From Lichina pygmaea (lineage: Eukaryota; Ascomycota; Lichinomycetes; Lichinales; Lichinaceae), in contig OY730172.1 in assembly GCA_963422465.1 (NCBI GenBank), forward strand, positions 62,001-126,000: 64,000 nucleotides of DNA. Reading direction: 5' to 3'. Positions 1 through 64,000 of the stretch are shown here, one piece after another. Both the position numbers and the translations under genes were made by a program. Position 1 is the first letter of the stretch, and the number at the start of each line of letters is the position of its first letter. The notes under the pieces were generated by a model. That model was not told the DNA's origin. It ran no database searches and saw only the letters and a list, made by a program, of their open reading frames with translations.

Positions 1-1861
1 GTCCGACCGTCGGACCCACGGATGGTTCAGGAACTCGTGGATCGTGTACCGCTTTTCCGGGTCGACCGTGAGGAGATGCGAGATCAGGTCCTGGGCCGAC
101 TTCGAGATGTCGTCCCACCACGGCGACAGGAACGTGTACTGGCCGCGCGCCACCTTCTCGGTGAGGACCTGGATGGACTCGTCGTAGAAGGGCGGGAAGC
201 CGCAGAGGAGGGTGTAGAGCACGCAGCCGAGCGCCCACATGTCGACGCTCTTGGAGTACCGTTCGTCCTTGACGATCTCCGGGGCGGTGTAGCCGACCGT
301 GCCGCAGGGCGTCATGGTCTGGCTGTCCCAGACGACCTTCGACAGCCCGAAATCGGCGATCTTGATGCGCCCGATCCCGCCGGCTCCGACGCCTCGGACG
401 AACTCACCCTCGTCTTCCTTGTCCTCCTCCTCGGTCGAGCGCGCTTTCGGACTCCTCGTCGGGATGAAGGGGACGGGATAGAAGAGCAGATTCTCCGGTT
501 TGATGTCGCTGCGGACGGGGGGCAGGGTCGTCAGGAACAGAACGATCAAGCCAGCAAACGAGCGAAGCAGCGAACGAACGAACGAACGAACGAACGAACG
601 AACGAACGAACGGACGGACGGACGAGCTAACCCCCGATCATCAGGTACCCGAGACTCACCGGTGCACGACGCCCTTGGTCTCGTGGAGATAATCGAGCGC
701 CTCGGCCACCTGGACGATGACGTGTCGGCTGAGGTCCTCGCTGAAGTAGGTGAGCCGGACGATCTGATGGAAGAGCTCGCCACCGGGACAGAGCTCGAGG
801 ATGATGTAATAGTACTGCGACGACTCGGAGAACTCGACGAGCTGGACGACATTCGGGTGGTCGAGTTGTCGCATGATCTGAACCTCCTTGAGGATGTTCG
901 AGCGCTGCGGAGACGTGGCAGCAGACGTCAGCCGACCCGATCCATCGCTCCAGCCGTACGGCGAGAGGGAGAGAGACGGAAGGCGGGGCTTCGATGGCGA
1001 GTAGGAGAGGGCCGCCCGGCGGCGTCGGCACGGCAAAACGGTAAAAACGGTCACGACAGCGAAGACAAGGAAGAAGGGTGCGATGCGCACCTCGGCCATC
1101 TTGGGCTGCTTCTTGAAGTCCGGATGGAGGTGATTCGCGTTCTAGATCGGACCCACAGAAGTTGGCCACGGGCGCGACTTTTCGCGGTCCAGATCGGAGC
1201 AAGCGACCGGGGCAGCACGGAGGGAGAGGACCAGACCGCCGTAGCAGACGGACGGACGAGTCAAAGCGAAAGGAAGCATGTAGAGCGCGGGGCGGGCCAC
1301 GGCGGGGCGCCAGGCGTGGAAGCGTACCTGTGACGAGTTCATCTCAAACTTGCGCACGACCTTGATCGCCACCTCGTCCACCTGACCCCGGTTGTCCCGA
1401 GCGCGGTAGACGTTGCTGAAGGCGCCGTCGCCCATCTTCTCGAGGAGGGTCCACCGGTCGAGACCGGGATAGGCCGGGAACTTCCCCTTGGACTCGCGTT
1501 CCTCGGCAACCATTCGCTCCAAGAGGGCCTGGTCGTACGCCTTCGACCTGTTCTCGCCATGGGCTTCGGGCAGGCGCTGTTGGTCGGCGGTGGCCTTTGC
1601 GGCGGCAGCGGCGCCCTGGGCAGCAACGTTCCGATGGTCGACGTTGCCGGGGACCGTGAGGTCGGCTCCGCGCGGAGCCGCGGCGGGGGGTTGATGGTGC
1701 GTCATGGGAGGATCGCTGATGGCATGTTGCTGATGTCGGCCATGATGCTGCTGGACCTGTACGGGCGATACGGTGGTGGTCGGATCGGCGAAGGCCGGAT
1801 TCGCGGCCCGAGCTTGCTTTCCATGGCGGATGAAGTTCTTGAGGTTCTGGATCGTGCTCAT
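1..1861 (-). CDS. RCK2: Rck2/Srk1-like MAPK-activated Ser/Thr protein kinase (3' end cut by window)
   Basis: Exons are 1861-1328, 904-660 and 508-1; the C-terminus lies outside the window. The start is the ATG at 1861, which opens the family's conserved N-terminus (IQNLKNFIRHGKQAR). Kinase motifs follow in order: glycine loop GDGAFSNVY, VAIK lysine, HRD loop split by intron 2 (VVHR / DIKPENLL), DFG in ADFGLSK, GTVGYTAPE, and subdomain XI ending HPWV. Known for the family: these CaMK-group kinases act downstream of Hog1/Sty1 stress MAP kinases and control translation and cell cycle under stress. Introns are 423 bp (1327-905) and 151 bp (659-509). The activation segment carries a family-unusual acidic insert between ENLLF and the DFG region. 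A tandem 7-bp repeat precedes the ATG. The assignment to the Rck2/Srk1 family rather than another CaMK kinase rests on the N-terminal block. Confidence 0.9.
571..623. repeat. GAAC/GGAC tetranucleotide microsatellite in kinase intron 2
   Basis: About ten copies of CGAA followed by three of CGGA lie inside the 151-bp second intron of the kinase gene. Length polymorphism here would change intron size but not the protein. Confidence 0.9.
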
Positions 1862-2854
1862 GGCGACGGGCGACGGGCGACGGGCGACGGGCGACGAGGC
1901 TCGGCGACACACGAAGGATGCCTCGGACTGTGGAGGCAAGGCAACCGCTATCAGGCCCTGATGATGCCACGTACGGACAGGTTCAAGTCTGACGAGTGGT
2001 GCCCCTCCTACGGCGTGAACGGTCATCAGCAGTGCATCGAGGTGCGGAAGGAGTCGAGCGCTCGGCCAGAAGAGCCGGGGCGGGGAAAGGGAAGCGAAAG
2101 CGGACGGTTGAGTACGTACGAACACCTAACTGACGAATTACCAGAAGTCCTCGACGACCACTCAGCTTCGGCGCTCACGGCGGCCTACAGTACGTACGTA
2201 CGTACCTACACTATCGAGAACCGGAGGGCTGGAGGTACCGATCAACAGATCTCGCCGAGAACGCAGGCGGAGAAGCAGAAGAAGATTTCCAGATAAACGG
2301 TGGCGATTCTCTTCTGTGGAAACTAACCGCACGGCGGTACCGCACGACGTACCCGACGCACGGTGAAGCCGAAGGTGGATGACGATGTCCTTGCAGCAAC
2401 CTGTTGGACTGTGTGGGATGGAGTGCTGATCACGTACGTACTCACTTGTAGGCACGCTAGAGATGCCCGGCAGCTCGTCCTCGCAAAGGCCTGCCAAAGT
2501 GCTGGCGATCATGTGACGTATGTTGGATCTTGCCTGGCAGGGTTTTGCCTATGACGTAGTCAAGCCCCGCATAGTCGAGTCATCGCTGACGTACGAAAGT
2601 ACATACGTACGTAACGTACAGTACCTATGTACGGCGTACTGCATACTCGTACGTGTCAGTAAGTGGCTACGCCAAGGCTCCTATCATGACCATTCATTCT
2701 CATACTGTACTGTACAAGTCTTCGTCTCCAGGCTCCACACACAGTGTGTTTTATTGACGATGCGGCTCTACTTGTACAAGTGGACTTTGTACGTTGTACG
2801 TTGTACGTACTGTATTCTTCCTTGGTCTCTCCTCGACAGTGCCTCTGCAATGCT
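1862..2854. promoter_or_regulatory. Upstream region of the RCK2-like kinase
   Basis: No coding frame is supported. Immediately before the start codon lie four to five copies of CGACGGG (1864-1896). Further out are GTAC-rich stretches such as 2191-2209, 2590-2650 and 2785-2812. No TATA box could be assigned with confidence. Confidence 0.45.
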
Positions 2855-2856
2855 TA

Positions 2857-3657
2857 CCCGTGCCAAGGGGGGGGACGGGTACCCCCTCCTCCTGCACCTT
2901 CGGTACGGTCGGAACACCCCTTCTCCCAGAGGGGTGTCAATCACTTGTCTGATACTATCACTTGTCCGATACATTTTCACGATAGACTCAACTGCAATAC
3001 AGATAACTCCGCAACAGAGCGACTAAACAGAAAAGTAAGTGGCTTATTGGACTCCTCTACATCTCTACTACAGTCCCTGAAATTGTAGACTTCTCTAGAT
3101 TTTTGTGGTGTTAGTGAGATGTTACAGCAGCTGTTGTTCAAACCCAGGCTCTCGACGACATCAATCTCATAACGTCTATAACTTCACAATCAGGTAGGCA
3201 AATAGCAATTTTTATGTGCTCATCTGATTCTCCTACTTTCTTTCCATCGTCCCTAAGGCTGCAAGTCTGTCCTGATTTTGCTGGCGTTGTTGAGTAGCTG
3301 CTCTAGCTACTAAAACCATGTTAGCTACCCGTGCTACCATAGAAGCTTGAGTCGCTCGCTTCACTTCTCTCAGATGTGTGTGATTGTCATCACTCTTTCT
3401 TGTTTTCTACTTTTTTGACTATCATGGCTCAAGCAGAAGCCTAAAACTTCAGAGATTATAGTCCTGAAGCAGGCAAATCAAATGAGCTGCTTACTTTTCT
3501 GTTTGGTCACTTTGTTGTGGAGTTATCTGTATTGCAGTTGAGTCTATCGTGAAAATGTATCGGACAAGTGATCGACACCCCTCCGGGAGGAGGGGTGTTC
3601 CGACCGTACCGAAGGTGCAGGAGGAGGGGGGTATGGAGTGCCCCCCCTTGGCGCGGG
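2857..3657. mobile_element. Non-autonomous TA-flanked TIR element, copy 1 (MITE-like, 801 bp)
   Basis: The two ends are inverted copies of each other for about 200 bp. The tips read CCCGTGCCAAGGGGGG on the left and the complement of CCCGCGCCAAGGGGGG on the right, and both sit next to TA (2855-2856 and 3658-3659). No long ORF is present. The internal sequence matches copy 2 at 7744-8532 over its whole length, with substitutions and small gaps, so this is a family and not a chance inverted repeat. A TA duplication with long TIRs is typical of elements mobilised by a Tc1/mariner/pogo-type transposase. No transposase of this family is in the window, except for the fragment in the third element. 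Confidence 0.85.
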
Positions 3658-3659
3658 TA

Positions 3660-4353
3660 GAAACAACACTGGCGGCGAAATTGATTTGTCAGACCTAGCC
3701 ACGTGATGTGTTAGAGACTGGTCGACAACTTGTCACTTACGAGCCGGGCAAAGTCCCCAGCAGACTGTGGCCCACGTACGGAGTACGTACATGCGAGTAC
3801 CTCCTACGTATGTACCCCGTACGTGCTGTGCGTTACGTACCCTTGTACGGAGTACGTTACGTACTTCCGTACTTGTTTCGGTGTCTGCTCTGAAACTTCT
3901 CTCTACGAGTAGGAAAGCCGGTTGAGGTCACGTGCAACGCCCGACTCAGGGAGGAGGGAAAAGTAGATGTACATCTACTTAGCTCCTCCACCTCCGGGAT
4001 ACGTATGTACAGATACTATTCTAACGACTGAATTGTTTCGTAGCGCGGCCGTGGCGCCTAGTCCGTCTCCCCCGCACGTGATGCGCCCGAAGGCTGAGTG
4101 GAGATGGCCTTTTGTTGGGCTCGCGGACCGCGCGTTCGTTCGACGACATCCAATTCACTTTCGCTTTCGGATGGATCGCTGCGCCATCCAAACTTGATCC
4201 GTTTCGGATGGAAGGCAGAGCAATCACCCGCATCCGTCGCATCTCCATCAGCCTTGAGCGCGCACCTGTAGCCTGCGACCGGACCATCTCTCCGGTGGCG
4301 ACGACTTGATCCAACGCCGTCGCACAGGCCGAGCCTCGTCTACCTCTCTGATC
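3660..4353. other. Intergenic region before the low-complexity ORF
   Basis: No supported gene. 3774-3880 holds a dense run of GTAC palindromes with a near-duplicate of TACGGAGTACGTA. 3961-3980 is a short palindrome (AAGTAGATGTACATCTACTT). Confidence 0.5.
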
Positions 4354-5251
4354 ATGCCAGGGAGGCTTGTCGTCGACCCGCCGACGTTGAAGACCAGGTC
4401 ACTCGACAACGCCTGTCGACCGCAGCTCTTTCATGGCGCAAGGTTCCAGCGCCGGCCGCTCGAGTCTGGACCGGTCAAGCTGAGGGCCGAGGTCGCGTCC
4501 GGTCCGCGAATACGGTCGGCCCTCGACCGCCGGCCGAGCAGTCCGCTTGAAGAAGACGTCGACGCGCGCCGTGCCGGTCTTCTGCCGACCCCGCCCATGA
4601 ACGGTCACGAATACGTCGCCTCCCGGTCCGGCCATCGAGACCTCGTCGACGGGAAGATGGGCGACGACGCGACAGCGTGGGATCGTTCGTTCGCCGAAGC
4701 CGGAGTCAGCACGCCGTTGAACCAACGCGCCCCACCGACCCCTGATATCACACCCCCTTCCAACCCATTCAAGCTCGCGGGCCTGTTACCTCCACGAGAG
4801 CGGCGGGCGCCCCCCTCGTCGCACGCCGAGTCGTTCAAGACCACTCAAGAGGACCAACGTTGGTCCGAAGACGAAGCCGACGGGCCACCGCTGCCTTCGT
4901 CGCCCGGCCCGCCTCCCGACCGGGACTCGGACCGTACGCCGCCGGCGGTCCAACTCGGCGTCGACGTCCGCCCTCGCGTTGCCGACGCCGCATCAGCGTC
5001 GGTGGACGGCGGCGAAACGCCATCGCGACGAACGACGGGGCACGACTTCAAGTCGTTTGATGGCAGTTGGCGCAGTGGGCGAAAGGGCAGCCCTGAGCGT
5101 CGACGCTTGGCGGGGGATGCACCCGAGTGGGATCGGGTCGAGGTCGGACGTCGCGTCGCGGAGAGGCAAGATGGCCAGGAGGCGAACCCCAAGCCCGAGG
5201 CGGCACCGATCAAGGCGAAGAAGAAACGAGTACGGAAGAAACCCGACAAAC

Positions 5252-5295
<44 letters not shown>

Positions 5296-6133
5296 GGGCA
5301 GCCGAGTGTCGACGTCACCGTCAGCCCTGCCGTGGTCGTCACGCCGGCAGAACCACCTCTACGGCGCCACTCCGGCAAGGGCCCGAGCCTGCGAGAGAGG
5401 ATCCGGCAGAACCGGGACGCCGAGAACAGGAACTCGACCAAAAGCTTCGCCGAGCAGATCGACTGGCCCCTGACCACGGACGACCCTCGCGGTGGTGACC
5501 CCAAGCAGACCGCCGAACGCAAGCGGACGTCCGCGCTCTCCGATCCCTCGACCGTCATCGAGGCTCTCCTCGTGTTGGATCGTCCGAGACGGCATCGCCC
5601 GCTCCGGCATGCCGGTCGAAACATCGCCCTCGGAGCGTCCGCTGATGGAACGAGACAGACCAATCCGACCGGAGCCTACCGTCCGCGACTCTCGAATGGT
5701 CCTCTGCCGGAAACCCTGCAAGATCTGACGCTGGCGCCTGACGTCGCCCGGTCCGTCGAAGATCGGTATCCTTCGCTACGTCGTCCTACGGATGGCTCCG
5801 AGAGCGAGGTCGGTGGAACGCTGCCGAGACGACGGAGCACGTCTCCATCGGCCGAGGAAGACGGTCGTGGCGCGAAGTCGACGCGGTCGATGCTTGGTGG
5901 AGAAGTCGTTCCAAAGGACATGGCCCGTCGTCGCGAGCCGGACGGCGACGTCGACCCTCGGAGCATTGTTCGCCGCGAACACCACCGCGTTCGTGAACGC
6001 TCATCACGCGGTGGAGAAGTGCCCACGCCGACCCACCTGGCGCTTCCGACGCAGCACCCCTCTCCCCCCTCGAACGTCTCGACCCCCGATCGGTCGGAGC
6101 TCAGCGAAGCTACTGCCGTCGGCATCTGTCCTC

Positions 6134-6200
<67 letters not shown>

Positions 6201-7284
6201 CTCACCCTTGCCTGTCCGCCGACGCCCGAGGCCAGCCTCCCATGGGCACCAGCGCGCTTCCGATCTCGAGGCGCTCCACGAAGCCCCACCGGTCGTCGGG
6301 AATGCCGAGCCCGGCCGGCCGGTCACATCACCGACGGAACGACGCAGACCACCTCCTGAGTTCAGGGTCATCCCGCCAACGCCTAGGATCACGAGCCCCG
6401 TCGAGGAGCACGATCGCCAACCGGGCCGGAGAGACGGCTCGACGTCCGGAAACGACAGGTCTCGCGTTGCCGGTGGCGGAGCGATGTCTCTCGTCAAGCG
6501 GGCCTTTAGCGGCTCGCGGTACATCGACAACCTCGTCTCGCCATTTGCCCGCTTCAAGGCCGGCAACGGCGCAGACGACTCGACACGCCCCGGCCGCTCC
6601 CTCGACGACGGTCGCCAAGGTTCGTCCCTTGGCAAGAGCAAAGACACCAGACTCTCGCCGTTCTGGCGCCCCCGTGGCTTCTGGGACGATCTCGACATGG
6701 ACGACCTGGACGACCTAGACGTCCAAGACGAGTTCCTCGACCGAGGTCGCGTCGAGCTTTTCGATGCCGAAGCCGTCCAAAGACGACGGTCACGCTCTGC
6801 TTCTCTCTCCGCGAGCGTTCTCCGGTCCCCCGATCGGTTCCCCTCGAGCGGGCCGCGGACCGACTTCGACGACGGCCTCGACGACAGGGCCAGACGACCA
6901 TGCGGACATGGCGGCAGCGGCAGCCGCAGCGGCAGCCACGGTCGCAGCCGCACCCGGCCAGGATCACCACCTTCATCCTCTTCCTCATCCGCGACATCGT
7001 CAAAGCTCTCCAACGGCAGTCGGCACCGTGCCACGAGCCTCGACGAGCAGCGACATCGCCACCCTTTGCGACAGCACCAGCGCCGCGTCTACATGATCTC
7101 GCCTCTCGGCGTGCAGGTCGAGTTCGTTGGGTGGAAGGGGATCCAGGGGATCCAGGGGATGCAGCAGCGCTTACTACGGGGAAGGGCAGCACCGTGTGAG
7201 GGGACACGCGAGCGCGAGCGCCGACAGATGAAGCACCGCATCTCGAATCCTGCCGTCGCCGACCGGTCGAGGGCGTGGCATTGA
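4354..7284 (+). CDS. Large disordered hypothetical protein with poly-Ala and poly-Asn tracts
   Basis: A single open frame of 977 codons starts at the first ATG (4354); a longer frame exists only with a TTG start. No catalytic domain is recognised. The protein is rich in Arg, Ser, Pro and Asp. It has a 13-14 residue Ala run from GCG repeats (about 5257-5291) and about 22 Asn from AAC repeats (about 6136-6201). Less biased segments that look like real protein are SLRERIRQNRDAENR with KSFAEQIDWPL (about 5388-5470), a basic segment GAMSLVKRAFSGSRYIDNLV (about 6478-6540), and an aromatic-acidic block RLSPFWRPRGFWDDLDMDDL (about 6652-6712). The C-terminal 60 residues are low quality and may instead be intron or UTR. 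The product is unknown; a scaffold or regulatory protein would fit, but nothing shows it. Confidence 0.55.
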
Positions 7285-7743
7285 TGGCGTGGCATTGATG
7301 GCGTCGAGCGTTGGGTTCCGTGGAGTCGGTCAGATGTCTCACCCTCGCCACGAGACGTGGCGCATCTACGATCCATCTCCTCCCTTGTTTTACATGATGT
7401 CGTCTGCCAGCGGTGCTGTTCCTACAGGAATTCACGAGCAATGTCGCACATGATCACGTCATCCTGACGATGGACAAGGGGATGAACTCACACGACAGAA
7501 GTGTCACTCGTGCTGATTTACTCTTATCTTCGACTTACGTTCTCGTTCAAGCTTTTGATGTGCAAGAATGACAGCATATCTAAACTCACCGGTGGCTTCT
7601 ACCAAGATCTTGCCTGAAGACATCTCGTCGTCAGATGTACGGAGCTACCAGCAAAGTCTGTCGTTCCTGCTTGCCGACCTTCTTTCCATCGTCCATCTTC
7701 TCTTCGAACGGTCGTAAGCACGGAAGCAAGTACTCCGTACATA
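7285..7743. other. Intergenic region with short direct repeat
   Basis: Directly after the stop codon a 15-bp unit (GGCGTGGCATTGAT plus one base) is repeated. The rest shows no gene. Confidence 0.45.
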
Positions 7744-8532
7744 CCCGCGCCATGTAGGGGGTGGACGTACTCGTACGGAGTATCCCGTACTTCGTACGTA
7801 CCCGGTACGTCCGGAACACCCCCTCCTCCGTAGGGGGCGTCTATCACCGGTCCAATACATTTTCTGGATAGAGTCAACTCCACAACAAAGTGACTAAATA
7901 GAAATGTAAGTGGCCAGTTTGATTCCTCTACATCTCTTCTACAATCTGTGAAGATCTAGGCTTCTAGATTTTTGTGGCATTACTGAGAAGTTATAGTAGT
8001 TATCGCTCAAGGATAGATTCCCACCAACATCAATTTTATAACACTTATAACTCCACAACCAGATAGACAACCCATGATTTTTATGTGCCCATCTGATTCT
8101 CCTGCTCTTTTACTATCATACCTGAGACTACAAGCCTTTCTTGATCTTGCTGGCGTTGTTGAGTAGCTGCTGTAGCTACTGTGACTACCTTAGCTACCAT
8201 AGAAACTTGAGTTGCTCGCTTCACTTCTCTCAGATATGTGCACTTTTCATCACTCCTTCTTGGTTTATAGTTCTTCCACTACTATGGCTTGAGAAAAGGC
8301 CTACAACTTCAGAGATTATAGCGCAGAAGCAGGCGAATCAAATAAGCTACTTACATTTCTATTCAGTGGTTGTGGTGTAGAGTTATATACATTGCAGTTG
8401 ACCCTGTCTACAAAATGTATTGGACCGGTGATAGTATCGTACCGGTGATAGACACCCCCTACGGAGGAGGGAGTGTTCTGGACGTACCGAGGGGGCGGGA
8501 GGAGGGGGGTATTACCCCCCCATGGGCACGGG
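7744..8532. mobile_element. Non-autonomous TA-flanked TIR element, copy 2 (MITE-like, 789 bp)
   Basis: This is the second copy of the family at 2857-3657. The ends are CCCGCGCCATGTAGGGGG and the complement of CCCGTGCCCATGGGGGGG, flanked by TA at 7742-7743 and 8533-8534. It shares with copy 1 the internal blocks CTTGCTGGCGTTGTTGAGTA and CTTCACTTCTCTCAGAT and the subterminal block ending AATACATTTT. By eye the copies are roughly four-fifths identical, so both are old. Confidence 0.85.
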
Positions 8533-8614
8533 TAACGTACTTCGGACATGTTGGTCAGAAGCTTCCTGACTCAGCCCCCCTATCCACGAGTAAGAGAGCT
8601 TCGGTACTTCTGTA

Positions 8615-9368
8615 CCTGTGCCACGGGTGATACCCCCCTCTTACCGACCTACGGTACACCCCGTTCCGCCGGCTAACAAATCTGTCGATAGTTGTCAGTT
8701 TCAATCCACCACAACTCCACAACAACATGGTGAAATCGTACGTGGAGGTTGAGGCCTGCATTATCAAGGCCATAGATTCTATCCCCAACAATAAGAAAGC
8801 TACTATCTCAAAGCTAGCCAAATATCTTGATGTTCCAGCACAATGACTTTGAGAGGAGAAAACACGTGTATTAGTCAGAGAAGCGAGCTCTCGTGAGAAG
8901 GCGACACTAGACCACTGTCCAGACCAGTCAGGCTGCGACAGTAACTCAGCAACACCAGAAAAATCAGGAAAAGCTTGCAACTTGGGGGATTCTACTAGAA
9001 GAGCAGGGCAATCAGATGCGTACATCCAAATTGCTATACTGTCATTCCTCTACAGATTTACAGGCATTTCAAATTGATGTTGTTGAAAATCTATCCTTGA
9101 GTGATAACTATCGTAACTTCTCAGCACTACCACAAAACTTGGAAGAAGTCTATAATCTCAGGGATCATAGAGCAGAAGTAGTGGAGTCAAATAAGCCGGT
9201 TAGATTTTGATTTAGTCGTTGTGGTGTAGACGTGAAGTTGTCGAGAATCCGGCGTTGAACCGGATCCGGCGTTGGACTGTCAGACACCCCTCCATGGGAC
9301 AGGGTGTTCTGGACGTACGAAGTAACGTAGGTCGGTAAGAGGGGGGTATGCCCCCCCACTGGTACGGG
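8615..9368 (+). mobile_element. Related TA-flanked TIR element carrying a transposase fragment (754 bp)
   Basis: The ends are CTGTGCCACGGGTGATACCC and the complement of CCCGTACCAGTGGGGGGGCA, with TA at 8613-8614 and 9369-9370. It shares the tips and the subterminal blocks (ATAATCTCAGGGATCATAGA, CAACTCCACAAC) with the two MITE-like copies. In place of their core it carries an ORF remnant with a DNA-binding helix-turn-helix. It therefore looks like a deletion derivative of the autonomous parent of the family. Confidence 0.7.
8727..8846 (+). pseudogene. N-terminal HTH fragment of a pogo/Fot-type transposase
   Basis: The frame from ATG 8727 reads about 39 residues before a TGA. It contains IIKAIDSIPNNKKATISKLA followed by KYLDVPA. 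This resembles the psq/CENP-B-type helix-turn-helix of fungal pogo (Fot1/Tan-like) transposases, which usually ends in a VPxSTL motif; here VPA is followed by the stop. Downstream codons continue in frame for a while without a recognisable DDE domain. The family call rests on a short motif. Confidence 0.5.
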
Positions 9369-9474
9369 TACAAGGTAAGCCGCAACTCATACTGTACCGG
9401 TACGTGCTCGGTACAGTAGGAGAGTAGGTACAGAGTACTTCCGTACAGTACGGGATGGCCTACCTCACGGTCGC

Positions 9475-11212
9475 TTGACCTCAACGATCACTTCATGGCC
9501 TTCGAAGATGTCCGTCACCTCAAATCACCCTCACCCTTTCCTAGACCCGTACTCGCCTTCACCACCGCAAAACCTCACGACCTGTCCACAGCCTAGGCGA
9601 GGCACTTTTCGTTGTCTCATCTGCTGTCGCGAAGACCACTTCCAGTATCTGGCCGCAAGACTTGAGGCGAAATGAGGGGTCTACGCAAAGGCCGCAATCG
9701 CCGGAATCGCTACGTTCAGCAACAAGGTCCTTCCCACAAAAAGACACAGGACCTTCCCGTACTCACAAACGTGAGGGTACGCTTTGTTCTTACAAGTGAG
9801 GAAAATGCTAAGTTCGACGCTCTCTATGCTGAACTGAATCTCGATGGGAGCAAAGCGGGTGGGTGTATTTGAGTCTAATATCAATGGCCTGGACCATAGT
9901 ACTCATGGCTGACCTTGCTGACACCACATATAGCGGAGATTCATTCACTCGGCAATGGTTAAGTCCAGGTTGTTTGGCGAGGACCGCCGGAAGTTTTGGC
10001 GATGGATTTTGGATCATCGGGAGCAGCTCGCCCTGGATCGAACTGAGCCAGCCCCGACTATCAGCGCCATCTAAACGACTGATTTCGGCTGCTACACGTC
10101 TCGGCGCTCGCTTGAACGTGTCCTCGCCGAGGCCTCCATGTGCCTCTGGCGCAAGGAGCCCGCTTTGCTCCCCGTTGGCAGTCGAAACGGCTATCGGTTT
10201 GCTATTAGCCTACGACACGGAGTGGAGAATGAACTCTTGGAGGACGATGACTATCTAGACCTACCACCGGGAATAACACGTGCATTTGCTGGGGTATGCC
10301 ATCTTGGGGTACTTGAACGTCGGTATCAAGATCTACCGTGTCCGCGACTAGAACCCGGTCTAGAACACGGTCGGTATGGCTACTGCTCCGGCCGTGGCCT
10401 ACTAGGCCTGCTCTTACCTGTCCCGGCTGATGAGGACAACGGCAATGATCACGTCGTCATCTTCGACAAGGATTATGACGAAGCCGATGACGAAGTCGTA
10501 TCACTCCTAGCGATCGCGAAAAGAGGGGGAGAGGTAAAGAAGCTCTCTACTTCGACGTTGTTATCATCGGCGTCGTTGTTCAGACTGCGGTCCCCATCAT
10601 CTGTTCGCAGCGTATCCAGTTCCTCTGGAGACTCCCCACCATCCTTGCGCCGGCTTAGCAGTGGCTCCTCGGCTTTCTCGGCAGAGAGTACCATTGCTGC
10701 AGTGTCCGACAAGAGTATCACCACCACTCTGCTCGACCCGGACAATCGTCCCCCGTTGCACCATGTCTTTTTCCATCTGGGCCGACTATGTGTCGCCACC
10801 AACATCATCGACAGGCGACGGTGAATCGGACGTGGGGATGACGGAGACGCACTATGTCATCGCTGTCGACACCCATGATCGGTCTGTCTGGATGATCTAT
10901 GACGCTTGGCACGTTGACGACCACAGCTGGATCTTCGGTCACATCGACCGACGACACGATGGATACGCCACACCTGCAACCCACCCACGATTCCGACCTG
11001 AACACAAACCTGACTGGGCACGCTTGAAGGGCTATGATGAGCATCGACGAGTGATGGCAAAGCTGGCTGACGATGTTCGAAGTTGGTCACTTGGTTCCTA
11101 TGATGCGTCCTTCTGTGTAGGCCGCTCCGCCCTACCAGATTCGTCGATCCCTGTATTCAGTCAGGCCTTCCTTGACGAGGATCGTAATCTTGTCACGCCA
11201 GGCCTTCCTTGA
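9475..11212 (+). pseudogene. Decayed or frame-broken hypothetical gene
   Basis: Several plus-strand frames look coding but do not join cleanly. 9475-9675 ends in RCLICCREDHFQYLAARL. A second stretch begins near 9955 (VKSRLFGEDRRKFWRWIL) and meets TAA at 10072-10074. It then continues in the same frame (from 10075, with CLWRKEPALLPVGSRNGYRF) to 10824. A third frame from ATG 10763 runs to the TGA at 11210-11212 and contains THYVIAVDTHDRSVWMIYDA. Either introns were misjudged or the gene is broken by a stop and a shift near 10740-10830. No family is recognised. The acidic block DEDNGNDHVVIFDKDYDEAD lies at about 10430-10490. Confidence 0.35.
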
Positions 11213-11239
11213 TGGAGATCACAATCTTGTCACACCAGG
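11162..11239. repeat. Tandem duplication of about 38-39 bp at a gene 3' end
   Basis: CAGGCCTTCCTTGACGAGG and the following AATCTTGTCAC are repeated as CAGGCCTTCCTTGATGGAG with AATCTTGTCAC. The first copy is the last codons of the open frame that ends at 11212; the second copy contains its stop. Confidence 0.8.
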
Positions 11240-11785
11240 ATTTTACCTATCGTGTTCTTCTACCTAGTCCTGGTGCTAGCTGAATAAAACAAGCACGAGA
11301 AACTTATTTCTCCCTTATGACTGGTAGACTGACTGGAATCGCCAAATATCACGGTACTCCTGTCTTCCTACTTGAACTACCATATTAGAGTAGTACTCCA
11401 AGGATGGCGCCTTCCCCATACAGTATCTATGGTGGTCCTGTATTGTTTACTTGGATCTACCGTACTGGAGTAGTTTAACAGGCATAGCACCTTCCCTTTG
11501 TAGAGTAGTACTCCAGGCATGGCGCCTTCTTCGTCCAGTAGCTAGCTAGCTTAGTCAGTCGAGATGGCTTAGTCAGGCGGGGCCATATAGCCCCGAGCCC
11601 TCGAGGGCCTCAATCCGGCACACTTCTCCCCCTTTTCGGTAGGCCGATGCCTCGTAGTTGTGGCATCTACACAAACATCTCCGAATTACAATCTTACCAC
11701 TCACTACACTCTGATTCTAAGACTTCTTACAGTCTTACCACTACCGTACACTCTGATTCTAAGACTTCGCAACCAAAACGAAACA
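11213..11785. other. Intergenic region with degenerate short tandem repeats
   Basis: Three imperfect copies of AGTAGTACTCCAGGCATGGC with GCCTTCC lie between about 11390 and 11530. A duplicated CACTCTGATTCTAAGACTT occurs at about 11707-11727 and 11749-11768. No gene is supported. Confidence 0.55.
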
Positions 11786-13195
11786 ATGAAAGGACGATTC
11801 CTGCAACGCTCTGTCGGACCAGCCTACGATCCTGCTGACGATAACTTGTTGGTATCCTGGATTGCTGTACCGAATCGTGAGACCTATCAAAGAGTGATCA
11901 TTGCGGCAGTCGAATGTTGGACAGACTGGTCGAATTTCCTTCAACATGATGATCGTCCATCGAAAGCAGAGGTAGGTTCTGTGTACGGTATGCTTTACGG
12001 AGCTGTGCTGACGTGCTAGTGATGATCATGTTCAACATCGGCATCGGGACAGGGATGAAGACGGCGAAGCCTGGCCAAGAACAACAAGGCACAGGGGCGA
12101 GGGAAAAGCATGTGCATGAGGTGAGTGAGTTCGCTGGCTTGGTGGAAGACATAGCCGGCTAATGGGGGTTTCCGAAGAAGCACAGAACTGGGGTGCTAGT
12201 GGCACCGCCAGCAGCAATCTTTGTCCGGGCTCTCGCCGAAAGGACAAAAGAAGACAACAGGTTGGACGCAATGGGTATGTGCGAAACCCAAGCATGTTTG
12301 CTTCGACCAAGCTGACCTCGGGATAGAATCATTGCAGAAAGCCTTTGCGGCGGTGGCCACTAGCTCTCAGGTGCAGAACGGAAACCCCCGGGCTGTGGCT
12401 GTCTGCCTCGGATCGAGTCACCGGCGGCACATCTCGGTTGGGGCATCGGCCTCGACCTGGCCCAACGGCTCTTGACGCCAGCGGCGCTCGGGGATGCTCC
12501 GGAGCAACACGCCAACGCGGTTGGGCCGAGCGACCATCAATCGCATCGTCATGCGATATGAGGCCGAGCTGGGAGAAACGAGAGACGACGACCAACGCCA
12601 AGCTAGGATGCTTGAGCTCGTTTCGTCGGACGCGCCTCGGGTCGTCGAACGGGAGGCCCACCTAGCAACGGCTTTCACCACGACGACGGCCAAGGCCATC
12701 GTTCGATGTGGTCGATGCCAGTTCTGCTTCGGGTACTCCTGGACGCGGCCGGGGGCCAGCGAGCCGGACCGATTCGACCCTCGCCCGTTCCCTGGCGGTG
12801 CATGTGCCGAAAACCACATGTACCTTGGATGCCTGGACGAGGAGCAGCGCCCAGCCGGTTACCGGGGGGGGGTGTGGGGCGGTGGATCCGGCGCAGACGA
12901 CAGAGCCGGAGGGGCCCGAAGGGCAGGGAGAGACGAAGGAAGCGGAGGGGAAGACAACGATACGAAAATTGAAACTATATTAAATATGAAATTCCAGCTC
13001 GCCATCGGAGAGAGTGCCCGTAGTAGTAAATCGCCATGGCTGTACAAAGGCCGACTTCAAAACCAGAGCAGAAGGCCAAGCTCCACAAGATGCGAAGAAA
13101 CCATTAGAGATGATAAAAAAAACACATGGTCGGAACCATGCTTGGTCCGTCGTAAACCCCGCTCCATACTGACGCCGGTGCTCTTCGCTCCCTAA
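11786..13195 (+). CDS. Hypothetical protein, five-exon model with Cys-rich segment
   Basis: Exons 11786-11975, 12020-12120, 12200-12274, 12338-12436 and 12482-13195 join with consistent phase into 393 codons. The introns (44, 79, 63 and 45 bp) start with GT and end with AG, and most have CTGAC-like branch sites. The N-terminal part reads naturally as protein (LLVSWIAVPNRETYQRVIIA). Exon 5 has a helical segment INRIVMRYEAELGETRDDDQ and the motif CGRCQFCFGY (CX2CX2C), followed by two more Cys around CAENHMYLGC, which could bind a metal. The last 80 residues are low complexity and may be read-through. No homologue is recognised. The stop is only 18 bp from the convergent RPD3 stop, so the 3' UTRs must overlap. 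Confidence 0.42.
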
Positions 13196-13213
13196 TCAGC
13201 CTCCCCTTCCCCC

Positions 13214-15342
13214 TCATGTGATATCTTCTGCCGCTGCGATGGCGGACTCGTGGAACGTGCTTTCTCCGTCGACGCCCACGTCGTCGGTCGTGCCAGAGGG
13301 TTGCGTTTGTGTTGGAGGCGTCGACGATGTGCCCGCTGCCAATGCCGCCGCTGGCGCCGCTGGCGACATGGGTGGAGTGGTGATCTGGTGGTTCAAGACC
13401 GGAGCACCAGATGGAGCAGGGGCCGGATCAGCCAAGCCGTCCTCCATTTCGACGTCGCCGTCGGCATCCGCAGCGTTCATCAATCGTGGGGGTCCATCGG
13501 TCAAAGCGTCACCCGAGGCCGCTTCCGGCTGCGAGGCCGACGCCGAGTTGATCGCGTCCTCGACCGGGGCGTCGGTGGAGACGGGCGGGCTACCACCGGT
13601 GGCCTGCGGTGCGGCCAAGCCCATACCGTTCCCACCGTTCATGTGCAGCGTCCCAAAGCCGCCGTCCGCCTCCGGGCGGGCGTTGAGGTTCCGGTAATTG
13701 GCAAAGTTTCGTCTCTTCCCACGGCCGCCTTGTTTTCGTGGATCCTTGGCATCCAGGTCGTCTTCGGGCTCGCTCTCGCTCAACTCGTCCGGCCTCTCGA
13801 CGTACTTGTCCCACTGACGTCTGCTGTGCCGGCTGTCCCTGTTCTGATCCTCGTCGAGGTCATCCAGGGCGGCCTCGGCGTCTTCGTCCATGCCTTCCGG
13901 GTCGCGAGGCACGTCGGTCATCTGCACGGACGGAGCGAACGCGGTCCGCTTCAGATTCTCGATCACCTGCGTCTTGATCTTCTCGAGGTAGTCTCGGTTG
14001 TTCGAGTTGTCCATGTTAGATGACCGCACATCCAGCTCGTAGTCCGGGCCGTAGTACTGACGACGCGTGACGAGTCAGTCAGCGATGCACCGCCCGAGAG
14101 TCGGTGGCGTTACGGAGGGCTCCTACCTCGTAGTACTCGTTGTAGGGCAACTCGGGACCCATGTTGTCGCCGACGAGCAGGCCCGTCTCGAAGGCCCAGG
14201 TCCGGGCGACATTGCGCATGGTGTATCCGCCCCCTCCAAGCACCAGAACGGGCAATCCGAAGGACTTGACGAAATTCACGCAGTTCGCGTGGCCCTTCAT
14301 GCTCAGGTTGAAGCAACCCAGACGATCTCCCGATAGGCTGTCGCCGCCGCACTGGAGGACGACGGCCTCGGGCCGGTACCACTCCATAACGTTGCGGACG
14401 ACGGGCTCGAAGATTCCCTTGTAGGACCGGTCATCGATGCCGTCTCGCAAAGGGAAGTTGACGGCGTAGTATTTGCCCTGGCCGACGCCAATGTCGCGAA
14501 GTTCGCCGGTGCCTGGGAAGTACTCGCCGTACTTGTGGAAGGAGACCGTCATGACGCGGTCCGTGGTGTAGAAAGCCTCCTCGACGCCATCTCCATGGTG
14601 AACGTCGATGTCGATGTAGAGAACTCGCTGCTTGAACCGGAGTAGCTCAATTATTCCGAGAACGATATCTGGATCGATCGAGAGCGCGCGTCAGCCCGGC
14701 ACGCGTCTGCAGCCATGCGATTTCGAAAGCGCGGGGAGAGGAGGGATTCGGCGTCGCACCGTTGACGTAGCAAAATCCGCTGGCTTCGCTCTTCTTGGCG
14801 TGGTGCAAGCCGCCCGCCCAATTCACGGCGATGTCGCACTTCCCCCGGTTCAATCTGGCGGCGCCCTCCATGCTGCCGCCGGCGCTGATGCCGCAAAACT
14901 CAAAGAGCCCGTCGAAGACAGGACAGTCGTCGCCAACATTGTACTTGCTCTGCTCCTTCGAGTATGCGTCCATGTTGTCCGGGGTGACCTTTTGGAGAAA
15001 GTCCACATATTCGTCTGTGTGGAACTGCGTCATCTCCAGACGAGTGGCAGGTTTCGCTCGCTGCACAAGCACCGGGTCATCAGCTTTGTGCTCAAAACCT
15101 GGTCAACAACAGCCATGGCAAAATGCCATCACAGACCCCTGTAAACGTACGTAGATCTCCATCTTCTTATAAAGGCCGTAATTCATGATCAGACTGTGCG
15201 CCATCCGAATCCGGTGCGGCTTCATGGGGTGGCCAGCAACATATGCATAGTTGCCGACGTCCGAGTCGTAGAAGTAGGCGACCTTCTTCCGGTTGGCGGC
15301 GCCACCGATGTTGGGCTCATCCAGAGGTTCGAAGCTCGACAT
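13214..15342 (-). CDS. RPD3: Class I histone deacetylase Rpd3
   Basis: Exons 15342-15151, 15060-14760, 14668-14127 and 14056-13214 give 625 residues. The enzyme removes acetyl groups from histone lysines as the catalytic subunit of Sin3/Rpd3 co-repressor complexes. Visible motifs include [20 protein letters not shown], the active-site blocks [20 protein letters not shown] and [19 protein letters not shown] (Zn-binding Asp/His), VLQCGGDSL and [15 protein letters not shown]. The Rpd3-specific C-terminus after [20 protein letters not shown] is followed by an acidic, then Ala/Pro/Ser-rich tail of about 200 residues, which is longer than in yeast. Intron phases match exactly at each conserved junction (EIY/RAK, YVN-D/IVLG, EYYE/YYGP). 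The start ATG 15342 begins [11 protein letters not shown]; the frame is open further upstream but loses similarity. Confidence 0.96.
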
Positions 15343-16191
15343 GACGAGAGGGTACGAAGTCCAACTTGGGAGGACTGCTGAAGCGGGAGCACAGGGCGAG
15401 GGCGGAGATGGCACGGGCGAGCAGGGTGACAACAGAGATGACCTATTAAGAGGCCGACGGGAAGACGGCTGGGCGTGCTGGGTAGATGGTTCGATTTGCG
15501 GTGCCACTGGCGTCGATCCAGGTAGCAAGCTACACCAAGGTCATTAGATAACTGAAGATGGTGGTTGGTGGTAAGTCATACTCAGAGGTGATATTGCCAG
15601 TGTTGTAGACCAGATGCTGTACAGTGGATCAGGGGGTATCTACGAGTGGAGCCAGTGGACTGTCCATACTCGTACGTACGGAGGTACGTCTATCCAAATC
15701 GTGAACATGGAGCGAGCTCTAGGTGATTAGGTAGAGCTGATGATGAAGTCTTGTTTGTACGCGGTCGGTGCGCGGAAATGACGGACTGTTTGTTGGTAAC
15801 TTGTACTATTTGCCACTGCGCATCTCTCGTAGAAATCTGGGTGCAAGGTACCAGTAAGCGCTCCGTCACTTCTGCGAACCAACCTCATAGTGTGCATTAG
15901 TAAGCCGCTGCACTGCTTTGCGACAGGTTTCGCGGCTGGGAAAGTAACTCCGCAGATAAGTCACGTTTCTTCTGATAGGGGTGGTCCCTCGAAGACTCTC
16001 ACGTGATCAGGCAACTTGGTTGACGCGTTGCGCAAAGGAACTTTTGACGGGTAACGTGCTCATAAAGGCACATCAGCGCAGGCTCGACAAGCGTCACCAT
16101 CCAACTCGTGCAGCTGCTCGCCCACCGCAACCTCGACTCTCCAGAGGGACTACTTGGCCTTTGTAGCGTCATCACGCGTGATTTTGTCAAC
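15343..16191. promoter_or_regulatory. Shared divergent upstream region of RPD3 and RPN11
   Basis: The 849 bp between the two start codons hold no supported ORF. A GTAC-rich palindrome (CGTACGTACGGAGGTACG) lies at about 15671-15688. I did not find a recognisable proteasome-associated control element by eye. Confidence 0.5.
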
Positions 16192-17497
16192 ATGGATCGA
16201 CTGAGTCGGATGCTGCAAGCTGCCCATACCATGGGTGGCATGACCCATGGTCCTCCCGGTCAGGTAAGCATCGACGTCCTCCAACGTGGCAAGGCGAGAG
16301 GCAAGCTACCAAATTGCAGGCCGCGGTCTTCTGTCTGGGCAACGGTCTGCTGACTGCTCGATACCAGGACAACCATCAACTGATCGACAACTCGGAAACG
16401 GTTTACATCTCGTCGTTGGCGCTGTTGAAGATGTTGCGGCACGGCCGGGCAGGGGTGCCGATGGAGGTAATGGGCTTGATGCTGGGAGAGTTCATCGATG
16501 CCTACACGGTGCGGGTTGTAGATGTCTTCGCCATGCCTCAGAGCGGTACCGGGGTCAGCGTTGAGGCGGTGGATCCGGTCTTCCAGAAGGAGATGATGGA
16601 TATGTTGCGGCAGACGGGACGGTGGGTTGTCATGCTAGACCGGGGCGACGGGAGGCGATTGGTGTTCTAACGTGGATGGTTAGGCCAGAGATGGTGGTTG
16701 GATGGTACCACTCGCATCCCGGGTTCGGGTGCTGGCTCTCGTCCGTCGACATCAATACCCAGCAATCATTCGAGCAGCTGACCCCCCGCGCCGTCGCCGT
16801 CGTTGTCGACCCGATACAGTCAGTCAAGGGAAAGGTCGTCATCGATGCCTTCCGGCTCATCAGCCCGCATTCGATGGTCATGGGCCTGGAACCGCGGCAG
16901 ACGACGTCGAATTTGGGCCATCTCAACAAGCCGTCCATCCAGGCGCTGATACATGGCCTCAACCGGCACTACTACAGTATCGGCATCAACTATCGGAAAA
17001 CGGGCCTCGAGGAGAACATGCTCATGAACCTGCACAAGCACGTATGGACCGAAGCGCTGCAGATGGAGAATTTCCGCGACGAGCACGCCATGAACGAGTG
17101 GCGAATCAAGCGATTAGTGGGCCTGGCCGATGGCTACGAGAAGAGGGTCAAGGAGGAGACCGAGTTGACCAAGGAGCAGCTCAGGACAAGATACGTCGGC
17201 AAGCTGGATCCCAAGAAGCGTGCGTTCCCGCTCCGCCCCACCGCCGTAGATGGTCTCTGACCGTGACGAGAAAACGATCGGATGCTGACTGACGAACGTG
17301 CTTTTCTTCTTCTGCGTCGTGTAGACCTGGAAGACATGGGCCAGCGGCTGATCGAGGACAACATCGTGTCGGTGTCACGGCAGATGATCGACAAGGAAGC
17401 CTCGTTCGCACAGACGGCCTCGGCGAACGGCGCCGCCGACCCGGGGCACTCTGCGGGCGGCGCCATGGACGTGGATCGACCCGAGGAGGAACTATGA
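16192..17497 (+). CDS. RPN11: 26S proteasome lid deubiquitinase Rpn11
   Basis: Exons 16192-16263, 16368-16621, 16684-17219 and 17325-17497 encode 344 residues. Rpn11 is the zinc metalloprotease of the proteasome lid that removes ubiquitin chains from substrates as they are unfolded. The MPN+ domain begins at [20 protein letters not shown]. The JAMM motif is complete: Glu in [10 protein letters not shown], then [14 protein letters not shown] (HxHx7Sx2D). The Ins-1 region and [19 protein letters not shown], and the block [20 protein letters not shown], match the family. The C-terminal helix ([20 protein letters not shown]) is followed by a short Ala/Gly-rich, acidic extension ending DRPEEEL that yeast Rpn11 lacks. 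Intron 2 splits the codon for Arg in GRPEM and intron 3 splits the His codon in KKHLED. Confidence 0.97.
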
Positions 17498-18834
17498 CCT
17501 TCCGGATCGTGCCTCTCTCGATCTGCCGACGGGGTTGTTTTCGCGTTGTTCCGACGCTCTGTCTTTGTAGATGGATGTCTGTATTCGACTTTTGACCCAG
17601 CTCTTCCGTTCTTGTTTTACTCTTACTTCCCATCCCAAGAAAGAAAACAATGATTCTTTGGCATCACTTCTATTCTTTTGGCCACTTGCTAGAGGCACCC
17701 TACAGTACCCTGGACAGTCCGTCGCATCGTGACTCATCATGACCGAGGTCGGCGGTGCACAAGAGAGAGGAAGGGGGGGGGGGGGTTTGGAAGAGGCCCG
17801 GAAGGAGGAGGCGGAGGTGCCAATTCATTGCTGAGAGAGCGGCGGCCTGCCAGACATCTCACATTCCACCTCCAAGCCATGACCCATCACCCATAACCCT
17901 CCAAGCCATCGCTCTCCTGACCAACACCCCTCCAAAGCAGCCCGTCGACCAAGTCGCGGCCACCCTGACGTAAGCCGATGCACCCACAGTCCATTCGTCT
18001 TTGAACTCATCAGCCTGATACCTGATTCTGAGCTGTACGCATTCTTCTTCTTCCAGCTGCCAACATGACCACACACGGGTCGGCGCGTCGTTGCTTGTGC
18101 TTTTGAGTCCGCCATACGTCTTGAGACTCGGATGATGAGGGTCGAATTCGCGGCTCTTCTCAAAGAGTCTCGCGCTGAGGTTACGCAGCGTGACTTCTAC
18201 GACGTATGAAGGAAGGCAAGTGATCAGCCCTACTTGGATCAAGTGGTCATGGCTCGTCCGTCCGTCCCCGTGCTCGTTGCCCTTGCGTCTACGACCGGTC
18301 ATGGCAGAGGAGTCAGAGAGGGGGGAGGGGAGGGGATTGAGACTTTGTCTTCAATGTACACGGTAGCCCTTATCGCATAGGGTGCTATCCTAGGGGAGTG
18401 TGGCACCATACTGCACAGCTGAAGGGCTCCGCGACAGGCTGATACTCTCACGGGGAAAGGAGAAGACGTCTGAGGTCGGAGTGGGATGGAGAGAACAGTA
18501 CCCGTACTAGATGATTTCCCCCGGCTGCAAAAGTTCGCGTGCCTTCCGGCCGCGGTCCCCAGCGAGCATCCGCCGCGGAGGAAGGACCAGCTCGATCGTG
18601 GTTGTGTCAAAGAACAAGGGAGAAGAAGAGGAGAAGGAAAGTAGAAACGAGGAAGCAACTTTAGGGTTCTTCGTGTGATGTTGCGTCCCGAGGCCTAATC
18701 AAGAAGAGGAGAAGAGGGGGTACATTTGAAGTTTTTGCACACGGTGGCAGAAGAGGTGCAAGACGGAGTGCTTGCTCTGCGGAGGGAATCGTGATGGTTA
18801 TTTTCGGCGGATGAAGAGGTCGCGATGGTCAGGC
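17498..18834. other. Convergent 3' region between RPN11 and TIM50
   Basis: This stretch holds the 3' flanks of both genes. A minus-strand frame at about 18302-17859 contains a protein-like stretch (SARLFEKSREFDPHHPSLKT) bordered by possible GT-AG introns. It could be an exon of a small gene, but I cannot build a complete model. A G-run (17769-17785) and purine-rich 18310-18340 are low complexity. Confidence 0.4.
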
Positions 18835-20888
18835 TCATGACGACGACGTCGATGCTGAAGCTGATGGTGACGGCGATGACGATGGCGATGGCGATGGCGA
18901 TGGCGATGGCGATGGCGGTGACGATGCCGATGCAGATGAGGTCGAGGCTACCACGCCGGATGGGCGCCCCTCGCCCTCTCCGGCGTTTGGCTTGTCGTCC
19001 CTGACACCCTTGAAGAAGCTGCCGAAGAAGTCGGCGACGCCGGTCTTCATGCCGGCCGTTTGTTCTCGCACCATCTTCTCCTCCTCGGCCGCCATCTCCT
19101 TGAGCCACTTCTCGCCGTTCTCCTGGATCTCCTTGTCGAGCAGCTCGTACTGCTTCTGGCCGCGCTCGCGGATGTAGTCCTGCATCATCTTGCCGTGCTC
19201 GAACGCCTCGACGGCCGTCTGCTCCAACCCGTCCGGGCCCACCCCGGTCCGGCTGCCCATGACCGAGTCGAGCAAACCCTTGCCGAGCCGCTGCGTCCGC
19301 TCTTTACCCATCTGCTCCTCGAACTTCCGACGCGCAATGGCCTCTCGCGCTGCGAACTCGGTCGGGATGTCCTTCCCTTCGAAGCTTTTCAACACCGCCC
19401 TCGCGTCTGTCAGACCCATCGTAGCCAGGTATTCCAGGAAGGGGATGAGGGCCACGAGCTGCTTGTCCTTGGGATCGCCGTCCCATCTCGGAAGGATGAT
19501 GGCATTTTCCGACTGTAGCTTTACATGGTCCGGATTCGTGTCGACGATGATAACTTTGGACAGGTCACGGTTCAAGTACGATAGGTCCTGGAGGGCCAGA
19601 GCCGGGTCAGTCATAGCTCCAACGTTCGGAGAAGGATGTCTTCGACCAAAGACGACGAAGGAGGTGGGGGGAAGGCTCGTTTTCGACATACCTTGACAGG
19701 TGTACCATCCACGTACTTGGTCGCCTCGCGGAAGAGCGGCCACATGATGATGCGGTACGGATCCAGCTTGCGAATGACCGGCTCGGCCATGACCATCGGC
19801 GTCGTCGTGAAGATGACCAGCTCGTAGTACTGCTGCAGGTATCGCAGGAAGTAGTCGACGCCCGGCCGCTTGGCCATCCTCCAACCGTGCTCACGCGACC
19901 ACTCGCTGTGCACGAGGAGATCCTCGAGGCTGAGCACGAGCGTAAACGGTCTCGCGACGGCGGGATCGAGGTCTGGGAGGAGCCTGGTGAAGGCCGGCTC
20001 CGTGTAGCGGCTCCGCTTATCCAAGAGCCTGGCCTGGACGCGTCTGACGAAAGGCATCAGGCCCCACCCGGACGGGGCGTCGGCATGCCTGCTCTCTTCC
20101 TCCTCTGAGCTCCAATTGCGTCCCATGTAGACGGCGCCGGTCGCAAAGAAGACGACGAGGCCGGCAAAGGCGATCCGGGCCAGCCGACCTTTCCGTCGCT
20201 CGATCGACGAGATGTAAGCCGTCTTAGGTAGCTCTCTCGACTCCCGACCACCGGTGCTCGACGGCAATCCGGTCGAGCCATCGCCCCAACCGCCGCCGGA
20301 GACGTCGGAACGAGGTCCTTGCTGCGACGAACGATACTCATCCTGAAGCGTACTCGGTATGCCTTTGGTGAGATCTGGTAGCCGGCCGCTGCGGATGTCG
20401 GCGCCGATCCTGTCGGCTGCGCTCGAGGACGTCCCCGATTCAGCCGTAACAGACTGGGTTGGAGATCGTCGTGGTGCTCCCGCCGCATCGACGTCTCTTT
20501 TTATCGATGCATCGATAGGGCCGGGGCCACCCCCAGCGGACGTTGGCGCTGTATTCGACCTGGATTCTGGGCCAGTCCGGAATTCCTCCTGTTCCTTGAC
20601 GTACGGAGGATCGACAGCTGGGCTTCTGGACGATTGGGCAGCTCCCGTGGCATCAGGCACCTCACCTTGGACCGTCCGTGCTAGTCTCTCATGTAGTTGT
20701 TCTTCCTTCCTAGAACCTCCTTGAGGAAAGGGCTGGGCAGGGGCAGCCTTCGAGCTGCGTTGCGGTCTCGAGTCATGCGGAAGCCTCGTGTCAGCTAGCC
20801 GTCGAAGATGGCTCGTGGGGATGCCAAGTGCCACGGGCTGCATCGGCCGTGACAGCAGCCACGGACGCACTGCCGACCACGCAATCAT
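18835..20888 (-). CDS. TIM50: Mitochondrial inner-membrane translocase subunit Tim50
   Basis: Exons 20888-19692 and 19587-18835 encode 649 residues. Tim50 is the receptor of the TIM23 complex that takes presequence proteins from the TOM complex. The N-terminus is Arg-rich and acid-poor, as in a matrix-targeting presequence, followed by a long disordered stretch and one membrane span (IAFAGLVVFFATGAVYMG). The FCP1/NIF-like domain contains TLVLSLEDLLVHSEW, the non-catalytic form of the DxDx motif normal for Tim50, then RPGVDYFLRYLQQYYELVIF, IVDTNPDHVKLQSENAIIL and WDGDPKDKQLVALIPFLEYL. The C-terminus has a helical QKQYELLDKEIQENGEKWLK and ends in a Ser-Pro/Ser-Ala tail from a GATGGC hexanucleotide repeat. 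Intron 19691-19588 is 104 bp. Confidence 0.95.
18868..18920. repeat. GATGGC hexanucleotide repeat coding a Ser-Pro tail of Tim50
   Basis: About seven GATGGC units, read on the minus strand as alternating Pro and Ser. The unit length keeps the frame, so length variation would only change tail length. Confidence 0.85.
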
Positions 20889-21540
20889 GATGCCGGTAAT
20901 GTTGCTATGCTCGCCTCACGTCGCGCATACTTGCTCCGCATTCGAGTCCCATCTGACGTCGATGGATCTCTAAAAGTCGCTGCAAAGAATCTTTTGGCCC
21001 CGGCGACTTCGGAGGAACTATTACCCGGCACGTGCCCGTACCGGTACCTTACCGTACCGTAGGAGAGGAGCGGGGCGGAGCTACTTTTTACCGGCGCGCG
21101 ACACAACAGTGGTTGTGCGGAAGATCTTTTCCTCTGATCTACAACCATAAAGTTGAATATCAACCCAGGAGCAGAAATAACTGACTCGAGACATCCGTAC
21201 GCTTCCTTCCATGGATCTCGGGTTGTATCACCTGGGGAGAGGAGGCTCCTTGTGTCGTGGCCTTCGCAGAAAAGAACAGACAGCCCGCCAGCGGGTCCTT
21301 CGGGATCTGGTCTGCGCCTTGTGGCTGCTTTGTCCCGTTGTTGCGATACATGTCGTTGACACAGCAGCAGCACAATCATAGCGGCTTGGCATCTGCTGTT
21401 CTCTGTTGAGAACTCTCGAACAGCGGAGATGTTCTGCATACCAAGTCAACCGATCAATAAATAACTAGTTCCAGAATCTCTGCTGAAGTGGTTGCTGAAT
21501 GAGGCATCGTCACTCACGGCTACTACAAGCAATAAGAACC
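20889..21540. promoter_or_regulatory. Upstream region of TIM50
   Basis: No gene is supported. 21028-21062 is a run of GTACC/GGTAC units close to the gene. The right part probably belongs to the 5' flank of the LINE-like ORF1 that begins at 21541. Confidence 0.4.
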
Positions 21541-23325
21541 ATGTCGAGCGACAAAACCGACTTTCTGTCGGCGAAGCTATACCACGATGTAAAGGCACAC
21601 ATAGACGCAGCAGACACCTCGGGAGACCCCTATTCAGGAGACAGGTCAACTCTTGAACTGTTGAAAAGAGTGGTGGAGTTCCTGGGATCGCTCGACAAGA
21701 TCTCTGACGTGATCACAAACACGAACGCGAACCCGGAGGCGACGCGCAGGAGGCGCGACAACAGCACAGCGGCGCCACAGGGCCCGCAGCAGCAGCAGCA
21801 GCAGAACCAAGAGATTGGTAAGGAAGTGCTGACAATTCTAGGGAGGGTTGAGTTGAGACTGGGCAAGCTGGAGGTGCTGGAGAAGCTGCAGAAGAGTCGC
21901 CCGGCAGGCAAGCAAGGACAAGCGACCTACGCAGAGGTTGTACAGCAGGCACGTGGCAGGTGACCAACAGACACTGAGGCCAGGCATCACAAGGTGGTGC
22001 TAGTCAAGATCAAAGACTCAGCAGAGGCAACACACCTACGTCGGGTGTCTCGTGGAGAGCTGAAGGAGCGCATCAGCCACTTCAAGCCAGTACTGGGAGT
22101 GCGCGGCCTTCCCAGCAGGGATTACACAGTCCACACCTCCACGATTACAGCAAAGATCAAGCTTGAGCAGTCAACCGAGTGGCTAGCTAGCATTGGGAAG
22201 TTGGTGGAGATCTCCCGGCGAGTCTACTCAGTACTAGTCCACGGAGTCCGAACTAAAGCAGTCGACACTGAGAAGCAGTGAGAGGTGATTGACAGTCTCA
22301 CCTGGCAGAACTGCACTCTGCACCCAGGACTTGCGGTTGTGAGAGTGGCGTGGCCTCAAGCTGCCCAAGGGAAAGACTACTCATCGCTGGTGGTGGACGT
22401 GTATGACCCAGCAGCAGCCAATCAACTGCTTGACAAGGCCCTTGTCAAAGGGGCAGATGTCAAGATGTACGAGGTCTTTCATCACGACTTGCGACTGTGG
22501 CGGTGCTACAAGTGCCAGCAATACAGCCATGTAGCAACCACATGCCACAACCACCAGTGTCGCACTCACTGCTCAGGTCAACATGACACTCAGCAGTGCA
22601 AGGTCACCGAAGACCCAGCCCGGGCCCGCTGCGGGGCCTGCCATCAACAAGGACACAAGGCCTGGGATAAAGCCTGCACTACACACGACAAGGAGCTCAA
22701 CCGCCTCACAGCTGCAAGGATGGCAGCACCCGGACAATTTCTAGTACCACAGGTGGAGACACAGGGCGACAAGTGCTTGCGCAACAGCAGCAACAGCAAC
22801 AACAACATCAGGGCCAATGGCGACAATAGTGGTGGTGGTGTTGATAACCCCCCCCCCCCCCCCTCTTCCTGAATGGGAGATCTTGAGGTTTCTGCTACTA
22901 CGGACCCCCTTTCTTGTTCTACCGTTATCCCAGCAGTTTCTCCTGCAACGACTCGAACCTCCACGTGGTGCAGGCTGGGAACCTCGGGGCAGTCGATGGC
23001 GGGCGGCTTCCCAGGCTGCTCGTAGTCGCTGCACCGAGAGCTAATCGAGTCACCGGTCGAGCTGCTGGTGTTGCGGAGCGACGGGCCACCGGAGGTGTCG
23101 CGCAGGCACCCTGGACGCCCCCGTGAAACAGCTACAGCAGAACAGAGGACTGCGACCAAGCTTGGGAGATGAAAACCACCCGACAGACGACTACCGTGTA
23201 CGCTACGGCCCGAAGCCAGCCCCACAGCTGGTGGATGTGAAGTCTAGGCGTCTGATAGGGCACCTCTGGAGTAGTCGAGAGGAGTTCTCGTCACGTCACC
23301 CTCCTAGCAGAGTCTCCAGCTAATG
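21541..23325 (+). pseudogene. Gag-like ORF1 of a non-LTR retrotransposon, broken
   Basis: From ATG 21541 one frame reads a coiled-coil-like N-terminus (KEVLTILGRVELRLGKLEVL), a middle domain, and a double CCHC zinc knuckle (CYKCQQYSHVATTC, then CGACHQQGHKAWDKAC). This is the layout of ORF1 of Tad/I-type LINEs. The frame is interrupted by TGA at 21961-21963 and 22279-22281 and ends at 22872 after poly-C codons. A frame-shifted continuation runs to about 23325 (SLGDENHPTDDYRVRYGPKP). The protein differs from ORF1 of the full-length LINE at 31678-32696, so this is another family. Its ORF2 is not found in the window. Confidence 0.7.
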
Positions 23326-24064
23326 CGTGAGGATCTGCTAGGGGGGGGAGTGGCCTTGGCACCGCGGCGTTGTTAATCGAACAGGGACCACCTGTTAAAG
23401 AAGGAGAGTGGTCGTACGAGGAGACGTCGCCGCTCCAGTGCCTAAGGGCCGTGTGATAGCCAAAGTGCTGGCTTGATGGTTTTGCCTAAGGCCTTGCCAC
23501 GAAGTCTCTTCGTACGATCCACAATCTGGGGCCAGGGGACTGGGTTATCCAGTGGGCCAACAGGTCCAACCGAGGCCCCACAGGCGACAGCGGACCAAGG
23601 AGAACTCCTCCCTACTTGGTTAGTGGGCTGGAAAGGCGGCCCTGCAGGTGCTGGCACGGCCTGCAGGGTCCGTAAGGCCTGCGAGGCATGGTCGGCCTTC
23701 GTACGAGAGATCTGCGAAGGTAACGCGAAACAGTTAACAACTGCGAGGCGTGGCATATAATGGCAGTGACGGAGGTAGGGCCTGGGCCTACTACGAGACT
23801 GTCTATATGGCCCGAGAGGACGGATGCGCATGCCGGTTCGTATGGAGTGCAGGCTTAGGCTGCAAACAACAAGCTCAGGGAGCAAACTACAGTTGGAGCG
23901 TGGGCTCTGGGCTGGTGACCCAGCGCTCCGAAGCAGGATCCCAGGGGTGAGCACGTACGGCGGAGTGCAAGAGACCTCGGGACTGTGGGAAAGCGTGGTA
24001 GAGACCCTGTGGGGGGGTGCCAACTCTACACTATGTTCTGGCATAGTACGACTGTGGTCCAGAG
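23326..24064. other. Unassigned sequence between ORF1 remnant and LINE fragment
   Basis: This segment is GC-rich, unlike the AT-richer LINE that follows. Fragments of open frames exist on both strands but none is convincing. It may be the 3' part of the element whose ORF1 lies at 21541-23325, or the original genomic target. Confidence 0.35.
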
Positions 24065-24928
24065 ATTCTCCAAAAGATTCTGAAAAGAAAAGGAATCCCT
24101 CTCTGGCTAACTTCTTGGATCTTCTCTTTCTGTACCAGACGTACCACCACTCTAGTTTTTGATGACTCTGAGTCCTCTTCTATTCCTATTCACTGTGGAG
24201 TCCCCCAAGGTTCCCCTTTGTCTCCTATTCTTTTTCTATTTTATATTTCTGAACTTCATGAGACTGTACATTCTCCTACTACTGGTGTTTCTGCTCTGGG
24301 ATTTGCAGATGATAGAAATCTGCTTGCATTTGGACACTCTCTTAAAAGCAACCTTCTGAAGTTGAAGAATACACATCTTAAATGTCTATCTTGGGCTGCA
24401 AGACATGGAATGGTCTTCTCTCCTGAGAAATATGAAATACTTCATTTTTCCAGAAGATCAGACAATCTGCAGCTCAAGCTTAGACTTGGGAATGTGATTC
24501 TAAAACCAAAAGAAGAAGTGCGAGTATTGGGAGTGTACCTGGATGCCAAACTCCACTGGCACAAACACCAGAGAATTATTCTTCAAAAAGCACAAAAAGC
24601 ACTATCTTCTCTTTCTAGAACCTCTTACTCCACCTGGGGCTTTCCAGTTCTCACAGCACGTCTTGTGTACACTGCAATACTCAGATCTGTACTGAGCTAT
24701 GCAGTGGGAATTTGGTTCAACCCACTCAGAAAATCCTCTAATATTTCCTCTCTTATCATATTCCAAAACAAATATCTGAGACTTATTGGGGGTGCTTTCA
24801 AAGCCACTTCTTCTTTTCTATTAGAGAGTGAGCTTTTTCTTTTACCCCTAGATCTCTATTTTAAACTTCGCAAAAAGAAAAAGCTATGCTGGATGGCAGG
24901 TGTTTTGCCAAAAACCTCACTACAACAA
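24065..24928 (+). mobile_element. LINE copy 1, 5' segment (5'-truncated, split by gypsy element A)
   Basis: The sequence matches ORF2 of the full-length LINE (28265-33208) in the opposite orientation, from the middle of the reverse transcriptase onwards. It carries SPILFLFYISELHETVHS, FADDRNLLAFGHS (the family's FADD box, with R after it) and LGVYLDAKLHWHKHQRIILQ. The first 100 bp are frame-shifted. The match stops at AACAA (24924-24928) where the LTR of element A begins and resumes at 36428 after its other LTR, so the two belong to one old copy. Confidence 0.9.
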
Positions 24929-25529
24929 TGTTACGACCCAGGGGATGGGAGCCACTCATTTGTAGGCAATCAGGCCGCGGGCCAGGCAAGAGGACACCAT
25001 GGAAGTCAAGTGACCAACCAACAAGGGGTCACGTGACTGTCGAGACACACACGGGAGTCTCGACACAGGATGCATGAAGCGTCGAGACAATCTCACCAGT
25101 CTCGACGCAGGATACATGAAGCATCGAGACAATCTCACCAGTCTCGACGCAGGATGCATGAAGCATCAAGACAATCTCACCAGTCTCGATGCAGGGTGCA
25201 TAACATGGTGGGACTGTCGAGACAATCTCACCCGTCTTGACGTCGAGACTGTCGAGACAATCTCAATTGTCTTGACAGGCCAGCACTATATAGTCTGGCG
25301 ATAGTTCCCTTATGGAACAATCATCTTCAACTTATGTTGTGATCCAGACAACTAGATCTACTTCAATACAATCCTTTTGTACAAAGCTATTGATCAGGTG
25401 TCACCACCACCATGTTCTACCAAACTCCTTCGCGCTCCTTGACACTCCTCTCCTGCGAGAACCAACCTGCCTTCCACCTCTCGCCCTAATCCTATACTCG
25501 GATAGGACAGTACGGTACGGACCGCAACA
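24929..25529 (+). repeat. 5' LTR of gypsy element A (601 bp)
   Basis: It is bounded by TG...CA. A TATATA box lies at 25287-25292 inside an imperfect palindrome (GCCAGCACTATATAGTCTGG). Upstream is an array of 42-bp units at about 25070-25195. This LTR keeps most CpG sites that the 3' LTR has lost. Confidence 0.93.
25070..25260. repeat. Tandem 42-bp units with 8-bp inverted repeats in LTR A
   Basis: Three units and a partial fourth repeat the pattern GTCGAGAC, a 10-nt spacer (AATCTCACCA), then GTCTCGAC, which is its exact complement. The 3' LTR has the matching array at about 35955-36160 in mutated form (GTCAAGAC / GTCTTGAC). The array sits upstream of the TATA box, where promoter-binding sites would lie. 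Confidence 0.85.
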
Positions 25530-25547
25530 CTTTGAAGACCCTCAAGG

Positions 25548-26462
25548 ATGAGTACCTCAGGAGCAACCAACCCCAACTTCCCAGATGGAAAGATTAGCGT
25601 TGCCAAGCCAGACCTGTTCTACAGTGAAAGGAACAAGGTCGACGACTGGCTCATGCAACTCCAAGTCTACTTTCAATTCCAACCAGAGACAAAGCTGCCT
25701 AAGGAAAAGTGGCCTCTCTTCGCAACCACTTACATGAGAGGCAATGCTTATTGATGGATCAAGCCCTACGTCAACAAACATCTCTCAGGAAACAGAGACC
25801 ACAACAGCATATCAGAATAGATGACAAAATGGACGTGATTCAAGGACAAGATCAAAAGAATCCTTGGACCATCTAACAAAGACAAAGTGGCTATACAAAT
25901 GATCCAGCACATCAAACAATAACACTCAGCCGCAGAGTACACCACGCAGTTCAAACAATACTCAGTACTGACTGACTGGGACAACAACGCCCTGATAGTC
26001 ATGTACCGACGTGGACTCAAGGAAAACATGAAGGATGAAATCACCTTTGACAGACGAGCGGTCGACACACTGGACAAACTCATCACACAAGCAATCAACA
26101 TCGATGACAAACTATTTGAGCAAGCGATGGAGAAACACCATGACAGAGGATACAGCCACCCCGCATGGCATGTGAGCAACCACTACAAGCTGCCTAACAA
26201 GGCACCACCACATGACCCATATGGCTATACACCTATGGAACTGGATGCAGTCCACCACAAGGGAAGGTTCACAAAGGGAAGGAACAACAAAAAGAGGAAA
26301 GCACTGAAGTGCTATACCTGTGGCAAGCTAGGCCACATAGTGAAAGACTGTCATTCAAAGAACAAGGTGCACCGACAGCAACTTAATACGCTCGACGGAG
26401 ACTGGAATATCATCAAGCCAGAGGACCCACCAGGAGAGGCTCAACTATCCTTCGAACAATAG
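25548..26462 (+). pseudogene. Gag of gypsy element A (in-frame stops)
   Basis: It starts at ATG 25548, 18 bp after the LTR. The frame contains a capsid-like region (WLMQLQVYFQFQ and LTDWDNNALIVMYRRGLKEN) and a CCHC zinc knuckle (CYTCGKLGHIVKDC, about 26321-26362). Stops interrupt at about 25752 (TGA), 25818 (TAG), 25836 (TGA) and 25920 (TAA), each explainable by a single transition. Confidence 0.85.
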
Positions 26463-28438
26463 GACAACTACGATCAGACATTGGAAGCAGCCCACCAACT
26501 GGCAACATCAGGAGGCAAGGACCTACCAGAACTGACAGGTCAGGACAAGGGACAGGAGTCCTTAACTACCTCTGATAGGGACCAAGACAAACCCACGTCT
26601 ATCAAAGAAGAAATACCACAAGGAAGCTATGCTTACAGTATGGACTCACAAAACCTACAGCACAGCGAACTACAGTGGAGGTTTTGCACGAAGCACTACT
26701 ACACCTACCACGAACAACTACAAAGGTACGGAGAACATTCACCCTACCACACCACCTGCCACAAGCATTAGGTCAATTGCAAGAAGGATACGTGTGAAAT
26801 CTATCTTTGGGACAAACACCAACACACCGCATTCCCCGGGCACACACATGATTGGCACAAACACCTCATGTTCCTACAGCAAGGCAACAACCACAACTGC
26901 TACGTCAACAATTGGCAGTACTGCCTCAAGCCTGGATGTGACAAGCATCAGCAAGACAAATTCATGAACAGATTCCTCAGGACTGATGGGAATGGCTGGA
27001 CCTATTGCCCAGTCAGTGGAAAGACACTTCAATCAGGAAAAGACTGAACTCCCTTGTCAAGGGGCAACATCAGGAGCTCAACAACATGACCCCTAGCAAC
27101 ACAAAGCACCTGCGATTGCCTGTGTCACTACACACCAACACGCCAGTACAGACATACACACTTGTTGACTCTGGAGCCAGTGGAAACTACATCTTGAGAT
27201 AACTTTACAACACCCTCAGCACTGGAAGGAGACGCAAGCAGTAGCCCTATCAGCTCACGATGGCAAATAGACAGACAGAGCTAGTCTGCCATAAGACGCA
27301 GCCAATGGAAATAGTTACCAGACACCATGCTGAAAGAATCCACCTTGATATTGTCAAGTTGGCCACTCAGGATATCTATTTGGGGATGCCTTGGCTAAAG
27401 AAGCACAACCCAGTTGTTAACTGGAGGACAGGAGTACTCATGTTTAGGAACTGCACTAACAACACAGCTCAGACCTGTTACCAGCCGTAGAAGGCGTGGA
27501 CAGATGAGGGAAGGAGTCCTCAGTGGAACCTCACTGACAGAAAGGACAATTCTCAAGAGAAGAGGTCTGCCTTGACAGGCACACCCCAGAACCAGGTGGC
27601 CAAGCAGTCAGAGATGAAGAGAGAGGAAGTTGTTAACCCTCTGGAGATCTCTGAAAAGTACTGACCTGGGTATGATAACCTCTTTCAGGAAGAGACAACA
27701 ACAGCAGTGTTGCCTAAGCACCAACCTTGGGATCATGAGATCAAGTTGCAACCAGGGATGGAGCCAGGATTTGGACCAATTTACCAGTTATCAGAGAAAA
27801 AGCTCCAAGTACTTTGCGAGTACCTGGAGGAAAACCTGAAAAAGAGTTTCATTCAAGAATCTCAATCGCCAGCAGGATACCCGATACTATTTACACTAAA
27901 GAAAGACAGAAGTCTTCAACTTTGTGTGGATTACAGGAAACTCAACAACATTACCATCAAGAACTGATATCTGTTACCAAATGCGAACAAATTGCGAGAC
28001 AGGATCAGCCAAGCTACAATCTTTACCAAGCTGGACTTGAAAGGAGCATACAACCTGATACGCATGAAAGAAGGAGAAGAATGGAAGACAGCCTTCAGAA
28101 CCTGATACAGACACTACAAGTATCTGGTTATGCCATTCGGACTCACGAACACACCAGCAACATGTCAAGCATTGATCAACAACGTCATCAGAGCACACCT
28201 GGACCAAACAGCTATCGCCTACCTGGACGATATTCTTGTCTACTCAAACACACAACAGGAACATTTTTTTTTTATTTTTATTTGATTCTTACACTGGTAG
28301 TAGCTTTACAGCCATGCAGATCTTCTAGCTAATAGTGAACTCCTTCAGAAAACCTTTGAAGAGATAAAAACTGAAGGCAGGGTGTGACTAGGGAATGTAA
28401 CAAAAGGAATCTTGAAGTTTCTGGTAAGAGAAGAGAAT

Positions 28439-31400
28439 CTAGGTATTGGATTGGGAATAGTGGAGTTTGAAAGCTAGATTAAACTGGTTTAGTCTTTTCA
28501 AAGACATAAACCAGTACAAGAACTTCTGTAGTAGCTCTGGGTTTGAAATAATAGTGGTGAAGTCTTGGGGATTAAAAGAGACTTGTTGTCTTTGTCTTGA
28601 ATAAAGAGAGCATGAAGAGGTGATATGTTTTGCAGTTTCTTCTGCTTGGCCACACACACATAGTGGGGTAGGGAAGTCAGGAACTCCAGCTCTGAAAAGA
28701 AAACTTGCCAGACCAATTCTTCCAGTCCTGATTTGCAGTAGCAGACTTGCCTCAGCTTTCTGTAACTCTTTGTAGAGCTTCAGATTGTTTTTGTGTGGCT
28801 TTTGACAGAAAGTCTGCCAGCCTGGATAGCTTCTTCTTTTCTTCTCTTCCCATTGGTCTTCCCACTCTTTAGTAAAGAGCTTTTGTAGTTCTTTCTTTGA
28901 ACTAGCCTGGTTAGTAGTTATTTGACTTAACCAAGTGAATTTCCACTTAGGAGAGATAGTTGAGAATTCCTTTAAAGGTTTCTTCAAGAGAGAGGCATAG
29001 CTGGAAATAGTGGAAAAGATACTGTCAAGAAAGTATTTGAGAGGGGAGTTTTGAATAGAAGAAAGAAAACAGGCAGTGCAAAATTTAAAGTATAGGTCTA
29101 GAGGTAGAAGAAAAAGCTCACTCTCTAATAGAAAAGAAGGAGTGGCTTTGAAGACACCCCCAATAAGTCTTAGGCATCTGTTTTGAAATGAAACAAGAGA
29201 AGAGATATTGGAGGATTTTCTTAGAGGGTTAAACCAGATCCCCACTGCATAGCTCAGTAGAGATCTCAGTATAGCAGTGTACACCAGACGTGATGTGTGA
29301 ACTGGAAAGCCCCAAGTAGAATAGGAAGTTCTAGAAAGAGAAGAGAGTGCTTTCTGTGCTTTTTGAAGAATAATCCTCTGGTGTTTGTGCCAGTGGAGCT
29401 TTGCATCTAGGTACACTCCAAGTACTCGCACTTCTTCTTTTGGTTTGAGAATCACATTCCCCAGTCTGAGCTTGAGCTGAAGATTGTCTGATCTTCTTCT
29501 GGAAAAATGAAGTATTTCATATTTCTCAGGAGAGAAGACTATTCCATGTCTTGCAGCCCATAATAGACATTTGAGGTGTGTGTTCTTTAACTTCAGAAGG
29601 TTACTTTTCAAGGAGTGACCAAAAGCAAGCAGATTTGTATCATCTGCAAACCCCAGGGCAGATACACCAGAAGAGAGAGTATGCACAGTCTCATGCAATT
29701 CAGAAATGTAGAATAGAAAAAGAATAGGGGATAATGGAGAACCTTGAGGAACTCCACAATGAATAGGAATTGAACAAGACTCAGAATCATCAAAGACAAG
29801 AGTGGTAGAGCACTTATCACAGAAGGAGTAGATCCAGGAAGCTAGCCAGGCAGGTATTCCTTTTCTTTTCAGAATTTGCTGTAGTATCTTGGGGAGAACT
29901 CTGTCATAGGCTCCTGAGATATCCAGTGAGAGTAGGGATGCAACTATGCCTTCCTTCCAGACTTTTTCCACTTGGGAGGTTAGAAGGAAAAGTGCTGCTT
30001 CTGTGGATCTTCCTTTCCTAAAGCCCATCTGGATATCTGGCAATAGTCCAGCTTCTTCTGCTATCTTGCTTAGTCTGGCTGCAGCAATAGCTTCCATCAG
30101 CTTGCCTGTTGTGTTTAGCAGAGCTATAGGGCGCCAGACTTTAGCTTGATTGTAGGTTCCCTTGCCAGGTTTCCTCAAGCAGACTGTTTTTGCACTCTTA
30201 AATCTTTCAGGGAAGTACTCCAGTTTCCAGCATGTTGAAGTCAGAATAGCTAGAGCTTGGCAGAACCTAGGCCCCAGAGCTCTCAGAAATCCATTTGGCA
30301 GCTTATCTCTCCCTCCTGCTGTGAAAGGTTTCTTCTTGGCCAGAATTTGCTCCACTTCTTCACATGTTACCTCCTGGGAGAGCTGTATCTCAGAGATAGT
30401 CTGGGAGCTTTCTGAGCCTGGTTCTGGAACTAGAGCTTTTGGAAAGAACTGCTGTGAGAAGGCTTTAGTCTTTTCCTCAAAGGTTTTGGCTATTCCTTCT
30501 TGTGTTTCCAGGTCAGGAACCAGAGGAAGATCAGAAGTCTTGTTGGCTTTGGACCTTCCCCACTTTGCAAGCTTCCAGAACTTTGAAGAGCTGGCCAGCT
30601 GATGGATTTGGTGTCTGAAAGTGTTCTGTTTTCCATCTCTGACTGCCTTTTTCTTGAGCTTAGTTGCTTGCTCAAGTTCCTCTTGACTTGCTTGTCTTTT
30701 TTGCACTTTTCTTCTTACTCTTCTTTCCTCTTTAACCTTGTTTTGGATCTCTTGATTCCACCAGGGGACTGAGTGGCCAGATTGCTTCTGGAGCTGTGTG
30801 GATTTGCTTGCTATTTCTTGGAGAAAGTTGTCAAGATACTCCAAGTACTCATCCACTTCATATTTGTCTTGGAAGTGGGAGGGCAGGTGTAGCTTCTCAC
30901 ACTCTACTCTTGCAAGGTTTGAGTCCAGTGTTCTCCAGTTTCTTTCTGGTTTCCAGATTTTCCTTGGAGGATCCAGGTCCAGGCAGGTTAGTACAGGTCT
31001 GTGGTCAGACCCATGAAAGAACTGAAGAGCCACTTTGGAGAAAATCAGAGAGTTAGAAAGAGAAGAAGAAATAAAAGACAGATCAATAGCAGAACATGGT
31101 TTTTCAGAAAGAGATCTTGCTCTGGTAGGGGTGAAAGGTGCAATAGCTAAATCCAGATTTAAATCTTTCATTAGGTCTTGAAACTTGTTTGCAGTCTCAG
31201 AGTACAGTCTTCTTTTCTTTGACCAGTCTGGGTGGTGAAGATTTGAGTCTGTGAGAAGAATATGTTGTCCTTGTTCTTGTAAAGCATTTTGGAGTAAACA
31301 GAGAAGAGCTTCTGATGCCTCTGTGTAGTTTTCTTGACTTGATGGGGTGAAGTAGAGATTATGTACCCAAAGAGAAGTAGAAGAGTTTTCCAAGTAGATT

Positions 31401-31681
31401 TCAAGAGAAACAAAGTCTTTATTCCAGAAGGTAGGATGAAGAGAAGAGAGTTTCAGATTTTTATTAATAAGAAAAAGTGTTCTGCCAATCTCTGAACTGT
31501 AGAGAGGAAGAAAGGAAGAGAAAACAGTTGAAGTGCTTGTTTCTAGGTGAGGGTTTTTCCAGGGCTCTTGAAGTGCAATAATGTCCACCTCTTGGAGAGC
31601 TGAGGTTGCTATCAGTAGCTCTTGGACTGATTGGCTTTTTTGCACATTATACTGGAGAAGTGTCAGCTTTGTGTCTTTCAT
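28439..31681 (-). CDS. LINE ORF2: AP-type endonuclease and reverse transcriptase, intact
   Basis: The frame is 1080 codons without a break. The N-terminal endonuclease/exonuclease/phosphatase domain shows LLQYNVQKS, IALQEPW, LLTDSNLHHPDW and GSDHRPVL. The RT has KPFTAGGRDKLPNGFLRALG, WRPIALLNTTGKLMEA, IQMGFRKGRSTEAALFLL, LSLDISGAYDRV, GVPQGSPLSPILFLFYISEL and the active site FADDTNLLAFG. A C-terminal cysteine motif (CVCGQAEETAKHITSSC) ends the protein. I see no RNase H domain, which many Tad-type elements have. The ATG overlaps the ORF1 stop as ATGA (31681-31678), which suggests termination-reinitiation. Arginine is coded almost always by AGA/AGG and CpG is rare. Confidence 0.93.
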   Translation of the reverse strand: MKDTKLTLLQYNVQKSQSVQELLIATSALQEVDIIALQEPWKNPHLETSTSTVFSSFLPLYSSEIGRTLFLINKNLKLSSLHPTFWNKDFVSLEIYLENSSTSLWVHNLYFTPSSQENYTEASEALLCLLQNALQEQGQHILLTDSNLHHPDWSKKRRLYSETANKFQDLMKDLNLDLAIAPFTPTRARSLSEKPCSAIDLSFISSSLSNSLIFSKVALQFFHGSDHRPVLTCLDLDPPRKIWKPERNWRTLDSNLARVECEKLHLPSHFQDKYEVDEYLEYLDNFLQEIASKSTQLQKQSGHSVPWWNQEIQNKVKEERRVRRKVQKRQASQEELEQATKLKKKAVRDGKQNTFRHQIHQLASSSKFWKLAKWGRSKANKTSDLPLVPDLETQEGIAKTFEEKTKAFSQQFFPKALVPEPGSESSQTISEIQLSQEVTCEEVEQILAKKKPFTAGGRDKLPNGFLRALGPRFCQALAILTSTCWKLEYFPERFKSAKTVCLRKPGKGTYNQAKVWRPIALLNTTGKLMEAIAAARLSKIAEEAGLLPDIQMGFRKGRSTEAALFLLTSQVEKVWKEGIVASLLSLDISGAYDRVLPKILQQILKRKGIPAWLASWIYSFCDKCSTTLVFDDSESCSIPIHCGVPQGSPLSPILFLFYISELHETVHTLSSGVSALGFADDTNLLAFGHSLKSNLLKLKNTHLKCLLWAARHGIVFSPEKYEILHFSRRRSDNLQLKLRLGNVILKPKEEVRVLGVYLDAKLHWHKHQRIILQKAQKALSSLSRTSYSTWGFPVHTSRLVYTAILRSLLSYAVGIWFNPLRKSSNISSLVSFQNRCLRLIGGVFKATPSFLLESELFLLPLDLYFKFCTACFLSSIQNSPLKYFLDSIFSTISSYASLLKKPLKEFSTISPKWKFTWLSQITTNQASSKKELQKLFTKEWEDQWEEKKRRSYPGWQTFCQKPHKNNLKLYKELQKAEASLLLQIRTGRIGLASFLFRAGVPDFPTPLCVCGQAEETAKHITSSCSLYSRQRQQVSFNPQDFTTIISNPELLQKFLYWFMSLKRLNQFNLAFKLHYSQSNT

Positions 31682-32696
31682 GCAGACATCTCAGCATCAA
31701 AGATCTTGAAGGAGTTAGCTGGTAGCTTTCCTCCAGAGTTGGCTGATCTTGAAGAAAGAATTTGCACTTCTGGGAGTGCACCTCTGAGTTGCTCTGAGCT
31801 TCTGCTTGGCTCAGCTGTTTTATGTTTTTTCCCTCCTGGTAGAGACTGAGAGAGAGGGAAAGACATAACTGGGGGGGGTTGTAGAGCTGGAACAGAGGTA
31901 GCTGATGGGATCTCATATTTTCCTGGGCGTGTGTTCCATGCTTCTCTTGCCTTCTTGGCTGCTTCCTGGCGTACTGGACAGACACTGGCCCAGGCTGGGT
32001 GAGCTCCTCTGCAGTTGCAGCATTTTGGCTTGAGAAGCTGTTCAGGAACTTGGCAGGCTCTCCTTTCATGCTGGCCTCCACAGGCACCACACACAGCTTT
32101 GTTCTTGCAGAAGCGTGCTTGGTGCCCATAGCCAAAGCACTTGAAACATTGTGCAATGACTGTGTCTGCCAGGAAAGGTTCTGCTTCATGCATCCTGTGC
32201 CCCAGCACTAGCCCACTCTCAATCAAAAGATTGGCTTGTTCAGGGGTAGCCAGATCCAGGTGGAGAGAGGTAACTGGCTTCTTTTGAGCTATAGCCTTCT
32301 TAGACCAGTAGGCTCTCAGGATAGTGATTTGTTTGCTCAGAGATGGGTTGCTGTTCTGGATTATCTGGCAGGTTTTCTCCAGGTCTTCAGGTTGGATATC
32401 TTCTTGATATTCTCCAGCTTCTGGAAGATTCTGTTGGTGAGGCCAGTAGAGCTAGACTGGGCTTCTGTAGAGAAGGAGTTCTTTTTGATATTTTCCCAGC
32501 TTTTCAGAATAGATTCTGGGACTGGTTGGGTTTTGATCCAGGAGTCTACTAGTTTGTAGTTATTCTGGGGAGCTGGTTGGAGGGTAGGAGAGCTGGACTG
32601 GGTGCTAGGCAGACTGGAAGCTGGTTGGGAGAGTATAGCTGGTGTAGCTCTGGTGTTACTTTCTGAAGAGGTGGGTTTTTTCTTCTTGGGAGCCAT
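31678..32696 (-). pseudogene. LINE ORF1 (nucleic-acid binding, zinc knuckles), one frame change
   Basis: It starts at ATG 32696 (MAPKKKKPTSSES). This frame ends at 32361. An overlapping frame, open after a TAG near 32455, continues (QKKPVTSLHLDLATPEQANL) to the TGA at 31678. The second part holds cysteine motifs CFKCFGYGHQARFC, CGACGGQHERRAC and CCNCRGAHPAWASVC. The two halves need a one-base shift somewhere in about 32361-32455. It is either a frameshift mutation or a programmed shift. The intact ORF2 makes recent inactivation or programmed shifting about equally plausible. Confidence 0.8.
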
Positions 32697-35292
32697 GTTA
32701 GAGATTGTTTGGCACTGGTTTGGTGTTTTCTGTCTGCAGAGTACTGCCAGAAAGAAGAGTCACCTGGTTTCCCAGCAGTAATAATCTAGTCCTGGGACCA
32801 ATCCCCAAGACTAGACTTTCCTGGGCAGCTTTTTCCAACTAAGCTCTGGGCAAAGCTAGAAGTATTAACCTAGACTAGGGACCAGACCCCCTATCTAGAC
32901 TTTCCTTGAGCCAAAGACTCTGCTAGCTCCAGAGTCAGTCAGACTCTAACCATTCCTCTTATCCTGAGACTCTTTCTCTGGTTGTGGGTAGATTGCTGGT
33001 TGTTGAAGAAGAAGATCGTGGATTCAAGATCACAACTTTTGACAAACAGGCGTGGTTCTCAAAGATGATGGGTTTTCACCTTAAGGTTTGATTGGTTTCA
33101 GAGAGGAACTCGGCTGTTTTCCAGAATATATGACAAATTGTGGTGTTTGTCAAAAATGATGGTCCTTGAAGGATGTGGTTCTGGGAAGAGTTCAAGTGCT
33201 GCAGGATGACAACAGGAACATACCAAACATGTGAAGGATGTTCTACGATACCTACAACAGGCAGGGCTCAAGCTCAACCCAAAGAAGTGCGAGTTCAACA
33301 AACTGGAAGTTGAATTCCTCGGATATGTCATAGGGATTGAAGGGATCAAGATTGACCCTGAGAAAATCAAAGTGATTCAGCAATAGCCAACACCAACATC
33401 AGTTAAGGAAGTACAAGCCTTCCTAGGATTTGCCAACTTCAACCAACAGTTTATAAAGAACTACTCACAGATAGCAACACCACTGACAGAACTCACAAAG
33501 AAGGACATGGAGTACCGGTGGACAGAGAGACAACAAAAAGCATTCCAACAGCTCAAGGACACTTGCGCCAAGAAACCAGTTCTCCTCAACTTCAAGACAG
33601 ACCAACCAACATGAATCAAGACAGACACTTCAGATCAGGCAGTGGGAGCATGTCTATGCCAACAGGCAGACAGCAAGTGGCACCCAGTTGCCTACTACTC
33701 ACAAAAAATGACACAAGCAGAACAAAACTATGATATCCACAACAAAGAGCTACTGGCAGTTGTCAACACACTTGAACACTGGAGAGTGTACACGGAAAGC
33801 AGTTCCAAACTCACTGTTCTCACAGACCACAAGAATCTGACAATATTCATGATAACCAAGAAGCTGAACAGACAGCAAGTCAGATAGGCTGAACTCCTAG
33901 GGCAACACAAGTTCAAGATCTTGTACACTCCAGGACAAGACAATAGGAGAGCAGACGCACTAAGCTGACAAAAAGACCACATGGAAGATGATGAACACCA
34001 AGGAACAATCTTACAGCAGGACCAGCAAGGAAACCTGGTGCCTCAACCACAGATCAACAAGCTCACAGCAGAAGACACTGAAGAACTAATAAGGAACTAC
34101 CATGACAATCCAGCACATAGTCACCCAGGAATCTCCAAGACCACAGACCTTATCCAACAGGCAGGGAACAATGTCATTAACCTCTGACAACATGTTACAA
34201 ACTACATCAGCAAGTGTCTACTATGCCAGAAAAACAAACATGGAAGATATAAGCTATACAGAGAAGGACATCTGAACATGATACCGAGAGGCCTGTGGGA
34301 AGACATGTCAATAGACTTCATCACAAAGCTACCCAAGTCCAAGGACCCAGTCACAGGAATCACCTACAACTTGATTATGGTGATAGTGGACAGATTCACA
34401 AAATATCTAATAGCGGTACTATTCAAGGAGACCCACACAGCAGAACAGTTGGGACACCTCTTACTGGACAGATTGGTCAGAGACCACAGAGTTCTGATTA
34501 TAATCATTACAGACAGAGACAAACTCTTCACATCCAACTACTGGAAGACAATCAGTGCAGCCATGGGAACAAAACCCAAAATGTCTACAGTCTATCACCC
34601 ATGAACTGACAGCCAGACAGAGTGAGCAAACCAAGTCCTGGAGACTTACTTACAGTATTACATCAACCAGACCCACAGCAATTAGGTACAGTTATTACCA
34701 GTGGCACAGCTGGCCATCAACCAGCACAGATCAGACTCAACAAAGGAATCGCTATTTTTTGCCAATTTTGGACAACATGCGAACATCAGGATGCCAAGCA
34801 GAGCTTCACCAAACACAGAGAAAGCACTCCAACACAACAAGCTCCTACAACAAACATACACAATGATAAGGCACTACCTTCAAGAGACCTCAGAAAGAAT
34901 GCAATGTCAAATGGACAAGAAATCAAAAATGGCACCTCAGCTAAAGAAGGGGGATAAAGTCTACCTTCTCACAAGAAATTGGAAAACAAAGAAACCAAGA
35001 ACAAAGAAACTGGACTATGTCAAGGTCAGACTATTTTCAGTTGAAGAAAAAACTGGACCAGTCAACGTCAGACTGCGACTACCGAGAGATGCTTGGGTAC
35101 ACCCAAACTTTCACATCTCAATAATCAAATTAGCTGACCAGAGCACACCCTTGCAGGAAATATTTCATTACCAACCAGAGGAAGAACAGGAATTCAAGGC
35201 TGAACAGATCCTGAAGAGAAAAGGTCAGCGATACCTTGTCAAGTGGAAAAACTACCCAGACTTGGAAAATACCTGGGAACCACTCAGGAACC

Positions 35293-35784
35293 TCACGAAC
35301 TGCCAGCTCCTCCTGCAGCAGTTCCAGCAGAAGCAGGACTGAACAGCTTGGCCTGCAGCGTGGACATGTCAATAACTGTCACTGACAAGTCTTCACCATC
35401 CACCTCCATTTCAGTAACAAGACACTGGAGCTTCTTCTTTGCTTGACCCCCGGCACCTTCAAGAACCTTTCACTTTCAGGACACACAAGCCTGCAGCTTG
35501 GCAAGCTGCTCAACAAGAGCATCCCGCTTGGCCTCATCAACAGCCAAATCCTCACAAAGGTTATCTTGAGTTATGTTCAGCGACTCCCAAGAAAGTGACA
35601 CACAGGACTTCCTACAACAAGTGCATTCAGCGCACTTCAACTTATTGTTGTCATCAGACATTCAGAAGCAGGGCTTGTGGTTCAAAACACAGAAGTCACA
35701 CAGAGCAAGCAACACAAAGTTATGATCACAGATCTGGGCTGCCAGTTGGTTTCGGTAAGCAGAGGCACGTGATTTTGCAGACAT
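35293..35784 (-). pseudogene. Antisense Zn2Cys6-type ORF of gypsy element A (in-frame TGAs)
   Basis: Read on the minus strand from ATG 35784 to the TGA at 35295-35293 the frame is about 163 codons with three internal TGA codons (after CF at residue 40, and twice after ACVS). It has cysteines at residues 29, 32, 39, 51, 54 and 61, which is CX2CX6CX11CX2CX6C. A helical segment follows (LAVDEAKRDALVEQLAKLQ), then an acidic-hydrophobic stretch. The start lies 45 nt inside the 3' LTR, and the end overlaps the chromodomain codons of pol by 50 nt. Element B has the same arrangement at 41952-42524 with intact frame. The function is inferred from the Cys spacing only. Confidence 0.7.
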
Positions 35785-35828
35785 ACTCAAGAATTCATCA
35801 GGACAATGAATAAAGGAGAGAAGGGTAG

Positions 35829-36427
35829 TGTTACAACCCAGGGGATGGGAGCCACTCATTTGTAGGCAATCAGGCTGTAGGCCAGGCAAGAGGACACCAT
35901 GGAAGTCAAGTGACCAACCAACAAGAGGTCACGTGACTGTCGAGACACACAGGAGTCTTGACGCAGGATACATGAAGTGTCAAGACAATCTCACCAGTCT
36001 TGACGCAGGATGCATGAAGCATCAAGACAATCTCACCAGTCTTGACACAGGATGCATGAAGCATCAAGACAATCTCACCAGTCTTGACGCAGGGTGCATA
36101 ACATGGTGGAACTGTCAAGACAATCTCACCTGTCTTGACGTCAAGACTGTCAAGACAATCTTGATTGTCTTGACAGGCCAGCACTATATAGTCTGGTGAT
36201 AGTTCTCTTATAGAACAATTGTCTTCAACTCATGTTGTGATCTAGACAACTAGATCTACTTCAATACAATCCTTTTGTACGAAGCTATTGATCAGGTGTC
36301 ACCACCACTATGTTCCACCAAACTCCTTCGCACTCCTTGACACTCCTCTCCTGCGAGAACCAACCCACCTTCCACCTCTCGCCCTAATCCTATACTTGGA
36401 TAGGACAGTACAGTACAGACTGCAACA
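35829..36427 (+). repeat. 3' LTR of gypsy element A (599 bp)
   Basis: It pairs with 24929-25529. Differences are almost all C:G to T:A transitions, many at CpG; for example GTTACGACCC has become GTTACAACCC and GGCCGCGGGCC has become GGCTGTAGGCC. The TATATA box is at 36185-36190. Confidence 0.93.
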
Positions 36428-36432
36428 AACAA

Positions 36433-36584
36433 CCTAAAGCTCTACAAAGAGCTACAGAAAGCTGAGGCAAGTCTACTACTGCAAACCAGAACTGGGAGAA
36501 TTGGTCTAGCAAGTTTTCTTTTCAGAGCTGGAGTCTCTGACTTTCCTACCCCTCTATGCATGTGTGGTCAAGCAGAAAAGACAG
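36433..36584 (+). mobile_element. LINE copy 1, middle segment
   Basis: Between the target duplications of elements A and B the ORF2 3' part continues: NLKLYKELQKAEASLLLQ, RIGLASFLFRAGV and the start of the cysteine motif (CMCGQAEKT). It continues 24065-24928 and is followed by 42981-43354. Confidence 0.9.
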
Positions 36585-36589
36585 TAAAG

Positions 36590-37014
36590 TGTTAAGGCCT
36601 AGGCCGGAACAGCCCAGGTAAGCAAGGGAGGAGTGTTAGTCATACAGAACAACATCTGACTGATCTGGTGGACAAGCAAGAGCTAAGCGAGGAGCTTGTC
36701 CGGTGGACAAGCAGGAGCTAAGCGAGGAGCTTGTCTGGTGGACAAGCAGGAGCTAAGCGAGGAGCTTGTCCACGTAAAAGGATGATACCCCTTGAGGAGA
36801 CCCCCCCCCTCAGAGCATCTGTATAAAGACTCCCCAAAGGGCCCGGAGGGATTAGCTCTCCAGGCTGAACACAACACGCACACATCATACTGAGACAATA
36901 GTACAGAGAGAGTTATTTATCTGTCTATTTCTCTATCAAGTCCCTGTCTAGAATCCACCCTGCAAAGCAACAGACTGTACCAGTTTCTGTGTGAACCTGG
37001 CCCAGCCTTTAACA
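36590..37014 (+). repeat. 5' LTR of gypsy element B (425 bp)
   Basis: It contains three 35-bp tandem units (about 36664-36770) upstream of a TATAAAG box at 36822-36828. The 3' LTR has only two units, which accounts for the 35-bp length difference. By eye the LTRs differ by about 22 further transitions and no transversion, most of them at CpG. Confidence 0.93.
36664..36773. repeat. 35-bp tandem units with 8-bp inverted repeats in LTR B
   Basis: The unit is GGACGAGC, a 16-nt spacer, GCTCGTCC (as preserved in the 3' LTR, about 42663-42733), so the arms are exact complements. In the 5' LTR the arms have become GGACAAGC and GCTTGTCC. The copy number is three in the 5' LTR and two in the 3' LTR. 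Confidence 0.88.
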
Positions 37015-37052
37015 GTTTCAGCCTCTAACACATAGAACACTGACTTGATACA

Positions 37053-38276
37053 ATGGTGGATCCACGAAGCCCTACCCCTTCTCAGGTGGCCCAAGCCCAG
37101 GCTGCTCAGGTGGCTCAGGCCCAGGCTGTCCAGGCAGCACCTATTGTTAACCTACCCCCGAAGCTCTTGAAGGTAGGTGCCCTGAAGAGGTATAATGGAT
37201 CCAGGGGAGGACTGGAGTTGTTCTTCTCACAACTGGAGCTCTACTATAGGTTCAACACAGCCCAGTTCCCGACAGACCAGGAGAAGGTGCTATTTGCAGC
37301 CTCCTACCTGGAAGGACCAGCCTTCGCTTGGTTCAATGTCTACTTAAGGGATTACCTAGACAATCAGGCAGACCCCAAGGAGTAAGAAGACAATACCTGA
37401 CAGATCATGGGAAGCTTGAAAACCTTTAAGACAGCCATGAGAAAGACATTTGGGATTCTTGATGAGGAGAGGGATGTGGAACAAAAGCTCCAAGCACTGC
37501 GGCAAACTGGATCAGTATCGGAATTCACAGCAAAGTTCCAACAACTAGCAGTGAGAACCCAGTGGGAGGACAGTGCACTAACAGCACTATTCTACCAAGG
37601 CCTCAAGGAACAAGTCAAGGATGACATCACACAAGGAGACTGACCAACCAAGCTCTACAAAATAATCAAGACTGCAGCTCGCATCAACGACTGACAGTTT
37701 GAGAGAGAGCTTGAGAAGTGAGGCAAGCAGACAAAACTATAGGTGAAGAAAAAGCCAACATCTGCCAAAGATAACTACAGCTTGGTACCCATGGAAATCA
37801 ATGTGGTGGAACCACAAAAGAAGGAGACACAGAAGTGTTACAACTGTCAGAAAGTGGGCCACCTTGCGGTGAACTGCAGGAGCAAGAAGAAGAACAAGAA
37901 GGGCAAAGGGAAGCAGTTGAACACCACAAGTGCCTGGAAAGGCAGGGAGACGGAGGAGCCCCAGAGAGCCCCCCAAGGCACACTACCCCACAATCACCCT
38001 GAGGTGGCACTCCTCAGAGAGGAGGACAACCTCCGACAACACACTGAAAAACTTGAGAACATGCTTCAGGAAAATTTGGATCACCTCAACAAGGTCCAAA
38101 GGAAAGTTGACAGAATCCACTGGGAGGAAGACCTGATCTCCGAGTTTGACACAACCAGCTATATGGAGGAACAGGTTGACAACAAGGAAGCCCAGCCACC
38201 ACCAGTCCCTGACAAACCTGTCCTTCAACAACAGGACACAACCCTATCAGAAATAGGGGAGACGCAAGTGTCATGA
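37053..38276 (+). pseudogene. Gag of gypsy element B (in-frame stops)
   Basis: It starts at ATG 37053 with an Ala/Gln-rich N-terminus. A capsid-like region follows (LELFFSQLELYYRFNTAQF, AASYLEGPAFAWF, SVSEFTAKFQQLAVRTQW) and a CCHC knuckle (CYNCQKVGHLAVNC, about 37836-37877). The last third is Glu/Gln-rich with a likely coiled coil (NLRQHTEKLENMLQENLDHL). Stops lie at about 37383, 37398 and 37641 and between 37690 and 37742. Confidence 0.85.
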
Positions 38277-38503
38277 TGAGTCAACAATACCCTCAGCATC
38301 ACACAGGTCAGAGACATCACCACACAAGTGGACCTACACCAGGCTACAACAGCAGCCTGCGGACAATCTTATTGGAAGGTGTGCGAAGATGACCACTGCA
38401 AGGAACACCTTCTAGAGAAAAGAAAGAAGATGTGGTTCCCAGGGTCCGAGGTGGAAGCGTGATGGAATATGCACATCCAAAGAGTCAACCCTGAACAAGA
38501 TGA

Positions 38504-41500
38504 TTGCAACCAAGATCTGTGGGAACAATGCCTCACCACATGATGCAAACAACACATGGTAGAGTGTCAGGCCCAGGGCCTAGGCAGCTCAAAAAACTAG
38601 CAGCACTCTTCAAAACTGGGGTTGGAAGAGCAGGCAAGACAACACCCCGGGAGGAAGGAGTCAAGCCAAGACTTGACACAACAGTCTGCAGCCCACACTT
38701 TCACATCAAGATCAGAGTCAATGGGTGGTTGGCTAAAGCTATGATCAACTCTGGTGCGACTGGCAACTTCATGTCAGAAAGCTTTGCCAGAAGAAACAAG
38801 GTTCCAGTCCAAGACAAGAAAGATCTCTACCAGTTGACAGTGGTGGACAGAACACCACTCTCCAAAAACAAGGGATAAGTGACGAAGGAGACCAAGAGCC
38901 TGAGACTGAGTGTCTATGGCACAACAATCAGAACAGAGGAATTCAACTTGGTCTGAATACCACACGAAGTTATATTGGGACTTCTGTGGTTGGAAAAACA
39001 AAGCCCAAGGATTGACTGGACAAGAAGGCAACTAGTCTTTCCAGATAAGACACTGGTCACATCAGAACCAGGGGTGATGATTAAAGAAATCTCACTGACA
39101 CGCTGGAAGAAATACCACCGGCACAGGTAGGCCTGTGTGGCCTGGATGAAACCCCGAACACAACAACTTTGCACCACGCAAGACACTGTGAGTGAGACTC
39201 AGGCACCGCAGTTGCCAAGTGAGTATAAAGAATACCAGGAGATGTTCGAAGAAACAGTGATTGCGACACTACCAGAACATCAGGAGTGGGACTACAAGAT
39301 TCCGCTGGAAGATGGAAAAAAACCCACACACAGCCCTATCTACACTCTGTCAGCAAAAGAGCTTGAGGCCCTGAGAGACTACCTGGACAAGAACCTAGTG
39401 AAAGAGTTCATAAGACCTTCAACATCACCAGCTGGATACCTGATATTGTTTGTGCCAAAGAAAGACAGCAAACTTTGACTGTGTGTTGATTATCGGCAGC
39501 TAAATGTGATTACAGTGAAAAACTGCTACCCGCTGCCATTGATATCAGAAATCCAAGACCAGATCTGAGGAGCCAAATAGTTTACCAAGTTCAACATTTG
39601 AGGTGCTTTCAACCTGGTTAGGATGAAAGATAGCGAAGAATGGAAGACAGCCTTTCGTACGAGGTACAGGCACTACAAGTATACTGTGATACTATTTGGC
39701 CTTACGAATGCACTAGCAACATTCCAATCACTTATTAACACTGTCCTCCGACAATACCTGGACATATTTGTCACTGCTTATATCGACGATGTCTTGGTAT
39801 ACACCAATAGAACCTTGGAGGAGCATAAACAGCATGTCAAAACAATCCTACATGCACTCCAGAAAGCAGGCATGAGGTTACACCTTGATAAAAATGTTTT
39901 CCACACAAAAGAAGTGGAATATTTGGGGTTGATCCTGACAACAGAAGGAATCCGAATAGACAACACAAAGACAGCAGCAGTACAAGACTGGCCAACACCC
40001 AAAAACCTCAAAGAAGTACAATCCTTCCTAGGATTTGCAAACTTCTACTGACAATTCATCAAGAACTACTCAAGAACAGTAGCAGTCTTGACAGAGTTAA
40101 CCAGAAAGAACAAATCTTTCAGGTGGGGGGAGAGCCAACAAGTGGCCTTCCAGGAGTTGAAGAATAAATTCATCTCCGCACCTATTTTGGCATCATTTGA
40201 TCCCGAGAAGAGGATCATTCTGGAAACTGATGCCTCAGACCAAGCATTGGGATCCTGCTTGTGTCAACCAGACGCTGACAACTGCTTACACCCTGTCGTG
40301 TACTGATCAAGAAAGTTCTCTGGCCCAGAACTGAGGTACGATGTTCACGACAAAGAGTTGCTAGCAATCATCAACGTATTCCAAGAATGGAGGCCTTACT
40401 TGGAGGGGGCAAAATACACAGTAGACATGTACTCAGACCACAAGAACTTAGCTTACTTCACAACAACAAAGAAGCTAAACTGACAACAAGTTCAATGGGC
40501 AGAGTTGTTAGCATCATACAACTTCCAAATCCTCTACTGGAAGGGCACTGAAAATGCTTGAGTGGACACACTCAGCAGGTGACCAGACCTGATGGATAAG
40601 AAAACAACAGAGGAACACCCAATCCTAGCGACAAAAGGACAAACCCTGGTCTATGCCCAACCCCAACTGGCAACAACTGAAACAAAGGGTCCACTCCTTA
40701 CCCTTGGCCACAAGGTGGCAAACAAAAAGGAAATTGTACCAGAAAGAGCACAAGAGGAGGTGATCCAGAGGCACCATGACAGGCCTTTGCACAGACACCC
40801 CGGGCAAGATAAAACCTTGGAGAAAATCCAAAGGAACTACCACTTCAACAGAATGAAGTGCAAGGTGACAGAGTTCATCCGCAACTGTGAACAGTGCGCG
40901 AAGAACAAGCCATCAAGACATAAGCCCTATGGGCAGGCACAGCAAATAGACCTACCCGAGGCACCATGGAAAACTATCATGATGGATTTTGTGGTCAAGT
41001 TGCCAAAGTCAACAGACCCAGCAACAAAGGTGGTATACGACAGTATTTTGGTGGTTGTTGACAAGCTCACCAAATACACCCACCTGGTCCTGTGGAAAGA
41101 GTCAGGAACTGCGAACAAACTTGCGAGTGTCCTACTCAAAGAGCTGGTAAGCTACTGAGGGCTACCAAAGACAATCATCTCAGATCAAGACAAACTCTTC
41201 ACCTCGAAATTCTGGAACACGTGGACAAGGCAACTTGGTATTGATACAAGGATGTCAACAGCCTACCACCCACAAACTGACAGACAAACTGAGCGGACAA
41301 ACCAGACAATAGAGCAGTATCTACAACACTACGTCAACCACCAGCAGGATAACTGGGTGGAACTGCTACCAATAGCCCAGTTTGTGTACAACAACCAGCA
41401 ACACAGTGTGACAGGGACGACACTGTTCTTTGTGAACTACAGAAGAAACCCCTGATGGCAGGCAACAGCAGGAGGCAATGTTGTCAATGTTAGCAAACTC

Positions 41501-41993
41501 ACTGCTATGCACGAGATGATGAAAACAACAATCAACCGTGCCCAGAACACCACTGCCCACTGATTACACAACAAAAGGTTGAAGGGACCAACCCTGGAAA
41601 GGGGGGATAAGGTCTACCTATCAACAAAAAACCTGCACTCAAAGTGACCAAGCAAAAAGCTGGACCACGTACGAATCAGACTATTCAAAATCAAGAAGCG
41701 CACTGGGAAGGTCAACTATCAACTGAGACTACCACGAAAAGCAAGGATACACCGAGTATTCCACGTCTCACTGCTTGAACCAGCACCCAGTGACGCAGAG
41801 ATCAAGACAGAATGGAACTTCAAGGATGACAAAGAAGAGTACAATGTCGAAAGAATTCTGGATAGTTGAAGAAACAGACAGAAAACCAAGTACCTGGTGA
41901 AGTGGTTAGGATTTGACGAAGAGGAGAATTTGTGGGAACCAACCGAGAACTTCAGCTCTGCGATGAACCAGAAGCTGGTGGATTACCACTGAG
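38504..41993 (+). pseudogene. Pol of gypsy element B (PR-RT-RH-IN-chromodomain), multiply stopped
   Basis: The protease region shows AMINSGATGNF, where the catalytic Asp of the usual DSG is replaced by Asn. The RT runs from about 39393 (FIRPSTSPAGYLILFVPKKD) through AYIDDVLVYTN (about 39778). RNase H has ETDASDQALGSCLCQ and DKELLAI. The integrase has HRHPGQDKT, CEQCAKNK and DFVVKLPKSTDP. The chromodomain lies at about 41840-41945 (YLVKWLGFDEEENLWEPTEN). Most internal stops are TGA where relatives carry Arg, as in NFY-stop-QF and KLN-stop-QQV. Confidence 0.9.
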
Positions 41994-42524
41994 CAAACCC
42001 GCAGTGACCAGGTCTGACAGGGACAACAGCTCAAGAGAAGCCAAAGTCTCTGAAGAGAAGACATCCTCAAAGGACAGTGGAGCAGTAGCCTGACTGGCCT
42101 CCTGTTTGCGGATAACATGGAGAGCTTCTTGTTCCTGAGCATCAAGGGACTCTTGATCCTTGATGGCTGACAGCTCATGACAGATGGCATCAGCCTCCTT
42201 CTGTGAGAGATGACCCAGCTGCCGGCGGAGGCAGATCTGCTGGGGAAGCAACTTTGACAATTGGTCATCAGTCTCCCGCAGCTGAGCCTTGAGCTGCTCG
42301 CACTCAAGTTCCATCTTCTTCCATTCTGATTCTGAGAGATGAAGGTCACAGCGACAACTCTTCTCAACACACCGACAACAAAAAGATGATGCGGAGCTCA
42401 CGACACACTTGGCGTGGTCACGACGACAAGCACCGCATGTGATTTTTGATTCCTTGCCTATTTTGCCAATACGACAAGAAAGAAAACTGTGACGACAAGT
42501 TCGAGTTGTCTGGCCTTGGTTCAT
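41952..42524 (-). CDS. Antisense Zn2Cys6-like protein encoded by gypsy element B
   Basis: An uninterrupted 190-codon frame lies on the strand opposite to gag-pol. Its ATG is 62 nt inside the 3' LTR and its 3' end overlaps the end of pol by 42 nt. Cysteines at residues 30, 33, 40, 49, 52 and 59 (CX2CX6CX8CX2CX6C) match the Zn(II)2Cys6 fungal DNA-binding cluster, and CGACRRDHAKC has the usual basic residues. A charged coiled coil follows (about residues 65-135, e.g. EWKKMELECEQLKAQLRET) and then an acidic-hydrophobic C-terminus (LSFEDVFSSETLASLELLSL). It stays open in an element whose sense genes are full of stops. Transcription would have to start in or near the 3' LTR. A role as element-encoded transcription factor is inference; another zinc-binding protein is possible. 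Confidence 0.75.
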   Translation of the reverse strand: MNQGQTTRTCRHSFLSCRIGKIGKESKITCGACRRDHAKCVVSSASSFCCRCVEKSCRCDLHLSESEWKKMELECEQLKAQLRETDDQLSKLLPQQICLRRQLGHLSQKEADAICHELSAIKDQESLDAQEQEALHVIRKQEASQATAPLSFEDVFSSETLASLELLSLSDLVTAGLLSGNPPASGSSQS

Positions 42525-42585
42525 GACAAAAGAGGAGCAGGAACGAAAAGGATCTGGGGACAGAACCCTTGGAGGGAGGGGATAG

Positions 42586-42975
42586 TGTTAAGGCCTAGGC
42601 CGGAACAGCCCAGGTAAGTGAGGGAGGAGTGTTAGTTATACGGAACAACATCTGACTGATCCGGTGGACGAGCAGGAGCTAAGCGAGGAGCTCGTCCGGT
42701 GGACGAGCAGGAGCTAAGCGAGGAGCTCGTCCACGCAAAAGGATGATACCCCTCGAGGAGACCCCCCCCCTCGGGGCATCTGTATAAAGACCCCCCAAAG
42801 GGCCCGGAGGGATTAGCTCTCCAGGCTGAACACAACACGCACACATCGTACTGAGACAATAGTACAGAGAGAGTTATTTATCTGTCTATTTCTCTATCGA
42901 GTCCCTGTCTAGAATCCGCCCTGCGAAGCAACAGACCGTACCGGTTTCTGTGTGAACCCGGCCCGGCCTTTAACA
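42586..42975 (+). repeat. 3' LTR of gypsy element B (390 bp)
   Basis: It has two 35-bp units, a TATAAAG box at 42783-42789, and ends TTTAACA. It retains CpG at most places where the 5' LTR reads TpG or CpA. Confidence 0.93.
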
Positions 42976-42980
42976 TAAAG

Positions 42981-43354
42981 CATATTACCTCTTCATGCTC
43001 TCTCTACTCAAGTCAAAGACAACATGCTCTCTTTAACCCCCAAGATTTCACTACTATTATTTCAAACCCAGAGCTTCTACAGAAGTTTCTGTACTGGTTT
43101 ATGTCTTTGAAAAGACTAAACCAATTTAATCTGGCTTTCAAACTTCACTATTCACACCCCAACATCTAGAAGCTTTTCCTACCAGACACTACAAGATTTC
43201 CTTTTGCTACACTTTCTAGTCACCTCCCTGTCTTCAGTTTTTATTCCTTTAAAGGTTTTCTGAAGAAGTTCACTATTAGCTGGAAGATCTGCATGGCTGT
43301 AAAGCTACAAACAGTGTAAGAATCAAATTAAAAATTAAATTAAAATTAAAAATC
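42981..43354 (+). mobile_element. LINE copy 1, 3' segment
   Basis: It contains the last ORF2 codons (NPQDFTTIISNPELLQKFLY, then LKRLNQFNLAFKLHYS) and a 3' UTR that matches the full-length copy (TCTGCATGGCTGTAAAGCTA). It ends in an A-rich tail of ATTAAA-like units at about 43325-43354. Confidence 0.9.
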
Positions 43355-47568
<4,214 letters not shown>

Positions 47569-50399
47569 ATGGACAGCATCAAGTCCGTCCTAAAGCTCTC
47601 GGCCGTCTGCCTGCTGAGCTTCCCTGCCATCTTCGGGGACGTCGCCGAGGGAGCCGTTGCTGGCCCCAAGACCGTCAGACGCGGAAGGTGGGAATTCACG
47701 AGCCAACGATGCGGTAGACGACTCCCGGCGTGCCCGGACGGATACAAATGCCGCAGGTTCGACAATGAGCGCAGGTGCCGGAGGAGGTTCCGCAGGCCCC
47801 GACGCAACAGGAGGCCCAACGATCCCGTTTCGACCGATGAGCCTTCCTCGACGGTCTACCCAGACTCAAGCTGCTCTACCGGCTACGGCTTCACCTCGTG
47901 CTCGAGCTACGATCCCACGCCGACTGACTATTCGGATTCGAGCTACGATCCCACGCCGACTGGCTATTCGGATTCGAGCTGCTCGACCGGCTACGGCACC
48001 ACCTCGTGCTCGAGCTACGATCCCACGCCGACTGGCTACTCGGATTCGAGCTGCTCGACCGGCTACGGCACCACCCCGTGCTCGAGCTACGATCCCACGC
48101 CGACTGACTATTCGGATTCGAGCTGCTCGACCGGCTACGGCACTACCTCGTGCTCGGGCTATGATTCCACGTCAACCTGTCCTCCAGGCGAGACTCTCTA
48201 CTATCCGCCGACTGACTATGCGAGTTCAAGCTGTTCGACCGGCTACGGCTACACCACCTGCTCGAGCTATGATCCGAAGCCGACCTGTATCCCCTCTGGA
48301 GGCGGGGACGGTGGCGGTGGCGGTGACGGCGGTGGTGACGGCGGTGGTGGTGATGGTGGCGATGGTGGTGGTGATGGTGGCGGTGATGGCGGTGATGGCG
48401 GTGATGGTGGTGATGGTGGCGGTGATGGTGGTGATGGTGGTGATGGTGGCGGTGATGGTGGTGATGGTGGTGGTGGCGGCAACGACAACAAGACCTTCAC
48501 CCCGATCACTGGCGTCAAAGGCGGCGTGGTCGAGCGTCTCCCCATCAACGTGCTCCAGCGCGATCATGCCGACACCTTCAACCTGTTCATCCTGGCCTTG
48601 GAGAGCTTGCAGCAGCGCGATGAGGCGAACGACGAGAGTTACTATCAACTGAGCGGTGAGTACTCGAGCTTCTCCTGCCTCCCCCCCCCCCCCCCCCCCC
48701 CCGCGGGGAAAGCCCATCCGCTGATCACCATGTTGCAGGCATCCACGGTTTCCCCTACGCTCCGTGGCAGTATCCACCCGAGGCGACCGCCAACGAGGGC
48801 TATGGCTACTGCACTCACGGGAGCCGCCTCTTCACGACCTGGCATCGCCCGTACGTTCTCCTCTTGGAGCAGCTGCTGTACGAGCAGGCTAGCAAGATCG
48901 CCGACCGCTTCACGGACGACAAGTACCGCACCGCCCTGGAGCAGCTCCGACTACCGTACTGGGACTGGGCCTCGGACGACACCCAGTCGCGCATACCCGG
49001 CGTCCTATCGCAGGCTTCGATCAGCGTCGTCAAGCCGGGCGCCGATGGCGGCGAGGACCGGACCGAGATCCAAAACCCGCTCTACACGTACCGCTTCCGC
49101 AGCTCGCAGCCATCCGAGTCCGGTCTCGACGCCGCCGTCGTCCGCAGCGGCGACGCCAACGAGCTTCTGTTCGATACCTTCCAGAGTCGGCAGGAGGCCA
49201 CGCTTGACCTGTTCACCATCGACAGCTACGACGATTTCTCGTCGACGTGCGAAGGCATCCACGGCGCCGTGCACGTCCTGGTCGGCGAGGACATGGCCGA
49301 GGTCCGCTCGTCCGCCTTCGACCCGATCTTCTGGCTGCATCACTGCCAGGTCGACCGTCTCATGGCGCTCTACCAGGCCACCCACCCGGGTGACTACCTG
49401 ACGCCCGGTCCGCGTCGCGACACCTTTGCCCTCGGAGGCGCCGGTCCGGACGACCTCTCGACTCCACTCTATCCCTTCCGACACGACGACGGCAAGGAGT
49501 GGACTTCGGACGAGGTCAAGACCGTCGAGAGCATCTTCACGTACGGGTACGCCTACCCCGAGACGCCCAACGGACGATCGGGCGAGGACCTTCGCGCCTA
49601 CGCCACCGAGCAGATCAACCGTCTGTACGGCCCGGACACCAACGACGCTTCCTTCCAAGGCGACGAATCCGGCGCTCCGGAGGGTAAGTGCCCATCTCCG
49701 CCGTCTCTGTCCCGATGGTGACTGACACGCTGCTGCGCTTCAAACAGTCGCCGCGGCACGTCGCGAATGGGGCGCCAACGTCATCGTCAACGTCAACGAC
49801 GTGCCAGGCTCTCACCGCATCCTCCTCCACCTTGGGCCCCACGACAAGGAGAATCCAAACCCCCAGAGGGACTCGGAGAACCTGGTCGGTGTCGCGCCCA
49901 TCTTCACCGGGCCGGATCCGAAGGGCGAGAAGGATCGGGTGCTCAACCTCACGGTCCCGCTCACGCCCGGTCTCGCGTCGAGGAACGTGGCCCTGAGTCC
50001 CGAAGGCGCCGTCCCGTCGCTCTCGGATCTTCTGTACTGGACCGTCGAGAAGGTATGCCGCAACCTCTTTCGATGCTCCGAGACCTTACGCGTTGCTGGA
50101 ACCGGCTGACCGTCTCATCGTTCTAGGTCGGAGGGTCGGCCGAGGCCGTGCCAATCTCGGAACTGCCGTCTCTCAAGGTCTCCGTCGTCAGCTCCGTCAC
50201 CGAATACCCCGACGACAAGAAGGAGCTGCCGAAACGCGCGGGGAAACTGGTCCACTACGCGCCCACCAAAGACAAGAAAGCCGGTCTTCGGTCCGACGAG
50301 GCCCCGCCTCTCGGGGCGAAGGCGCCGCCACAACTCGACGACGAGGTCGCAGTTGTCAACGGCACCTCCAGCAGCAACGGAACGAGCCAGGCCCCCTAG
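47569..50399 (+). CDS. Secreted modular tyrosinase with Cys-repeat and Gly-Asp-rich N-terminal extension
   Basis: Exons 47569-48655, 48739-49683, 49748-50052 and 50127-50399 give 869 residues. Tyrosinases are type-3 copper enzymes that hydroxylate monophenols and oxidise diphenols, often for melanin. The start ATG 47569 opens a signal peptide (KLSAVCLLSFPAIFG). Then come an Arg-rich four-Cys segment (CGRRLPACPDGYKC), about five repeats of the type DPTPTGYSDSSCSTGYGTTS, and a 60-residue Gly-Asp-rich linker. In the catalytic domain, CuA has GIHGFPYAPW, YCTHGSRLFTTWHRPYVLLL (with the Cys-x-His thioether pair) and LRLPYWDWASDD. CuB has GIHGAVHVLVGEDM and FDPIFWLHHCQVDRL. A C-terminal domain of about 250 residues follows, as in latent fungal tyrosinases. 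Intron phases agree at all three junctions. Confidence 0.93.
48299..48482. repeat. GGTGAT/GGCGGT trinucleotide-based repeat coding the Gly-Asp linker
   Basis: It codes runs of GGGDGGDGG in the tyrosinase between the Cys repeats and the catalytic domain. All units are multiples of three. Confidence 0.9.
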
Positions 50400-51305
50400 A
50401 GCGGAGAGCACACGTGCGCAACCGGCGAGGGGAGCGAATCTCCGAACGAAAAGTTTGCGGACCTGTCGTTTTGTTTCTGTCGTTGCGTTTCTTCCACCGC
50501 ACACGTCTTCTCTAATCCGCCCTCGTCTGGGAATCATCCCATCGCATCGCACATCGTCGCACCACGCAGCCAGCTCGAGACTGGACAAGCCACTCCTTTC
50601 GTCTCTTTTCCTTGCACTTTTCTTTTCCGCGTCGCGCCTTCCCGTCTTTCCGGCCCGCATTCCTCGAACGGCGCTTGCGGATGACTGTTGCTTTCTGCTT
50701 TTTTGGTCCTTTGACAACGGGAAGGAGCACTGGGGGTTTGCAAGAGGATGATAATGTGATTGGTTCAATCCGTCTTTTGACACATCGAGCTTCTGTTTGT
50801 ACGAGTGATGAGCCCTGTGGTCTTTACGCAGTGCCGTGACACCGCCCTGGAAACGTCGACGCTTGGTAAACCGTCGTCGGTACAAGTAGTGCTGGTGAAG
50901 ATTTGCTCGTCAATTCTGGTCGAAGATCACAGCCACATGCCTTTCAGTCTTGTCTCGCAGCCATTGTTGCTGTTGCTGTGGCCATTGGACATCCACCACT
51001 TTGTTGGTTGCTGGTCGGAGGTATGTGTCTGGCTTTAGCGTAACCATGCTTTGGCTCAAACCGGCTACAGTACGCAAAGCTCAGGGATGCCATGTTGGTA
51101 GCCTGTACGCAGTACCGTTACCGGTACTTGAGAGCTCCCGGGGCCTCGACCATCAAATCAGGTAGCGGGTACTCAAGCACCACCGGCGGCGGCATGGATC
51201 GACTCAACCTCTACCCGTAACGAGCTACCGTACTCCGTACGTACCAGAGAGCTACCACCTCCGTCCAGCAAGTCCCGCACGAGCCGCACGACTCTTCATC
51301 GCCGC
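50400..51305. other. Tyrosinase 3' flank and RidA upstream region
   Basis: No gene is supported. GTAC-containing stretches occur at 51107-51127 and 51229-51246. Confidence 0.45.
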
Positions 51306-51457
51306 ATGACCATCCGCAGTCCAAGAATACGCCGGCTCCTACGAGTACCGGTAACGCCAAGGCGCTCGATCGACCCAGTCGGGCCACGGTCGTCTCCACG
51401 ACTCCGATCATCCCTCGCGCTCGGGACAGCATCGAGCTCCAGCCTTCTTCCCTCGAC

Positions 51458-51492
<35 letters not shown>

Positions 51493-52310
51493 TCGGAACG
51501 ATGGCAGAAATGTCGGCCATTTGCACATCCGAAGCGTGTCCTCGTAAGCTCCCAAGCCTGGCGCGTGCGTCATCAGGAGAACAGCCCCCGCCCCTTTCCC
51601 CTTTCCCCCCCCCCCCCCCCCCCCCCCTTTTTCCGTTCAGAGAACGTCGTTTCTGACTTGGGCGCCGCAACTGCAGCGGCTGGTCCTTACGTACGTATAT
51701 CTTCTTTGCCGTATGTTCCAGGCCCACCCTTTTCCCCCCCTCCCAGGGTGTGTGGACTGTAGCGTAGCACGGCCACGTACCTTACGACACTACCGCTTTT
51801 CGTTGTCAGAGGAGGGGGAGAGTTTGGGGGTTTGCCCGGGGAGGGGGCCGTATGAGGCGTGCTTTTCCTTTCTCCCGGTGCAAGAGAACGGTTTTTGGTT
51901 GACTTTTCGACCGATCCGGTCCGCCGGGGCGGGGTCGGTCCCGATGCCCGGCGGCGGCGGGGGGAAGACGGTCGTCCTGTACGATTTAGTCCCAGGCCAT
52001 CAAGGCGGCCGGACAGATCTTCGTGTCGGGCCAGATCCCGGCGGACGCCCAGGGCGAGATTGTGCAGGGCGACATCGGGGCCCAGACGGAGGCGTGCATC
52101 GCCAACATCGCCGCCGTCCTGCGCGAGGCCGGCTCGGAGCTGGCCAAGGTCGTCAAGGTCAACGTCTTCCTCGTCGACATGGCCGACTTCGCCGCCATGA
52201 ACGCCGTCTACGAGAAGCATTTCGTGCTCAGGCCCGCCCGCAGCTGTGTCGCCGTCCGGCAGCTGCCCAAGGGAGTTCCGGTCGAGATTGAGTGCATCGC
52301 GCTACAGTAG
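51306..52310 (+). CDS. RidA/YjgF/Mmf1-family enamine/imine deaminase
   Basis: Exons 51306-51543, 51641-51690 and 51990-52310. RidA proteins hydrolyse reactive enamine/imine intermediates made by PLP enzymes; yeast has a mitochondrial (Mmf1) and a cytosolic (Hmf1) form. Family motifs are AAGPYSQAIKAAGQIFVSGQ across the exon 2/3 junction, NIAAVLREAGSELAKVVKVN, VFLVDMADFAAMN and RSCVAVRQLPKGVPVEIE, with the conserved Arg and Glu. From ATG 51501 the protein is 137 residues, the normal size. An in-frame ATG at 51306 adds 65 residues that are Arg/Ser-rich and acid-poor, then a poly-Gln run, as in a mitochondrial presequence. Intron 1 contains a 24-base C run; intron 2 is 299 bp. Confidence 0.9.
51459..51491. 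repeat. CAG repeat (poly-Gln) before the internal RidA start codon
   Basis: Eleven CAG units in frame with the upstream ATG 51306 and ending 9 bp before ATG 51501. It is translated only if the upstream start is used. Confidence 0.85.
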
Positions 52311-52632
52311 CCCTTCTGTTCAGACGAAAAAAATGTCTGCCTGGCTGCGACTGAGCCGGCGCACGCGGAAGGGGTCTTGTGCTTGCTGGCTTGCTGGCTA
52401 CGACAGGGCCCATGTGCACACCTCACAGCTAGTGATACACCGTCAAGCATTGCGCTCGCGCTCGCCAACGTTACGCTCTGCAGTGAACTCGACGTAGTCG
52501 CTCTTCATTGCCTACTGGACAGGGTGCCGTGCCAGACGTTTCGAAGCCGCAGCATGGCTGTTGAGCCATACATGTCTAGCTTGTGCCACAAGTCTGCACA
52601 GCGGTGCCCCCTGTCCATCGCGACCGACATCC

Positions 52633-53748
52633 TCACTGGTTCTTGCAGCTTTGATTCCCGAGATGACGCGACGCTTTCTTTTCGCGTCCGGGCCCGGCCT
52701 TGGAACCATGCCGCGCCTTCTTCTTCTTGCCCCGAACGCGGTGCTTGGGCGTGCTCGGATGCTTGAAGATTGCCATGGCAGGCACCGCCGGGAGCGGACC
52801 AGGCACCTGAGGACTTTGGGCTGTTTTGTAGGTTGCGCGACCAATATCGTCAGCGGTCGGAACAGTCGCGGAGCAAAACGTCCCGAGCCGTGAGCTGTAG
52901 ACCGATCTCGTACCTTTCGTCTCATGCTTTGCCTCATGCTTTGCCGCCCTCTTGGCGCGAGCCCAATCCTCGCAAGCGTTTTCGGACCGGGTCCCTTCCT
53001 GAAGGGCAGCAGGCTCCTGCACCGCCGTCTCGGCGGTGTAGTCATTGTCGGACCGGATCCCTTCATGAACAGCACCAAAGTCATGGACCAATGAGCCAAA
53101 CTCGTCCGCCGCCTCGGGGGTTTCAGCATCCTAGGGCGCGTCAGCGCTTCAAGGCAACCGACACCGTCAGGGGATTCGAACCTGCTCTGCAACTCCAGCG
53201 AAGGGATCTCCTCTGCAGAGGCGGTCAGAGCACCGCGAATCTTAGCTTGGAATCAATACTTACTTGCTCATGGCCTCGGCTTTCGCCTTGGCCCATTCGT
53301 CCAGGAGAATTTGACTCTCGGGCCAATGCTCCTGATAGATCCTCAGAGCAGCAACATATCGGGCCCTCAGATCGGCAGATATGACCATCTGCTTGGTCCG
53401 CACTGACTCAAGCACCGGTCGAATCTCTGAAGCGGGGTCGACCGAAGGCGTCACAGATACCGGTTTCATCATGTGGTAGAGGAGCACCGGATCCGTGCAA
53501 TCATCAACAAAGCCGGTCTGGCTGCCGGACTTCTCAGCGTCAGCAGACCCGCCATCAGATGCCTCAGGGTTCGTGGAATCGCCAGACGGCCAGAAGTCAT
53601 TTGCTTCATCGACGGCATAGCTATCAGCAAGAGCAATTTTCTCAGCATCGGTCAGAGGCCCGAGCGTGAGCGGCTTGGACTTCAGGTAGTAAAAAGGATT
53701 GTCACGAGCGTGATGATTGACCGGATCCGCAGCTCCGGTCCAGGCCAT
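52633..53748 (-). CDS. Hypothetical protein, three exons, basic C-terminus
   Basis: Exons 53748-53264, 53212-53182 and 53130-52633 join with correct phase into 338 codons; both introns are 51 bp with good GT-AG ends (GTAAGT donor for the first). The N-terminal half is acidic and reads naturally (NPFYYLKSKPLTLGPLTDAE, YVAALRIYQEHWPESQILLD). The middle has two short repeats of the type EGIRSDN / EGTRSEN. The C-terminus is Lys/Arg-rich (TPKHRVRGKKKKARHG), like a nuclear localisation signal. No family is recognised. A further intron starting GTACGA near 52909 is possible. A nuclear protein is a guess from composition. Confidence 0.55.
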
Positions 53749-53949
53749 GCTTGCAACGGTTCGACAGCAAGATAGCTGGGAGCCAAGAGAGGACGGTGAT
53801 GATTCAGAGATGAGAGTGCCATTCGCTCAGGGTTATGATTTGGAGAGCAAATGCCCGCCCTTCCGCACAATTGACGTTCTGGGAAACTCGATAAGGGCTT
53901 GCGTAGAGAAGCCCGCTGTCCAGGAAGCCCACGGCGTGAACCGGCAAAT

Positions 53950-54352
53950 ACCGCCATGTACTGTTGTGATCATTGAGCATCTCTGGAGTCGAGTGTCCAA
54001 TTCCATGGAGTTCAGGCATTCAGGCCTCCAAGAAAACGAGCTATCATCGTGGTGCAATGATAGCTTTGCAGAAGCTTGCTGAAGATGGAGCTCTACCTTG
54101 AAGCCAGGACATTCCAGACTCTCACAGAAGACCGCCATGCTATATCGCAGTATCGTCACGTACTATCGTGATCATTGAGCAGACCTGGAGACGAATTTTC
54201 AAATCCATAGCGTTGAGGCTTTCAGGCCTCCGAGAAGACGGGCCAGCATCGTGATACAACGATAGCTCTTTAGAAGCTCGCCAAAGATAAAGCTGTCTTG
54301 AAGCCAAGACGTTCCAATTGCTGACGGAAGACTGCCATAGTATATCGCAATA
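53950..54352. repeat. Two diverged direct repeats of about 202 bp
   Basis: The unit starting at about 53952 (CGTGATCATTGAGCA-like, AGGCCTCCAAGAAAACG, ACCTTGAAGCCAGGAC, GAAGACCGCCATGCTATATC) recurs with substitutions about 202 bp later (GTGATCATTGAGCAGACC, AGGCCTCCGAGAAGACG, TCTTGAAGCCAAGACG, GAAGACTGCCATAGTATATC). The open frames through both copies on the minus strand are parallel, so they may be repeats of a decayed coding unit. Confidence 0.75.
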
Positions 54353-55101
54353 TGCTAATGTACCGTACGAGCCGGCGCTAGGGACCAAGAAAACGAGCGA
54401 TGCATAGCCCCAGCAACTCCGCCACGACGTTCTCTTCGACGACCGAGGCTCTGTGCGCCTAGGATCTGCTGGACCAGTCTGGCCGAGAGGCAGGGTGTCA
54501 GCAGAGGATCAAACAAGCCAGACACAATGACGTCTTGGGCAGTGCAATCCACAATCAGATGTCAAGTGAGTATAAAAACTTATACTCCATCATATGCTGC
54601 TGAGCAACCTCAGATCTAGAGCTAATATGTGATTTCATCAAGTGGACGTGCTGTTTTGGGCAGGAAGAAATGATACTTACTGTCCCCGTTACCGTACAGG
54701 AGACCAAGATTGCGACTGTAGCTCGTGGCATGTGGTGGAGATTGGCCTGACATGCAGCAAGCAAGAGCCTCTCCAAACTACTTTGGTAAGGGTTGCTATC
54801 AGCCAGCCTGTCACGCAAGTACAGCATGGCTCTTCGTGACGTTGTCGTAGCACGCACAACCAAGAAAGATGTTCGAATGTTGCTGGGGTGCCTGGTTAGG
54901 CGATCTAGGGGCAGTACGTATGGGTACGTACCTTCCTACCGGTATGGCACATACGTACGGTACCGGTACCGTACGGTACCGTTGGTACGTACCATACGGT
55001 ACGGTATCGGTATCGTAGCTAGGCCGGCTTATCACTCGACCTGACGTCCAGAGGAAGTTCCACGCTCACGATAATACTACGAAATCCCCTGCCAAGGCAA
55101 G
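54353..55101. other. Intergenic region with a dense GTAC palindrome cluster
   Basis: 54914-55017 consists largely of GTACGTACC, GGTACC, CGTACGG and similar words, giving many overlapping self-complementary sites less than 200 bp upstream of the UPF0390 gene. The remainder shows no gene. Confidence 0.7.
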
Positions 55102-55604
55102 ATGGTACAAGGGGCAGTTAAGAAGAGTGGCAATGGCATCAGACTGAAGCAGAAAAGGTATTACACTCAGCCAGCCCGGCGCACCACCGTACCGTACCGT
55201 ATAGGTTGCCCACTTACAAACCCTCGTGCAGGAACGCCGGCGCCACTGGCGCAAAGAAGGGAGCACGCGCCATAGCACCCAAGAGGGAGTCGATCATCAA
55301 GCAGCTGAAGACGACCAAGGTAAGCGCGCAGACGAGCAAAGGGGCTCGCCATCCACGGCATCGTACGTACGGTGCTGTACTGTACCGTACTGTACCGTAC
55401 GTGCGCGCTCGAACCGCGGACCTTTTCTGATCGCGAGTCACGTCACACTTCCAGAAGCACACGGCCAGCCTGCTCGGCAACCTGGAACGCAGGCTGGCGG
55501 AAAAGGCAGGCCACACGGAGCTGTTGGCGAACGACAAGAAGGAGAAAAAGAAGAAGAAGGCCGGCGCGACGGCGGGCAAGAACGACAAGGCCGCGAAGAA
55601 TTGA
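55102..55604 (+). CDS. UPF0390 / DUF2462 small basic protein
   Basis: Exons 55102-55157, 55232-55319 and 55455-55604 encode 97 residues. The family (relatives include the human C19orf53 product) consists of very basic small proteins of unknown function. Diagnostic features are the N-terminus MVQGAVKKSGNGIRLKQK, the central KKGARAIAPKRESIIKQLK and the helix ASLLGNLERRLAEKAGHTEL. The C-terminus is a Lys-rich tail (KKEKKKKKAG). Phases are 2 and 0 at the two introns (74 and 135 bp). The second intron contains a GTAC-rich stretch (55361-55405). Confidence 0.88.
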
Positions 55605-56118
55605 ATGATGTTTTTCCCCCTTCGTTGCACTAGATCGGTGCTGGAACATCGAACCTTGACCGATGCCGGTTGTTGTCGTGTACATCAGACCTTACGGTAT
55701 CCCGTGGGCTTTCGCCAACATGGTCCTTGCGATGCCGGCGGCCAGAGTTCAGCGGGCCGCATGTGAAGGACGTTCGTGCTAGTCTCGACGGGGCCGGGGA
55801 GGGCAGGGCATGTTCGAAGCTGGACACCGGTCCCAAGCATGTCTTGACACTCGAACGGCGAATGGTGCGGGATATCTGATATGATATCGCTAACATCCGT
55901 CGAAGACCTCCCAGCGACCCCATGGGTTGTTGACAGGAGTCCGGGCCGCGGAACACGAGAAGCAGCAGGTGACGATGGGGCTTCCCAGTCGATCGTGGCG
56001 TAAAGGGTCGACGGGCATCGCTAAATAGACGTGGGAGGGACTACGAATACATGCTCCGTGAGGATGATGGCTCCTTGTTCCAAGAACGTTCTCGAGCAGT
56101 TCCGGTTCTCCAAAGCGC
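55605..56118. other. Convergent 3' region between UPF0390 and MTC1
   Basis: Nothing beyond the 3' flanks of the two genes is supported here. Confidence 0.4.
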
Positions 56119-57828
56119 TCACGACACCGCTCTCGCTGCTCCGCCGCCGCCGGAATCCACCGTCAGCTGCCGCGCCTTCCCCTTGCCGATGTCTGCCTGA
56201 CCCAGACCCATCCTCCTCGCGACGTAGCGCTGGGCGACGATGCCAACTCCCAGCGAGAGTATCTCTTCGATCCACTCGGAAACCCATTCCCGAGGGTCGG
56301 CACCCCCCTCCCGCATGATCTCGGCAATCTCTTCCGGTCGTGGGCTGATTTCCGGACCACCAACGTCCGGTGACACCCCGTGCGGCAGGCTCTCGGCCTC
56401 GTCGTGAGTCGCCGGCGAAGGCTCCGGAGGGGACGCGGTCTTCGGCGTGGGGGCGTCCATCCAATCGACCCACTTTCGCGGGAAGCTCTGCGTGACGGAG
56501 CCGTACTCGATCTTGTGCTCCGGATCGTGAAGGTAGACGGCAAAGGCGATCAGGTCGCCGGTGCCGTCGTCGGTGTTGCGCTCGTTTCCAGCTTCCGCGT
56601 GCGCTTCGGTGAACAGGTCCTGCTTGTTCGACAAGCCCATCGCTTGTATGGCGAGGAATATGTGGCTGTCGCGGACAGGGTTGGTCTCGCTCATGCCCGC
56701 GATCGCCTGGCTAGACGCTTCCTCGACGCCGCCCATCGGAGCAAAGAACTCGGTCGCGTAGCTCTCGGCGGTGGCCTGGGCCAGCTTCGTGCCTTCCATG
56801 CTCCCTTCTACAACGCCCAGATCGCGTTGGTCCGTAGGATGCCTCCACCAGGGACCGTCCGACCACCCGCCGTCCGCCGCTGTCGATGCCGTCTCCGAGG
56901 TCGGCTTGGGACCAGAGTTCTGGCCGCGTTGGATCACGAGGAGATCACCGCCTTCGACCTGGGCCATGACACGAGAGAAGGTCTGGTAGATGAGACGGTG
57001 GAGCGATGGATACCCCACCATGTTGTGCGTGATGTGGATCTGAAGCCTTTCGTGGGCCGATATTGGCGGGGCAAGAGTGTGCAACAGGTTGGTAAAGGTT
57101 GGCAAGGCGCGTGATCGTAACTCGCCGCCTTGGCATCGTTAGCAGAGGGACGACTCTGCGTAGTTCGCGATCGAAGACCGTCCGTCCTTTACATACCCAA
57201 GCCTCGTAACGCGCCAACGTTGCCCTTGACTTGATCCGTCCAGCGCTTGGCCTCCTCATTCTGTTGAATCTCCTTGACGGCCGCTTCGGCAGTCTTGACG
57301 GCTGCGCTTGCCGTGGCGACAAGACCGCCCCACCAACCTTGCGTGGCCGCAAGCGTCGGGGATGCGGTTGGCTGCGGGTCGGAAGGAGCTTCGGTCTTGG
57401 TCTTGAAACTTTCCTCGTCACCATGAAGGGGAGCTTTCGAGGGCGCCATACTGGAGGGCTGAGCCTCTGAAGTGTCTACGACGGCCTTCGACTCTTGCGG
57501 CTCAGTGAACGACCCAGTCCAGAGTGGCACGCTGTGTCGGGCACGGACTCACGGGAGGAGACTGCTTCGGCGGAGTGTCTGCCTGTGACGCAGCCGGAAG
57601 CGGAGGGTCTGGTGTATGCGAACGGCTCGTGGGACGCTCTTCGATCATGTTATCAATTTGCGCCAGCAGGTCATCTTCCGTTTCGGGACCTCTGCCAGGC
57701 TTCGGTCCCGAAGTCGTTGCGTCTGGCTTGGGATTGTCGGCGCCCAGAGTGGCACCGTCCGGAATGTCGTCCAAGGACTTGAGTAGTTCTTCATCAGTAG
57801 GGGCTACTCTTGCTTTCTGCGCCGCCAT
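56119..57828 (-). CDS. MTC1: Maintenance of telomere capping protein 1 family (Mtc1)
   Basis: Exons 57828-57553, about 57500 (or 57491)-57197 and 57128-56119 give about 529 residues. Mtc1 was named from a yeast genetic interaction with telomere capping; its biochemical role is not settled. Family features are the N-terminal DEELLKSLDDI with a Pro/Ser-rich disordered stretch, WWGGLVATASAAVKTAEAA, EEAKRWTDQVKGNVG, the strongly conserved ALPTFTNLLHTLAPPISAHE and RLQIHITHNMVGYPSLHRLI with VMAQVEGGDLLVIQRGQ, GWSDGPWWRHP, and the C-terminal ADPREWVSEWIEEILSLGVG with AQRYVARRMGLG. The intron 57196-57129 splits a Gly codon. The exact acceptor of intron 1 is uncertain by 9 bp. Confidence 0.9.
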
Positions 57829-58790
57829 GCTGAGCTGTGCTGGATATCGTCCTCGTCCGCAATATGGTGACTGGATGGTCTCGGGTTGGGCAGTTTGGGC
57901 TGCGAACAGAGTTGCGAACGACTATATGCTAAGCCGTACGGTAGCTTTGGAGCTCCTACTCGTACTCGTACGTATTGGAAGTTGTGTTACGTAGTGCCTA
58001 AACATCTGAAGTCAGATATCCCAATGCAGCAAGATAGAAAGACTTAGTACTTATGAAGTGCTGTAGTCGTTGATTCACCCCGGTATCAACAGTACGAGTA
58101 CTCCCGTACGGAGGTACTACATTGACGTCACGTACCTCGTACGGAAGTAGTACGTCCGAGTATACTCCGTACGATGTACGTACTCGTATCTGCAGCATGA
58201 ACCAGCAATGATTGCAAACAAAGGCGAACACCAAGACTGGAGAAACTGGCACAACTACTATGGCATCGGCCTATCGAGAGAGAGAGAAGTCTGATCATTA
58301 AGGCCCCCTCGGACTCGAGGGCTACGAATACCGGTATCATATGCCCATATATAGCTGACTAATACGGTACTGCTGACTAAGCCAGGCTAGCCCCTGGCTC
58401 TGCCCAGGGCCGTAACACAAACCTCCGCTGTTGATGTAATTAGCAAAGAACAGCTCAAGAACAAGTATTATCAGCCAGGGCAGAACACTGAGGAAGTAGT
58501 CGCCACAGCACTTTCTAGAGAAACCTCTACAGTACTGTACGAAAACAGTGTAGAATGCTGATCAGCAAGAAACAATCGTGAGAGTATACTTCGGTCCGAA
58601 GTAGACCTAGATGGTGAGATGGACGGATACTTAGATGGAGACAGACAGATGGAGAGATTGATAGATACGTACAAGACATGATAAGATTGACGGGAAAATA
58701 CGTACTGCATGTACCGTAGGATATCACAGATTAGATTTGCGCGGCCGAAGATATTGCAGGACATCATCTTCTACGGCGAATTTTACAACA
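57829..58790. other. MTC1 upstream and LEU3 downstream region
   Basis: It holds GTAC-rich palindromes at about 57955-57975 and 58094-58190 (CGTACGGAGGTAC and GTACTCCGTACGATGTACG types). There are also two short direct repeats of GCTGACTAA at about 58355-58380. No gene is supported. Confidence 0.5.
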
Positions 58791-59306
58791 TCAAGCTAGA
58801 CCCTCGGCGCCGAGCGGCTGCATGCCATTGGGCTGGAATGGAAAGTCGACGAAGCCATCGAGCATCCAATTCAACGGGTCGAAGACCTCGTACGTCGGCT
58901 CGGTCAGGAGCGCGTTGTTGCAGCCGCCGCCGCCGGTGAAGTTGGCCGAGTTGATGCTCGGCGTCGTGCTCGTCGTGAGCGGGTGCAGGAGCGGTGCGGC
59001 GTGAGCGTTGGGCGAGCGGGCTGGCGCCAGGTTGAGCAGGGCTCCGTTGGCACCGGAGGTCGCAGCCGTACCTCCGTTCATGGCGCCGGGCGTAGCCACC
59101 ATCGTGGGCGTGTTCGCGGCCGTCGTCGCCATGAGGAAGGACTGGCCGTGCGGCAGGAGGCTCGAGTCGCCGTTGACCGCGGCCATGGCCGTCGAGCTCG
59201 ACGACGCTTCGGCGGCAGAGGTATCTGGATCTGTCGGGTTTTGGACCGCGGCTGATACGCGTGTCAGCGCGCATCCGTCGGCAGCGGCGAAGCTGGGATC
59301 ACGTGC

Positions 59307-59347
<41 letters not shown>

Positions 59348-61671
59348 CTCTACGAAGGCACATACAGTCGAGGTTGCATCGCGTTCGCGCTTGGAATTCC
59401 TCGCGCCACCGCCAGACCGAGTCGTACACGAGACTCATGCTCATCCGACACCGGACCTTGAGCATCAGGCTCCCCTCGAGGTCGGTCCAGTGCCTTTCGG
59501 CGAAGTGATGCGCCTCGCCGGCACCGCCTCCTCGCCACAGCTGCACCAAGACCTCGGCGAGACGAGCGGGTAGATCGTTGTCGACGACACTCATCTGGCG
59601 GATCGCTCGAATGGTCCCTTTGAAGACGTCCTTGCCTTCCTCTCGATCGAGGTGGGCCGCCAAGGGGCTGTTTAGAAGCTTGTGCAGCGTGAAGCCGCTC
59701 GCGACGGTGATCTGCAAGATGTAGTTGGTGGCGTAGCGCAGCAGGGGCGTGTCGGTTCCCTCGAGCGACAACAGTCGGCCGACAAAGGACTTGGCGGCCA
59801 GGTAGAGTTTCGACAGGTCCGGGGACGACGACCTGCTCGGCGAAGCGTCGAAGAGCGCAGAGAGCCGCAGGTGGAGCTCGGCCGCTCGGAGATGAAGGGT
59901 GTCGATGACTGGACGAGTCAGCAGAACGAAATCGGATGGCATCACCGGACCGTTGGTCACCTTGGCCGACGGGGGGTGGAACGTCGGGCGCGACGGGCCC
60001 TATCCGCGCTTCCAGCTCGTCGAAGTCCCGGGCGAGCAGGTTACAGAGTATGTGCCTCTCGTCGGCCTTGGTCAGGCCCACCGGGTCGGTGGGATTGCTG
60101 TAGAGGGCCTTGGTGACCTTGTCGCAGAACCTCTCGATCTGGACCCTGTGAGACAGCTCCTCGGGCAAGAGATAGCTGGGATCCTTGAGCGCACCGGGAT
60201 CGAGCGTCCAGTCGTACAAGGTCCAAGGCCGTTGTCCGTAGCCGGTCGCAACGCTACGGAGAGGGGTCAGCCGGTCACGCTCCGGGCCGGCGCTCATCGC
60301 GAGAACGCCTCCGGGGGTGGAAGAGAGTCGGGGCCACACGAAAGTCGTACCATTGCGCGACGATGTTGCAAGCGGCCCAAGTCTTGACCCTATCCTTCAG
60401 GTCCTCGTCTCGAAGCTGGATGTGGAACCTGGTGAAGTCCTGGGCGAAGGACGGGCGGTGCAGGCCGATCTGCATCGCCACCTGCATCATGATGCCGCAC
60501 CACATGAAGGTGGCATCCGCGGACGTGGTGCTCACGGGAAAGGGCCAAGTACAGAGCAGGCACAGGGCCTTGACGACGTGCGACGTGTGCGGAATCTCCC
60601 CCAGCGTGGACCAGACCAGCCTCGACACCTTCGGCGCGAGCGCCGCGAACAAGGGCGCATCTCGCCGACTGGCGATGGAGACGACGGCCCAGAACAACAG
60701 CGGGCAGCTGTCGTGGTAGTAGTCGGGCGGCTTGCTTCGATCCAGCAAGGGAAGCAGGGGGTGGTACGAGTCAAAAAACCTGCGGGGACGGGAACGAGCT
60801 CGCGGCCGTCGTCATCAGCTCTCCAGACCCACACTCCAGCTAGACCACGGCGAGACAAAGCGGTGAGGGAGTGGCGAAACGCACTGGTGGAAGAGCTCGG
60901 CAATCCGATCGCCCGGGACGACGACGCCTTCGAGCGTCCTCGCGAAGGGTTCGAGGCCGTTCGGGCTCCTGAAGTAGCCGCTCCCGCCCTCGAGACCCTG
61001 TCGAAGATCCAGCAGCGACGCCACCGCTTCGTCCGACCGCATGCAGAGGTCCTGACGGAGGGGCAGCTGGTGGCCGGCGCCGACGGTGGCGCTGGCGCTG
61101 GCACTGGTACTGGCGCTGGCTTCCATGGCCGTCCCCGCCATGGCAAGCGATGGAGGTCGAGAGCCGGTGGGCGAATGTTGGGCCGAGGACGATTCCAACT
61201 GTCGTCGCAACTCCAAGAGCTCTCGTTCCATCTCGGCGTTGCGACTTCGCTTTCCGACGCGCTTGAAGGTGGACTCAATCTTGCACTCGAGCTTCAGCCG
61301 CCGACATCGGGAGCACTGCGTGAACGGATCTTGCACGACGTCACATCGGAGCTAGCAGGCGCCTCACGGTCAGCCTTGGAAGTCCCAGACCTCGTACGGG
61401 GGCTTCGACGGCGGTGCTAGTGGAGCAGCAGCAGCAGCGTCTCCAACCGGGACCACACCTTCTGCTGCCGACACTCATTGCATGCTCTTTTGACGCCGGG
61501 TAACCTCCTCCGGTCGTCGCCGCCTTCGTGGTCTCCTCCGTCGTCGATGCTATCGGATGCGCTGTCGAACTCGACGGTCGAGCGCCTTCTCTTACAGTTC
61601 AACGGAGGGCGACAGTGGGTCGGAGATCGATCCATCAGCTGAACGTGACCGATGCTACCTTTGCGAGCCAT
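58791..61671 (-). CDS. LEU3: Leu3-type Zn(II)2Cys6 transcription factor
   Basis: Exons 61671-61459, 61351-60885, 60779-60351, 60253-59961, 59908-59366 and 59251-58791 join in phase into 801 residues. Leu3 regulates leucine and branched-chain amino-acid genes in response to alpha-isopropylmalate. The binuclear cluster ACNECRQQKLRCDVVQDPF / TQCSRCRRLKLEC (CX2CX6CX9CX2CX6C) spans the first intron. The basic linker ESTFKRVGKRSRNAEMEREL is a Leu3-type hallmark. The regulatory domain has HPLLPLLDRSKPPDYYHDSC, SVATGYGQ-like VATGYGQRPWTLYDWTL, RVQIERFCDKVTKALYSNPT, RAAELHLRLSALF and YATNYILQITVASGFTLHKL. The Ala/Ser/Thr-rich C-terminus ends near a typical acidic-hydrophobic segment (VFDPLNWMLDGFVDFPF). 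Intron 5 holds a CTG run and is in frame. Confidence 0.92.
59307..59346. repeat. CAG/CTG repeat inside LEU3 intron 5
   Basis: About thirteen CAG units (plus strand) lie in the 114-bp intron 59365-59252. On the coding strand they read CTG, that is Leu, in the exon frame. Confidence 0.9.
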
Positions 61672-62357
61672 TGCCGCCGATACCGGTCGATCTGGATCTT
61701 GTCCACATCAACTGCTGCCCTGGGGACTACCGTACGCCGCCGGGGTTGGCGGGGTCACAGTTGATTCACCACGCTGGAAAGTCACGGTGGGAAGGTGGTG
61801 TGATGGGAAGAGGAGACTGACTACTTCTGCTGCGCTACACACGTCCCACGACATTACCGTATCCCATAATTGGCATCCACACAATATTGCTAGTATACTC
61901 CGTACTGCGGCGGGGTTGGGGTTGGGGTTAGGGTGGGGGAGGGAGGAGAGGGAGGGGAGGGAGGGGAGGGTGGGTTAGGGTGGGGTTCATGCCGCGGGCA
62001 AGGAAGCGCGACGCAAAAGTCCACGAGGGGGACGGTACTATATATTTTCCGTTCCGGGGATAATACAGTTGCATTATTCCAAGAGCAAACATCTTGTGGA
62101 TTCTCTTTGTGCATCTCCCTGAGTTTTTCGTGGAAGAAGGGATCCTTGATGGATTGTGCGATGGAAGATTGGTCATCGCACCAGCAAGGGTGATGGTAAG
62201 TGGCTTAGTCATCCAGATGGCGTCCTACGGATATCTCTGCCTTACTTACGTCGAGTACTCTACGGTACCGGTACATCTACTCCAGAAGACCTGTACGTAC
62301 TCTACATGGTATCTCGAGACGTACAGAGTACTGTATGTGCACAATGAAGTTTGCACG
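61672..62357. promoter_or_regulatory. Upstream region of LEU3
   Basis: No gene is supported. It contains the G-rich telomere-like tract at 61908-61986 and a GTAC-rich stretch at about 62255-62350. Confidence 0.5.
61908..61986 (+). repeat. G-rich tract with telomere-like TTAGGG words
   Basis: GGGGTTGGGGTTGGGGTTAG is followed by GGTGGGGGAGGGAGG-type purine runs and GGGTGGGTTAGGGTGGGG. It has more than ten G-runs of three or more on one strand within 80 bp, so G-quadruplex formation is likely. Confidence 0.85.
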
Positions 62358-62359
62358 TA

Positions 62360-63859
62360 CAGTCAGGTCCAGATAGTCTGAATCCACTTCCCCATTCAAG
62401 CTACCGAGAAAATATGGACTGGGTACGACGGGATCAGATTAGTCATCTAGAAAGTACGTATACTATAGCTAGTGTTACAAAAGTCATGTGCCTGAGAATA
62501 GTGACGATGATTGAAGAGATGATAACAGCAGTGATAGCAAAGACAGTAGTGACAGTAGTGACAGCAATAGGAATCAATAGTGCGTGTACCAGCCTTCTGC
62601 TCCAATGACTGCCTCAATACAACGGGGCATCAAGTCAATCAATTTGTCTATATGAGCCTGTGAAATCATCTGCCACGCTTCTGGAGTGTTCTCCTCAATC
62701 AACTGCTTGGCAGCTGCAACAGGCATTCGATGCAGTAATGGCTGCCGCTCCCGGATGTTCTTCTTGAGGGGAAACCAGTTGTGCTTAATCGGAGTCAGGT
62801 CTGGGGAATATGGTGGGAACTCCAGCACCGGATAGCCACTGTTTTGAAGCCAATCTCTCACTTCATGGCATTTGTGGATTGGTGCGTTTTCTTGCTGGAA
62901 CACCTCACCTGGCCCAATAAGCAACAGCAGCTGCTCCTGAAGAAGGGCCTTGTACGACCAGCCTGTCACTCCACCTTGTGGTGCCTCAGGGTCTCGCTGG
63001 CAGATAACCAGGGCAGATCGTCCACGTCCAGAGAATACAGCCCAGACCATCACTGAGGCTCGGCCTGATTGACTGGTTGTTTGTACAGCCCATGGCTTCC
63101 ATTTATCTCCTGGTGTTCTATTGCTCAGGGCTTAGTTAGTCTTGCTATACTCCATGAAGAGGGTAGAGTGGTGTACCTGAAAATCCACTCTTGTTTTTTG
63201 CCAGAACTTCGCTCAATAGAGCACTCATCACTCCACCAGACCTTGGCCCAGTCATCCCTTGTGTAGTGTTGATGCTGAAGAGCCCACTGCAGTCGTTGTG
63301 CAGCATTCTCATCTGTCAACAGGGGGCATTGTCGTCGAACATGTTTCCAGAGCTTTTGCTTGCTCATCCGGCTGTAGAAGGTGCTGTGCTTCACCTGGGG
63401 CATGATTGCACGATGCAGATCATTCATCTCAATACTGGGCAGCAGCTCTGTAGCTGGGCCAAGGGTGTCATCTTGCTCTTTTGTTGTTATAAGTGGTCGG
63501 CCACTTCGTGGTTCAGAGACGTTGTTGACTCGGTTGACTGAGAGTTCTCCAAGCGCTTGTTGCACTGCTCCTCGTGAAACATGCACTTTTTGGGCAGCCT
63601 TTCGTTGACTGAGCCCTCCCTTCTCAACTAGCGCTCTGACAGCACCACGTTCCTCGGTAGTCAGCTCTTCTTTTGGGCGTTGTGGTTGGTCGGCAGGTCG
63701 AGGCATCACGACTGCGATACTCAGTACGGTGGATCTTTTGGTTGTTTTGATGTTGTATACGTACTTTCTAGATGACTAATCTGATCCGGCTGTACCCGGT
63801 CTATATTTTCTCGGTCGCTTGAATGGGGGGGGTGGATTCAGACTTTCTGGACCTGACTG
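62360..63859 (-). mobile_element. Tc1-type DNA transposon with about 105-bp terminal inverted repeats
   Basis: The TIRs 62360-62463 and 63755-63859 begin CAGTCAGGTCCAGA and end GAAAGTACGTATAC, with only scattered mismatches. Both are flanked by TA (62358-62359, 63860-63861). The single gene inside is a DDE transposase on the minus strand. Size (1500 bp), TA target site and CAGT tips are typical of the Tc1/mariner superfamily. Confidence 0.93.
62574..63709 (-). CDS. Tc1/mariner transposase with one intron, catalytic triad altered
   Basis: Exons 63709-63177 and 63117-62574 give 358 residues; the 59-bp intron has a GTACAC donor, an ACTAAC branch site and a TAG acceptor. Joining restores the family motif EWIFRTPGDKWKPWAVQ. 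The N-terminal paired-type HTH region is EKGGLSQRKAAQKVHVSRGA with a GRP linker (EPRSGRPLITT). The DDE domain has WWSDECSIER (first Asp present), VFQQENAPIH (the usual QDN Asp is Glu) and PPYSPDLTPIKHNWFPLKKN (the usual Glu of PIE is Lys). The frame is open but the enzyme is probably inactive. The Glu to Lys change is a single G to A transition. Confidence 0.88.
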
Positions 63860-63861
63860 TA

Positions 63862-64000
63862 CGTATGTACGAGTCCGTACAGTACTTTCTGACGTCGTCT
63901 GCTACCAGTAGCGATACAGTATCACGACAAAAGTCTGTGTACTTCCGTACGTCCCGATATGTTGATTTTCGCAATGGGCATAAGTAATGCGACAAGATCA
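63862..64000. other. GTAC-rich right edge of the window
   Basis: CGTATGTACGAGTCCGTACAGTAC and a second GTAC-containing stretch lie at 63862-63886 and 63938-63955. No gene is visible. Confidence 0.4.

Follow-up and report, generated by a model that had tools for sequence, protein, structure and literature searches.

A conserved antisense gene encoding a putative Zn2Cys6-like protein in two chromovirus lineages of Lichina pygmaea

Two chromovirus lineages in one genome, that of Lichina pygmaea, carry a real and selected gene on the strand opposite to gag-pol, and the cysteine spacing of the encoded proteins points to a Zn2Cys6-like cluster. The gene was studied in a stretch of 64,000 nucleotides (contig OY730172.1, positions 62,001 to 126,000), referred to as the window, and in its copies across the genome. 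Non-retroviral LTR retrotransposons are usually described as consisting of gag and pol. If a conserved antisense DNA-binding protein is truly present in two chromovirus lineages, such elements may control their own expression.

Element B, a Ty3/Gypsy element with a chromodomain, occupies positions 36590-42975 of the window between copies of a 5-bp target duplication, TAAAG (Table 1). Its + strand contains pieces of gag (a zinc knuckle and a Ty3_capsid match below the cut-off), a protease match also below the cut-off, reverse transcriptase, integrase H2C2 and the chromodomain, and these sense genes are interrupted by stops. The initial annotation had reported a 190-codon antisense ORF between the chromodomain and the 3' LTR, intact opposite a broken sense frame. 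The ORF was found at these coordinates, with its ATG at 42524 and its stop codon at 41952-41954; all 190 codons are intact, and in-frame stops interrupt pol in this copy. The ATG lies 61 nt from the edge of the 3' LTR, behind the complement of the purine-rich tract. The 3' end of the ORF falls among the final chromodomain codons of pol, giving a tail-to-tail overlap of 41 nt in the window copy. The order of parts described earlier was also confirmed: six cysteines at residues 30, 33, 40, 49, 52 and 59 form the pattern CX2CX6CX8CX2CX6C, helices are predicted by AlphaFold at residues 65-104 and 108-146, and the last 47 residues include 5 acidic and 13 hydrophobic residues without K or R.

Table 1. 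Positions of features of chromoviruses A and B in the window
Feature	Position	Strand	Basis or remark
5' LTR, element B	36590..37014	+	target duplication TAAAG at 36585-36589
3' LTR, element B	42586..42975	+	target duplication TAAAG at 42976-42980
End of pol, element B	41870..41992	+	chromodomain match 41870-41989, pol stop 41990-41992
Antisense ORF, chromovirus B	41952..42524	-	190 aa; conserved in three subfamilies
Zn2Cys6-like cluster, residues 30-59, CX2CX6CX8CX2CX6C	42348..42437	-	six Cys kept across subfamilies; fixed differences; structural matches
Predicted coiled-coil helices, residues 65-146	42087..42332	-	AlphaFold model
Acidic-hydrophobic C-terminal tail, residues 147-190	41955..42086	-	composition
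Tandem 35-nt dyad units, U3 of 5' LTR, element B	36667..36771	.	putative target site
Tandem 35-nt dyad units, U3 of 3' LTR, element B	42660..42732	.	candidate target site
Likely sense TATA box, TGTATAAAG	42781..42789	+	sequence; downstream of the dyad units
Antisense ORF, chromovirus A, 166 codons	35284..35784	-	four stops in window copy; intact in L073-L076
Tandem 42-nt dyad units, LTR of element A	35954..36099	.	differ from the B units

Several other repeats were seen in the window. Element B is nested in sequence (36427-36588 and 42977-43344) that recurs inverted and uninterrupted at 28264-28790, 86-88% alike. Inverted arms at 24063-24872 and 29077-29889 (421 and 395 nt, 85-88% complementary) lie approximately 4-5 kb apart. 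Direct repeats at 47830-48304 have start spacings of 72 and 108 nt, both multiples of 36, and may be repetitive coding sequence. A long GT microsatellite with a GC end is located at 46885-46992.

A six-frame search placed the B antisense protein at no fewer than 150 sites in the 32.47 Mb genome (8 contigs; best 150 of 277 candidates scored), and about 47 of these 150, counted by eye and including two partial matches, are without a stop. With a diverged relative (P0068) as the query, a second subfamily of 61 places was recovered at 85-99% identity, 53 of them without a stop as counted by eye, together with a third, more decayed group. The analysis drew on 31 copies of subfamily 1 (the 30 best and L072), on 30 of the 61 copies of subfamily 2 and on 11 of subfamily 3. 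Pol lies on the opposite strand, tail to tail with the antisense ORF, in 31 of 31, 30 of 30 and 10 of 11 copies of subfamilies 1 to 3 (71 of 72 in all). Among the 150 Chromo matches listed, all nine places of B type (150-153 bp) abut an antisense ORF on the opposite strand, as judged by eye. Stops per 100 codons, taken over 30 copies per subfamily, amount to 0.51 (subfamily 1) and 0.04 (subfamily 2) in the antisense frame; the 3' part of pol has 1.21 and 0.44. These counts are biased because the choice of copies by protein score favours intact antisense frames. The initial annotation had proposed that conservation of the frame and of the six cysteines be examined among copies, and both are kept in the three subfamilies; no other cysteine is kept across them. 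Codon 8 is a stop in 20 of the 31 copies of subfamily 1, and the frame from a methionine near codon 22, ahead of the zinc cluster, is often still open there; the working start of the gene may consequently be internal.

The openness of the B frame is by itself only moderately unusual: when the surrounding 1 kb was dinucleotide-shuffled 2000 times, an ATG ORF of at least 190 aa appeared in 13 of the shuffles. This figure would suit a chance ORF, as would the nucleotide identity between subfamilies, which is 0.69 for the ORF and 0.70 for the LTR. The ORF stands above chance because of its conservation, in the copies, the six cysteines and the codon-position constraint, and not because of its length. 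Fixed differences, meaning columns fixed for different bases (in 90% or more of the copies; 176 columns per codon position), number 24, 19 and 54 at codon positions 1, 2 and 3 between subfamilies 1 and 2 (p=1.5e-5 against equal). Sites segregating within subfamily 2 number 39, 30 and 33, a distribution different from that of the fixed differences (p=0.004). The pol control gives 35, 31 and 114, and its share at position 3 does not differ significantly from that of the antisense ORF (p=0.25). Across residues 26-62, which contain the cluster, the fixed differences are 3, 1 and 12, and the six-cysteine cluster is the part with the strongest selection signal. Gaps between subfamilies 1 and 2 comprise whole codons. 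In a neutral simulation of one pair, the observed amino-acid identity was reached in none of 5000 runs, and the frame was kept open in 1.4%. Together with the recurrence of the pattern in the second lineage described below, the simulation argues against a chance ORF, which was rejected on conservation and not on length.

Comparison of subfamilies 1 and 2 gives the ORF frame a mean NG86 dN/dS of 0.27 (150 pairs), a result in favour of a selected gene on the dN/dS comparison suggested by the initial annotation. One sense-strand frame has a similar value (0.37) and the other four range from 0.89 to 1.74. The low value on the sense strand, which might suggest that the ORF is a shadow of sense coding, arises because the third positions of that frame coincide with those of the antisense frame. 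Moreover, that sense frame has 5, 4 and 5 stops common to at least 80% of the copies of subfamilies 1, 2 and 3, and pol has already ended before most of the antisense ORF. Sense coding was rejected as the source of the periodicity on account of these fixed stops, and in every subfamily each of the five alternative frames contains stops common to 80% or more of the copies. It is thus very improbable that the frame is a chance ORF or a sense shadow, and we hold with near certainty that it is a coding gene under selection. A McDonald-Kreitman-style ratio is 0.70 when all changes are counted (p=0.15) and 0.27 for transitions only (p=1e-4), a value that the coinciding frame gives as well.

The signal is not equally strong in every comparison. 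Columns with no shared base are distributed 31/19/45 by codon position between subfamilies 1 and 2 (p=0.005), 18/13/28 between 1 and 3 (p=0.05), and 8/3/9 between 2 and 3 (p=0.21). Between subfamilies 2 and 3, dN/dS is 0.44 in the ORF frame and 0.41-0.51 in three other frames, so it is not lower in the ORF frame. Within subfamilies the ORF frame gives 0.37, 0.74 and 0.44, with two other frames lower in subfamily 2; these values say little because decay after insertion is mostly C to T at CpG. In the antisense region of the 60 copies L001-L060, segregating sites make up 78% of CpG sites in subfamily 1 and 60% in subfamily 2, compared to 1-29% of other C sites. The CpG observed/expected ratio is 0.33 in element B and 1.04-1.07 in two host stretches. 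The decay of the B copies is more like the loss of methylated CpG than CpA-directed RIP. That the ORF frame does not stand out between subfamilies 2 and 3 would agree with an antisense transcript working as RNA, by forming double-stranded RNA or interfering with pol, with the frame merely tolerated. Antisense non-coding activity in retroelements is described in parts of two papers (PMC7264820, PMC10186651). The codon-position constraint, the kept cysteine spacing, the recurrence in lineage A and the fact that gaps between subfamilies 1 and 2 span whole codons all speak for a protein instead, and an RNA role has only a small probability.

The gene had been placed in chromovirus B, where it does occur; this placement was too narrow, as chromovirus A of the window has one too. 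The LTRs of element A start at 24929 and 35829, and its antisense frame begins at 35784, 44 nt inside from the LTR edge. A 61-residue piece of the frame is present at 150 places or more (best 150 of 487 candidates scored), and eleven of the listed places lie in a 194-codon open frame, as judged by eye. Four copies (L073-L076) encode an intact protein of 166 aa. A short upstream ATG (ATGAATTCTTGA) just before the antisense start in L073 and L075 possibly marks a small uORF. One locus of a second A subfamily (L077) keeps 165 codons open up to where the locus ends; four copies share one stop near the end, at which L077 is open. At least 22 Chromo places stand tail to tail with an A antisense ORF (by eye, among the matches listed). 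The cysteine pattern CX2CX6CX11CX2CX6C holds, save for single exceptions, in the two A subfamilies; C100 and C121 are kept too. When 9 copies of one subfamily are compared with 4 of the other, 18, 16 and 42 columns at codon positions 1, 2 and 3 have no base in common (p=0.0003). The ORF frame has a dN/dS of 0.19; the one frame whose third positions coincide with its own, and which contains shared stops, gives 0.28, and the remaining frames give 0.90-1.43.

Zn2Cys6 clusters are defined by the spacing CX2CX6CX5-12CX2CX6-8C, and the patterns of both B and A fit this definition. For the predicted B model, 17 of the 18 structural matches listed are Zn2Cys6 DNA-binding domains, at low Z values of 2.3-4.2. 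Searches with Pfam Zn_clus (PF00172) did not reach the curated cut-off of 21 bits, the best score being 20.0 bits (P0003). Matches below the cut-off at E<=1 were obtained for five of six B-type and none of three A-type proteins, and at E<=10 for 4 of 11 proteins in another set; Pfam gave no Zn_clus match for P0001 or L077. Of the check by Pfam and structure that had been proposed at the outset, the structural part points to this fold at low Z values, and the Pfam part stays below the cut-off. A single-sequence search of the PDB with P0001 gave no match of Zn2Cys6 type. The profile of the B proteins matched LEU3 (E 0.29), HAP1/CYP1 (2.1) and LAC9 (6.7) in the PDB, ranking behind Jun/AP-1 (E 0.17-0.2), whose alignment covers the coil; no bZIP family is among the Pfam matches of the antisense proteins. 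Judging from the predicted model, the B protein probably has a Zn2Cys6-type DNA-binding fold.

For the A lineage, Pfam gave no Zn_clus match to the proteins, and the PDB matches of the A profile at E<=10 include no Zn2Cys6 chain. The alignment of A with B by hhalign pairs the six cysteines, with an E value of 0.0064 and a probability of 5.9% (0.014 and 3.2% with a larger A set). Homology of the A and B proteins is suggestive only, and both common descent and convergence are possible. The putative zinc cluster of A is proposed on the basis of its spacing, its architecture and the weak profile alignment to B.

Between the start of the LTR and the TATA box of element B lie tandem dyad units (Table 1). 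The half-sites GGACRAG and CTYGTYC are present in U3 of 30 of 30 located copies of subfamily 1 (of 31) and 30 of 30 copies of subfamily 2. The corresponding values are 0.10-0.12 for a shuffled U3 and 0.00-0.03 for the part of a copy that follows the TATA box. The half-site is common to these two subfamilies although their LTRs are just 70% identical. In subfamily 3 the half-sites were found in one of eight located copies (of 11), and two copies show GTGGCAGAG instead. A coiled-coil Zn2Cys6 dimer would suit dyad sites of this kind. Tandem U3 repeats can also serve host factors.

The initial annotation had called the protein a Zn2Cys6-like regulator. Its account of an element-encoded, antisense and coding frame with Zn2Cys6-like spacing, part order and predicted fold is upheld, and the role of a self-regulator is plausible. 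The frame would be an accessory chromovirus gene, starting near the 3' LTR and ending in the chromodomain codons, and its transcription from the side of the 3' LTR is assumed. The spacing and the predicted fold suggest that the B protein binds two zinc ions and, as a coiled-coil dimer, DNA. The least certain step is the target, which may be the tandem dyad repeats of its own U3; binding there would tune the sense promoter in a manner comparable to HBZ of HTLV-1, with a different fold. The preferred reading is a dimeric Zn2Cys6-like regulator encoded antisense and acting on its own U3, with somewhat less than an even chance.

Selection on the frame and the cluster does not speak to the target. 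The protein might also bind nucleic acid within the replication cycle, assisting nuclear entry of cDNA or steering integration with the chromodomain. The antisense gene adjoins the chromodomain in both lineages, and such accessory functions are proposed for plant antisense ORFs in part of a review of additional ORFs (PMC7264820). Lineage-specific dyads upstream of the TATA box and a transcription-factor-like order of parts fit a promoter better, if by analogy only, and a role in replication appears unlikely, with a substantial minority chance. Another candidate is action on host genes or host silencing, where the protein might, for instance, counter a host defence; Zn2Cys6 proteins are regulators of host type, with 40 Zn_clus places (34 over the cut-off) in this genome. 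Such a host target seems quite unlikely. For self-regulation, the antisense gene and the dyads offer a concrete protein and concrete DNA sites for testing.

The antisense places (at least 150 and 61 of B, and at least 150 of A) outnumber the Zn_clus places of the same genome. None of the 40 coincides with a listed antisense place, as judged by eye, and annotation by Pfam would therefore miss the antisense genes. If widespread in fungi, these genes would supply new zinc-cluster genes, along with binding sites that transposition spreads. It is conceivable, though rather doubtful, that fungal chromoviruses as a group carry an antisense Zn2Cys6 regulator, each lineage's protein being paired with its own U3 dyads. 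Such a system would parallel HBZ while using a transcription-factor fold of fungal type, and its mobile zinc-cluster genes and binding sites would form a reservoir available for rewiring host regulation. Relatives of the antisense proteins in protein databases amounted to 71, 89 and 17 matches, all with ENA as the source, in searches that need shared 5-residue words and, for the 89 matches, scored 8000 candidates, and these numbers do not mean absence in other fungi. Similar short hypothetical proteins with cysteines and a coil may occur in other ascomycetes and were given no weight. In Histoplasma, LTR transposons of MAGGY type are expressed in the yeast phase in two strains (PMC8725592), and the portions seen of the Histoplasma papers mention no antisense retroelement gene.

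Among the matches listed, the closest structural matches to the B model are Zn2Cys6 transcription factors. Gal4, Leu3, Put3 and Hap1 (PF00172) resemble the B protein in cysteine spacing and in the order of cluster, linker and coiled coil. Unlike these factors, the antisense proteins score under the Pfam cut-off, are only 166-190 aa long and are encoded by retrotransposons.

The brtn gene of Boty-like elements was reportedly described by Zhao et al. in 2011 (Virology 417:248). According to the accessible parts of later papers, it is an antisense gene in Boty-like elements of Botrytis cinerea (PMC7264820, PMC8365987, PMC4227169), whose gag-pol includes a CHROMO domain (PMC4227169), and it lies between pol and the 3' LTR (PMC7264820). 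The resemblance to the B gene thus covers orientation, position and a fungal Gypsy element with a CHROMO domain, BRTN itself being compared by description only. Because of brtn, antisense genes in fungal chromodomain elements are not new as such. The novelty claimed by the initial annotation is reduced to this extent and may hold for the Zn2Cys6 type; no antisense retroelement gene of this type was found in the parts seen of the open-licence PMC literature.

The B gene has the aORF-3R position (PMC7264820), antisense to gag-pol and between pol and the 3' LTR. Plant antisense ORFs of Grande (gene23), RIRE2, Retand and PvRetro13 (PMC7264820) also lie between pol and the 3' LTR in most copies of a family, and the passages concerned describe them without a Zn2Cys6 cluster. 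The same partial sources report that the Grande protein is nuclear (PMC7264820, PMC11963269) and that the TRP28 proteins of Retand have predicted DNA binding (PMC11963269). The region between pol and the LTR is given there as 2.9-6.6 kb in Retand, compared to about 0.6 kb in element B. HBZ of HTLV-1, an antisense transcription factor, lowers expression from its own 5' LTR according to the part of PMC10186651 consulted. Like the B gene, it is antisense, on the 3' side and transcription-factor-like, with a coiled-coil dimerization part and action on its own LTR, the last being proposed for B. Unlike the B gene, which is known from sequence, HBZ has a bZIP fold, belongs to a primate retrovirus and is proven in transcription and function, as that source presents it. 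The antisense position itself is known from Grande, Retand and Boty brtn, and the Zn2Cys6-like version is what may be new.
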